Below, piece by piece: positions 1-43,610 of a stretch of DNA of 43,610 nucleotides. The stretch is from Syntrophomonadaceae bacterium (GTDB lineage: Bacteria > Bacillota > Syntrophomonadia > Syntrophomonadales > DTU052), in the NCBI GenBank assembly GCA_012729505.1, contig JAAYDA010000011.1, positions 1 to 43,610 on the forward strand, written 5' to 3'. Made by a program: the position numbers and the translations under genes. Positions within the stretch are counted from its first letter, which is position 1, and every line of letters begins with the position of its first letter. The notes under the pieces are model-generated. The model was not told the DNA's origin. It did not search any database and saw only the letters and a program-made list of their open reading frames with translations.

Positions 1-228
1 ATAACAGCCGTAAACGGCTGGTTATACAGTTTATTTCAGGCGCGTGCGATTTTTTGGCCTGCGGCCAAACGCACATGCGTCGATTATACCATCGAAGCAA
101 AGCTTCTATGGTATAACAGCCGTAAACGGCTGGTTATACAGTTTATTTCAGGCGCGTGCGATTTTTTGGCCTGCGGCCAAACGCACATGCGTCGATTATA
201 CCATCGAAGCAAAGCTTCTATGGTATAA
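1..228. repeat. 112-bp tandem repeat built of palindromes
   Basis: A 112-bp unit is repeated just over two times, and the second copy starts at 113. By eye the two copies are identical as far as 228. Each unit holds three hairpins. The first (1-25) pairs CAGCCG with CGGCTG around TAAA. The second (44-74) is TTTGGCC-TGC-GGCCAAA inside GTGCG/CGCAC arms. The third (84-116) pairs TTATACCAT with ATGGTATAA around GAAGC-AAA-GCTTC. The left end is cut by the window, so the array may be longer. The reading frame open across it is a by-product of the repetition. I know of no named element with this layout. Confidence 0.85.
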
Positions 229-310
229 TATCCATACTGTTAGCCGCTTGGAGGATAGCATAATTTCGAGGTGTTAACAGAGAATAAGAATGATTGGGAG
301 GTTGATATCT

Positions 311-1171
311 TTGTCAGAACATCAATTCGATATAGCCATAATCGGATGCGGTCCCGCTGCACTCTCAGCGGCCGTCAACGCAAAGAATAAAAATCGGGAT
401 ATCGTAGTACTCGGCTCAGAACTATGCAGTCCCCCTATGCATAAAGCCCCCATGATAAACAATTATCTGGGCTTCCCCTCCATCACCGGAGAGGAGCTGC
501 GCCAGTCATTTTTAGGCCATGCTTCTCTGATGGGAGTCAACATAATCAAATCAAAAGCAGAAAACGTTTTCCCAGATGAAAACGGGTACATTGTTATGTC
601 CGGAGAGGAAATGCTAAGGGCCAAAACCGTTATTTTGTGTATCGGAACTCCCTACCGGCAGACCCTTAAAAACGAGGCCGACTTTCTGGGCAAAGGCCTG
701 GGATACTGTGCCACCTGTGACGGCCCCCTTTACAAAGGAAAAGATGTAGCTATCGTTGGTTACAGCGCAGAAGCGGAACCGGAAGCCAATTACCTGGCGG
801 AGATATGCAACAAAGTATATTATCTGCCTCTATACAAAGAAGATCCCCAGGTCAGGTCTGAAGTAGAAGTAATTCGCGAGCGGCCGGTTTCAGTAGAAGG
901 AGATACCACCGTCAAAACCTTGACTACTAAAACCCAACAGCTTACCGTCCACGGAGTATTTGTCGTTGGCGCCGAAATCGCCCCCGATCGGCTAGTCCCC
1001 GGCTTGGAGCTGGCAGAAAACTTTATTAAAGTAAATAGTCAAATGGAGACCAACCTTCCTGGAATATTTGCGGCCGGAGATTGCACAGGCCCACCCTACC
1101 AACTTTCCAAAGCGGCGGGACAAGGCCAGATCGCCGGCCTTAACGCCACTAAGCTGGTCCTGAAAATGTAA
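311..1171 (+). CDS. Thioredoxin-reductase-like flavoprotein lacking NADPH motifs (FFTR-like)
   Basis: A two-domain FAD protein of the thioredoxin reductase fold, 286 aa from TTG 311. That start has GGGAGG at 296-301, nine bases upstream; the alternative ATG at 290 has no clear ribosome site. Seen: an N-terminal dinucleotide fold (IIGCGPAALSAA), the redox pair CATCDGP at about residues 133-136, and the C-terminal FAD motif AAGDCTGPP. The central domain should carry GGGxSA and HRRxxxR for NADPH. Here it reads VGYSAEAEPEA and then YLPLYKE, so both motifs are gone. Loss of these motifs is known in ferredoxin-dependent flavin thioredoxin reductases of clostridia, which makes reduced ferredoxin the likely donor (inference). 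No thioredoxin gene lies next to it. Confidence 0.8.
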   Translation: MSEHQFDIAIIGCGPAALSAAVNAKNKNRDIVVLGSELCSPPMHKAPMINNYLGFPSITGEELRQSFLGHASLMGVNIIKSKAENVFPDENGYIVMSGEEMLRAKTVILCIGTPYRQTLKNEADFLGKGLGYCATCDGPLYKGKDVAIVGYSAEAEPEANYLAEICNKVYYLPLYKEDPQVRSEVEVIRERPVSVEGDTTVKTLTTKTQQLTVHGVFVVGAEIAPDRLVPGLELAENFIKVNSQMETNLPGIFAAGDCTGPPYQLSKAAGQGQIAGLNATKLVLKM

Positions 1172-1190
1172 ATTAAATAACAAAAAAACC

Positions 1191-1225
1191 GAGGGGACGA
1201 ATTTCTGACCAGAAGCCGTCCCCTC
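1191..1225. terminator. GC-rich stem-loop after the flavoprotein gene
   Basis: A 9-bp stem, GAGGGGACG (1191-1199) with CGTCCCCTC (1217-1225), has a 17-base loop. Read on the plus strand no U-run follows it. Read on the minus strand it is followed by GGTTTTTTTG, a classic intrinsic terminator tail, although no minus-strand gene is seen here. It may act in either direction or be a dispersed palindrome. Confidence 0.35.
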
Positions 1226-1428
1226 TAAAGTTCGGCAACCTTTACCGTCCGATTTGCCCGATGCTTTCCCCTTCTCTCCGGGGGTTTCCCGCTTTTTGAT
1301 ATCCACCGCTATGACGTGCGGTATTGATATTCAATAAGGCATCCATTACACTTTTGCTAACCGACTCTGTATGTTTATCTTAGACCAGGGGCTTGATTCG
1401 AGATGCTATTAAAAAAGGATAGACTGTA

Positions 1429-1938
1429 ATGAAACACTACACCACTGACTATATAGGAATCATCAAAACTCCGTTTACCGAACTGCAGGGTATGCCTATC
1501 CAACCTGCCGGCGCCCGGGAAGTTCTGGGCGAAGTCATCGTCCATCCTGAACTGACTGAAGGTTTGCGGGATCTGGATGGCTTCAGCCATATCTATTTGA
1601 TCTATCACCTGCATAAAGTGGTTGATACCCGCCTGACCGTAATACCCTTCATGGATAAGACACCCCATGGTGTTTTTGCAACCCGATCTCCGGTCCGCCC
1701 TTCGCGGTTAGGTTTGTCAATAGTAGAATTGCTGAAGGTGGAGGAGAATCGCTTGACAGTACGTGGGGCAGATATGCTGGATGGCAGTCCTCTCATTGAT
1801 ATTAAACCCTATATTGCCGCCTTTGACTGCCCGGCCAACGCTTCTTCCGGCTGGATGACAGCAACTCGCGGCGAAGTAGGCAATAAACGTTCGGATGACC
1901 GGTTTGTTGGAAAAAAAGCTCTGCGAGAAAAACCGTAA
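1429..1938 (+). CDS. trmO: tRNA m6t6A37 methyltransferase TrmO (TsaA family)
   Basis: A 169-aa protein of the TrmO/YaeB (formerly UPF0066) family, which uses S-adenosylmethionine to N6-methylate t6A37 in tRNA(Thr). Family signatures seen: YIGIIKTPF at the N-terminus, then LDGFSHIYLIYHLHK, the PHGVFATRSPVRPSRLGLS core, the DMLDGSPLIDIKPYI segment and a late GW. The length fits the short Gram-positive/archaeal form without the C-terminal extension of the E. coli enzyme (about 235 aa). The ribosome site is weak (AAAAAGGATAG upstream). The gene stands alone and is followed at once by a C-rich repeat array. Confidence 0.88.
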   Translation: MKHYTTDYIGIIKTPFTELQGMPIQPAGAREVLGEVIVHPELTEGLRDLDGFSHIYLIYHLHKVVDTRLTVIPFMDKTPHGVFATRSPVRPSRLGLSIVELLKVEENRLTVRGADMLDGSPLIDIKPYIAAFDCPANASSGWMTATRGEVGNKRSDDRFVGKKALREKP

Positions 1939-1944
1939 TGAAGT

Positions 1945-2122
1945 TCCCCCGTTCCCCTCCCGCCTCACTCCTCTCGCCTTTCTCCTCTCGCCCCCCGTTC
2001 TCCCGTTCTCCCGTTCCCCCGTTCTCCCGTTCCCCTCCCGCCTTTCGCCTCTCGCCTTTCGCCTCCCGCCTCCCGCCTTTCGCCTCTCGCCTTTCGCCTC
2101 TCGCCTCTCGCCTTTCGCCTCC
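1945..2122 (+). repeat. C-rich heptamer/octamer array after trmO
   Basis: About 180 bp of almost pure pyrimidine with very few G on the plus strand. The right half is a heptamer series of CGCCTTT, CGCCTCT and CGCCTCC. The left half has five octamers of the CCCGTTCT/CCCGTTCC type. The array begins about seven bases after the trmO stop. The open frames through it (Ser/Pro/Arg-rich) are compositional. Related arrays lie near 8396, 23364 and 34012. Confidence 0.85.
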
Positions 2123-2309
2123 TGAAAACAACGGCGCCCTGTTTGTTTTGTCTGACCTTATCTGTCCTTTGTTTGCCGCAAATAAGCCGTTCAGTGCTCC
2201 AATAACACCAAAAACTTCTTCTGGCATAACCGAAAACCCCCAACCCCGCATTTATCGCACCAACCTCCTCTTCCCCATTAAGCGGGCTTTGACTGCTTAA
2301 ATATTTTTC

Positions 2310-2349
2310 TTTGACCTTTATTGACTTTCACAAAAACGCTAGTTATAAT
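2310..2349 (+). promoter_or_regulatory. Sigma-A promoter of the dnaK operon overlapped by a CtsR box
   Basis: A -35 TTGACT (2321-2326), a 17-base spacer and a perfect -10 TATAAT (2344-2349). Overlapping the -35 is TTTGACC-TTT-ATTGACT (2310-2326). On the other strand this is two heptads of the CtsR operator (RGTCAAA-NAN-RGTCAAA), and 13 of 14 heptad positions fit. CtsR is the class III heat-shock repressor of Firmicutes. I found no CIRCE (HrcA) palindrome in 2123-2478. The stretch between this promoter and the gene (about 2350-2460) shows nothing else I can name. Confidence 0.75.
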
Positions 2350-2478
2350 TTTCCTAGAGGCAAGATATGTGAACAATTTTCGAATTGAATGAACATTAAT
2401 ATTCCCATTACACCCTAAAGTATCCTGTCGGCAATGGTTCATACTATAATCAATCCTATATTTTAAGGAGGGAAAAAA

Positions 2479-4356
2479 ATGAAAAGAGCTGTTGGTATTG
2501 ATCTGGGAACCACCAATTCCAGCATTGCAATTATGGAATCCGGAAGCCCCACAGTTATTGTTAACGCTGAGGGAGCACGCACGACCCCTTCTGTTGTGGG
2601 TTTTAAAAGCAACAACGAAAGATTGGCCGGGCAGATTGCCCGCCGCCAGGCTGCTATGAATCCCCAGCAGACCTTTTATTCGGTCAAACGTTTTATGGGG
2701 CGACGTTTTTCAGAGGTAGAAGATGAGCGCACACTGGTGCCGTACGAAGTAGTCGCAGGCCCCAATGATGCCGTGCGTTTTAAAGTCGGGGACAAACAGT
2801 ATGCACCGGAGGAGATTTCGGCCATGATTCTGCAAAAGCTGGTTGATGATGCTTCTCAGTATCTGGGGGAAACCATCACCGATGCTGTCATAACCGTGCC
2901 GGCTTATTTTAATGATGCCCAGCGCCAGGCCACCAAGGATGCGGGCAAAATTGCCGGGCTGAATGTACTGCGGATAATCAACGAGCCGACCGCAGCCTCA
3001 CTGGCTTATGGACTTGATAAAAAGGCCAATGAAACTATTCTCGTTTTTGACCTGGGCGGCGGGACCTTTGATGTCTCCATCCTGGATGTTGGTGACGGAA
3101 TCTTTGAGGTCCGATCCACCAACGGTGATACTCATCTGGGTGGCGACAATTTTGACAAGGCAGTAGTTGACTGGCTGGCGGAGGAGTTTAAAAAAGATTA
3201 CGGCATCGATCTGCGTAAAGACAAGCAGGCTCTGCAGCGGCTTACGGAAGCAGCAGAGAAAGCCAAGGTGGAGCTGTCCGGTGTCAGTGAGACCCAGATC
3301 AGCCTGCCTTTTATCACTGCTGATGCTGAAGGGCCCCGTCATCTGGATATGAAGCTGACCCGGGCCAATTTTGAAAATATGATTCATGGGCTGGTGGAAA
3401 GATGTCGGCAGCCGGTCTCGAATGCCCTGGCGGATGCACGTCTGACTGCGGCTGATATTGATGAAGTCATCCTGGTCGGCGGTTCGACCCGGGTACCCTT
3501 GGTGCAGAAGCTGGTGCGGGAGCTTATCGGCAAGGAACCCAACATGGGTGTCAATCCTGATGAAGTGGTGGCCATCGGCGCCGCCATCCAGGCCGGAGTT
3601 CTGAGGGGAGAGGTTAAGGATGTGGTCCTGCTGGATGTGACTCCCCTCTCTTTGGGAGTTGAAACCATGGGCGGCTTGATGACTAAACTGATTGAACGCA
3701 ACACCACTATTCCAGTGCGGCGCAGTGAGATTTTTTCCACTGCTGAGGATAATCAGCCGGCCGTCGATATTAATGTACTGCAGGGAGAAAGAAAAATGGC
3801 CCGTGACAACCGCTCCCTGGGAAAATTTAAGCTGGATGGGATTGGTGCCGCTCCGCGAGGCATCCCTCAGATCGAAGTCACCTTTGATATCGATGCCAGC
3901 GGGATTTTAAAAGTCAGTGCCCGGGACCAGAACACCGGCAAAGAGCAGACGGTAACTATAAGCAATTCCTCCAATCTGGATAAGAATGAAATTGACCGGA
4001 TGCTGGATGAAGCGCGGAAATTCAGTGAAGAGGACCGGAAACAGCGGGCGGCGGCGGAAGCCTATAACGAAGCCGACAGCCTCTGCTACAGTGTGGAACG
4101 CCAGCTGCAGGATCTGGGTGAGCAGGTACCGGTAACCGAGAAAGCAGCCGCGGAAAATCTGATCCAGGAGATAAAAAAGGCGATCGAAGCCAAAGCTTCG
4201 CCGGATACTGTCACTAAACTGAAAAATGATCTGGAACAGGCGGCCCAACGCCTGAATGAAGCTGCCTATCAGGCCGGTGGCTCGTCCGATGGTGCTGATG
4301 TGGGCGGCGCTAATCAGGATCCGGATGTGGTGGATGCCGATTACGAAGAGAATTGA
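2479..4356 (+). CDS. dnaK: Chaperone DnaK (Hsp70)
   Basis: A 625-aa Hsp70 that binds and releases unfolded proteins in an ATP cycle driven by DnaJ. Seen: [10 protein letters not shown] at the N-terminus, [28 protein letters not shown], the phosphate loop [21 protein letters not shown], the substrate-binding domain starting near [11 protein letters not shown], and the tail [10 protein letters not shown]. The start has AAGGAGGG seven to eight bases upstream. No hrcA or grpE precedes it, unlike the usual hrcA-grpE-dnaK-dnaJ order. It heads an operon with dnaJ, a CbpM-like gene and clpB, so it may be a second DnaK system with grpE elsewhere (inference). The CtsR box upstream suggests heat control. 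Confidence 0.96.
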
Positions 4357-4388
4357 TTATTCAGAAAACAGAACGGAGCGGGTGAGTT

Positions 4389-5387
4389 ATGGCAGTATCA
4401 TACCAAGATTATTATGAAATATTAGGTGTTCCCCGTGATGCCAGTGCCAAGGATATCAAGGCTGCCTATCGCCAGTTGGCCCGTAAATGGCATCCGGACC
4501 TGCACACGGGGAAAAAGAAAGCTGAAGCGGAAGAAAAGCTCAAGCGTATCAATGAAGCCTATGAGGTGCTGAAAGACAGCGAAAAACGGGCCAAGTATGA
4601 CCAACTGGGCAAAAACTGGCAGCAGACCGGACCCGGCTTTTCATCTTACGGTGACGGGGTTCAATTTTACCAGAGCGATAGTATTAATCCGGAGGATCTG
4701 GGAGGCTTCAGCGATTTCTTCAACAGCATATTCGGCGGTCAGGCCAGGGGGCACAGCTCACCATTTACTGATTATGCCCGCCCGGGTCAGGATGTGGAAA
4801 CCAATCTGGAGCTAAGTCTGGAAGAACTGTTCAGGGGTGGCAGCAAATCGATTCGCCTGTCATCCCGACAGATTTGCCCGGAATGTCAGGGTCAGGGTAC
4901 GCAGGGACACAGTTTCTGCAGCCGTTGCGGTGGTACGGGCAGTCTGCCGGATGAAAAAACCCTGGATGTTAAAATCCCCGTCGGGGTCCACGAAGGCAGC
5001 ACCATCCGCCTGAAAGGCCAGGGTGGACTAGGGCTGGGAGGCGGACGGCCGGGTGATCTTTACCTCAAGGTGGTTCTGCTGCCACATCCCAAATTCAAGG
5101 TCAAGGGGCATGATCTGGAGGCTAAGATAACCCTGCGTCCGGAACAAGCAGTATTGGGTGACAAGGTAATCGTTCCCACCATGGATGGGAGTGTTACCGT
5201 AACCATCCCTCCTGACAGCCGCCATGGCTCCCGCCTGCGTCTGAAGGATAAAGGCCTGCCGCTTAAGAAAAGCGGCCGAGGTCATCAGTATGTGGTGATT
5301 GAAATCGACATTCCCCGGGATTTGACCGAGGAAGAAACCGCACTCTACCGCAAACTGAAAGAAGCCAGGGAAAGTAGGGATAAATGA
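4389..5387 (+). CDS. dnaJ: DnaJ/CbpA-type co-chaperone with half-size zinc finger
   Basis: A 332-aa J-domain protein. The J domain covers residues 1-70 with HPD at 35-37. A short Gly/Phe linker follows, then a reduced zinc region near residues 162-185, and then the two C-terminal beta-sandwich substrate domains. Canonical DnaJ has four CxxCxGxG motifs. Only two are present here (CPECQGQG and CSRCGGTG), so at most one zinc site can form. This places it between DnaJ and the zinc-less CbpA, which fits the CbpM-like gene that follows. Its stop overlaps the next start by four bases (ATGA at 5384), indicating coupled translation. Confidence 0.92.
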
Positions 5388-5662
5388 TGACACTGATAAG
5401 AATATATTGTGAAACCAGCGAGGAGATGTGTCACCTTTCCAGCGTGGAGTACAGCCCTGATTTTCTAAAAGCTCTGGCGGAAATAGGGGTCATAACCCTG
5501 CACAATGATTATATTAGCTCCGGCGAACTGAGAAAGGTTAAACGTCTCCTGCGGCTGAAGGGTATGCTGGGAGTAAATACAGCCGGCGCCGCCATCATTA
5601 TTGATCTGCTGGACCGTATCGAGGCCCTGGAAGCTGAGGTCCACGCGTTAAAACGGAGGTGA
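5384..5662 (+). CDS. CbpM/HspR-like MerR-fold chaperone modulator
   Basis: A 92-aa protein that fits the CbpM/HspR group: a small MerR-like helix-turn-helix head ([34 protein letters not shown], in two parts) and a C-terminal Leu-rich helix ([17 protein letters not shown]) likely to pair as a coiled coil. In E. coli CbpM binds and inhibits the J domain of CbpA. In actinobacteria HspR represses the dnaK operon. Position between dnaJ and clpB supports either role. Tuning of the preceding J-protein is the likelier one, as a CtsR box already covers transcription (inference). Translation is coupled to dnaJ by a four-base overlap. Confidence 0.7.
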
Positions 5663-5666
5663 AAAT

Positions 5667-8258
5667 ATGAATATAGAACGCTTTACTAAAAAATCACAGG
5701 AAGCCCTGGGACTGGCCCAGCAGCTGGCTGCTTCTCAGCATCATCAGGAAGTGAGTGGCCGGCATCTGCTGCAGGCTTTGTTGCAGCAGGATGGGGGTAT
5801 GACTCCTCATCTATTTGAAAAAATGAGTGTTCAGCTGCCGGCCCTGCGCCGGGAGCTGCAAAACCTGTTGGATAAGATTCCTTCCGTCCACGGTTACGAG
5901 GGACAGGTGTATTTGAGCGGCAGCCTGGCCCGGGTTTTGAACCAGGCCGAGCTGGAAGCATCTGCCCTTAAAGATGAATATTTAAGTGTCGAGCACCTTT
6001 TACTGGGTCTGATCCAGGAGGGTGAAAACGATTTGCGTGATCTGCTGTCCCGAATGGGCATCAATCGCAATTCGCTGCTGGCGGCTCTTAAAGACCTTCG
6101 CGGCTCTCAGCGGATAAGCAGTGATAATCCTGAAGATACGTATGAAGCCTTACAGCGATACGGACGGGATTTGAATGAAATGGCCCGGCGAGGCGAGCTT
6201 GATCCGGTCATTGGCCGGGATGAAGAAATTCGTCGGATAATTGAGATTCTTTCCCGGCGCACCAAGAACAATCCAGTCTTGATTGGGGAGCCAGGAGTGG
6301 GCAAAACCGCTATTGCGGAAGGTCTGGCCCGGCGCATCGTGGCCCGGGACGTACCCGAAGGCCTGAAGAACAAAACCGTGATTGCTCTTGACATGGGGTC
6401 CCTGGTGGCCGGTGCAAAATACCGGGGTGAATTTGAAGAACGTTTGAAAGCTGTCCTCAAGGAAGTGGAACAATCCGATGGCCGAATCATTCTCTTTATT
6501 GATGAGCTGCATACGGTAGTCGGAGCCGGGGCTGCGGAAGGGGCCATGGACGCCAGTAATCTGCTGAAGCCGATGCTGGCCCGGGGCGAACTGCGGGCCA
6601 TTGGTGCTACGACCTTGGATGAGTATCGTAAACATATTGAAAAAGATGCGGCCCTGGAAAGGCGTTTTCAGCCGGTCATGGTCAATCCTCCTTCAGTGGA
6701 GGATACCATCTCCATTCTGCGCGGTTTAAAGGAACGTTATGAAGTTCATCATGGGGTGCGGATCAAGGATGCTGCCCTGGTAGCGGCCGCCGTCCTGTCG
6801 GACCGTTATATTTCTGACCGCTTCCTGCCGGACAAGGCCATTGATTTGATGGATGAAGCCGCAGCCCGGCTGCGCACCGAAATGGATAGCATGCCTTCGG
6901 AGCTGGATGAAATCACCCGGCGGATAATGCAGCTGGAAATCGAAGCCACCGCCCTGGAAAAGGAAAACGATGATGCTTCTCGCGAGCGACTGGCTCATAT
7001 CCTGAAGGAGAAACAGGAACTGCAGACCGATGCCGATGCCATGCAGGCCAAGTGGCAATCGGAAAAACAGGCCATCTCCCGGGTAAGCCAGCTCAAACGG
7101 GAAATTGAAGACTGCCGCATGGAAATAGAAAAAGCGGAGCGGGATTATGATTTGAACCGGGCCGCCGAACTAAGATATGGCCGGATGAATGAACTGGAAA
7201 GGAAGCTGCAGGCCGAAGAAGCAACTTTAGCGGACAAACAGGGCCAGCAGATGCTCCTGCAGGAGGAAGTCGGGGAAGAGGATATCGCCAAGGTGGTCAG
7301 CCGCTGGACCGGCATCAACGTAAGCCGACTACTGGAGGGTGAGCGGCAAAAGCTCATGCACCTGGACGAAATATTGCACCAGCGGGTGATCGGTCAGGAT
7401 GAGGCGGTGCAAGTGGTGGCCGATGCGGTTCTGCGTTCCCGCAGTGGTCTGAAGGATCCCAATCGTCCAGTAGGTAGTTTTATCTTCTTGGGCCCCACCG
7501 GAGTGGGCAAAACTGAACTGGCCAAGGCCCTGGCCGAATCATTGTTTGATGATGAGCGGGCCATAATCCGCATGGATATGTCCGAGTATATGGAAAAACA
7601 CAGCGTAGCTCGCTTAATCGGATCACCTCCAGGATACGTAGGATATGACGAAGGAGGACAGCTGACCGAAGCAGTAAGACGCCGCCCTTATTCAGTGGTG
7701 CTGTTTGATGAGATCGAAAAGGCTCATAACGATGTATTCAATATCCTGCTGCAGATTCTGGATGATGGACGCCTGACCGACGGTCAGGGCAAGACAGTGG
7801 ATTTTCGCAATACCATTATCATTATGACTTCTAACCTGGGCAGTCAGGAAATCCTGCGTTTTCAGGAACAGGGTGGCAGCTATGAGGTGATGAAGGATGC
7901 GGTGATGAACATTCTCAAGCAGTATTTCCGGCCCGAGTTCCTGAATCGGCTGGACGAAATCATCGTCTTCCAAGCTTTGGATCCTGAGCAGATTAAACGG
8001 ATCACCGACCTGCTGCTCCAAAAGCTGGCAGAACGTTTCGAGCAGAATTTGGGCGGGCATCTCCAGTGGGATGACCAGGCCTTGCACTATCTGGCCAAAA
8101 AAGGCTATGACCCCGCCTACGGAGCCCGGCCTTTGAAGCGTCTGATTCAGCAGGAAGTGGAAACACTGCTGTCCCGCCGGATAATCAGCGGAGAGATAAA
8201 AGAAAACAGCCAAGTGCAGATGAGTGCTACTGACGAAGGCATCAGCTTACAAGCGTGA
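5667..8258 (+). CDS. clpB: Disaggregase ClpB (Hsp100)
   Basis: An 863-aa AAA+ disaggregase that threads proteins out of aggregates together with DnaK. Seen in order: the N-domain repeats (residues 1-145), NBD1 with Walker A GEPGVGKT at 207-214 and Walker [10 protein letters not shown], the long coiled-coil middle domain (about 400-530) that marks ClpB rather than ClpC, NBD2 with Walker A GPTGVGKT near 609-616 and the [10 protein letters not shown] box, and the C-terminal D2 small domain. The start sits behind GGAGGTGAAAAT, four bases after the CbpM-like gene. Full length and co-transcribed with dnaK-dnaJ, which makes a complete disaggregation unit apart from GrpE. Confidence 0.97.
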
Positions 8259-8269
8259 GGAGGGAGGCA

Positions 8270-8360
8270 GCGGGAGCCGAATCTCCCAAGAGAGGAAGTT
8301 CAGCGCTCCACGCTGAACCAAGCGGGAAGCACAAATCTCTTAACAAGATTTGGCTCCCGC
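8270..8360 (+). repeat. Compound hairpin element, copy 1
   Basis: A nested inverted repeat starting 12 bases after the clpB stop. The outer arms are GCGGGAGCCGAATCT (8270-8284) and AGATTTGGCTCCCGC (8346-8360). An inner arm AGCGGGAAGCACAAATCTC (8321-8339) can pair with the same right arm. A smaller TTCAGCG/CGCTGAA hairpin lies between. The same arms recur at 23325-23363 and 33968-34008, each time just before a C-rich heptamer array. Confidence 0.75.
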
Positions 8361-8395
8361 CTGGCCGCATTGGAACTAACCTCGTGCTGCGATTC

Positions 8396-8651
8396 CCCGT
8401 CCCCTCACGCCTCACTCCTCCCGCCTCTCTCCTCACGCCTTTCGCCTCTCTCCTCACGCCTCACTCCTCCCGCCTTTCGCCTCTCTCCTCACCCCTCACT
8501 CCTCACGCCTTTCGCCTCTCTCCTCACGCCTCACTCCTCCCGCCTTTCGCCTCTCTCCTCACGCCTCACTCCTCACGCCTTTCGCCTCTCTCCTCACGCC
8601 TCTCTCCTCCCGCCTTTCCCCTCACCCCTCACCCCTCACTCCTCCCGCCTC
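8396..8651 (+). repeat. C-rich heptamer array after clpB
   Basis: About 255 bp of heptamers ending in CCT, in the pattern CACGCCT, CACTCCT, CCCGCCT, CTCTCCT, TTCGCCT, giving roughly 36 units with larger blocks of seven to ten units repeated in turn. The plus strand is rich in C and poor in G. The array fills most of the 457-bp gap between clpB and the next gene. It has no spacers or long conserved units and is not a CRISPR. Confidence 0.88.
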
Positions 8652-8714
8652 AAGTTTTTTCTGCAGCTCTCCGCAATATACTTTAGTAAATGCTAACCAC
8701 AAGAAAGGATTGCT

Positions 8715-8987
8715 ATGGAAAACAACCTGACATTATTAGCTTTGGCACTAATGCTGAACAGCAAAGCCCATTCATCTTCGAAGAGTATCCCATCCTCATT
8801 TGCCAATCAAGTGGCCTCACTAATCAACCACCATATTACGGTATATGCCTCTGATTCTATCGGATTCGCCGGAATCTTAATCGCAGCTGATTCAGAATTC
8901 ATTACAATATCTCAGACGGAACCTCCATGTAATATTGCTTTCATCCCTTTACACATGATTTCTGCAGTTATAGTGTCGGATTCATAA
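8715..8987 (+). CDS. Small protein with DUF2642-like beta-barrel
   Basis: A 90-aa protein I do not recognise with certainty. After a 30-residue Ser/Ala-rich start it has a 55-residue domain, VASLINHHITVYAS..GFAGILIAADSEFITISQ...IAFIPLHMISAVIV. This pattern (a turn with Gly, xGxLxxxxxDFIxIS, then a final IPxxxIxxV strand) recalls the DUF2642/YuzF spore-coat-associated group or a small Sm/SH3-like barrel. The next gene carries the same pattern, so the two look like diverged paralogues. The ribosome site is AAAGGA at 8703-8708. No signal peptide is convincing. Confidence 0.6.
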   Translation: MENNLTLLALALMLNSKAHSSSKSIPSSFANQVASLINHHITVYASDSIGFAGILIAADSEFITISQTEPPCNIAFIPLHMISAVIVSDS

Positions 8988-9091
8988 CTTACATCTTCAA
9001 AATGGAGTGTAACATATGGAAATGGCCTAGAATAATATAAACCATAACTGGCCCAATACGGCGAGTATTTCAATACAAAAGGAGGGGTATA

Positions 9092-9316
9092 ATGGCCAGT
9101 GGGTTGGGAATTGGTTGTAGACGTAATTTTCAGCAGTTGCTCTGCAGCCTTCTAAACTTTAGAGTTAAAGTTTTAACCGAAGGTGACAAAGAATGGATAC
9201 GGGGTATTCTGACCGATGTAAATTGCGATTTCATCACTATTTCCGGATGCGATATCTGCTACGTTCCCATTTGTGAGATTGTGGCAATTTGTCGTGATTT
9301 CAGCTGCGCGGATTAG
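9092..9316 (+). CDS. Small Cys-rich paralogue of the preceding protein
   Basis: A 74-aa protein with the same barrel pattern as its neighbour at 8715: LLNFRVKVLTEG..WIRGILTDVNCDFITISG..ICYVPICEIVAICRD. It has eight cysteines, many more than its partner. A strong ribosome site (AAAGGAGGGG) sits just upstream of ATG 9092. Function unknown. A DUF2642-like coat or surface role is a guess from the fold pattern. A strong terminator follows at 9351. Confidence 0.6.
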   Translation: MASGLGIGCRRNFQQLLCSLLNFRVKVLTEGDKEWIRGILTDVNCDFITISGCDICYVPICEIVAICRDFSCAD

Positions 9317-9350
9317 TTCCATAAATCCGCGCATAATAACCACATATTTA

Positions 9351-9376
9351 GAAAAAACCGGTTGCCCGGTTTTTTC
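9351..9376. terminator. Bidirectional intrinsic terminator
   Basis: A perfect 11-bp stem, GAAAAAACCGG with CCGGTTTTTTC, around TTGC. It lies between convergent genes and gives a U-run in both directions, so it can end the plus-strand small genes and the minus-strand cupin gene. Confidence 0.85.
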
Positions 9377-9422
9377 TATAAACTATCACTGTTAAAAACG
9401 TATACAGTTGCAGGGTGTGGTC

Positions 9423-10172
9423 TTACAGTTCTCCTTCATCCTTACGATGCTCTAATCTTTCCAAGGCTTCACGACTTATTCTGCTGACCATCTCATTATT
9501 ATCCCGACATCTCATTTTCAAAATCTCCTGAGCCCAATCAGTGCCGATCAGCTCCAGAGCTTTGGCGGCCATAACTCTTCTCTGAATAATCACCGGATAC
9601 ATTTTATAGGCCGAGTTGGTTTCCGGAGTAAACCCGCGAATAAAGCCGACCCGGCTGGGCTTACCATAAACATGGACACTTAAAGCCGGTTTGTTGCCAA
9701 AAGCCTGCATACGATGAATACCTCTATCTAACGGCAAGACAAAGGTGGTATGCCCCGGTTGAAGGATTGCCTCATTCATAACCTTTAATTCCGCATCTTC
9801 GCAATCATCTTGGGTTCCAATCAACCGGTATTTGGTTTCCCGGATCTGGTTGGCCAAACACCCCATAATTCCCCAAGAACCGTGATCGTGGATATGGTAG
9901 GGGAAATTCGGTTCCCACACAAACAAGCGCACCGAAAAATTGCGATTAGGATCACGATAAGTGACTATATCGTTCACATCAATGGGCCAAAAATCTTCAT
10001 CCAGCATACTCTCTTGAATAGTGATGAGATTGTCCAGCATCAAATCGGGGTTCTCCAAAAACTCAGAAACCAGCAACTGACCTTCTATCACTAAGTCTTC
10101 CGGACTCCTCTTTGAGAGCGATAATTCACGAATACTATCGCAAAACTCCTTAAAAGATCTCCCCTGAGACAA
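9423..10172 (-). CDS. Cupin protein of the cysteine-dioxygenase-like family
   Basis: A 249-aa protein with a cupin core in its middle. FPYHIHDHGSWGIMG supplies the HxHxxG metal motif, RETKYRL gives the usual acidic/basic strand, and LPLDRGIHRM gives the second His. This fits predicted metal-dependent dioxygenases related to cysteine dioxygenase (COG5553-like). The substrate cannot be read. The last 60 residues (QRRVMAAKALELIG..ILKMRCRDNNEMVSRISREALERLE) look like a short HEAT-type helical repeat not needed for a cupin. The start is TTG, chosen for its strong AAGGGGGGAGCC ribosome site. An O2-using enzyme in a presumed anaerobe would be odd, so a different reaction is possible. Confidence 0.75.
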   Translation of the reverse strand: MSQGRSFKEFCDSIRELSLSKRSPEDLVIEGQLLVSEFLENPDLMLDNLITIQESMLDEDFWPIDVNDIVTYRDPNRNFSVRLFVWEPNFPYHIHDHGSWGIMGCLANQIRETKYRLIGTQDDCEDAELKVMNEAILQPGHTTFVLPLDRGIHRMQAFGNKPALSVHVYGKPSRVGFIRGFTPETNSAYKMYPVIIQRRVMAAKALELIGTDWAQEILKMRCRDNNEMVSRISREALERLEHRKDEGEL

Positions 10173-10468
10173 TAGGCTCCCCCCTTAATCATTGTCCTCT
10201 GGTCCAAGTTGATTATAACATAATCTTGGTTTTGGCGAACCCACTGAATAAATGGTCGAATTTTCTTGTCATGATATATAATCGTCAGATTGGATCACTG
10301 TCTGGTTGTTTATTTCACTGGATTGCCGGGCGCGACCCACAGCAGCTAATATTCGCCCCCACAATTAACCCGGACTATAGTCACAAATAGAACGAATTGT
10401 CTTGCTACAATTATAATCACCATGTATTATTAAAGTAAGACTTGATTCAGGTGGAAGGGGATGCTAAT

Positions 10469-10894
10469 ATGGACTTTAAAAAACTTTTAATGTTAGCCGT
10501 GATCAGCAGCGGTATTATAATGGGCTTAAGCTTTGCTCTAATCAACCTTGTCTCAGATTATTCCCTCCAACTAGCTCAGATTGATGGCCAAGCTATTACC
10601 GCCTCCGAAAGTTCCGATGGTGAATCCCAGGCCCAGGAGGCTTCAAATCAAAACACAGAACAAAATTATGAAACGACCCTTTCTTCAGTGCTCTCTCCTC
10701 AGGAGACCAAAGAAGTTCAAACCATGCTGACTGAGCTAGGGTTTGGGAAGGCAAGCCTTGCCGAATCTTTGACAGCTTTCCGGGAAGAAAATTTGATTGT
10801 TTCCTACCAATGCTTACTGGATAATGCGGTTCTGGAATCAATAATAAGCCAGCTGTCTCTCCAAAGAGCCCAGGCCTTTGGATCGTTGCAATGA
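10469..10894 (+). CDS. Small membrane-anchored protein of unknown function
   Basis: A 141-aa protein from ATG 10469, chosen because GGAAGGGG lies eight bases upstream; a TTG at 10442 is in frame but has no such site. One membrane segment or signal anchor (LLMLAVISSGIIMGLSFALINLV) is followed by a Ser/Gln/Glu-rich linker and an extracytoplasmic helical part of about 85 residues (SPQETKEVQTMLTELGFGK..LTAFREENL). I do not recognise the family. It is a single gene closed by the terminator at 10915. Confidence 0.6.
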   Translation: MDFKKLLMLAVISSGIIMGLSFALINLVSDYSLQLAQIDGQAITASESSDGESQAQEASNQNTEQNYETTLSSVLSPQETKEVQTMLTELGFGKASLAESLTAFREENLIVSYQCLLDNAVLESIISQLSLQRAQAFGSLQ

Positions 10895-10914
10895 CCTGAC
10901 GCAAAACTAATAAA

Positions 10915-10966
10915 AAAAACCAGGCGATTTTCCTGGCCCGAAGGCCGAAAGAATATGCCTGGTTTT
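10915..10966. terminator. Bidirectional intrinsic terminator
   Basis: AAAACCAGGC near 10915-10924 pairs with GCCTGGTTTT near 10957-10966. Inside is a smaller GGCCCGAAGGCC-type fold. A-rich on the left and T-rich on the right, it suits both the plus-strand gene at 10469 and pyk on the minus strand. Confidence 0.8.
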
Positions 10967-11002
10967 TATTGCGTTTTCTCCAGAAGAGCCGCTAAATGAG
11001 TA

Positions 11003-12751
11003 TCAAAGCACCCTGGTTACCCCTTTATATATTTGACCACGGGCGGTATCCACCGTGACAATGCTTCCTTCTTCCAGCTTCTCCATTACCCCCTCTACTC
11101 CTACCACCACCGGTATATTCAGGTTTAGCCCCACAATAGCACTATGGGAGGTTAGACCACCTTCCTCAACCAGAACCGCCCCGGCAATTTGGAAAAGAGG
11201 CATATAATCAAGATTCGTTTCTGAAGCTGCCAGGATGTCACCCGGTTCAAAATCGGTTATCTTCAGTGGATCCCTGACCAGCCGAACCTTTCCGTAAACT
11301 GCACCCTGACCAATTCCGATTCCCTGAAGCAGAACCTCAGCCACTACGTGAACCTTGAGCAAGTTAGTAGTCCCCGCTACTCCTGCAGGGACTCCTGCTG
11401 TAATAACTACCATTTCCCCCTCTTTGACCATACCGGCCTCCAAGGCGGAATTTACTGATTCCTCAATCATCTGGTCAGTTCCTGTGGTCTCCTTTACCAC
11501 CAAAGGTGCAACTCCCCAAACCAGGTTCAGCTGACGTGCCACCTGTTCTATGGGGGTGGCCGCCACAATATCTGCCCTGGGCCGGTATTTGGACACCATT
11601 CGCGCTGTGGAGCCTGATTGGGTGGAAGTAATTATGGTGGATATCCCCAGATCCTCAGCCGCGGCACAAGTAGAATAGCTAATGGCGTCAGTAACGGACA
11701 AATTGCCCTGAAATGCCCGTCGCGCCAGAAGTTCCGGGTAGGGAAGAACCTCCTCGGTTCGACCCGCTATGCGAGCCATAGTTTCCACGACTACCAGGGG
11801 ATAACGACCTGCCGCTGTCTCTCCAGACAACATAATGGCATCGGCTCCATCGAAAATTGCATTAGCCACATCAGAAGCCTCGGCTCGGGTGGGCCGGGGG
11901 CTGTGAATCATTGATTCCAACATTTGAGTTGCTATAATAACCGGTTTGCCTACCCGGTTGCACTTATCAATTATGGTTTTCTGCACCAGAGGCACTTCTT
12001 CAGTGGGGATCTCCACTCCCAGATCACCCCGGGCCACCATGATGCCATCCGCTACCCGGATGATATCATCCAGGTTCGTAACCCCTGCCTGGTTCTCTAT
12101 TTTGGCAATTATGTAAACCACAGCATTATGCTCTTCTACTATCCGTCGAATCTGCAAAACGTCTTCCTGACAGTTTACAAATGAAGCCGCAATAATATCG
12201 ATTCCGTTTTCCAGACCAAAATTCAGATCGGCCACATCCTGCTCACTTAGAAAGGGCAGGGCGGTTCTGACTCCGGGAATGGTGATTCCTTTGCGTTCGC
12301 CCAGTTCGCCCCCGTAAACAACCTTACAAATGACATCAGTATTCACAACCTTTTCCACCACCAACTGAATAAAACCATCGGACAGCAAGACCCGATCCCC
12401 CGGCTTTACCTCCTTGGGAAAACCAGCATAACTGACTTGCACCTCTTTTTCATCCCCCGGGACGGGTCGAGTCGTCAATACAAACGGTTGTCCGTTCACC
12501 AACTGAACTGTGCCCTTACCGAGCTGACCGGTTCTAATATCCGGCCCCCGGGTATCCAGCATTATTGGAATATGCCGCCCCAATTCGCCGGCTGCCTTAC
12601 GGACCATATCCATTCGGGCCAGATGCCCCTCATGACTGCCATGGGAGAAGTTCAGCCGCACAACATCCATACCTTTCCTGATTAGGTCGGCTACCACTCC
12701 CGGCTCATCAGTTGACGGTCCCAAAGTGCATACTATCTTGGTTTTACGCAT
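11003..12751 (-). CDS. pyk: Pyruvate kinase with C-terminal PEP-utiliser domain
   Basis: A 582-aa enzyme that turns phosphoenolpyruvate and ADP into pyruvate and ATP. Seen: KIVCTLGPSTDEP at the N-terminus, RLNFSHGSHEGH, the B-domain, KIENQAGVTNLDDI, MVARGDLGVEIP, the active-site helix ATQMLESMIHSPRPTRAEASD, and MLSGETAAGRYP. After the regulatory C-domain there is an extra domain of about 100 residues (GGLTSHSAIVGLNLNIPVVVG) like the phosphohistidine domain of PEP synthase. This is the normal extended form in many Firmicutes. The start follows GGAGGGGGAAC and lies 12 bases after pfkA, so the two are co-transcribed. Confidence 0.97.
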   Translation of the reverse strand: MRKTKIVCTLGPSTDEPGVVADLIRKGMDVVRLNFSHGSHEGHLARMDMVRKAAGELGRHIPIMLDTRGPDIRTGQLGKGTVQLVNGQPFVLTTRPVPGDEKEVQVSYAGFPKEVKPGDRVLLSDGFIQLVVEKVVNTDVICKVVYGGELGERKGITIPGVRTALPFLSEQDVADLNFGLENGIDIIAASFVNCQEDVLQIRRIVEEHNAVVYIIAKIENQAGVTNLDDIIRVADGIMVARGDLGVEIPTEEVPLVQKTIIDKCNRVGKPVIIATQMLESMIHSPRPTRAEASDVANAIFDGADAIMLSGETAAGRYPLVVVETMARIAGRTEEVLPYPELLARRAFQGNLSVTDAISYSTCAAAEDLGISTIITSTQSGSTARMVSKYRPRADIVAATPIEQVARQLNLVWGVAPLVVKETTGTDQMIEESVNSALEAGMVKEGEMVVITAGVPAGVAGTTNLLKVHVVAEVLLQGIGIGQGAVYGKVRLVRDPLKITDFEPGDILAASETNLDYMPLFQIAGAVLVEEGGLTSHSAIVGLNLNIPVVVGVEGVMEKLEEGSIVTVDTARGQIYKGVTRVL

Positions 12752-12762
12752 TGTTCCCCCTC

Positions 12763-13722
12763 CTAAATGGACAATATCCGGGCCAACTGGTATATCTCCC
12801 GGTCAAACTCACAACTACCATCTACCACATCCTGCAGGTCTACCATCACCAGCTCAGGACCTGCCGCTCCAATCATTTGGTTAGTATGCCCGGCCAGAAA
12901 CATTTCCACCGCATAACTTCCCATACGCGAGGCCAGAATCCGGTCAGCCGCCGTCGGGGTCCCACCTCTCTGGGTATGTCCAAGCACTGTAACCCGGGTC
13001 TCCTGCCGGCTCATTTTTTCGATTTTCTTGCCTAATTGTATGGCACTGCAGCATCCCTCGGCCACCAAAATAATACTGTGGAGCTTGCCCCGGGCGATGC
13101 CGGAATTGATCCGCTTCACCACATCATCTATATCGAAAGGCAGCTCCGGCACCAGAATGGATTCGGCCCCCCCGGCCAATCCTGCCGCAAGAGCAATCTG
13201 CCCCGACTCCCGTCCCATCACCTCAATAATAAAAATGCGTTCATGAGAAGTAGCCGTATCCCTAATTCTATTAATGGCCTCTAAAACAGTATTGACCGCC
13301 GTATCAAACCCTATGGCTTTATCAGTACCCGGAATGTCATTATCTATACTGGCCGGTATCCCTATTATGTTAACCCCGGTTGCGGCCAGCTCATATCCTC
13401 CCCTCAGGGAGCCATTGCCTCCAATAACAAAAAGGACATCGATTCCGAAATAATCAAGGGCCTCTTTAGCCCGCATCCGCATATGTGCATTGCGAAATTC
13501 CTTGCTACGGGAGGTTCGCAATATAGTACCGCCGCGATGAATAATATCTCCGACAGAATTTACGGTCAATTTAATGAAATCGTGGTACATAAGACCGTGA
13601 AAACCCCGGTTGACACCAAACATAGTCAGTCCATGAAAAGTCCCGGTCCTGACCACCGCTCGAATAGCCGCATTCATCCCCGGAGCATCTCCCCCGCTGG
13701 TGAGAATCGCGATTCGCTTCAT
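12763..13722 (-). CDS. pfkA: 6-phosphofructokinase with Asn at position 103
   Basis: A 319-aa enzyme of the bacterial ATP-PFK family that phosphorylates fructose 6-phosphate. The start is ATG 13722, nine bases after GGGAGG; an upstream in-frame TTG would add seven residues. Conserved: TSGGDAPGMN (Gly11), Arg72, SIDNDIPGTDKAIGF with the catalytic Asp127 and Asp129, and IIEVMGRESG. Odd: the nucleotide/Mg motif is GGNGS in place of GGDGS, so residue 103 in standard numbering is Asn (codon AAT) where ATP-PFKs have a Mg-binding Asp. PPi-dependent PFKs change the next Gly to Asp, which is not the case here. It lies between mtrB and pyk. Activity or phosphoryl donor may be altered. Confidence 0.93.
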   Translation of the reverse strand: MKRIAILTSGGDAPGMNAAIRAVVRTGTFHGLTMFGVNRGFHGLMYHDFIKLTVNSVGDIIHRGGTILRTSRSKEFRNAHMRMRAKEALDYFGIDVLFVIGGNGSLRGGYELAATGVNIIGIPASIDNDIPGTDKAIGFDTAVNTVLEAINRIRDTATSHERIFIIEVMGRESGQIALAAGLAGGAESILVPELPFDIDDVVKRINSGIARGKLHSIILVAEGCCSAIQLGKKIEKMSRQETRVTVLGHTQRGGTPTAADRILASRMGSYAVEMFLAGHTNQMIGAAGPELVMVDLQDVVDGSCEFDREIYQLARILSI

Positions 13723-13770
13723 TCTCAGACCTCCCTGAGTCAAGCCGGTGTCCAGCCTGACTACCCGGCT

Positions 13771-14001
13771 TCATTCTGCGTTGGAGACACGGCCATGCCG
13801 GGTCAGAAGCTCCGCGCGACCCCGGATTTTAACCGCGGAGGTGTGTTCAGTAAACTGAGCGATCATTATTTCCCCCCGGTCTAATTTCTCGGTGTGATGA
13901 AACTTCGTTTCTTTTCCCCGGGTCAATCCGATGATGGTGACTCCGTTTTCCAACGCCTTTATAACGATATAATCTTCCCCGGCTTTTCGATCCTCATTCA
14001 C
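13771..14001 (-). CDS. mtrB: trp RNA-binding attenuation protein TRAP (MtrB)
   Basis: A 76-aa protein closely matching B. subtilis TRAP, an 11-mer ring that binds tryptophan and then G/UAG triplets in trp leader RNA. Conserved stretches: [48 protein letters not shown], which include the RNA-binding Lys/Lys/Arg positions (EKLD and VKIRG). The start is GTG 14001, six to seven bases after GGGAGGG; an earlier GTG at 14016 would overlap that site. In Bacillus it sits with folE (mtrA). Here it lies between dnaE and pfkA, 48 bp ahead of pfkA. No trp gene or obvious triplet-repeat target is in the window. Confidence 0.93.
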
Positions 14002-14082
14002 TCGAATCCCTCCCACTATATAATGCGCACTCTTCCACCTTGTTAATCCGCCTGCCTTGATTTACCATAACTCAATTAGCCC

Positions 14083-17000
14083 TTATCGGCCTTCATTGAC
14101 AACCACCTGACTCTTCCCAAATACTCTTTCTAATTGGCTGCGCAGCTGTGAATTGACCGTAACCCAATATCGATGATCCAGCTCGATAGTTCGTCCCTCT
14201 CCCAAATGAAGATACACCGGGGCCTCACCCGGATGATGAGCCAGGATCTCCAGCAATTGATCTTTCAGACCGTTATCCTTTTTCCCATTCAAGCGCACAT
14301 GTACATCAGGTTTCCCGGTGGTCAAAGCCGTAACCGCACGGGATATGACTTTCGGCAGCTCATCTTGTTTTGTCAGCTTGCCCTCTAAGGAAATAACCGA
14401 ATCCGGAGTCAGATCAGGTCCATATTGCCGGTAAGCCGCCGAGAAGATTACAGCTTCAACTTTACCGGTCAAATCCTCAAGGGTAAAGCTGGCCCATGGT
14501 TCACCTTTCCGGCTGATCTTTCTGCTAAGCTCACTAACCATACCAACTAACCTGACATAGGTTCCATCTCTTAAAGACGCCGTCTCTTCAATCTGATGGG
14601 ATGAATAAAAGGGGATGAGCTGCCGATATTCTTCCAAAGGGTTTCCGGAAACGTAGAAACCCAGAACCTCTTTTTCCCGGGTCAAAAGCTCTGATACCGG
14701 AAATTCTCCTTTGAGACGAGGCTTAGGTTCTTCCGGCTCCTGCTCTCCCACTTCGAAAAGAGAAAGCTGGTTACTCTCCTCAGCAGCCCTCATACCCGCC
14801 GCTATTTCCAGCATCTCATCCATAACCTGCAGAGCTTCCCGCCGGCAGGTGCCCAGACTATCAAAACACCCTGCCAAGGCCAGGTTCTCCATCACTCGTT
14901 TATTGACCTGATGCAGATCCACCCTCCGGCAGAAGTCGAAAAGACTAACAAAAGGCGCCTCTTTTCTGGCCGCTATAATAGAACGATAAGCAGCCTCACC
15001 CACACCTTTTATTGCCCCCAGCCCAAACCTGATCCGGTCCCCTGCCACCGTAAAATTTTCAAAACTCTCATTAATATCAGGGGGCAAAATCTTGATCCCC
15101 ATACGCTGACATTCCCGGATATAGAAGACCACCCGGTCCTGGTTATCGATTACACTGGACAGGAAAGCCGTCATATATTCTACCGGATAATGATACTTCA
15201 GATAGGCCGTCTGGTACGAAATCATGGCATAGGCCGCACTATGGCTCTTGTTAAAGCCATAACCCGCAAAATGCTCCATCAAATCAAAAATATAGGAAGC
15301 TTTGTCTTGGAGAAGACCATTTATTATAGCCCCATTAACAAACTTATCCCTCTGTTTTTCAATTTCCTGGGGTTTCTTCTTGCCCATAGCCCGGCGCAGG
15401 CCATCGGCTTCCCCCATGGAAAAAGCCGCCAGCTCACTGGCCACCTGCATAACCTGCTCCTGATACAGAATAACCCCATAAGTCTCCTCTAATACCGGCT
15501 GCAGCATAGGGTCCACATAGGAGATCTCCTGCCGCCCATTTTTGCATTTGATAAAATCTTCTACCATCCCGCTCCCCAAAGGACCGGGACGATACAGAGC
15601 GATTACCGCAATCAAATCTTCAAACCGGTCCGGCTTCATATCTGTCAAAAGACGTCTTAATCCATCACTTTCCAGTTGGAATATGCCAATTGAATCACCA
15701 TTGGAAAGCAATTCATAGACTCCCGGGTCATCCAGAGGCAACTCCTCCGGGACTACCCTGATCCCCCGGGTTTTTTCCAGAATCTCCACCGTGCGCTGGA
15801 TAACAGTCAGGGTGCGAAGACCTAAGATATCCATTTTCAAAAGCCCGATTTCCTCAACCGTTTCCTTGGTAAACTGGGTTACCACATGGCCGTCGGTAGT
15901 TTTCTGCAAAGGCAAAAGGTTGGTTAGCTCATCATTACCAATCACCACTCCCGCCGCATGAACCGAATGATGACGGGGCATTCCCTCCAAAGCCCGGGCC
16001 GTATCCACCAGCTTACGCACCTGATAGTCCTGTTCATAAAGGTTAATCAAATCAGGAGAGATTTGCAGGCTCCGATCCAAAGTGATCCCCAACTCAGTGG
16101 GGATCATTTTGACTATCCGATCAGTTTCCGCATAAGAATATTCCAGTACCCTTCCCACATCACGAATGGCGGCCCGGGCCGCCATAGTCCCAAACGTAAT
16201 AATCTGGGCAACCCGGTCGTGGCCGTAACGGCCCACAATATAATCTATTACCTCATCACGCCGCTCAAAACAAAAATCAATATCTATATCCGGCATAGAA
16301 ACCCTCTCCGGATTAAGAAACCTCTCAAAAATCAGACCATAGGCCAACGGGTCAATAGTAGTAATGGACAACAGATACGAAACCAGGCTCCCCGCCGCCG
16401 AGCCCCGGCCCGGACCAACGGCAATTCCCCGTTTCTTGGCCCAGCTCACCAGATCATGGACAATCAAAAAATAGCCGGCAAATCCCATGCTATTAATGAC
16501 CCCCAGTTCATAATCCAGTCTCTCGACCACCTTCTCATCATAATTCGGATATTTTAAGGGCAGAAATTGATAACTCAGGATCCGCAAAAAATTCTCCGGA
16601 GTATCACCGGAAGGAATATCAAAAGCCGGCAGATAGAATTTATCAAAGCTAAATTCCAGATTACACCGTTCAGCTATCTCCAGGGTATTGGTCAAAGCCT
16701 CCGGGACTTCCCGGAACAGCATTGCCATCTCCTCCGCCGTCTTGAAATAAAACTCCGCACCGGAAAAGCGCATACGATCATTGTCATTTATATTCTTGCC
16801 CGTCTGAATACACAGAAGAACATCATGAATGAAAGCATCATCCTTCTCAAGGTAGTGAACATCATTAGTGGCCACCACCGGAAGCTGCATCTTCCGGGCA
16901 ATATTCAGCATCTCCCGGTTAATTAATTGCTGTTCCGGCAAGCCATGATCCTGAATCTCCAGGTAGAAATTATCCTTGCCCAACAACTCCGAATAATAAC

Positions 17001-17478
17001 CGGCTGCCCCTTCCGCTTCAGATAACTTACCGGACATGATCAGCTCCGGAATCTCTCCTGCCATACAAGCACTGAGTCCAATCAGGCCTTCATGATATTT
17101 CTCCAGCAATTCCCGGTCGATGCGGGGCTTGTAGTAGAAGCCCTCCAAAAAGCCCCGGCTGCTAAGCTGCAACAGATTCCGGTAACCCTTGTCATTGCGG
17201 GCCAGCAATACCAAATGATTCTGAGAATCATCCAGGCGAGGCGTCCGGTCCAAGCGGCTGCGCCGCGCCATATAAGCCTCAAAACCCAGGATCGGCTTTA
17301 TATTTTGTTTTTTAGCCTCCTTGTAAAAGTCCATGGTCCCATATAATACACCATGGTCAGTTACCGCCAGAGCCGGCATACCCTGGTCCGCCGCCTTCCT
17401 TACCATATCCTTGACCCGGGCCGCGCCGTCCAGAAGGCTGAATTCAGAATGGGTATGGAGATGAACAAAAGAACTCAT
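14083..17478 (-). CDS. dnaE: DNA polymerase III alpha subunit DnaE
   Basis: An 1131-aa replicative C-family polymerase. Seen: the PHP domain at the start (FVHLHTHSEFSLLDGA), the GPGRGSAAGSLVSY palm segment, the catalytic PDIDIDF motif, the QEQVMQVA and GYGFNKSHSAAYA regions, the tandem HhH part, and an OB fold (YVRLVGMVSELSRK) near the C-terminus. Length and order are those of DnaE1/DnaE3-type enzymes of low-GC bacteria; PolC would carry an inserted exonuclease, absent here. The start lies two bases after the ybaK-like stop, so translation is coupled. Downstream come mtrB, pfkA and pyk on the same strand. Confidence 0.97.
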   Translation of the reverse strand: MSSFVHLHTHSEFSLLDGAARVKDMVRKAADQGMPALAVTDHGVLYGTMDFYKEAKKQNIKPILGFEAYMARRSRLDRTPRLDDSQNHLVLLARNDKGYRNLLQLSSRGFLEGFYYKPRIDRELLEKYHEGLIGLSACMAGEIPELIMSGKLSEAEGAAGYYSELLGKDNFYLEIQDHGLPEQQLINREMLNIARKMQLPVVATNDVHYLEKDDAFIHDVLLCIQTGKNINDNDRMRFSGAEFYFKTAEEMAMLFREVPEALTNTLEIAERCNLEFSFDKFYLPAFDIPSGDTPENFLRILSYQFLPLKYPNYDEKVVERLDYELGVINSMGFAGYFLIVHDLVSWAKKRGIAVGPGRGSAAGSLVSYLLSITTIDPLAYGLIFERFLNPERVSMPDIDIDFCFERRDEVIDYIVGRYGHDRVAQIITFGTMAARAAIRDVGRVLEYSYAETDRIVKMIPTELGITLDRSLQISPDLINLYEQDYQVRKLVDTARALEGMPRHHSVHAAGVVIGNDELTNLLPLQKTTDGHVVTQFTKETVEEIGLLKMDILGLRTLTVIQRTVEILEKTRGIRVVPEELPLDDPGVYELLSNGDSIGIFQLESDGLRRLLTDMKPDRFEDLIAVIALYRPGPLGSGMVEDFIKCKNGRQEISYVDPMLQPVLEETYGVILYQEQVMQVASELAAFSMGEADGLRRAMGKKKPQEIEKQRDKFVNGAIINGLLQDKASYIFDLMEHFAGYGFNKSHSAAYAMISYQTAYLKYHYPVEYMTAFLSSVIDNQDRVVFYIRECQRMGIKILPPDINESFENFTVAGDRIRFGLGAIKGVGEAAYRSIIAARKEAPFVSLFDFCRRVDLHQVNKRVMENLALAGCFDSLGTCRREALQVMDEMLEIAAGMRAAEESNQLSLFEVGEQEPEEPKPRLKGEFPVSELLTREKEVLGFYVSGNPLEEYRQLIPFYSSHQIEETASLRDGTYVRLVGMVSELSRKISRKGEPWASFTLEDLTGKVEAVIFSAAYRQYGPDLTPDSVISLEGKLTKQDELPKVISRAVTALTTGKPDVHVRLNGKKDNGLKDQLLEILAHHPGEAPVYLHLGEGRTIELDHRYWVTVNSQLRSQLERVFGKSQVVVNEGR

Positions 17479-17480
17479 AA

Positions 17481-17951
17481 TTATTCTCCTGCCGCCATGG
17501 CCACCGCACAGCTCAGGCCTCCGGTTCTCTCCAGAAGCTCCTGATAACTGATGGGCAGCGCCGAATTTGACGTTCCCGCCGCCGAATAAACCACAGTGAA
17601 CCTCTTTAAACTCTCATCAATATAGATGGGGATAGGGGTAGCCAACAGGAAAGGGCACACACCACCTACCGGATATCCACTAACCTCCAGTGTCTCCTCC
17701 GGAGTAGCCATACGCACCTTGCCCCCCGCCAGCTTTTTCAATAATTTAGAATCCAGGCGGACATCACCGGCCGCCACCACCATGAAAAACGAATCCTTGT
17801 TTTTATAAACCAGAGATTTAGCAATCTGCCCCACTTCCACTCCCAGAGCGTCAGCCGCCAATTGGGAAGTGCTGGTATCCTCTTCAAATTCTATCACCTG
17901 TAAACCTGATCCTATTTCATCCAAATAAGCTTGTATTTTTGCTGTTGACAT
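17481..17951 (-). CDS. YbaK/EbsC-family aminoacyl-tRNA deacylase
   Basis: A 156-aa single-domain protein of the YbaK/ProX/EbsC superfamily, which hydrolyses mischarged aminoacyl-tRNA (for example Cys- or Ala-tRNA(Pro)). Seen: FEEDTSTSQLAADALGVEVGQIAKSLVYK with the conserved lysine, MVVAAGDVRLDSKLLKK, the GYPVGGVCPF loop and a C-terminal S-A-A-G-T strand. The start is ATG 17951 behind AGGAGTGAG; a longer frame begins 27 bases earlier without a good site. It heads the run into dnaE. The exact tRNA substrate cannot be told from the sequence. Confidence 0.88.
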   Translation of the reverse strand: MSTAKIQAYLDEIGSGLQVIEFEEDTSTSQLAADALGVEVGQIAKSLVYKNKDSFFMVVAAGDVRLDSKLLKKLAGGKVRMATPEETLEVSGYPVGGVCPFLLATPIPIYIDESLKRFTVVYSAAGTSNSALPISYQELLERTGGLSCAVAMAAGE

Positions 17952-18000
17952 TTTCTCACTCCTGTTATTTTTCACCACCGGTCTTTATCCGATGACTAAC

Positions 18001-18047
18001 CCGCCCTAAGACCCCCGCCTCTATTGGCGGCGGGTGCCCAAGGGCGG
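18001..18047. other. Nested GC-rich palindrome
   Basis: Outer arms CCGCCCT (18001-18007) and AGGGCGG (18041-18047) enclose a second pair, CCCGCC and GGCGGCGGG, around TCTATT. It lies between the HAD gene stop and the ybaK-like start on the minus strand. No U-run follows on either side, so it is not a clear terminator. It could be a dispersed palindrome. Confidence 0.55.
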
Positions 18048-18109
18048 CTAAGATTCAGATAGAGTCAATACTCCACCTGAATTTTACTACCTGCTCCAAA
18101 TTTTCTCCC

Positions 18110-18829
18110 CTACCCAATAGAGGGATACTCCCTGACAAACCTCAGAAAATCAGAGTGATAGCCCTGCCAGTTCACCTTGATGGGAAGATTGTTCCTGTTG
18201 ATCATGCGATTTTTAACCAGATAAGTCTTCATTCCCGCCTGAGCCGCAGTCAGGTCCTCCCCCACATCATTGCCCACCATCAGGCATTCCTCCGGAGCTA
18301 CCCCTAACAAATCCGCAATTTCCAGATAATACTCAGTATGAGGCTTGGTATAATGCATCACCTCATAAGATGTGATCAGATGGAAATCAACATCTCCTAT
18401 ACCTGCCCAGCCAAGTCTTTTGCGAATAGCCACCTCCGGGAAAACCGACTGGGTTGCAATAGCTACCTGGCACCCGCGGGCCAAAACCTCGTCCACTATC
18501 TGACGGGATTCAGGAAAAGAGCAGGCGGGGCCCTGCAACTGTTCAAAAGCCTGTTCATAAAAATCATCAAAGAACGGAAGAAAATCCTCCGATAGATAGG
18601 TGGGTTCCGAAAAGAAGCTTTTTTCGAAAGTCTGCTGATTTGTCAGTATCGGGTCCAGACAATTGATCATGGCCTCAGTAGACTTCCACATCCGTTCGAT
18701 GAGCTTCTCTGACTCCAACCCCCGTTCCCGGGCCATTGCATACATCTTTTTGAAATAGGTGGGAATAAACAAATCCATATCAATATCCAGCAAAGTCCCA
18801 TCCAAATCGAATAAAACCGCTTTAAACAA
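18110..18829 (-). CDS. HAD-superfamily phosphatase
   Basis: A 239-aa haloacid-dehalogenase-type hydrolase. Motif I FDLDGTLLD is at the N-terminus, motif II is likely IATQS, and motif IV is MVGNDVGEDLTAA near the end. A helical cap lies between them. The start is TTG 18829, chosen because TGGAGGGAA lies about nine bases upstream and motif I then falls at residues 6-14 as usual; a longer ATG frame exists. Substrate unknown. Its first ten codons and leader are duplicated at 19731-19804, and the gene that once preceded it is now about 960 bp away. Confidence 0.85.
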   Translation of the reverse strand: MFKAVLFDLDGTLLDIDMDLFIPTYFKKMYAMARERGLESEKLIERMWKSTEAMINCLDPILTNQQTFEKSFFSEPTYLSEDFLPFFDDFYEQAFEQLQGPACSFPESRQIVDEVLARGCQVAIATQSVFPEVAIRKRLGWAGIGDVDFHLITSYEVMHYTKPHTEYYLEIADLLGVAPEECLMVGNDVGEDLTAAQAGMKTYLVKNRMINRNNLPIKVNWQGYHSDFLRFVREYPSIG

Positions 18830-18875
18830 AGAAAATTCCCTCCATACAAAATATTTTTCCGTCATCGGAAAGCAT
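18801..18875. repeat. 75-bp direct repeat, copy A (HAD start side)
   Basis: About 70 of 75 positions match 19731-19804 in the same orientation. On the minus strand it holds a remnant of the last codons of the carboxymuconolactone-decarboxylase-like gene (GAT GCT TTC CGA TGA), the short leader with the ribosome site, and the first ten codons of the HAD gene. This copy is the one used by the intact HAD gene. Confidence 0.85.
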
Positions 18876-18884
18876 CTTTTTGAA

Positions 18885-18977
18885 TCTTATACTTGCGAAG
18901 AGCTAAACCAATTTGAAGCTGCTTGGGGAGATAAATATCCGCTAAAGAAAGTTAAATCATTATGCACAAACAATCCC
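18885..18977 (+). pseudogene. IS256-family transposase fragment
   Basis: A 31-codon frame, SYTCEELNQFEAAWGDKYPL followed by KKVKSLCTNNP. It matches the segment just before the last catalytic region of IS256/Mutator-type transposases, which typically read FEexWGxKYPxxxxSWxxNW. No start, ends or further domains remain. It lies inside the insert between the two 75-bp repeats, next to the toxin-antitoxin genes, and points to past transposon activity here. The call rests on one short motif. Confidence 0.5.
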
Positions 18978-19072
18978 CCACAACACACTCTTTTTCTCAT
19001 AATTTACCACAGCATCATCTTACCTCATTCTAGTTAAAAGAGAAAGGATAAGACCCCTATTCCCACCCCATG

Positions 19073-19101
19073 CAAAAAAGCACCCGCCTCTCAGCAGATG
19101 C
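19073..19101 (-). terminator. Intrinsic terminator after the toxin gene
   Basis: On the minus strand a nine-pair stem (GCATCTGCT with GGCGGGTGC, three G-U pairs) around GAGA is followed at once by TTTTTT. It lies just past the toxin stop at 19123 and closes the toxin-antitoxin unit. Confidence 0.65.
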
Positions 19102-19122
19102 TTCTGAGTAATTCTCAAAATA

Positions 19123-19458
19123 TCATTTTATAAGCTCAGTAAGTTTAAAACGCACTTTTTCTATTACATCCTCCGATACTTTGCCAAACCTTTTTACTAT
19201 AATATCCTGTGACAACGTATAGATTTTGTCACAACGGATGCAAGATTTAACTTTTAGCTGCCCTTCAACTAAATTATCATTATTTATATCTATTGCATAT
19301 TTCTTCTCACTGAGGTTTGAAGTAATTGCTACTACAACAATATCCCGGGTCACTTCGTTATAATTATCATTGGATATTACTAAAACCGGCCTCTTTTTTA
19401 CAGATTGCAAGTTGCTAAAAGGTATCGGTATTAAAACTATTTCCCCTTGTTCAGGCAT
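19123..19458 (-). CDS. MazF/PemK-family toxin (mRNA interferase)
   Basis: An 111-aa protein of the MazF/PemK fold. Seen: GEIVLIPIPFSNLQSVKKRPVLVIS (the KRPVLVIS strand is the family hallmark), DIVVVAITSN, and LKVKSCIRCDKIYTLSQDIIVKRFGKVS. Family members cut mRNA at short sequences until bound by their antitoxin. The start is ATG 19458, with GAGG nine to ten bases upstream; it overlaps the antitoxin stop by eight bases (ATGCCTGA). The region is more AT-rich than the flanking housekeeping genes and lies inside a 75-bp direct repeat, which fits an acquired cassette. Confidence 0.88.
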   Translation of the reverse strand: MPEQGEIVLIPIPFSNLQSVKKRPVLVISNDNYNEVTRDIVVVAITSNLSEKKYAIDINNDNLVEGQLKVKSCIRCDKIYTLSQDIIVKRFGKVSEDVIEKVRFKLTELIK

Positions 19459-19648
19459 TGTTCCAAACCTCATCGTCTATATCATTTTCCCAAAAATCGC
19501 AGCTTGTTTGACTGGCGATTTCCAAATCCTTAAACGCAGTTGCATTTCTTTTCATTTCAAGAAACAACGCAAAATCCAGGATTGCTTTTGCTTCAGATTC
19601 AGATATTCGATTGACTAATTCAAGTAAATCTTTTCTTGCTGTATTCAC
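19451..19648 (-). CDS. Antitoxin partner of the MazF-like toxin
   Basis: A 65-aa acidic protein (GTG 19648; an earlier GTG at 19657 adds three residues and is equally possible given AAGGCGG just upstream). A helical N-terminal part (ARKDLLELVNRISESEAKAI, then LDFALFLEMKR) is followed by an acidic tail (ENDIDDEVWNN) of the kind that wraps MazF toxins. It has no AbrB-type MazE motif. The role is inferred from size, overlap with the toxin and operon order. Confidence 0.75.
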   Translation of the reverse strand: MNTARKDLLELVNRISESEAKAILDFALFLEMKRNATAFKDLEIASQTSCDFWENDIDDEVWNNA

Positions 19649-19681
19649 TTGATTCACCGCCTTATTTGTATCATTATCCTT

Positions 19682-19710
19682 ATTATATCAATATTCAAAC
19701 TTGAAGTAAC
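19682..19710 (-). promoter_or_regulatory. Likely promoter and operator of the toxin-antitoxin pair
   Basis: On the minus strand a TATAAT -10 (plus positions 19682-19687) lies about 25 bases before the antitoxin start. A perfect inverted repeat, TTCAA-GT-TTGAA (19694-19705), occupies the spacer, with only a weak -35 (TTACTT) beyond it. Such a placing suits autoregulation by the antitoxin. Confidence 0.4.
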
Positions 19711-19730
19711 ACCGTATTATTATTGACTTT

Positions 19731-19804
19731 TCCAAATCGAGTAAAACCGCTTTAAACAAAGAAAATTCCCTCCACACAAAATATTTTCCGTTACCGGAAA
19801 GCAT
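19731..19804. repeat. 75-bp direct repeat, copy B (with HAD 5' fragment)
   Basis: This copy keeps the true end of the carboxymuconolactone-decarboxylase-like gene (stop at 19791-19793), the leader with GGAGGG, and the first ten codons of HAD (TTG TTT AAA GCG ...), after which the frame runs into unrelated sequence. It is therefore the ancestral junction cut off from the rest of the HAD gene. It matches 18801-18875 with about five differences, one of them an indel in a T-run. Confidence 0.85.
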
Positions 19805-20087
19805 TAAGTCCTGTCTTTAAAACATCCATCCCGGCCACATAATAAGCCAGACGAACCACTTCCGCCAGCTCCTCCTCAGAGGCACCCAGTTCCCTGGCCT
19901 GACCGGCCAGGACCTTAACCCCTTCCGGAGCACCTTTAAGAATATCCAGGGCCAAAACAATCAATATTTTCGTTTTGGCATCCAATGCCCCCGGTTCCAA
20001 TGTCAAGTCAATAACCGTCTTTACCTTATCAAACCAGGGCTCATCAATCCTTTGAAACTCTTGAACAAACCATGGAATATCTGTCAT
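19791..20087 (-). CDS. Carboxymuconolactone-decarboxylase-family protein
   Basis: A 98-aa all-helical protein of the CMD/AhpD fold (LTLEPGALDAKTKILIVLALDILKG..GVKVLAGQARELGASEEELAEVVRLAYYVAG). The start is ATG 20087 after GAAAGGGGAAG; the frame extends 46 codons further without support. The AhpD-type CxxC peroxidase pair is absent, so a peroxidase role is unlikely. Function is otherwise open. It was probably adjacent to and co-transcribed with the HAD gene before the insertion described at 18801-19804. Confidence 0.8.
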   Translation of the reverse strand: MTDIPWFVQEFQRIDEPWFDKVKTVIDLTLEPGALDAKTKILIVLALDILKGAPEGVKVLAGQARELGASEEELAEVVRLAYYVAGMDVLKTGLNAFR

Positions 20088-20229
20088 TGTATCATTCTTC
20101 CCCTTTCTCGAACAGACTCCGGCCCGGAGAGAGCCGGTAATCCCAGTTGCTCCCGACCATGCCCTAATACCTAAGTTCTGCTGCTGGGGACAATTTCCTC
20201 TAATGTAAGCAGTAAAATGGGACACCCTT

Positions 20230-21210
20230 ATGAAAGGATGTTATCGAGGAGGAATTGCCATTAATATCACCTTCAGAGCAAGTCTGACCACTACTCTGTT
20301 AATACTTCTGATCACCTGTGGTGTCGTACCTGTCTGCCAAGCCCAAACCCAAGAGGATCAAGAGTTAATTGTATGCTCCTGTTCGCCCGATCTGCCCCAA
20401 TTGAGTATTGAAGATTCGAGCCAAAATGATCCGCTGGTATTAGCCCTGCAGGAAAACCTGCTCCGCTTGGGGCTAAATCCAGGTTCAGCCGACGGCACCT
20501 TTGGCCCCGGAACCCAGAGCGCCGTCAAAATCTTTCAGGTGGTGCGAGGACTTGAACCAACGGGAATCGTTGATGAGAAAACATGGGATGAGCTTTATCG
20601 GGCTATGGGAGAAACCGATCTGGAAGATGTGGATCCTGAAGCGGCCACCAGCATTATCATTGACCGGGGAACCCGTACCCTCACCATACTGGTAGGCGGA
20701 AAATTTCATAAACAATATCAGGTAGCAGTAGGCAAACCCGAAACCCCCACCCCTTTGGGGGATTGGCGCATAGTCCACCGCAGCCTTAATTGGGGATCGG
20801 GATTCGGCACCCGCTGGATGGGTCTCAATGTTCCCTGGGGCATATACGGTATACATGGCACCAACAAGCCCCATTCCATCGGATCATATGCCTCCCACGG
20901 CTGTATACGCATGTTTAATAACAGTGTGGAAGAAATATACCCCCTGACCAAAGTAGGAACTCCGGTAAAAATCATCGACACCCGTCAGTCCGCCCCCCGG
21001 CTGTCAGGAAAAACCCTGCGCGAAGGCATGAGCAACCAGGAGGTTGTCTATCTGCAGTGGATTCTAAAGGACCACGGCATCCCTATTTCCAGTGATGGCC
21101 GTTTCGGTAAAATGACTGCCTGGGCAGTAAAATACCTCCAGGCCCTTTACCTCCTGCCCGTAACCGGGGAAGTGGATTCCGCCACCATAGAAGCCCTGCA
21201 GGGAAAATAG
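20230..21210 (+). CDS. Secreted L,D-transpeptidase with two peptidoglycan-binding domains
   Basis: A 326-aa exported protein. A signal peptide (TTTLLILLITCGVVPVCQAQ) is followed by a PG_binding_1 domain (about residues 65-125, LQENLLRLGLNPGSADGTFGP). Then comes the YkuD domain (about 135-255) with the catalytic HGTNKPHSIGSYASHGCIRM motif (His and Cys both present). A second PG_binding_1 repeat closes the protein (about 270-325). Such enzymes make 3-3 cross-links or attach proteins in the wall, or act in spore cortex. The ATG at 20230 has a weak ribosome site. A much better one, GGAGGA at 20250-20255, precedes only ATT codons, so a non-ATG start near 20256-20262 is possible. Confidence 0.92.
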   Translation: MKGCYRGGIAINITFRASLTTTLLILLITCGVVPVCQAQTQEDQELIVCSCSPDLPQLSIEDSSQNDPLVLALQENLLRLGLNPGSADGTFGPGTQSAVKIFQVVRGLEPTGIVDEKTWDELYRAMGETDLEDVDPEAATSIIIDRGTRTLTILVGGKFHKQYQVAVGKPETPTPLGDWRIVHRSLNWGSGFGTRWMGLNVPWGIYGIHGTNKPHSIGSYASHGCIRMFNNSVEEIYPLTKVGTPVKIIDTRQSAPRLSGKTLREGMSNQEVVYLQWILKDHGIPISSDGRFGKMTAWAVKYLQALYLLPVTGEVDSATIEALQGK

Positions 21211-21227
21211 AGGGGAAAGCTTCCAGG

Positions 21228-21953
21228 TTAAAAGGAAACTATCAGAGGATTATGATCAGAGGCATCCTGGGAGATAACCTCAGTGGAGCTGACTTGAAAA
21301 CCGGGAGAATGCATCACATAATCGATCCTGACCCGGGGGGAATCACTGGGAAAGGTTAGTTCCTCATGGGAATTACAGGAGTCGCGCAACACTTCCTGCA
21401 ATGACTGAAGCTCCGGTGAATCCGGATAAGCATTGAAATCTCCGGTAAGGATCGTATTCCGATTTCCTTTGATCATTGGAATAATAATTTTATTAATATG
21501 GCGCAGGCGCTCCTTATGGTTTAAACCCAAATGAGTAGTGAAGAAATTGATCCGCCGGCCTTTAATTTCAATCACCGTTCGAAGTAAAACCCGCCTCTCG
21601 CGCAGACTCCTCATAGTTTGGGATTCCCAATATATTATAGGATGGCGGCTCAGGACTGCATTCCCATACAAAGCCATGCCCTGTCGAAGGCCGGGGGCAA
21701 AACAGCAGAACATTCCGGTCGCATTGGCCAGATAACCGGCCTGATCAATATGACCACTGCGATACCGGTTTTTGTCAACCTCCTGCAATCCCACTATATC
21801 AGCCGACATCTTTACAATAACCTGAGCCACTCGATCCAAATCCACCCTGCCGTCCAAACCTTTTCCATGTCTGATGTTATAAGTTCCCGCTCTGAAAGAG
21901 CCCGGCATATTCCCCCCGACTCCGTCGCCATTATTCCTCCGGCTTTCGTCCAT
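21228..21953 (-). CDS. Endonuclease/exonuclease/phosphatase-family protein
   Basis: A 241-aa EEP-fold phosphodiesterase. Seen in order: AGTYNIRHGKG (Asn metal motif), DIVGLQEVD (metal-binding Glu), NFFTTHLGLN, ILTGDFNAYPDSPEL and SDHNPLIV (catalytic Asp-His). It has no signal peptide. The substrate (DNA, lipid or sugar phosphodiester) cannot be told. The start ATG 21953 follows GGTGGGTGG; an ATG 24 bases earlier has its ribosome site too close. It is convergent with the L,D-transpeptidase gene, with 18 bases between the stops. Confidence 0.9.
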   Translation of the reverse strand: MDESRRNNGDGVGGNMPGSFRAGTYNIRHGKGLDGRVDLDRVAQVIVKMSADIVGLQEVDKNRYRSGHIDQAGYLANATGMFCCFAPGLRQGMALYGNAVLSRHPIIYWESQTMRSLRERRVLLRTVIEIKGRRINFFTTHLGLNHKERLRHINKIIIPMIKGNRNTILTGDFNAYPDSPELQSLQEVLRDSCNSHEELTFPSDSPRVRIDYVMHSPGFQVSSTEVISQDASDHNPLIVSF

Positions 21954-22092
21954 AATTCCACCCACCTTCTTATTCATAACCTTTATGTCGAAATCTACAA
22001 GAATAATACGATATATTTTTTGCAGGGATTTTTTGGAAAAGACAGAATTAATTAGTCAAATAATTAGGCCTGGCCTGACAAGGAGGTTAATA

Positions 22093-23295
22093 TTGTTGCT
22101 GCTCTCGTTTTTTGGCAAGGAAGAATACAATAACCTCGACATTTCCGTTTTTACAGAATACCCTCCCGATATAGTGCTGGAATTTTACCAGCACAATTTT
22201 GTAAATATTAGTCTGAGTGTATATCAGCAGCTAAAAGAACAATTTGCTGATCCCGACAATATTAATGAGAACATCCCCAAATGGGTGCTCTTCATCGACA
22301 AGCTGCTGGATATGGAAAGCTGTCTTGTTGCTCTGGAAGAAAATCAGCATCTGGATTTTGTTGGCCCCGCTTACTATATTACTACTAATACTCGTTTCTT
22401 CTTTTTCAGAACCCCTTTTGAACATGAAGGGACTATGGCCGACGAAATCGCCGAGTTAATTGAATTAAGCGGAACTCCGGTTATTGATGATCTTATTGCC
22501 CGCCATTATGCCACTATGAAATGCAAACCTTCATCCCGCAAATCCCGGGATGAATTGTTAAACGATCTGCAAATTTCTATTTCCGCTCTGGAAGAAATCG
22601 AACATATTTATCGTCAAGTATTGTTCCAGCGTCGTCTTATCGATGCTCGGGAATCGTTTTTAAATTCTCCCTATGCGGCTTTGAACGAACCTGAAAAGTA
22701 CCTGATAAAGCCCCAAAAGCCCGCCAAAAAAAGATCTGTATCTTTTGGATTCTTTCAGCCCCGAAGCAAATTAAGCTTTGAAGAGGCCTGCCAGCAATAT
22801 AACCATGATCTTAAAGTCTATTATATGAAATACCGCGAACACGAAAAAGCCTGTGAGCGCTATAAGCTTTGTCTGAAAGATTGGGAATTTGAGAAGAACC
22901 ATCTGATTAATCGCAGTATCGAAGATATCAAAAAAGCTAAATTAAAGATTAAGAAAGGGAACCGCATCATCAAAATATATAATGAGATCCTGAACAACCT
23001 GGAAATTCACGGCCGTTACCAAAATATCGACTCCCTGTCCCGCTTTTACTATTTCCTTGACACCGGTCGGGCATTAAGTATGCAGGAATGCATGAATCTC
23101 TTCGAACAAGAGCTATACTGGGAAGATCTTAAAGAAAGCCAGGATCGTCTGGAGCGGAACATAATGGCTACAGTTTGCTATCTCCATGCAGAAGCAGCAG
23201 CCACAACTGAATTCGAACCGGGGAAACAAGCTGAAAACCTAATCGAAATCGCTCTGCGCCGACTCCGGGAAATATCCCCTGCCGAAACCTCCTAG
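22093..23295 (+). CDS. Unrecognised coiled-coil protein
   Basis: A 400-aa protein I do not recognise. The start is TTG at 22093 or 22096, six or nine bases after AGGAGG (22081-22086). The N-terminal 150 residues look globular (FFGKEEYNNLDISVFTEYPP). The middle is strongly helical and charged (HDLKVYYMKYREHEKACERY and, further on, SIEDIKKAKLKIKKGNR), a likely coiled coil. The end has LSRFYYFLDTGRALSMQECMNLFEQE. I recall a similar YxDxGRAxxLxExxNLxExE stretch from uncharacterised Firmicutes proteins, from memory and unchecked. No membrane segment or enzyme motif is seen. The gene stands alone and is divergent from the EEP gene. Confidence 0.75.
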   Translation: MLLLSFFGKEEYNNLDISVFTEYPPDIVLEFYQHNFVNISLSVYQQLKEQFADPDNINENIPKWVLFIDKLLDMESCLVALEENQHLDFVGPAYYITTNTRFFFFRTPFEHEGTMADEIAELIELSGTPVIDDLIARHYATMKCKPSSRKSRDELLNDLQISISALEEIEHIYRQVLFQRRLIDARESFLNSPYAALNEPEKYLIKPQKPAKKRSVSFGFFQPRSKLSFEEACQQYNHDLKVYYMKYREHEKACERYKLCLKDWEFEKNHLINRSIEDIKKAKLKIKKGNRIIKIYNEILNNLEIHGRYQNIDSLSRFYYFLDTGRALSMQECMNLFEQELYWEDLKESQDRLERNIMATVCYLHAEAAATTEFEPGKQAENLIEIALRRLREISPAETS

Positions 23296-23324
23296 ACTAA
23301 TCCCTGATTACATTCCGAATCAAG

Positions 23325-23363
23325 GCGGGAACCGAATCTCTTTAGTTGAGATTTGGCTCCCGC
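23325..23363 (+). repeat. Hairpin element, copy 2
   Basis: Arms GCGGGAACCGAATCTC (23325-23340) and GAGATTTGGCTCCCGC (23348-23363) pair over 16 positions, with G-U or A-C mismatches at two of them, around TTTAGTT. It is the simplest of the three copies. It begins 29 bases after the preceding stop and runs straight into a short C-rich heptamer stretch. Confidence 0.8.
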
Positions 23364-23408
23364 TGCGCCTCCAAAATCGCCTCACGCCTTTCGCCTCACC
23401 CCTCACTT
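23364..23408 (+). repeat. Short C-rich heptamer stretch
   Basis: About six heptamer-like units (CACGCCT, TTCGCCT, CACCCCT, CACTTCT) that use the same words as the array at 8396. G is scarce on the plus strand. Confidence 0.65.
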
Positions 23409-23419
23409 CTAATTTATTT

Positions 23420-23448
23420 TTGACAAAGGTTCCGAAAGAGTGTAATAT
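23420..23448 (+). promoter_or_regulatory. Sigma-A promoter of the EF-G gene
   Basis: A perfect -35 TTGACA (23420-23425), a 17-base spacer ending in TG, and -10 TAATAT (23443-23448). It lies about 50 bases before the EF-G start and directly after the heptamer stretch. Confidence 0.65.
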
Positions 23449-23498
23449 TTATTTTTGGTTGTGCTTAAATCGAAAAGAGAATAAGGCAGGTTGGAAAC

Positions 23499-25520
23499 AT
23501 GAGAAATATCGGGATCATTGCCCATATTGACGCAGGGAAAACTACTACATCGGAAAGAATTCTGTATTACACGGGCGAAACTTACAAAATGGGTGAAACC
23601 CATGACGGGCAAAGCACCATGGATTTTCTCCCTCAGGAAAAGGAGCGGGGAATAACCATAGCGTCAGCGGCCACTACTTGTTCATGGAAAGGTGTAACTA
23701 TCAATATTGTCGACACTCCCGGTCACGTGGACTTTACTGCTGAAGTAGAGCGGAGTTTGCGGGTTCTGGATGGAGCGGTAGTTATTTTCTGCGGCAAAGG
23801 CGGAGTTGAGCCCCAATCCGAGACGGTATGGAGACAGGCCGACAAATATCGGGTTCCTCGTATTGCATATATTAACAAGATGGATGCCATCGGCGCCGAT
23901 TACAAGCGGGTAATGGAACAAATTCGCCACGACCTGGGAGCTAATCCGGTCCTTATTACTATGCCCTATATAACTGAAGAAGGACTGCAGGGAGCAATTG
24001 ATATAATTACCCAGGAATATGCGATTTTTAAAGGCAAGCTGGGTGTAGATATAACTAAAGGCCCCATCCCCGCCGATGCGGAGGAGGATGCCATCGGTTT
24101 TCGCCAGACTTTAATTGAAACCCTGGCTAATAATGATGACGAAATACTGGATCTGTTCATAGATAATCTCCCGGTTCCCAATGAGCTTATTGTCAGAGCA
24201 ATAAGGAACCAGACCCTGGCCGGTGAGATTGTGCCTGTTTTATGTGGAAGCTCCTATCGGAACGTGGGAGTTCAGCTTTTGTTGGATGCGGTTGTCAATT
24301 ACTTGCCATCCCCTAAAGATGTGGGCGGCTTTGAGGCAACCGAAGCTGAAACCGGTCTGCCGGTTATGCTTCATTCTGACGAAAATGAAGATTTTGCCGG
24401 ACTGGTTTTCAAAATTGTGGCTGACCGCCATGTTGGCAAACTGGCCTTTATTCGAATATACTCCGGCCAACTCAGTGCCGGCAGCTATGTTTACCATGTT
24501 AATAAAGGACGCCGCGAACATGTGGGACGTATACTGCGGATGCATGCCGATCATCGGGAAGAGGTTCAAGTAATAAAAGCCGGTGATATTGCGGCTGTTA
24601 TTGGTCTGAAAAACGTTTCCACGGGGGATACTCTTTCAGTGGAAAAGAACCCGGTGTTACTGGAGAATATTGAATTCCCTGAACCGGTTATATCCATTGC
24701 CATTGAACCCAAGAATCGTATGGATCAGGTACGGATTTCCGAAGCCCTGGCCAAATTATCCTCGGAAGACCCGACTTTCAGAGCTTCGGTAAATCAAGAA
24801 ACCGGTCAGACCCTGATTTCCGGAATGGGTGAGCTGCATTTGGAAATAATCACCGAACGCCTGACTCGGGAATTCAAAATAGATGCGGCGCTGGGTCAGC
24901 CCCAGGTGGCTTACAAAGAAACCATTTCCCGACTGGCTAATGGGGAGTGCCGTTTTGTTAAACAGACCGGTGGCCGTGGTCAATATGCCCATGTTAAGCT
25001 AACCATCGAGCCGGCTGAGGAAACCAGTATAGAGTTCAAAATCGTTGGTGGAGCTATTCCGCGCGAATACTTTAGCGCCATAGAAGCCGGCGCCCGTGAA
25101 GCTCTGTTGGATGGGCCAATAAAGGGCTTCCCTTTGGTTAACGTTAAAATTACTGTTCTGGACGGGTCATTCCATGAAGTAGATTCGTCTGAAATGGCCT
25201 TTAAAATGGCCGGTCTTTTAGGGGTTAAAGATGCCGTGACCAAAGCCGGTCCCCAGCTGCTTGAACCAATAATGAAGCTGGAGATAACTGCACCAGATGA
25301 ATTCACCGGCAATATCATCAATAACCTGAATAGCAAGCGTGGTCGTCTGGAATCCATGGATACCAGTTACAATACTCAAATCATCCGTGGTTTCGTGCCT
25401 ATGGCCGAGCTATTCGGATATTCAACCTCCATTAGGTCCATTACTCAAGGCCGGGCCGCATTTAATATGCAGTTTTCTCATTACGAAGCTTATATGGAGG
25501 CCAGCAAGGTAGCGGTCTGA
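23499..25520 (+). CDS. fusA: Stand-alone elongation factor G paralogue
   Basis: A 673-aa translational GTPase of the EF-G family, which moves tRNA and mRNA through the ribosome. Seen: G1 [10 protein letters not shown]2 RGITI, G3 DTPGHVDF, G4 NKMD, then domains II-V, with the domain IV start near [12 protein letters not shown]. It starts directly at [11 protein letters not shown], without the eight or so residues before this in main EF-G, and is shorter than the usual 690. There is no rpsL, rpsG or tuf next to it. It may be a secondary EF-G rather than the main fusA (inference). TetM-type protection proteins differ in the G1-G2 region. The ribosome site is AAGGCAGG. Confidence 0.9.
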
Positions 25521-25558
25521 AAGCAATACAATGACTAGAGCACTTTGTCAATAATTTA

Positions 25559-25606
25559 AGACTCCCGGTCACAAACTTGTGGCTGCCGGGAGTCTTTGTT
25601 TTTTTG
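25559..25606 (+). terminator. Intrinsic terminator of the EF-G gene
   Basis: AGACTCCCGG (25559-25568) pairs with CCGGGAGTCT (25586-25595), with an inner CACAA/TTGTG pair, followed by a T-rich tail to 25606. It lies 38 bases after the EF-G stop and before the convergent flavoprotein gene. Confidence 0.85.
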
Positions 25607-25628
25607 TTATTCTATTAAACCGGTAAAA

Positions 25629-26594
25629 TTAGCGGGCTGCATTCTTCCTGAAGATAGCTTCAGCATCAGCCACCATAGTGTCTAAAAGCTTCTGGCAGCT
25701 TACAACATCTTGAATTAGTCCGATAGACTGACCCACCATCAGGGCAGCACTATCAACATCACCGTTCTCCCAGGCGGCTTCTGATCGTTTCCCGGTCAGG
25801 AGCGGCATCAGGTCATTGAGGGTGCCTCCCTTTTCCTCCACTGCCAATATCTCATCCACCAGCTGATTCTTAAGGGCTCTTCCCTGCAGACCCACAGTTT
25901 TGCATATCAAAGTGGTATCCATCTCCTGGCGCCCGATCATCTCCTCCCAAATACGGGGATGAACCAGGCATTCGGTAGTGGCGATAAATCTTGTGGCCAT
26001 CATAACCCCTTCAGCACCCAGGGCCAAAGCCGCTGCCAGGCCTCTGCCATCTGCAATGCCTCCGGTACTGATAACCGGGATATCAATGGATTCCGCAATG
26101 CGAGGAGTCAAAACCATAGTAGTGACATCATCGTTTAAAGGATGCCCCCCCTCCTCAATACCTGCTGCCAAAACCGCATCATAGCCCATCTTTTCAATAT
26201 TGACAGCATGGCGCACCGACCCTACCTTGTGCATAATCTTGACTCCGGCCTCACGCACCATAGGAATATATTTTTTGGCAGGAGCGCCGGATACTTCAAT
26301 AGCGGCCACCTGTTCTTCACAACAAACCCGGAACCAATCGTCATATATTTCCGGGGTAATACGGAACGATGGCAACATAGTAATATTTATGCCAAATGGT
26401 TTGTCAGTCAGCTGTTTGGCCTGGCGAATGGCCATCCGCAGCTCTTCCCCGCTATTGTAGTTCCCCGCCGTTATGTTGCCCAAACCTCCGGCATTTGATA
26501 TAGCGGCACACAGCTCCGGTTTGCACAGCCACATCATTCCTCCACAAATAACAGGATATTTAATACCAAAAAGCTCCGTTATTCTAGTTTTCAT
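25629..26594 (-). CDS. Nitronate monooxygenase / FabK-type FMN flavoprotein (1)
   Basis: A 321-aa TIM-barrel FMN protein of the NMO/2-nitropropane dioxygenase family, which also includes the enoyl-ACP reductase FabK. Seen: ELFGIKYPVICGGMMW, SNAGGLGNI, KPFGINI, the EEGGHP turn (the usual His of this family), IPVISTGGIADGRGLAAALALGAEGVMMATRF for phosphate binding. The family is often misnamed, and in anaerobes the true substrate may be an enoyl-thioester or a nitronate. It stands alone and is convergent with EF-G. A second member lies at 37117, about 40% alike by eye, so they are not recent duplicates. Confidence 0.85.
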   Translation of the reverse strand: MKTRITELFGIKYPVICGGMMWLCKPELCAAISNAGGLGNITAGNYNSGEELRMAIRQAKQLTDKPFGINITMLPSFRITPEIYDDWFRVCCEEQVAAIEVSGAPAKKYIPMVREAGVKIMHKVGSVRHAVNIEKMGYDAVLAAGIEEGGHPLNDDVTTMVLTPRIAESIDIPVISTGGIADGRGLAAALALGAEGVMMATRFIATTECLVHPRIWEEMIGRQEMDTTLICKTVGLQGRALKNQLVDEILAVEEKGGTLNDLMPLLTGKRSEAAWENGDVDSAALMVGQSIGLIQDVVSCQKLLDTMVADAEAIFRKNAAR

Positions 26595-26841
26595 TCTGGT
26601 GCTCCCCTCTGCTTATTTATCGCTTTTCTTTAATATTATCAAATGACAAATATTTTGTATACGTACTTTTTCTTTCATTCTTCCGTCCTGTTCCTCCTTA
26701 ATAATATCAAATAAAGAATTATTTCTTTAAATCACTAATAAAATTACAGAATCTTGCTTGAATATTTGCGTGATGAAGTCTAGCATATTAGTTAGAATTA
26801 TTTAGACATCAATTCAAAGACAAGAAGGGTGCAAATACATA

Positions 26842-27618
26842 ATGAAAAAACTATCCCCCTTTTGTATCGTATTTTGTCTTCTTATGCTTAGCTTGTTCCT
26901 TATAACTCCGGCAAACTTGGCCTTGGCCGGAGCTTACCCAGCGGACCATGGAATTCTGACTTGGGAATACAGTGAATTCACCAAAGCATTTAGAAGCCAT
27001 TTGCAAAATAATAGTTTGGCACATTTAGTGCCTTTAATTGCTATGCTAATAATAGGTTTATTGGGCTATCAGTACTATCAAAACAGGCTGTTCAGACAAA
27101 AAAGACTTCAGGAATTAGCAGAGGCCCGCTCTGCCATAGCTTCTCTCCCTGAACAGAGACGTGCATGGCACCGCATTCAATCATCGCTGGATTGTTCCTT
27201 TAAGATGATTCATAATGACAAACCATTACCAACTCTTCATAAGGGCAGAATAGTTGACCTGAGCGGCGGAGGATGCAGGATCGCTTCCAAACAGAATCTT
27301 CAAATTGGCGATTCACTCCTTATGAACCTCCAGTTGAACCCCAGGCAAAAACTAGCCATCAAAGGTACAGTGGTAAGGACCGAATTTGAAGATGACAGTT
27401 GTCCCGATTGTACGGCAGGAGTACAATTCCTGGACATGAGCGAAAAAGCCCGGGATTATATTATAAAATGGATGTTTAAGCACCATCAGGCCATAGCGGA
27501 AGGTACTCGCCGCGTAAACGAAGGACTTTGTCTGCGCTGCGGCAAGCCCCTTCCCATTGATTTACGGGAAACTCTGTTTTGTTCTCAGTGCCAATCCATT
27601 CGCGAGACCGAATCTTGA
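26842..27618 (+). CDS. Membrane-anchored PilZ protein with C-terminal zinc ribbon
   Basis: A 258-aa protein. A signal or first membrane segment (FCIVFCLLMLSLFLITPAN) is followed by about 30 external residues, a second membrane segment (HLVPLIAMLIIGLLGYQYY), and a cytoplasmic PilZ domain with the c-di-GMP motifs RAWHR (RxxxR) and DLSGGG (DxSxxG). The tail carries CLRCGKPL..FCSQC, a CxxC-CxxC zinc ribbon. It is a likely c-di-GMP receptor at the membrane. The ribbon is not part of standard PilZ. The 247-bp AT-rich gap upstream (26595-26841) shows no promoter I can place; the ribosome site is AAGGGTG. Confidence 0.85.
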   Translation: MKKLSPFCIVFCLLMLSLFLITPANLALAGAYPADHGILTWEYSEFTKAFRSHLQNNSLAHLVPLIAMLIIGLLGYQYYQNRLFRQKRLQELAEARSAIASLPEQRRAWHRIQSSLDCSFKMIHNDKPLPTLHKGRIVDLSGGGCRIASKQNLQIGDSLLMNLQLNPRQKLAIKGTVVRTEFEDDSCPDCTAGVQFLDMSEKARDYIIKWMFKHHQAIAEGTRRVNEGLCLRCGKPLPIDLRETLFCSQCQSIRETES

Positions 27619-27715
27619 TTAACCTTCGATCATGCTCCCGATCCGGTCTTTTTTAACTTAACAGAATGATATTCAGAAATCGACTGATGCAATATACAGC
27701 TATAAGGAGGAAGGA

Positions 27716-28168
27716 ATGACTAAAGGATATCGTTTCTGCCATTCAGTAAGAGTTCGTTATGCCGAAATTGACGGACAGATGATCGTTTTTAACAGCCATT
27801 ATCTAACTTATTGTGATATCGGTATTACCGAATATCTCCGCAATCTGGGAATTACAACTCCGATCGATCCTACCAGCAAGCCAGAATTCGACTTTGCTCT
27901 GGTCAAGACTACCCTTGAATTCAAAGGTCCCGGTGTTTTTGACGACATTCTGCATATTTATGTAAAGATTCCTCGTCTGGGCAATTCCAGCTTTACAACC
28001 AAATTCATGATCACCAGAGAAGACGACCCCGCCCCTCTGGTAATTGCCGAAAGCATTTACGCCGGTTTCGATTCCTCCACTCGTAAATCCATACCGATCC
28101 CTGATAACTTTCGTAATTTAATCGAAACCTTTGAACAATCAGCCCCCGTGTTGACACCGGACATTTAG
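27716..28168 (+). CDS. Acyl-CoA thioesterase (hotdog fold, 4HBT/YbgC-like)
   Basis: A 150-aa hotdog-fold thioesterase. The signature is VRVRYAEIDGQMIVFNSHYLTYCDIGITEYLR, with Asp replaced by Glu in the usual RYxExDxxG motif, and the second half LEFKGPGVFDDILHIYVKIPRLGNSSFT is typical. It would hydrolyse an acyl-CoA or related thioester in the cytosol; chain length cannot be read. A strong AAGGAGGAAGG ribosome site precedes ATG 27716. It is convergent with the TetR gene of the exporter. Confidence 0.87.
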   Translation: MTKGYRFCHSVRVRYAEIDGQMIVFNSHYLTYCDIGITEYLRNLGITTPIDPTSKPEFDFALVKTTLEFKGPGVFDDILHIYVKIPRLGNSSFTTKFMITREDDPAPLVIAESIYAGFDSSTRKSIPIPDNFRNLIETFEQSAPVLTPDI

Positions 28169-28223
28169 CTGAAAAACGACTCAAGGCGAGCAGATTCCGG
28201 CCAGGCAAAGGGGGCGGCATCTG

Positions 28224-28784
28224 TCAACAATTATCGGCTAATAACATCATTAATATCCCACTTAACTGCTGGGTAGCTTCTTCAAAGGTAAAGCCGTTCT
28301 CCAAAATGAAATCCGGATTTATCACGGCCTGAACGGCGCCAACGATTACGGCCGTGATGATCCTGGGATCAATTTCCGCCGTCCTTTCAGAAGCACTCTT
28401 TGTTAAAATTGTTTGAATCAGCAGCTCCATTTTGCCAATCCGAAACTTATCGATTTTCTCCCATAGTTGAGGATAATATATTCGCAGATCATTTAATCCC
28501 CGACCATTAAATAAAAATTGCCCCCTGAACAGCAACTGCTCAAGAATTCGATTTATCATCACTCGAACATCATGCTCCGACCGAATAATCTCCTCCAGCT
28601 GCTCTGCCATGCTTTCCAGAAATAAGTCCAAAGTTTCTCCTACGATCTCATCCTTGCTCTTAAAATAACGATAGATGGTTCTTTTGCTGACACCTGCCTG
28701 GGCGGCCAGCTCGTCAACAGTAAAGCTATATAGCCCCCTGGACAAAGCCAGTTCCCTGCAAGCATTGATGATTCTCTCTTTCAT
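28224..28784 (-). CDS. TetR-family regulator of the ABC exporter
   Basis: A 186-aa regulator. The N-terminal helix-turn-helix (GLYSFTVDELAAQAGVSKRTIYRYFKSKDEIV) is standard TetR/AcrR, and the remaining 130 residues form the ligand-binding helices. It is the last gene of the minus-strand run after the exporter permease, 27 bases downstream, so it is probably co-transcribed and controls it. In E. coli the TetR protein CecR (YbiH) sits with ybhGFSR, a similar set. Confidence 0.9.
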   Translation of the reverse strand: MKERIINACRELALSRGLYSFTVDELAAQAGVSKRTIYRYFKSKDEIVGETLDLFLESMAEQLEEIIRSEHDVRVMINRILEQLLFRGQFLFNGRGLNDLRIYYPQLWEKIDKFRIGKMELLIQTILTKSASERTAEIDPRIITAVIVGAVQAVINPDFILENGFTFEEATQQLSGILMMLLADNC

Positions 28785-28811
28785 ATCTGCTACCCCTCAC
28801 CCCTGAGAGTT

Positions 28812-29921
28812 TTAAGCAATCTTCTTTCTGAACTTAACAATTGCCGCCGTCATAAAAACCACCGAAAAAACAAACAAAGCAATAACCTGTCCCACCAGGT
28901 ATTGGAAACCGATTCCTTTTAGAATGATGCCGCGAATAATATCCAGATAATAAGTTAACGGAATAACATTGCTCAAATAATAAATAAAATCCGGCATTGC
29001 GGCTCGGGGAAACAGAAAACCGGATAACATAATGCTGGGCAGCATGATAAAGAAGGACATCTGAAAGGCCTGCATCTGATTTTGGGCCACATTAGATATC
29101 AGGATTCCTAACCCCAGGGAGGCCGTTATGAAAAAAAGTGTTAATAAATATAGCTCCAGCAAACTGCCTCGAATGGGCACACCGAAAACAGCTACCCCTA
29201 CCAGCAAGGCCACCGTTATTTGAATATATCCTAAAGCAATATACGGCACGATTTTACCCATCATCAATTCCCAAGATTTAATGGGAGTTACAATTAGCTG
29301 TTCCAGAGTTCCCCGCTCCCTTTCCCGAACTATAGAAACAGAAGTCATGATCATCATGGTCAGAGTCACAATGATGCCTAATATCCCCGGCACCATATAA
29401 TAAGCGGTTATTCCGTCCGGATTATACCAGGGACGCACCCTGATGTCATAAGGAGGACCTTCCAGCCTCATTTTACTGAGGACGATCTCCTGTGATTTCA
29501 GAAGGCCAATGGAATTAGCTACTGCCATAGCCTGGTTCGCCACCATATTGTCACTGGCATCCACAATGACCTGCACCTGGGCCGGAATGCCCTTCTGCAC
29601 GCTGTGGTTAAAGTCAGGAGGAAAAATGATGCCAACTTTGGCCTGTCCACTGTCTATCCTGTGGGTTACTTCCTCATAGCTCCCCGCCACTCCGGTAATA
29701 TCAAAATAACCGGAAGCCGAAAAAGCCTCCAGCATGGACCGGCTCTCCTGAGAAAGGGACTGGTCAAAGACTACGGTGCTGATGTGTTTAACCTCAGTTT
29801 GTATGGCATAACCAAATAAAAGCAGTTGAATTAAAGGCAGCATGAAAATTATGCCTAGAGTCATTTTATCCCGTTTAATTTGGATAAACTCCTTTTTTAA
29901 AACGGAAATGATTCTGCCCAT
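28812..29921 (-). CDS. ABC-2 type exporter permease (YhhJ/YbhR-like)
   Basis: A 369-aa ABC-2 membrane protein. The first membrane helix follows KKEFIQIKRDKMTLGIIFMLP. A large external loop of about 150 residues (KHISTVVFDQSLSQESR..) comes next, then five helices, with the family stretch SIVRERERGTLEQLIVTPIKSWELMMGKIVPY. It forms the channel driven by the two ATPases upstream. E. coli Ybh systems have two permeases; only one is present here, so it may work as a homodimer. The start lies one base after the ATPase stop, behind AGAGGTGAG. Confidence 0.92.
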   Translation of the reverse strand: MGRIISVLKKEFIQIKRDKMTLGIIFMLPLIQLLLFGYAIQTEVKHISTVVFDQSLSQESRSMLEAFSASGYFDITGVAGSYEEVTHRIDSGQAKVGIIFPPDFNHSVQKGIPAQVQVIVDASDNMVANQAMAVANSIGLLKSQEIVLSKMRLEGPPYDIRVRPWYNPDGITAYYMVPGILGIIVTLTMMIMTSVSIVRERERGTLEQLIVTPIKSWELMMGKIVPYIALGYIQITVALLVGVAVFGVPIRGSLLELYLLTLFFITASLGLGILISNVAQNQMQAFQMSFFIMLPSIMLSGFLFPRAAMPDFIYYLSNVIPLTYYLDIIRGIILKGIGFQYLVGQVIALFVFSVVFMTAAIVKFRKKIA

Positions 29922-29922
29922 A

Positions 29923-30840
29923 TCAGCTCACCTCTCTTCGCTGCTGCTTTGCTAAAGCAATAAAAACATCCTCCAGGGAAGGAGTAATGGGTTGTGCCTG
30001 AACCCCCAGCATTTTTTCCAGCCTTTGAGTATTGTTTTCATGATCCAGCAACACATGAATTAAAGCACCATGGATTGTTATCTCCCGAACATATTCCAAT
30101 TGCTCGATCTCTCTAATCCATTCCATCGGCTTGTCTATTAATACCTCCACCAAATAACCTTGCAAGGTGTTATGTTTCAAAAACCAGGGCGAGGCAAAGG
30201 CCAGAAGCTTACCTTGTGACATGAAGGCGATTCGGTGACATCTTTCAGCCTCATCCATAAAATGAGTGGTAACGATGACGGTGGTCCCGGTATTTGCCAA
30301 TTCGTGAATGATGTTGAAAAATGCTCTGCGGCTGGTAGGGCTTACTCCACTGGTTGGTTCGTCCAGAAAGACTACCGAGGGCCGACTTATCACGGCACAT
30401 CCCAAGGCCAGCCGTTGTTTCCAGCCTCCACTCAGATTACCCGCCAATTCGTTTCTGCGATCCAGCAGCTGGGCCATGGCCAGCATCTCATGGACCCGCT
30501 TTTTTCTCAGGTTATTAGCTATGCCATATAGACCCGCATAAAATTCCAGGTTCTCTAAAACCGTCAAGTCGTTATAAAGACTAAACCTCTGAGACATATA
30601 GCCAATACGTTGCTTGATTTCTTCGGTCTCCGTGACGAGATCATATCCCAATACCTGGGCAGAGCCGGAAGTGGGCGTCAGTATTCCGCACAACATCCGA
30701 ATGGCAGTTGATTTGCCGGCACCGTTAGGTCCAAGAAAAGCACAGATCTCTCCTTTAGCAATGCTTAATGACAAACGGTCAACCGCTGTAAAGCTGCCAA
30801 AAGTCCGGGTCAGCTCCTGAGCAGACACTGCCGGTTCCAT
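29923..30840 (-). CDS. ABC exporter ATPase, YbhF C-terminal-half type
   Basis: A 305-aa ATPase. Walker A is GPNGAGKST near residue 38, the signature LSGGWKQRLAL, and Walker B VVFLDEPTSGVSP. The C-terminal 70 residues form the accessory part seen in drug-exporter ATPases. It is preceded by another full ATPase with a one-base overlap (TAATG). E. coli YbhF carries two such domains in one chain of about 580 aa; the two genes here look like its halves. Confidence 0.93.
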   Translation of the reverse strand: MEPAVSAQELTRTFGSFTAVDRLSLSIAKGEICAFLGPNGAGKSTAIRMLCGILTPTSGSAQVLGYDLVTETEEIKQRIGYMSQRFSLYNDLTVLENLEFYAGLYGIANNLRKKRVHEMLAMAQLLDRRNELAGNLSGGWKQRLALGCAVISRPSVVFLDEPTSGVSPTSRRAFFNIIHELANTGTTVIVTTHFMDEAERCHRIAFMSQGKLLAFASPWFLKHNTLQGYLVEVLIDKPMEWIREIEQLEYVREITIHGALIHVLLDHENNTQRLEKMLGVQAQPITPSLEDVFIALAKQQRREVS

Positions 30841-31751
30841 TACCCCACCTCTTTTTCTACCATGGCAACAAACACTTCCTCCATAGAAGGCCGGATTTCC
30901 TCAACTGATAAACAGGAATATCCCTTCTGACCAAGGGTTTCGATGATTGCGGCACGAGCGTACTGAATATCTTCAACCATGACATGAAACTTGTCACCAA
31001 AAAAAGCCGAGTCAAAAACTCCACTGATGTCATCCATTATCATGGGGTCTTTCGCATCTGTTCTCACTTCCAGAACATGATATTTCATGTGTTCTTTCAG
31101 ATATTGCGGCGTATTTACCGCAGTAATTTTTCCTCTGATCATAAAGGCTACGGTATGACATAATTCCGCCTCATCCATATAAGGAGTCGAAACCATTATT
31201 GTCATGCCCTCCTGATTCAACTGATAAAGTATCTTCCAGAATTCTTTGCGTGACTCGGGGTCTACCCCGTAAGTAGGCTCATCAAGGATTAGCAGCTTCG
31301 GCCTGGTAATCAGGGCACAAGTTAAGGCCAGCTTTTGTTTCATGCCGCCGGATAATTGATCGGCGAATCGGCTCTTAAAGTCAATAAGATTTGTTACGGT
31401 GAGGATTTGATCGGCACGGTTATTTATGGTGATCTGATCAATTTGATATAATCCTCCAAAGAAATCAATATTTTCTTTTACCGTTAAATCACCGTACAGA
31501 CTGAAGCGCTGGGGCATGTATCCCAGCGCCCCCCCTGCTTCCTTAACCTGTTCGGGAGTTTGCCCCAAAACCGCAATCCTCCCCTGATCGGGAGTGATCA
31601 ATCCGCAAATCATTCTCATCAGGGTGGTCTTGCCGGCACCATCCGGTCCCACCAATCCAAATATCTGACCGGCCTCAACCATTAAATCAGCTCTGTCTAC
31701 CGCTTTCACGGCACCAAATTTCTTGACTAATCCTTCGGCAACAATCATCAT
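30840..31751 (-). CDS. ABC exporter ATPase, YbhF N-terminal-half type
   Basis: A 303-aa ATPase. Walker A is GPDGAGKTT, with the Asp that marks the first YbhF domain. The signature is LSGGMKQKLAL and Walker B LLILDEPTYGVDP. The start overlaps the stop of the membrane-fusion gene by four bases. It is probably a heterodimer partner of the next ATPase. Confidence 0.93.
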   Translation of the reverse strand: MMIVAEGLVKKFGAVKAVDRADLMVEAGQIFGLVGPDGAGKTTLMRMICGLITPDQGRIAVLGQTPEQVKEAGGALGYMPQRFSLYGDLTVKENIDFFGGLYQIDQITINNRADQILTVTNLIDFKSRFADQLSGGMKQKLALTCALITRPKLLILDEPTYGVDPESRKEFWKILYQLNQEGMTIMVSTPYMDEAELCHTVAFMIRGKITAVNTPQYLKEHMKYHVLEVRTDAKDPMIMDDISGVFDSAFFGDKFHVMVEDIQYARAAIIETLGQKGYSCLSVEEIRPSMEEVFVAMVEKEVG

Positions 31752-32737
31752 TCCGACTCCGTAAAGACCACGTCTGCCGGCATTCCAGGCTTCAATAATT
31801 CATTTTGATCCACGACCCGGATCTTTACGCCAAATACCACGTTAGCCCGTTCATTTTTGGTCTGGATTGATTTGGGTGTGAATTCACCTTTGGATGCAAT
31901 TTCAACAACTTTGCCATGAAAATTTTCCCGGCTGCCGGTGACCGTAAAGGTTACTGCTTGCCCCAGCTTAATCTTCGGCAAATCATCGGTTGGAACATAT
32001 ACTCTGATCCAAAGATCCTGAAGATCCGCCACAGTGGCTATGGTGGTTCCAGCCTGGGTAAATTCACCGGCCTGGTAGTTCTTGGTCAAAACTACTCCGT
32101 CCAAGGGAGAAATAACTTTAAGATCTTCAAGCAATGCATCGGCACTTTTTAAAAGCGCCCGGCACCTTTCAACTTCTGCCCGGGCAGCCGCCACGGTATT
32201 GGCCCTGCTGCCGGCTTCAGCCAGACTGAGGGCCGCTTGGGCTGACTGGAATTTGTTATGATCGACCTCAGCCGCAATCCGATATCGTTCAAGCTCTTCC
32301 TCTGATATAGCCCCCTGCTTAAACAACAACTCACGAGTCTGCAAATCTGAATTTGATTTTTCCCAGGCTATCCGGGCTATGTTCACATTAGCAGCCGCAG
32401 CTTCGATCTCCTGAGCCCTGGCCCCCGACACCATATCCGCCAACTGGGCCTGAGCCTTTTCCAATGTCATCAAGGCACTTTCCCGCTGTGCCACCAGGTC
32501 GTCTCTGACAATCCGGGCAACTACCTGTTCCTTCCTGACCTGGTCTCCCTCCCGCACTGAGAGTTCTTCAATCGTTCCGGGGGTTTTAACATGCAAGGCC
32601 ACACTGGTTGTTTCTATTGTGCCGGTAGCAGTAATATCCTGATTCATGCTCGAAAGAAAGAATGAATAGCCCCAATATCCCAAACCAGCTATGATCAGAA
32701 CACCCAGAACAATAAATAATCGTTTTCTCGTTTCCAT
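31748..32737 (-). CDS. HlyD/YbhG-type membrane fusion protein
   Basis: A 329-aa adaptor. A single N-terminal membrane helix (LFIVLGVLIIAGLGYWGYSFF) is followed by a barrel/lipoyl part (TIETTSVALHVKTPGTIEELSVREGDQV, in two stretches), a long coiled-coil hairpin rich in Ala/Glu, the second lipoyl half (VISPLDGVVLTKNYQAGEF), and a beta-barrel domain. It links the exporter permease to the cell exterior. The start is ATG 32737 behind GGGGGT; a TTG frame begins 24 bases earlier. First gene of the exporter run. The 211-bp divergent gap to the next gene shows no site I can define. Confidence 0.92.
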   Translation of the reverse strand: METRKRLFIVLGVLIIAGLGYWGYSFFLSSMNQDITATGTIETTSVALHVKTPGTIEELSVREGDQVRKEQVVARIVRDDLVAQRESALMTLEKAQAQLADMVSGARAQEIEAAAANVNIARIAWEKSNSDLQTRELLFKQGAISEEELERYRIAAEVDHNKFQSAQAALSLAEAGSRANTVAAARAEVERCRALLKSADALLEDLKVISPLDGVVLTKNYQAGEFTQAGTTIATVADLQDLWIRVYVPTDDLPKIKLGQAVTFTVTGSRENFHGKVVEIASKGEFTPKSIQTKNERANVVFGVKIRVVDQNELLKPGMPADVVFTESE

Positions 32738-32948
32738 CTCAAATACCCCCAGCTTGATCAAAATCAGGTATACTAATGCTCCATTTATAGTTTACTTGGT
32801 TTCATCATAACAAAGCATCCTTCTGTGAGCAATTAGTTTTCAATCTATGTCAAATGTCCATCCAATAATAAAATTATCAATGTTTATCTCCAAAGTGCAA
32901 GATTATCTGGCATATGAGCATAATAACTAATAGGAAGGAGTGAGGGAC

Positions 32949-33932
32949 TTGTCGAAAAAACAATTATCACTGCTGTTAGTAGTCTTTTTGACTTTAGGGT
33001 TAATGATCGGATGTTCCCAGAATTCTGCAGATCGTTCTCCCAGTTCAGATACTCATACGGTTAAGCTCTATTTTGCTGATGCTGATAATGAAAGACTTGT
33101 CACTGAGGAAAGAGAAATCACCCTCAAATCAGGTGAAGATAAATACGCGATAGTTTTGCAGGAATTAATCAGGGGTCCGGAAAATGAAAAATATCGTGTA
33201 AACATTTCGCCTAACACCAGAATTTACGGCACTATTAAGCAGGGCACAAAACTAATAGCAGATGTTAATCAGGATTTCTCCAAATTTGGCGGAAGCATGG
33301 CGGAGATCTTAGGAATAGGAGCATTTGTCAACACTTTAACTCAGTTCAACGAGATCGAAGCAGTGAAAATCCTGGTGGAGGGTGAGGAGCTCATAGGACC
33401 CAGCGGGAATCCCCGCGGTTTCATGGGTACTTTTCCTTTGCAAGCTGAAGACGGCAAAACTGCAACATCTCCCCAGAAGAATACTGATACCAACAATGCT
33501 GCTCCAAAAACAGCCCAAAAGAACGTGATCTTGTATTTTGCCAACCAGGACGCATCGGCCGTTGTGGCCGAATCAAGGACTATTACTGTACCGGCTGGTA
33601 TCAGCAATACTGATTATGTAAAAGCCATTGTTAACGAACTGATCAAGGGGCCCCGGGAAACCAAGTTAAAGGAGACTATTCCAAAAGAAGCGGTCCTCCG
33701 CTCGGTTCAAATAAAAGGCACCACTGCATATGTAGACTTCTCTGAGGAAATGCATACTAAACACTGGCGGGGTGCCGCCGGTGAATCAATGACTATAAAT
33801 TCCATTGTGAATACCCTGACCGAGCTGGACTATATTTCCCAGGTTCAAATCACCGTTGAAGGTGAGCCGCTTAATATCGAACACGTAATTATGGACAAAC
33901 CGAAGGCTCGAAACAAAGATATAATTGGATAA
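32949..33932 (+). CDS. Lipoprotein with two GerMN domains
   Basis: A 327-aa exported lipoprotein. The signal ends in LMIGC, a lipobox. Two GerMN (sporulation/germination) domains follow, at about residues 35-150 (VKLYFADADNERLVTEER..LQELIRGP) and 195-305 (VILYFANQDASAVVAESRTI..VNELIKGP), joined by a Lys/Thr-rich linker. GerM of Bacillus works in sporulation and germination, and this pair supports a spore-forming lineage. The start is TTG 32949, eight bases after GGAAGGAG; the GTG at 32940 would lie inside that site. Confidence 0.88.
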   Translation: MSKKQLSLLLVVFLTLGLMIGCSQNSADRSPSSDTHTVKLYFADADNERLVTEEREITLKSGEDKYAIVLQELIRGPENEKYRVNISPNTRIYGTIKQGTKLIADVNQDFSKFGGSMAEILGIGAFVNTLTQFNEIEAVKILVEGEELIGPSGNPRGFMGTFPLQAEDGKTATSPQKNTDTNNAAPKTAQKNVILYFANQDASAVVAESRTITVPAGISNTDYVKAIVNELIKGPRETKLKETIPKEAVLRSVQIKGTTAYVDFSEEMHTKHWRGAAGESMTINSIVNTLTELDYISQVQITVEGEPLNIEHVIMDKPKARNKDIIG

Positions 33933-33967
33933 TAACTCCCCCCATAAACCGAAGATGCTCTTTCCAG

Positions 33968-34008
33968 GCGGGAACCGAAGCTCTCCTAAAGAGATTCGTG
34001 CTTCCCGC
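33968..34008 (+). repeat. Hairpin element, copy 3
   Basis: Arms GCGGGAACCGAAGCTCTC (33968-33985) and GAGATTCGTGCTTCCCGC (33991-34008) lie around CTAAA, with a few mismatches in the middle. The left arm matches copy 2. The right arm is the reverse complement of the inner arm of copy 1 (AGCGGGAAGCACAAATCTC) with one change. A heptamer array follows directly. Confidence 0.78.
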
Positions 34009-34011
34009 TTG

Positions 34012-34105
34012 ATTCGCCTCACACCTCCCTCCTCACCCCAAACTCCTATCCCCGTTCCCGTTCTCCTGACTCCTCCCCCCTCACTCCTAACTCCTAACTC
34101 CTATC
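34012..34105 (+). repeat. C-rich heptamer array, copy 4
   Basis: About 95 bp of C/T-rich sequence with almost no G. The words are shared with the other arrays: CACTCCT, CTCCTAA (twice in a row), CTCCTAT, plus CCCGTTCCCGTTCTCC, as in the array after trmO. It fills the gap between the GerMN gene and the promoter at 34121. Confidence 0.75.
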
Positions 34106-34120
34106 TCATTTTCTTATTGC

Positions 34121-34150
34121 TTGACATAAGTTTGCTTATGTTTGTATTAT
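34121..34150 (+). promoter_or_regulatory. Promoter with palindromic operator for the ferredoxin-hypAB run
   Basis: A perfect -35 TTGACA (34121-34126), an 18-base spacer and -10 TATTAT (34145-34150). A perfect inverted repeat, ACATAAG-TTTG-CTTATGT (34124-34141), starts inside the -35 and fills the spacer, the place for a repressor. The regulator is not known; no adjacent regulator gene is present. Confidence 0.65.
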
Positions 34151-34182
34151 TAGGATACTAACAAATATGAGGAGTGGACTTC

Positions 34183-35265
34183 ATGGATGTATATCAAAAA
34201 CTTCAGGAACGTTTAGACAGCAATGCCGCAGGCGCCCCGGCAGCGCAGGCCTTCAGCAAAATACTCCGGCTTCTTTTTTCTCCTGAAGAAGCGGAAGTCG
34301 CCAATTACCTTACTTGGCGCCTTCAACCAATCAGTAAGTTGGCGGAGAAAACCGGAATGGACTCTGATGGGCTCACTGCCATGCTGGAAACCATGGCTGA
34401 CCGGGGAGTGATTTTCGCCAAGGTTAAGCCGGGAGCAGAAAACCGCTATGCCCTTTTGCCTACCATCCCGGGACTTTTTGAGGTGCCTTTTATGCGTCCG
34501 GAGCGGAACCCGCACCTTAAAGAGCTGTCCAGACTGTGGGAGGAATACCACGGCGAGGGTATGAGCAACTCCCATGCCGGTTCCCCTACTCCTCAGATGC
34601 GTGTTGTGGCTGTTAATGAGACTATCCCAATGGTCTCTGAAATTATCCCTTTTGAGATAGTATCGGATATGATCTCCCGGGCCCGGTCCATAAGTATTAC
34701 CAACTGCGCCTGTCGGGTAAGTGTGAATGCGTGCGATAAGCCCCTTGAAACCTGTTTTTCCTTTGATGACATGGCTGATTTTCTGGTGGAACGGGACCGG
34801 GCTCGCTTCATAGACAAGGATGAGGCTGTCAAAGTGCTAAAAATGTCAGAGGAAGCCGGACTGGTTCATGCCATCAACAATTCCGAGGATAAACTCGGGG
34901 TAATCTGCAACTGCTGCGGCTGCTGCTGCACTCTGCTTAGAGGCCTTACAGAAATAAAAAACCCTAATGCTATCGCCACCTCTGCTTATGTGGTTGAATA
35001 TAGCCCCGATGAATGTATTAGCTGCTATTTATGTGTAGAACGCTGTCCGGTTAAAGCTATTGAAGAGAATGAGGATCTGGTTGCGATCCATAAAAATGAT
35101 TGTATCGGCTGCGGCCTTTGTGTCTCAACTTGCCCGACTGAATCCTTAATCTTACAAAGGCGGGAAACACCTCCCCAGGTATCTCCTACCGGCAAAGAAC
35201 TGGTTATGACTGTATTAGAGGAAAAAGGCAAACTGGAGGCTTTCATGACGGTAAATCAGGAGTGA
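34183..35265 (+). CDS. Cys-rich 2[4Fe-4S] ferredoxin with N-terminal winged-helix-like part
   Basis: A 360-aa iron-sulfur protein. Residues 1-95 look like a winged-helix region (LFSPEEAEVANYLTWRLQPI, then SKLAEKTGMDSDGLTAMLETM). A middle part carries NCACRVSVNAC and the unusual cluster NCCGCCC. The end has two ferredoxin motifs, CISCYLCVERCP and CIGCGLCVSTCP. Proteins of this layout occur near redox enzymes in acetogens and syntrophs, and their partner is unknown. It may pass electrons, or sense redox state through the middle Cys set (inference). The start is ATG 34183, eight bases after TGAGGAG. hypA follows 54 bases later. Confidence 0.82.
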   Translation: MDVYQKLQERLDSNAAGAPAAQAFSKILRLLFSPEEAEVANYLTWRLQPISKLAEKTGMDSDGLTAMLETMADRGVIFAKVKPGAENRYALLPTIPGLFEVPFMRPERNPHLKELSRLWEEYHGEGMSNSHAGSPTPQMRVVAVNETIPMVSEIIPFEIVSDMISRARSISITNCACRVSVNACDKPLETCFSFDDMADFLVERDRARFIDKDEAVKVLKMSEEAGLVHAINNSEDKLGVICNCCGCCCTLLRGLTEIKNPNAIATSAYVVEYSPDECISCYLCVERCPVKAIEENEDLVAIHKNDCIGCGLCVSTCPTESLILQRRETPPQVSPTGKELVMTVLEEKGKLEAFMTVNQE

Positions 35266-35319
35266 CACCTTTCATAAGGCTGTGGCTTAATTATTGATCA
35301 GAAAGAAGGAACCGGCTGA

Positions 35320-35670
35320 ATGCACGAGCTGTCTGTAACCCAGGGTTTGCTGAAAACTGTACTTAAACATACCCAACTTAACGAAGTTCGCCAGGTTATA
35401 GGCATTAATCTTCGTATTGGTGAGATGAGCGATATCGAGGAGGAGTGGCTGCAAAAATACTTTGATTACCTTAGCCGCGATACTGTTGCCGCTGGCGCCA
35501 AAATTCGGGTAGAAAAATCTCCGGCTGTTTTCAGTTGTGAAGAATGTCAGAGGGAATTCGTAATAAACCTTAAAGACAGAACAAGTTTTTCGTGCCCCGC
35601 CTGTGGCGAAAAAAAAGTAAAGCTTATTGCCGGCCGTGAATTCGAAATCCGGGAACTGGAGGTGATTTAA
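35320..35670 (+). CDS. hypA: Nickel chaperone HypA
   Basis: A 116-aa HypA/HybF protein. The nickel-binding MHE start is intact (MHELSVTQ), and the zinc site is CEEC..CPAC at about residues 73-95. HypA hands Ni to [NiFe]-hydrogenase precursors with HypB. The end abuts hypB with no gap. No hydrogenase, hypC, hypD, hypE or hypF is in the window, so the client enzyme lies elsewhere. Confidence 0.94.
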   Translation: MHELSVTQGLLKTVLKHTQLNEVRQVIGINLRIGEMSDIEEEWLQKYFDYLSRDTVAAGAKIRVEKSPAVFSCEECQREFVINLKDRTSFSCPACGEKKVKLIAGREFEIRELEVI

Positions 35671-36348
35671 ATGAAAGAAATCAGGTTAATTGATATCAGA
35701 GATGAAATCCTTTCCGATAATCAAAACCTAGCTCAAGTTATCAGACAGCGGCTCCTAGAAAACAGAGTATTCATGTTGAATTTGATGGCTTCGCCAGGGG
35801 CGGGGAAAACCAGCCTCATAGTAGAAACTATTCGCCTTCTCAAGAATGAATTTCGTATCGGTGTTATCGAAGGGGATATTGAATCTATGGTTGATTCGGA
35901 AAAGATCGTCGCTGAAGGAGTCCCGGCCGTGCAACTGCGAACCGGCGGCGCCTGCCATCTGGATGCCCCCATGATTGAATCCGCCCTGGATACTATGGAC
36001 TTAAGCACCTTTGACTTGATTTTTATTGAGAATGTAGGTAATTTAGTATGCCCGGCCGAATTCGATACCGGGGCAGCGAAAAAGATAATGATCCTCAGTG
36101 TCCCCGAGGGTGATGACAAAATTCTTAAATATCCCCTGATGTTTTCGGTTTGTGATGCTTTAATAATTAACAAAACGGACTATCTGCCCGGATCCGATTT
36201 TAATATTCCTCTCCTGAGAGAAAGGATGCAGGTTCTTAACAAACCGGCGCAGATTTTCCAAGTATCCTGTCGCACCGGTGAAGGCTTGGATGATTGGTGC
36301 CAATGGCTTCGAAAAGAGATTTCTTCATATCCAAACAATATAATATAA
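35671..36348 (+). CDS. hypB: Hydrogenase maturation GTPase HypB
   Basis: A 225-aa SIMIBI-class GTPase that drives nickel insertion. Seen: Walker A ASPGAGKTSL, GVIEGDIES, HLDAPMIE, ENVGNLVCPAEFDTGA with the metal-site Cys, and the G4 motif NKTDYL. The His-rich nickel-storage head of some HypB proteins is absent. A GGAGGTGATTTAA ribosome site in the end of hypA precedes it. Confidence 0.94.
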   Translation: MKEIRLIDIRDEILSDNQNLAQVIRQRLLENRVFMLNLMASPGAGKTSLIVETIRLLKNEFRIGVIEGDIESMVDSEKIVAEGVPAVQLRTGGACHLDAPMIESALDTMDLSTFDLIFIENVGNLVCPAEFDTGAAKKIMILSVPEGDDKILKYPLMFSVCDALIINKTDYLPGSDFNIPLLRERMQVLNKPAQIFQVSCRTGEGLDDWCQWLRKEISSYPNNII

Positions 36349-36379
36349 GGCATTTACCTGGGGATGTCAAACACAACCA

Positions 36380-36408
36380 TTACAATTAATACGACTTTTT
36401 GGTATAAT
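36380..36408 (+). promoter_or_regulatory. Sigma-A promoter of the CarD-family gene
   Basis: -35 TTACAA (36380-36385), a 17-base spacer and a perfect -10 TATAAT (36403-36408). Transcription should start near 36415, giving a leader of about 90 bases before the gene. Confidence 0.6.
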
Positions 36409-36416
36409 TAGAATAC

Positions 36417-36478
36417 AGCATGTAGTCTCGATGATGTAAAATCAGCAATCGAGCTGCTTTTTTTTCTTAGAATTGCTG
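36417..36478 (+). promoter_or_regulatory. Leader stem-loop with U-run (possible attenuator)
   Basis: CTCGAT (36427-36432) can pair with ATCGAG (36448-36453), extended by AGCA/TGCT, directly before TTTTTTTT (36458-36465), a terminator shape. CAGCAAT (36443-36449) can pair instead with ATTGCTG (36472-36478), which would break the first stem. It lies between the promoter and the CarD-family gene. It may also simply end hypB transcription. Confidence 0.4.
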
Positions 36479-36505
36479 AATTATTAGCAGTAAAGAGGGA
36501 TTAAT

Positions 36506-37003
36506 GTGTTTAATATTAACGATTTCATTGTGTACGGCTCAACAGGAGTATGCCAAATTACGGATATCACTAAAAACGATCACGATGAGCCTGAATACTA
36601 TGTACTGCGCCCCGTTTACGACAATAAGATTAACAATATGGTAATCAAGGCTCTTATTAATAATTCCAAGGTTCAAATAAGGAAGGTCGTTACAAAAGAT
36701 CAGGTTTCATCATTGATTGCAAGTATGCCGGTGAAAGAAACTATCTGGATAGACGATAGCAGAGAAAGAAGCGAGTGTTTTAAAGCCCTCCTGAAAACGG
36801 GTGAATGTGAGGAATGGATAAAGCTGGTTAAGACTCTGTATCTTGAAAAGGAATTAAGATCTGCCGAGGGGAAAACACTAACACATACCGACGAAGACAT
36901 TATGAGAACTGCCGAAAAACGTTTATGTGAAGAATTTGCTATAGCTTTAAACCTTTCACCCGCCGAGGTTTTATCATACATTCTTGAACATGTTAAGCAT
37001 TAG
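36506..37003 (+). CDS. CarD/CdnL-family RNA-polymerase-binding regulator
   Basis: A 165-aa CarD-type protein. The N-terminal RNA-polymerase-interacting Tudor-like part (FNINDFIVYGSTGVCQITDI, then YYVLRPVYDNKINNMVI) is followed by an all-helical DNA-contacting part (ECFKALLKTGECEEWIKLVKTL..RTAEKRLCEEFAIALNLSPAEVLSYI). CarD proteins stabilise open promoter complexes, mainly at rRNA and stress genes. The start is GTG 36506 behind AGAGGGA. Several paralogues per genome are common in clostridia. Confidence 0.88.
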   Translation: MFNINDFIVYGSTGVCQITDITKNDHDEPEYYVLRPVYDNKINNMVIKALINNSKVQIRKVVTKDQVSSLIASMPVKETIWIDDSRERSECFKALLKTGECEEWIKLVKTLYLEKELRSAEGKTLTHTDEDIMRTAEKRLCEEFAIALNLSPAEVLSYILEHVKH

Positions 37004-37056
37004 AAAACGAAACGGGTCTGTGCTTACAGATTCCGCGTCGGCCATGACAACTAAAT

Positions 37057-37086
37057 GAGCCGGGTGTCAGCCCAGATACCCGGCTC
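37057..37086. terminator. Terminator between convergent genes
   Basis: GAGCCGGGT (37057-37065) pairs perfectly with ACCCGGCTC (37078-37086). A short T-rich tail follows on the plus strand. It serves the CarD-family gene and possibly the minus-strand flavoprotein gene. Confidence 0.65.
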
Positions 37087-37116
37087 TTAATTTCTGCCTG
37101 TATTTCGGTCTTTGTG

Positions 37117-38169
37117 TCAGACTCTTGTTTTCTGAAGCTTATCCAATACTTCTTCTGCTTCAGTTACAGTACGTTCAATCACTTCATTGACACTGGGAAT
37201 GTCATTAATACCGCCTACATTCTGACCTGCAAATAATATGCCTTCATCAATATCGCCTTTGGTAATGGCCATTAAATGTCTGCGAGTGCCAACGGCCTGG
37301 CGGGCCATGATCCACGGCATATACCCTTCATCCTCTTTACCCAGCATCTTTAAGCTCATACCAATGAATTGGGGATATGAAAGCCTCATCTGGTCTTTTA
37401 CTTCTTTCGCTCCCTTAAAGGCTTCGAACAGCGGGAATCCTTTATTCATCATCTGCTGAGCGGCTCTGGTCCTGAGAACTCGGCCATTCATGCCGTCGAA
37501 GACATGGCTGTAAAGGGTATCCTGTTCCGATGCTTTTACTACCAGCTCTTTATAGTTTTCATGTACATTGCTTTCTTTGGTAACAATAAACCTGGTTCCC
37601 ATAGAAACGCCGTCCGCTCCTAATGCCAAAGCTGCCGCAAGTCCGCGGCCGTCATAGAAACCACCGGCGGCAATCAGCGGAATGTTAACCTGGCTGGCAA
37701 CAACCGGAATCAGCACCAGAGAAGTAGCCGCATCACCGTGAGCAGCCGCTTCATGACCGGTAATCACCAAGGCATCACAGCCCAGCTTAGCCGCATTAGC
37801 AGCATGCTTGGCTATGGCGATAGTACCTACTACCTTGCCCCCATAGGCATGCACCTGGTCGATGAACCAGGGTTTACCCAGGGAATAGTTTATAACCGGG
37901 ACCTGCTCCTCGATAGCCACCTGGATATTTTCTTTGGCATTGGCACCAATCAAAATCTGGTTGATTCCAAAGGGCTTATCCGTAAGCTTCCGGGTTTCTC
38001 TGATAACCTCCCGGGTTTCTTCCGGCGTACACCGTGCTACGGCAAGAATCCCCAGACCACCTGCGTTGCTCACCGCTGCAACCAGGTCCGGCTCTGTGAT
38101 CCAGTTCATCCCCGCCAACATGATTGGGTGTTTTATGCCAAAAAGCTCGGTCATAGATGTTTTCAACAT
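37117..38169 (-). CDS. Nitronate monooxygenase / FabK-type FMN flavoprotein (2)
   Basis: A 350-aa TIM-barrel FMN protein of the NMO/FabK family. Seen: MTELFGIKHPIMLAGMNW, SNAGGLGILA, KPFGINQ, the TGHEAAAHGD turn, IPLIAAGGFYDGRGLAAALALGADGVSMGTRF. It differs from the copy at 25629 in the active-site turn (AAAHGD versus EEGGHP) and has a longer C-terminal part. The start is ATG 38169, nine bases after GGGAGG; the frame extends seven codons upstream over that site. It is divergent from the SOS-controlled operon. Confidence 0.85.
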   Translation of the reverse strand: MLKTSMTELFGIKHPIMLAGMNWITEPDLVAAVSNAGGLGILAVARCTPEETREVIRETRKLTDKPFGINQILIGANAKENIQVAIEEQVPVINYSLGKPWFIDQVHAYGGKVVGTIAIAKHAANAAKLGCDALVITGHEAAAHGDAATSLVLIPVVASQVNIPLIAAGGFYDGRGLAAALALGADGVSMGTRFIVTKESNVHENYKELVVKASEQDTLYSHVFDGMNGRVLRTRAAQQMMNKGFPLFEAFKGAKEVKDQMRLSYPQFIGMSLKMLGKEDEGYMPWIMARQAVGTRRHLMAITKGDIDEGILFAGQNVGGINDIPSVNEVIERTVTEAEEVLDKLQKTRV

Positions 38170-38346
38170 TAATACGTTCCTCCCGCCCATTTTTAATGAA
38201 GATTATCATCATTATATCAACAATCTGTCCGCTAAGTATATCGGCACTTCTGTTAAAAAGCATTAATACTCTTGTGTCGGCCAACAAACAATGTTCCCGC
38301 ATTTCCGGCGGCATCGGCCAGGAACAAAAAAACCATCCAGCCTGCA

Positions 38347-38412
38347 GGAACATATGTTTGCCACGCAAGTCCCGACATGCTATACTAAAATCACATTCAG
38401 AACGAATGTTTG
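38347..38412 (+). promoter_or_regulatory. Promoter with two LexA-type SOS boxes
   Basis: Box 1 is GGAACATATGTTTG (38347-38360) and box 2 is AGAACGAATGTTTG (38399-38412). Both fit the full GAAC-RNRY-GTTY core of the B. subtilis LexA operator. A promoter lies between them: -35 TTGCCA (38358-38363), a 17-base spacer, -10 TATACT (38381-38386). Box 1 overlaps the -35 and box 2 covers the start region, an arrangement that would block polymerase. The rest of the gap (38170-38346) shows nothing further. Confidence 0.75.
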
Positions 38413-38430
38413 TGTTGGGAGTGATTTAGT

Positions 38431-39657
38431 ATGGATACCATGGCCAAGCTGGCGATTTTAGCTGAGGCCGCCAAATACGATGTTTCCTGCTCTTCCAGCG
38501 GCGTGTCCCGTAAAAACCAGGGCGGAATAGGAAACGCCAAATCCTACGGCATCTGTCACACCTGGTCTGCCGACGGGCGTTGCATCTCACTGCTGAAAAT
38601 CCTGTTGAGCAATGACTGCATCTACGACTGCCGTTATTGCGCCAACCGTCGCTCCAATGACATTCCCCGGGCCAGCTTCAGCCCTCGGGAAATTGCCGAC
38701 CTGACCATACAATTCTATCGGCGCAATTACATTGAAGGCCTGTTTCTCAGCGCTGCGGTGGAAAAATCGCCGCACCATACTATGGAAAAAATCATTAAGA
38801 CCCTTACTCTGCTGCGCCAGGGCTATGGGTTTCACGGCTATATCCATGTAAAGATCATTCCCGGCGCCGACCCGGTTTTGGTGCAGCAGGCCGGGCTGCT
38901 GGCCGATCGGATGAGCGTCAACATAGAACAGCCCAGCGAAGAAAGTTTACGCCTTTTAGCGCCGCAGAAATCTCTGCCTCAGCTTTATGCCCCCATGCAG
39001 CAAGTCCGGGAGCAGATCCGGCTTAATAAAGAAGATCGGAAACGATTCCGCCATACCCCAAAATTCGTGCCTGCGGGCCAATCAACCCAGATGATTATCG
39101 GGGCCAGTCCGGACAGTGACCTAACCATTCTGAAAACCACCCAGGCTCTATATCAGACTTTTGATTTGAAGCGGGTATATTTTTCGGCTTACGTCCCGAT
39201 CAATCAAGACTCCCACCTGCCCGCTCCAGCTACTGCTCCACCGCTTTTGCGAGAGCATCGCCTGTACCAGTCAGACTGGCTTTTGCGCTTCTACCATTTC
39301 CAAGCAGAAGAGATCGTCGATGTCGGCCATGCCTATCTGGAAAGGGACATAGATCCTAAAACCTCATGGGCCTTGCGCCACCCGGAATTTTTTCCGCTGG
39401 AAATTAATCGGGCTTCCTACGAAGAATTGCTCCGGGTACCCGGCATCGGCCCCAAGTCAGCCTGGCGCATTGTAACCCAACGGCGGCTGGCTGCTATTTC
39501 CGCCGACCAGTTAAAAAAACTGGGAGTCGTATATAAGCGGGCTCAGTATTTCATTACCTGCAAAGGTGTTTGCCCCAGCAACCAGTCTTTCGACCCCTTG
39601 ATCATTCGTCGGCTTTTGTCACCTCCGCCCCAGCCGGAGCAGATGACTTTGTTTTAA
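38431..39657 (+). CDS. Putative DNA modification/repair radical SAM protein (TIGR03916-like)
   Basis: A 408-aa radical SAM enzyme. Seen: the early segment DVSCSSSGVSRKN, the cluster motif CIYDCRYC (Cx3Cx2C) at about residues 67-74, the GADPVLVQQAGLLADRMSVNIE strand, and a C-terminal helix-hairpin-helix (INRASYEELLRVPGIGPKSAWRIV), a non-specific DNA-binding unit. It fits the family annotated as a putative DNA modification/repair radical SAM protein linked to uracil-DNA glycosylase-type partners; the reaction is unknown. Two LexA boxes lie upstream. The next gene starts 13 bases on. Spore photoproduct lyase also repairs DNA with radical SAM chemistry but lacks the HhH tail. Confidence 0.9.
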   Translation: MDTMAKLAILAEAAKYDVSCSSSGVSRKNQGGIGNAKSYGICHTWSADGRCISLLKILLSNDCIYDCRYCANRRSNDIPRASFSPREIADLTIQFYRRNYIEGLFLSAAVEKSPHHTMEKIIKTLTLLRQGYGFHGYIHVKIIPGADPVLVQQAGLLADRMSVNIEQPSEESLRLLAPQKSLPQLYAPMQQVREQIRLNKEDRKRFRHTPKFVPAGQSTQMIIGASPDSDLTILKTTQALYQTFDLKRVYFSAYVPINQDSHLPAPATAPPLLREHRLYQSDWLLRFYHFQAEEIVDVGHAYLERDIDPKTSWALRHPEFFPLEINRASYEELLRVPGIGPKSAWRIVTQRRLAAISADQLKKLGVVYKRAQYFITCKGVCPSNQSFDPLIIRRLLSPPPQPEQMTLF

Positions 39658-39670
39658 ATGGAGAAAAACC

Positions 39671-40465
39671 ATGGATTATTTATATGACAGCAGCTTTGAC
39701 GGACTTTTGACCTGTATTTATCATCACTATTACCAACAGGCGGCCACGGGAATCTATCCTCAGGACCATTACCAGCTCACTTTGCTGAACAACAGCCATG
39801 TTGTAACCAGAAATCCTGCTTATGCCGCCCGTGTGTATGCCGCCATTGAGGAAAAAATATCTCCCTCTTCCCTGATCCTGGTTTATCAAGGGTTTCTGTC
39901 CTCATCCCCCGGCAAGGAGAATTTAATCCTGAACTATCTACGCTTGGGTTTTCGCCTGGGAGCGGCGGTGGATTTTTACCACTCTCATCCCCAGGTACAG
40001 CCTTTGCACAAAATTGCCCGTCAGGTTACCCGGGAGGTGCACCGCATACTCGGGCTGCTTCGTTTTGCTGATCAAGGCGGGTTTCTGTACGCCGGTCTCT
40101 CACCCGATCATGATATTCTGACACTTATCGCAGATCATTTCGCCGAAAGGCTGGCCAACGAACGTTTTATCATCCACGATCAGAAAAGAAACCTGGCCGT
40201 CATTTACGACGGCCAAACCATGCCGGAACCGGAGCTTCCCCCGCAACGGCAGTGGTATCTGATCCCCTTGGACCATAAACCTGAATCCTCCCTGGTGGAG
40301 GAAGATCACTACCAGCAGCTCTGGAAGCTTTACTTTGACAAAATCAGCATCGACTTTCGCCGCAATCCTCGTCTGCAAGCCCAGTTTATTCCCCAACGCT
40401 ACCGCCCCCATCTGGTAGAGTTTCAACCGGCCCGTCAGGAGCCCGCACCGAAAAATGAAGGATAA
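39671..40465 (+). CDS. Probable DNA metabolism protein, partner of the radical SAM enzyme (TIGR03915-like)
   Basis: A 264-aa protein starting YLYDSSFDGLLTCIYHHYYQ, the hallmark of the family called probable DNA metabolism protein. The rest includes a conserved middle (FYHSHPQVQPLHKIARQVTREVHRILGLLRF) and an end with HLVEFQP. In proteobacteria this domain is fused to a uracil-DNA-glycosylase-like domain; here it is free-standing. It always occurs beside the radical SAM partner in the cases I recall. Co-transcribed from the SOS promoter, with GGAG ahead of ATG 39671. No catalytic motif is evident. Confidence 0.85.
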   Translation: MDYLYDSSFDGLLTCIYHHYYQQAATGIYPQDHYQLTLLNNSHVVTRNPAYAARVYAAIEEKISPSSLILVYQGFLSSSPGKENLILNYLRLGFRLGAAVDFYHSHPQVQPLHKIARQVTREVHRILGLLRFADQGGFLYAGLSPDHDILTLIADHFAERLANERFIIHDQKRNLAVIYDGQTMPEPELPPQRQWYLIPLDHKPESSLVEEDHYQQLWKLYFDKISIDFRRNPRLQAQFIPQRYRPHLVEFQPARQEPAPKNEG

Positions 40466-40531
40466 TCACCGAAAAAAAGAGAATGGTTCAAAGAAGTAAC
40501 AGGAGTATCCGGAATAGCAGGAAGGTTGACT

Positions 40532-41455
40532 ATGACGCTTCAGCAATTAAGATACATTATAAAAATAGTTGAATGCGGCTCCATTACCGAAGCCGCCAAA
40601 CAGCTTTTTATCTCCCAGCCCAGCCTTTCAAATGCTGTTAAAGACCTTGAAGCCCAGCTGGGCATAGAAATATTCTATCGAACCACTAAAGGCATATCAT
40701 TATCCAGTGACGGTACGGAATTTCTTTCTTATGCGCGGCAGGTTATTGAGCAGACTGAGCTTCTGGAACAACGTTATCTGGGCAAAAAGCCTTCAAAACA
40801 GCTTTGTTCCATCTCAACTCAGCATTACGCTTTCGCAGTAAATGCCTTTGTTAACCTCCTTCTGGCATTGGAGGTAGATGAGTATGAATTCACCCTTCGC
40901 GAAACAAGGACCTATGAAATCATTGAAGACGTAAAAAATCTTCGCAGTGAACTGGGCATAATATATTTAAGCAGCTTTAATGAAAAAGTCCTCAATAAGC
41001 TTTTAAAGGAAAACCATTTGATCTTTAATCCTCTTTTTGAAGCTGAGGCCCATGTTTTTATCAGTTCGGTTCATCCCCTGGCCACGAAAAAATCCGTTAC
41101 TCTTGAAGATTTGGATGCCTTCCCTTTCCTGGCCTTTGAGCAAGGCGAATACAACTCGTTTTATTTTTCGGAGGAGATTTTGAGCACCGTTCCCCGCAGG
41201 AAAACTATCCACGTCAGTGACCGGGCAACTCTGTTCAATCTGCTCATAGGTCTGAATGGATATACTATTTGCACCGGCGTTCTAAACAGCGATTTAAATG
41301 GCGACAACATCATTTCTGTGCCCCTGGAGACAGAAGAAAAAATGCTCGTCGGTTGGATAGCCCATGAAAAGACCCGTCTGAGTGCACTCGCATCTGATTA
41401 TATTGCCGAGTTAAAGCGGTTGATCTCCGAATACGGTTATGGGGTATTATCATAA
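40532..41455 (+). CDS. LysR-family regulator
   Basis: A 307-aa LysR-type regulator. The winged helix-turn-helix is at the N-terminus (QQLRYIIKIVECGSITEAAK, then QLFISQPSLSNAVKDLEAQLG), and the periplasmic-binding-like effector domain fills the rest. The start is ATG 40532 behind GGAAGG; a TTG two codons earlier overlaps that site. It is convergent with metF-metE, with 32 bp between the stops. Control of methionine or sulfur genes is plausible from position only. Confidence 0.9.
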   Translation: MTLQQLRYIIKIVECGSITEAAKQLFISQPSLSNAVKDLEAQLGIEIFYRTTKGISLSSDGTEFLSYARQVIEQTELLEQRYLGKKPSKQLCSISTQHYAFAVNAFVNLLLALEVDEYEFTLRETRTYEIIEDVKNLRSELGIIYLSSFNEKVLNKLLKENHLIFNPLFEAEAHVFISSVHPLATKKSVTLEDLDAFPFLAFEQGEYNSFYFSEEILSTVPRRKTIHVSDRATLFNLLIGLNGYTICTGVLNSDLNGDNIISVPLETEEKMLVGWIAHEKTRLSALASDYIAELKRLISEYGYGVLS

Positions 41456-41487
41456 CCTCACAGGCTGTACAGAAAAAGGATCATCCA

Positions 41488-42351
41488 TTATGCAGCCAGC
41501 AAGGTGCTTACGGCTTCATAAATCTTATGCGCAATATAAGGGTTATTCATCGTATACAAGTGAATGCCATCCACTCCATGAGCTATGAGATCCACAATTT
41601 GATCAACGGCATAAGCAATGCCTGCATCACGCATAGCTACAGGATTGTTTTCATATCTTTCCATCATGGTTACAAACTTTTCAGGCAGCTTTACCCCGCA
41701 CAGTGATACCATTCTTTCAATTTGCTTTTTATTTACCACCGGCATAATGCCCGCCTCTATCGGCACATTTATTCCTGCAATACAGGCTCGTTCCCGAAAT
41801 GAATAAAAGTAGCTGTTATCAAAAAACAGCTGGGTTATAAGCTGGTCTGTCCCGGCATCCACTTTGATTTTAAGATTATGAATATCGTCAACCAGACTGG
41901 GGCACTCATTATGCCCCTCCGGATAACACGCTCCAATAATATTAAAGTCCCCATTTGCTTTGATGAATGACACCAGGTCACTGGCATATCGAAAATCCTG
42001 TTTAGGCACCAGATCAGGATTCACATCGCCTCGCAAGGCCAGGATATTTTCGACCCCTGCTTCCTTAAAGGCGGCAAGCATATTCAATACTTCGTCTTTG
42101 CTCAGATGTATACCCGGAAGATGGGCCACACTCTCAACACCATAATGATTTTTGATTGCTGAGGCAATTTCAAGGGTTGCAGTATTGGTTGCACTTCCTC
42201 CGGCACCATAAGTTACGCTGATAAAATCCGGATTTAAGCCTTGCAACTGGTCAAGGGTATTGTAAATAGTATCAATTGAAGCGGTTCGCCGGGGAGGAAA
42301 GACTTCCAATGACAAAACGGTTTTATTTTTAAAAATTTCTGAGGTTCTCAT
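41488..42351 (-). CDS. metF: 5,10-methylenetetrahydrofolate reductase MetF
   Basis: A 287-aa flavin TIM-barrel enzyme that reduces methylene-THF to methyl-THF, the methyl donor for methionine synthesis. Seen: [10 protein letters not shown] with the catalytic Glu, [33 protein letters not shown], and the QLFFDNSYF motif. The start overlaps the metE stop (ATGA), so the two are coupled. The length is that of the bacterial single-domain form. Confidence 0.95.
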
Positions 42352-43349
42352 ATCTGCCAGCTCCTTCTTACTTCTTTAGCTGCGTCAACCAGATTCTTCA
42401 AGCTCGGAATCGTTTCCGTGTTTCCTCTTGTTTTGAGTCCGCAATCGGGGTTTACCCAGAGCTTTTCCTTTGGTATTTTATCAAGCATCTTAAGAAGTAC
42501 TTCTTTAATTTCCGTAGTACTGGGAATTCTCGGTGAGTGAATATCATAAACACCCGGACCCACTGCCGTTTTAAATTCGCACTGTCTTAAGACATTGATA
42601 ATTGCCAGATCTGAACGCGAAGCCTCAAAAGTTATAACATCTGCGTCCATATCGTCAATTTCCCTGATAATATCGCTGAACTCGCTGTAGCACATATGGG
42701 TATGAATCTGCGTCCCTGCTTGAACACCGCTGTGAACGAGCCTGAAGGCGAGAATTGCCCAGTTCAGGTATTCGCTGTGCCAATCACTTTTTCTTAGCGG
42801 AAGCTTTTCTCGAAGGGCGGCTTCATCAATTTGAATAATCTTCATGCCTTTAGCTTCCAATTCCAGCACCTCTGCCCTGATGGCCAGCGCGATCTGAAAG
42901 GCGCTTTCTCGCAATGAAATATCCTCACGAGGAAACGACCAGTTTAGAATAGTTACCGGTCCGGTGAGCATCCCTTTCATGTATTTCTTAGTAAGTGATT
43001 GGGCATATACGATATATTCTACTGTGATTGGCTTTGAACGGGAAATATCCCCCCATATAACCGGCGGCTTAACACATCTGGTACCATAAGACTGCACCCA
43101 CGCTTTTTCTGTGAAAAGAAAACCGTCAAGGCATTCACCGAAATATTCAACCATATCGTTACGCTCAAATTCCCCATGAACAAGCACATCAAGCCCGATT
43201 GCTTCCTGAAGTGCAACGCATTCGGCAATTTTATCTTTATTGAATTCGATGTATTGCTGTAATGTTATTTTACCGGTCTTGAAATTAAAACGGTTTCTTT
43301 TTACCTCTGCCGTCTGTGGGAATGACCCAATGGTTGTGGTTGGCAGCAA
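42348..43349 (-). CDS. metE: MetE catalytic half, 5'-truncated cobalamin-independent methionine synthase
   Basis: 333 codons covering the whole catalytic (C-terminal) domain of Met[59 protein letters not shown], zinc ligands in HTHMCYS and CGLKTRG, and [11 protein letters not shown]. Full MetE is about 750 aa. The frame stays open for 58 codons upstream to a TAA at 43524-43526, and those codons still read like the normal MetE linker ([14 protein letters not shown], then NAALKLPL). No ATG, GTG or ribosome site serves it; the first usable codon is TTG 43349. The N-terminal half thus seems lost, by truncation or frameshift. Catalytic residues are intact, so some function is conceivable, but decay is likelier. 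Confidence 0.8.
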
Positions 43350-43610
43350 AGGAAGTTTTAATGCCGCATTCTGAATCCTTTCACGTTCATGAAATGCCGG
43401 GCTTCTGACAAAATCCTCCTGAACAAGTGAGGCGACTCCAGCTTGGACAGAGTCGTCCGAGCCAAATCTGCTTTCTTTGAAAAGACTAGCAGCTTGTGTG
43501 AATAATCGTGTATAAAAACACTTTTACAAGAAGGAATATCCCTTCAAATAGCGAATTATTCATTATGAAGAAATTTAGAGAGTACAACCAACATCAGATA
43601 ATGCTTTTTC

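Follow-up and report, generated by a model that had tools for sequence, protein, structure and literature searches.

An Asn103 variant of ATP-type phosphofructokinase is nearly fixed among the short PfkA copies examined from Syntrophomonadales and recurs in other Bacillota

Introduction

Phosphofructokinase (PFK) is a textbook example of an allosteric enzyme. In its bacterial form PfkA, residue 103 is annotated in databases as a catalytic Mg2+ ligand; a mutagenesis paper by Berger and Evans reportedly appeared in 1992. The residue belongs to the motif that is used for predicting the phosphate donor of PFK enzymes. PMC11609450 gives the PFK-A signatures as GGDGSxxG for ATP, GGDGSxxI for ADP and GG(D/E)D(S/T) for pyrophosphate (PPi), with Asp104 and Lys124 as markers of the PPi type (likewise in PMC12203962). 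ADP-dependent PFK-A is known almost exclusively from cyanobacteria and alphaproteobacteria. At the active site, Mg2+ contacts Asp129 and Asp127 serves as the general base according to PMC10339645 and PMC12203962, respectively, and the passages of PMC7867265 consulted make no statement about residue 103. Within the open-licence papers searched, we found no phosphofructokinase paper that ties Asp103 to Mg2+ or the active site, and neither a report on a PFK with Asn103 or a GGNGS motif nor any kinetic or metal measurement of one.

Here we analyze the pfkA gene of a 43,610-nucleotide stretch of DNA (hereafter, the window) from a Syntrophomonadaceae bacterium of the order Syntrophomonadales within the phylum Bacillota. 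Its draft genome comprises 2.45 Mb in 80 contigs, and its lifestyle is probably syntrophic.

Results

The pfkA gene of the window is located at 12763..13722 on the minus strand, begins with an ATG at 13722 and encodes a product of 319 amino acids that matches the PF00365 profile with 360.2 bits and the ATP equivalog model TIGR02482 (PFKA_ATP) with 388.1 bits, above its cut-off of 371.35. The best solved Bacillus PFK chain aligns over residues 1-319 with zero gaps, so that the numbering of the two enzymes is colinear as a first-pass annotation of this DNA had proposed. Its reading of the motif at residues 101-105 as GGNGS (13408..13422, minus strand; codons GGA GGC AAT GGC TCC) was confirmed, with the Asn103 codon AAT at 13414..13416 on the same strand. 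Gly11, Arg72, Asp127 and Asp129 are conserved as it had stated, and Gly104, Gly108 and the fructose-6-phosphate (F6P) residues 162, 222, 243, 249 and 252 are retained in the alignment as well. Further changes at or near the site, which that annotation did not mention, are Gly124 to Ala and Thr125 to Ser (PASIDND), Tyr41 to Phe, and Cys73 to Ser.

The window enzyme thus resembles the ATP-dependent PfkA of Geobacillus stearothermophilus and E. coli, the type described by TIGR02482, in its length and gap-free alignment, the base Asp127, Asp129, the F6P site, and the ATP-site residues Gly104, Gly108 and Arg72, but differs from it by Asn103 for Asp, Ala124 for Gly, Ser125 for Thr, and Phe41 for Tyr. 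The residues of the allosteric site of bacterial PfkA are also the same. Because Asp103 is missing from its GGNGSLRG, the protein is no strict member of the ATP class by the published GGDGSxxG motif (Gly104, Ser105 and Gly108 are in place), but it matches ATP-dependent PFK-A by every other residue that we tested. From the ADP-dependent PFK-A of Synechocystis type, which belongs to the same family (PMC11609450), it differs by Asn103 and by having Gly108 rather than the ADP-type Ile108. PPi-dependent PFK-A are again of the same family and deviate in the very same motif (GG(D/E)D(S/T)), which could point to a PPi- or polyphosphate-dependent enzyme. However, the window protein has Gly104 and Ala124 instead of the Asp104 and Lys124 of that type and keeps the ATP-site residues Gly104, Gly108 and Arg72. 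We therefore rejected a PPi enzyme on signature, in agreement with the initial remark that the change is not the Gly104-to-Asp change of PPi-dependent enzymes, and regard dependence on either of these donors as highly improbable.

The gene is part of a cluster in the order dnaE-mtrB-pfkA-pyk with all genes on the minus strand. On its upstream side lie dnaE, encoding DNA polymerase III subunit alpha (14083..17478; NF005298, 1594.4 bits with a cut-off of 1260), and, between dnaE and pfkA, mtrB for the trp RNA-binding attenuation protein TRAP (13771..14016; PF02081, E 1e-40). Downstream, pfkA indeed sits ahead of pyk, with a gap of 11 bp between these same-strand genes; pyk (11003..12751; NF004978, 751 bits) encodes a pyruvate kinase with a C-terminal PEP-utilising-type domain that is matched by PEP synthase models from around residue 466. 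A TRAP homologue is present at 37 or more of the 45 pfkA loci of the order (a lower bound, with many loci carrying just 300 bases of flank) and shares the strand of pfkA in 37/37. It is also found at 15 of the 47 short-PFK loci numbered L188 upward and, among 76 distinct named rows, at L130 only.

Asn103 is nearly fixed in the short PfkA copies of the order that we examined. With 61 genomes of the order searched for PFK, 43 of 45 distinct short copies (the window's included) carry Asn103, and the remaining two have Glu and Lys. The same copies have Ala124 in 43/45 and Ser125 in 12/45 cases. An erroneous base call or assembly at codon 103, to which the 80-contig draft state of the window's assembly might lend some credit, is ruled out by these 43 copies and by the use of both asparagine codons (AAT in 29 and AAC in 23 of the 52 Asn103 locus rows inside and outside the order), leaving it a vanishingly small probability. 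The closest named records, with 78-79% PfkA identity, are metagenome-assembled genomes (MAGs) labeled Syntrophothermus sp. DTU052, Syntrophomonadaceae and Bacillota. Among the 80 named best matches to the window PfkA, mostly from Bacilli, 76 have Asp103 and four have Asn103.

Across the phylum, an Asn103-specific PfkA DNA pattern was found in 22 of 398 genomes, eight of them outside the order. When any residue was allowed at position 103, the pattern occurred at 138 places in 135 of 199 phylum genomes, and a tally by reading the rows gave Asp at 113, Asn at 13 (seven of these in the window's order), Glu at 9, and Gly at 3; both patterns miss other PFKs because they are tied to one fixed spacing and to either Gly or Ala at position 124. 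The change is therefore not a singular oddity but a clade-wide and recurrent natural variant, given its presence in 43/45 order copies and its repeated origins in the phylum.

Glu103 is seen in short PfkA of other Bacillota families (L240, L241, L242, L248, L250, L257), including G224, whose sole PF00365 member (L242) has this residue, and Gly103 in those at L234, L244 and L251. These natural variants suggest that the aspartate may be useful, yet not indispensable. Genome G321 encodes two divergent PfkA copies (L191, L253), one with Asp103 and one with Asn103, and Arg243 and His249 are altered in both. Short PFK genes split over two frames in drafts G035 (L076) and G061 (contig 3), as well as a similarly split long paralogue in draft G001 (L077), may be sequencing errors.

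On an unrooted PfkA tree of 101 rows, made without column 103 by a quick method without bootstrap and with several long branches, the Asn label needs nine changes, of which at least five are forced by well-supported branches. The order forms a single group (SH-aLRT 95) with Asn103 in 43 of its 45 members. With the direction of change that we infer on this tree, Asn103 probably became fixed in the order's ancestor and originated separately in other Bacillota lineages. Over 11 pairs of Asn103 genes, one of them with saturated dS, dN/dS ranges from 0.036 to 0.136 (0.076 in the single Asp103 control pair), which indicates purifying selection of an ordinary kind and rules out gene decay. Throughout 53 Asn103 rows (52 distinct, as the window appears twice), Arg72, Gly104, Gly108, Asp127, Asp129, Arg162, Glu222 and Arg252 are invariant, and Arg171 and Arg243 are present in 45 and 46 rows, respectively.

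A search for a second pfk in the window's genome, as the first-pass annotation had proposed, returned one PFK-A gene with Asp103 (contig 17, L001 1483-2574; motifs GGDGSLSI and PKTIDND). Its product scores above the cut-off of TIGR02483 (PFK_mixed; 467.2 versus 430.55 bits) and below that of the ATP equivalog TIGR02482 (305.9 versus 371.35 bits), and it misses the cut-off of NCBIfam PRK14071.1. The order has at least 30 longer paralogues, this second PFK-A included, which are set apart by Lys124, and the 30 analyzed all have Asp103 and Ile108, with the 61-genome search listing further copies outside this set. Judging from their GGDGSxxI signature, these long paralogues may be ADP-dependent PFKs in these Bacillota. 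Many genomes of the order combine such a second PFK-A of another type with the short copy. Five others that are 92-100% complete (G010, G011, G015, G017, G020) yielded one PFK match each, which belongs to the long type, so that some relatives can do without the Asn103 copy where the long type is present.

The Asp103 enzyme in the window's genome, the relatives that keep the second type alone, and the Glu or Lys at position 103 in two relatives could all be accommodated if the Asn103 copy were a paralogue that has lost its activity and acts in regulation, with the second PFK performing catalysis. However, the Asn103 copy is the sole PF00365 member in seven of ten Asn103 genomes queried (G014, G025, G191, G137, G200, G349, G175). 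Two of these, G200 and G349, have a PfkB/1-PFK family match above cut-off (a PFK-B-type kinase), and the other five gave only weak matches to this family below cut-off and none above. The Asn103 enzyme is thus the only recognisable PFK of G014, G025, G191, G175 and G137, drafts that are 93-98% complete but come in 70-450 contigs and may have genes missing, with the G137 copy running off its contig. It is adjoined by pyk in all four of these drafts that were checked for it (G025, G191, G175, G137). Together with low dN/dS and the invariance of Asp127, Asp129, Arg72, Arg162, Glu222 and Arg252 in Asn103 rows, these genomes make a dead paralogue very unlikely, and the purely regulatory role considered in the first-pass annotation is disfavored by the conserved catalytic base and by the genomes with the Asn103 enzyme as only PFK. 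The Asn103 enzymes of G200 and G349 (L192, L193) have lost Arg171, with Asn at 171 as well as at 103, and no pyk was found in the flanking stretches examined beside the Asn103 pfkA of G200, G349 and G321. A class II aldolase was found in 9/9 genomes checked.

The Asn103 enzyme might also be active but shifted: it could bind Mg less tightly, favor Mn2+ or a different metal, turn over more slowly, or be more easily reversed. Such a shift would fit the loss of a charge from the donor motif, the changes in the same pocket that Ala124 (43/45) and Ser125 (12/45) represent, and the fact that many of the order's genomes also encode a PFK-A of a different type; if true, it would suit life near thermodynamic equilibrium with the step shared with the second PFK. 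Yet Ala124 is frequent with Asp103 too, which rules it out as a linked compensation for Asn103, and none of the columns listed is a convincing acidic compensation across independent origins. Column 111 holds an acidic residue in 0.75 of the rows whose residue 103 is non-acidic, versus 0.09 of the remaining rows, but it changes in the same direction in at most 3/7 independent pairs; among the columns listed, the corresponding values are at most 3/6 for column 289 (acidic) and at most 4/6 for column 290 (basic). Furthermore, the window's genome has a glpX fructose-1,6-bisphosphatase (FBPase) gene, so that PFK reversal is not needed for gluconeogenesis. Overall, we consider a shifted enzyme unlikely.

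Discussion

We think it quite probable that the window PfkA is a working ATP-dependent 6-phosphofructokinase of the allosteric type, with asparagine in place of the metal-facing Asp103. The base Asp127, Asp129, Arg72 and the fructose-6-phosphate site are all kept. The divalent metal would most likely be coordinated by Asp129, water and the phosphates of ATP, and Asn103 would replace the carboxylate by hydrogen bonding to metal-bound water or phosphates. Both ATP catalysis and this metal geometry are what we infer from sequence, and the likeliest function is that of an ATP-PFK whose metal shell differs slightly. A working ATP-PFK is suggested by the TIGR02482 score above cut-off, the invariant catalytic residues, the low dN/dS, the recurrent origins and the status as sole PFK in some drafts, as well as by the consistent presence of class II aldolase and the occurrence of Glu or Gly at position 103 elsewhere. 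Against it speak the Asp103 PFK-A in the same genome and the five near-complete relatives with the long type only, the fact that Arg171 and Arg243 are not invariant, the combination of a PFK-B-type kinase, lost Arg171 and no adjoining pyk in G200 and G349, the lack of any paper on an Asn103 PFK among the open-licence papers searched, and the genes that the sole-PFK drafts may miss.

The recurrent natural occurrence of Asn, Glu and Gly at position 103 means that the donor motif is not strict, so that annotation rules demanding GGDGS would miss such enzymes, and makes these PFKs natural variants for probing the role of the aspartate. It is a rather doubtful, more far-reaching idea that the whole order and several independent lineages might run glycolysis with a PFK that has given up the metal-facing aspartate, has a changed metal need or reversibility, and shares the labor with the ADP-signature PFK-A in the same cell. 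Altered kinetics or metal use, if true, would bear on the sugar metabolism of syntrophs that live at the energetic limit.
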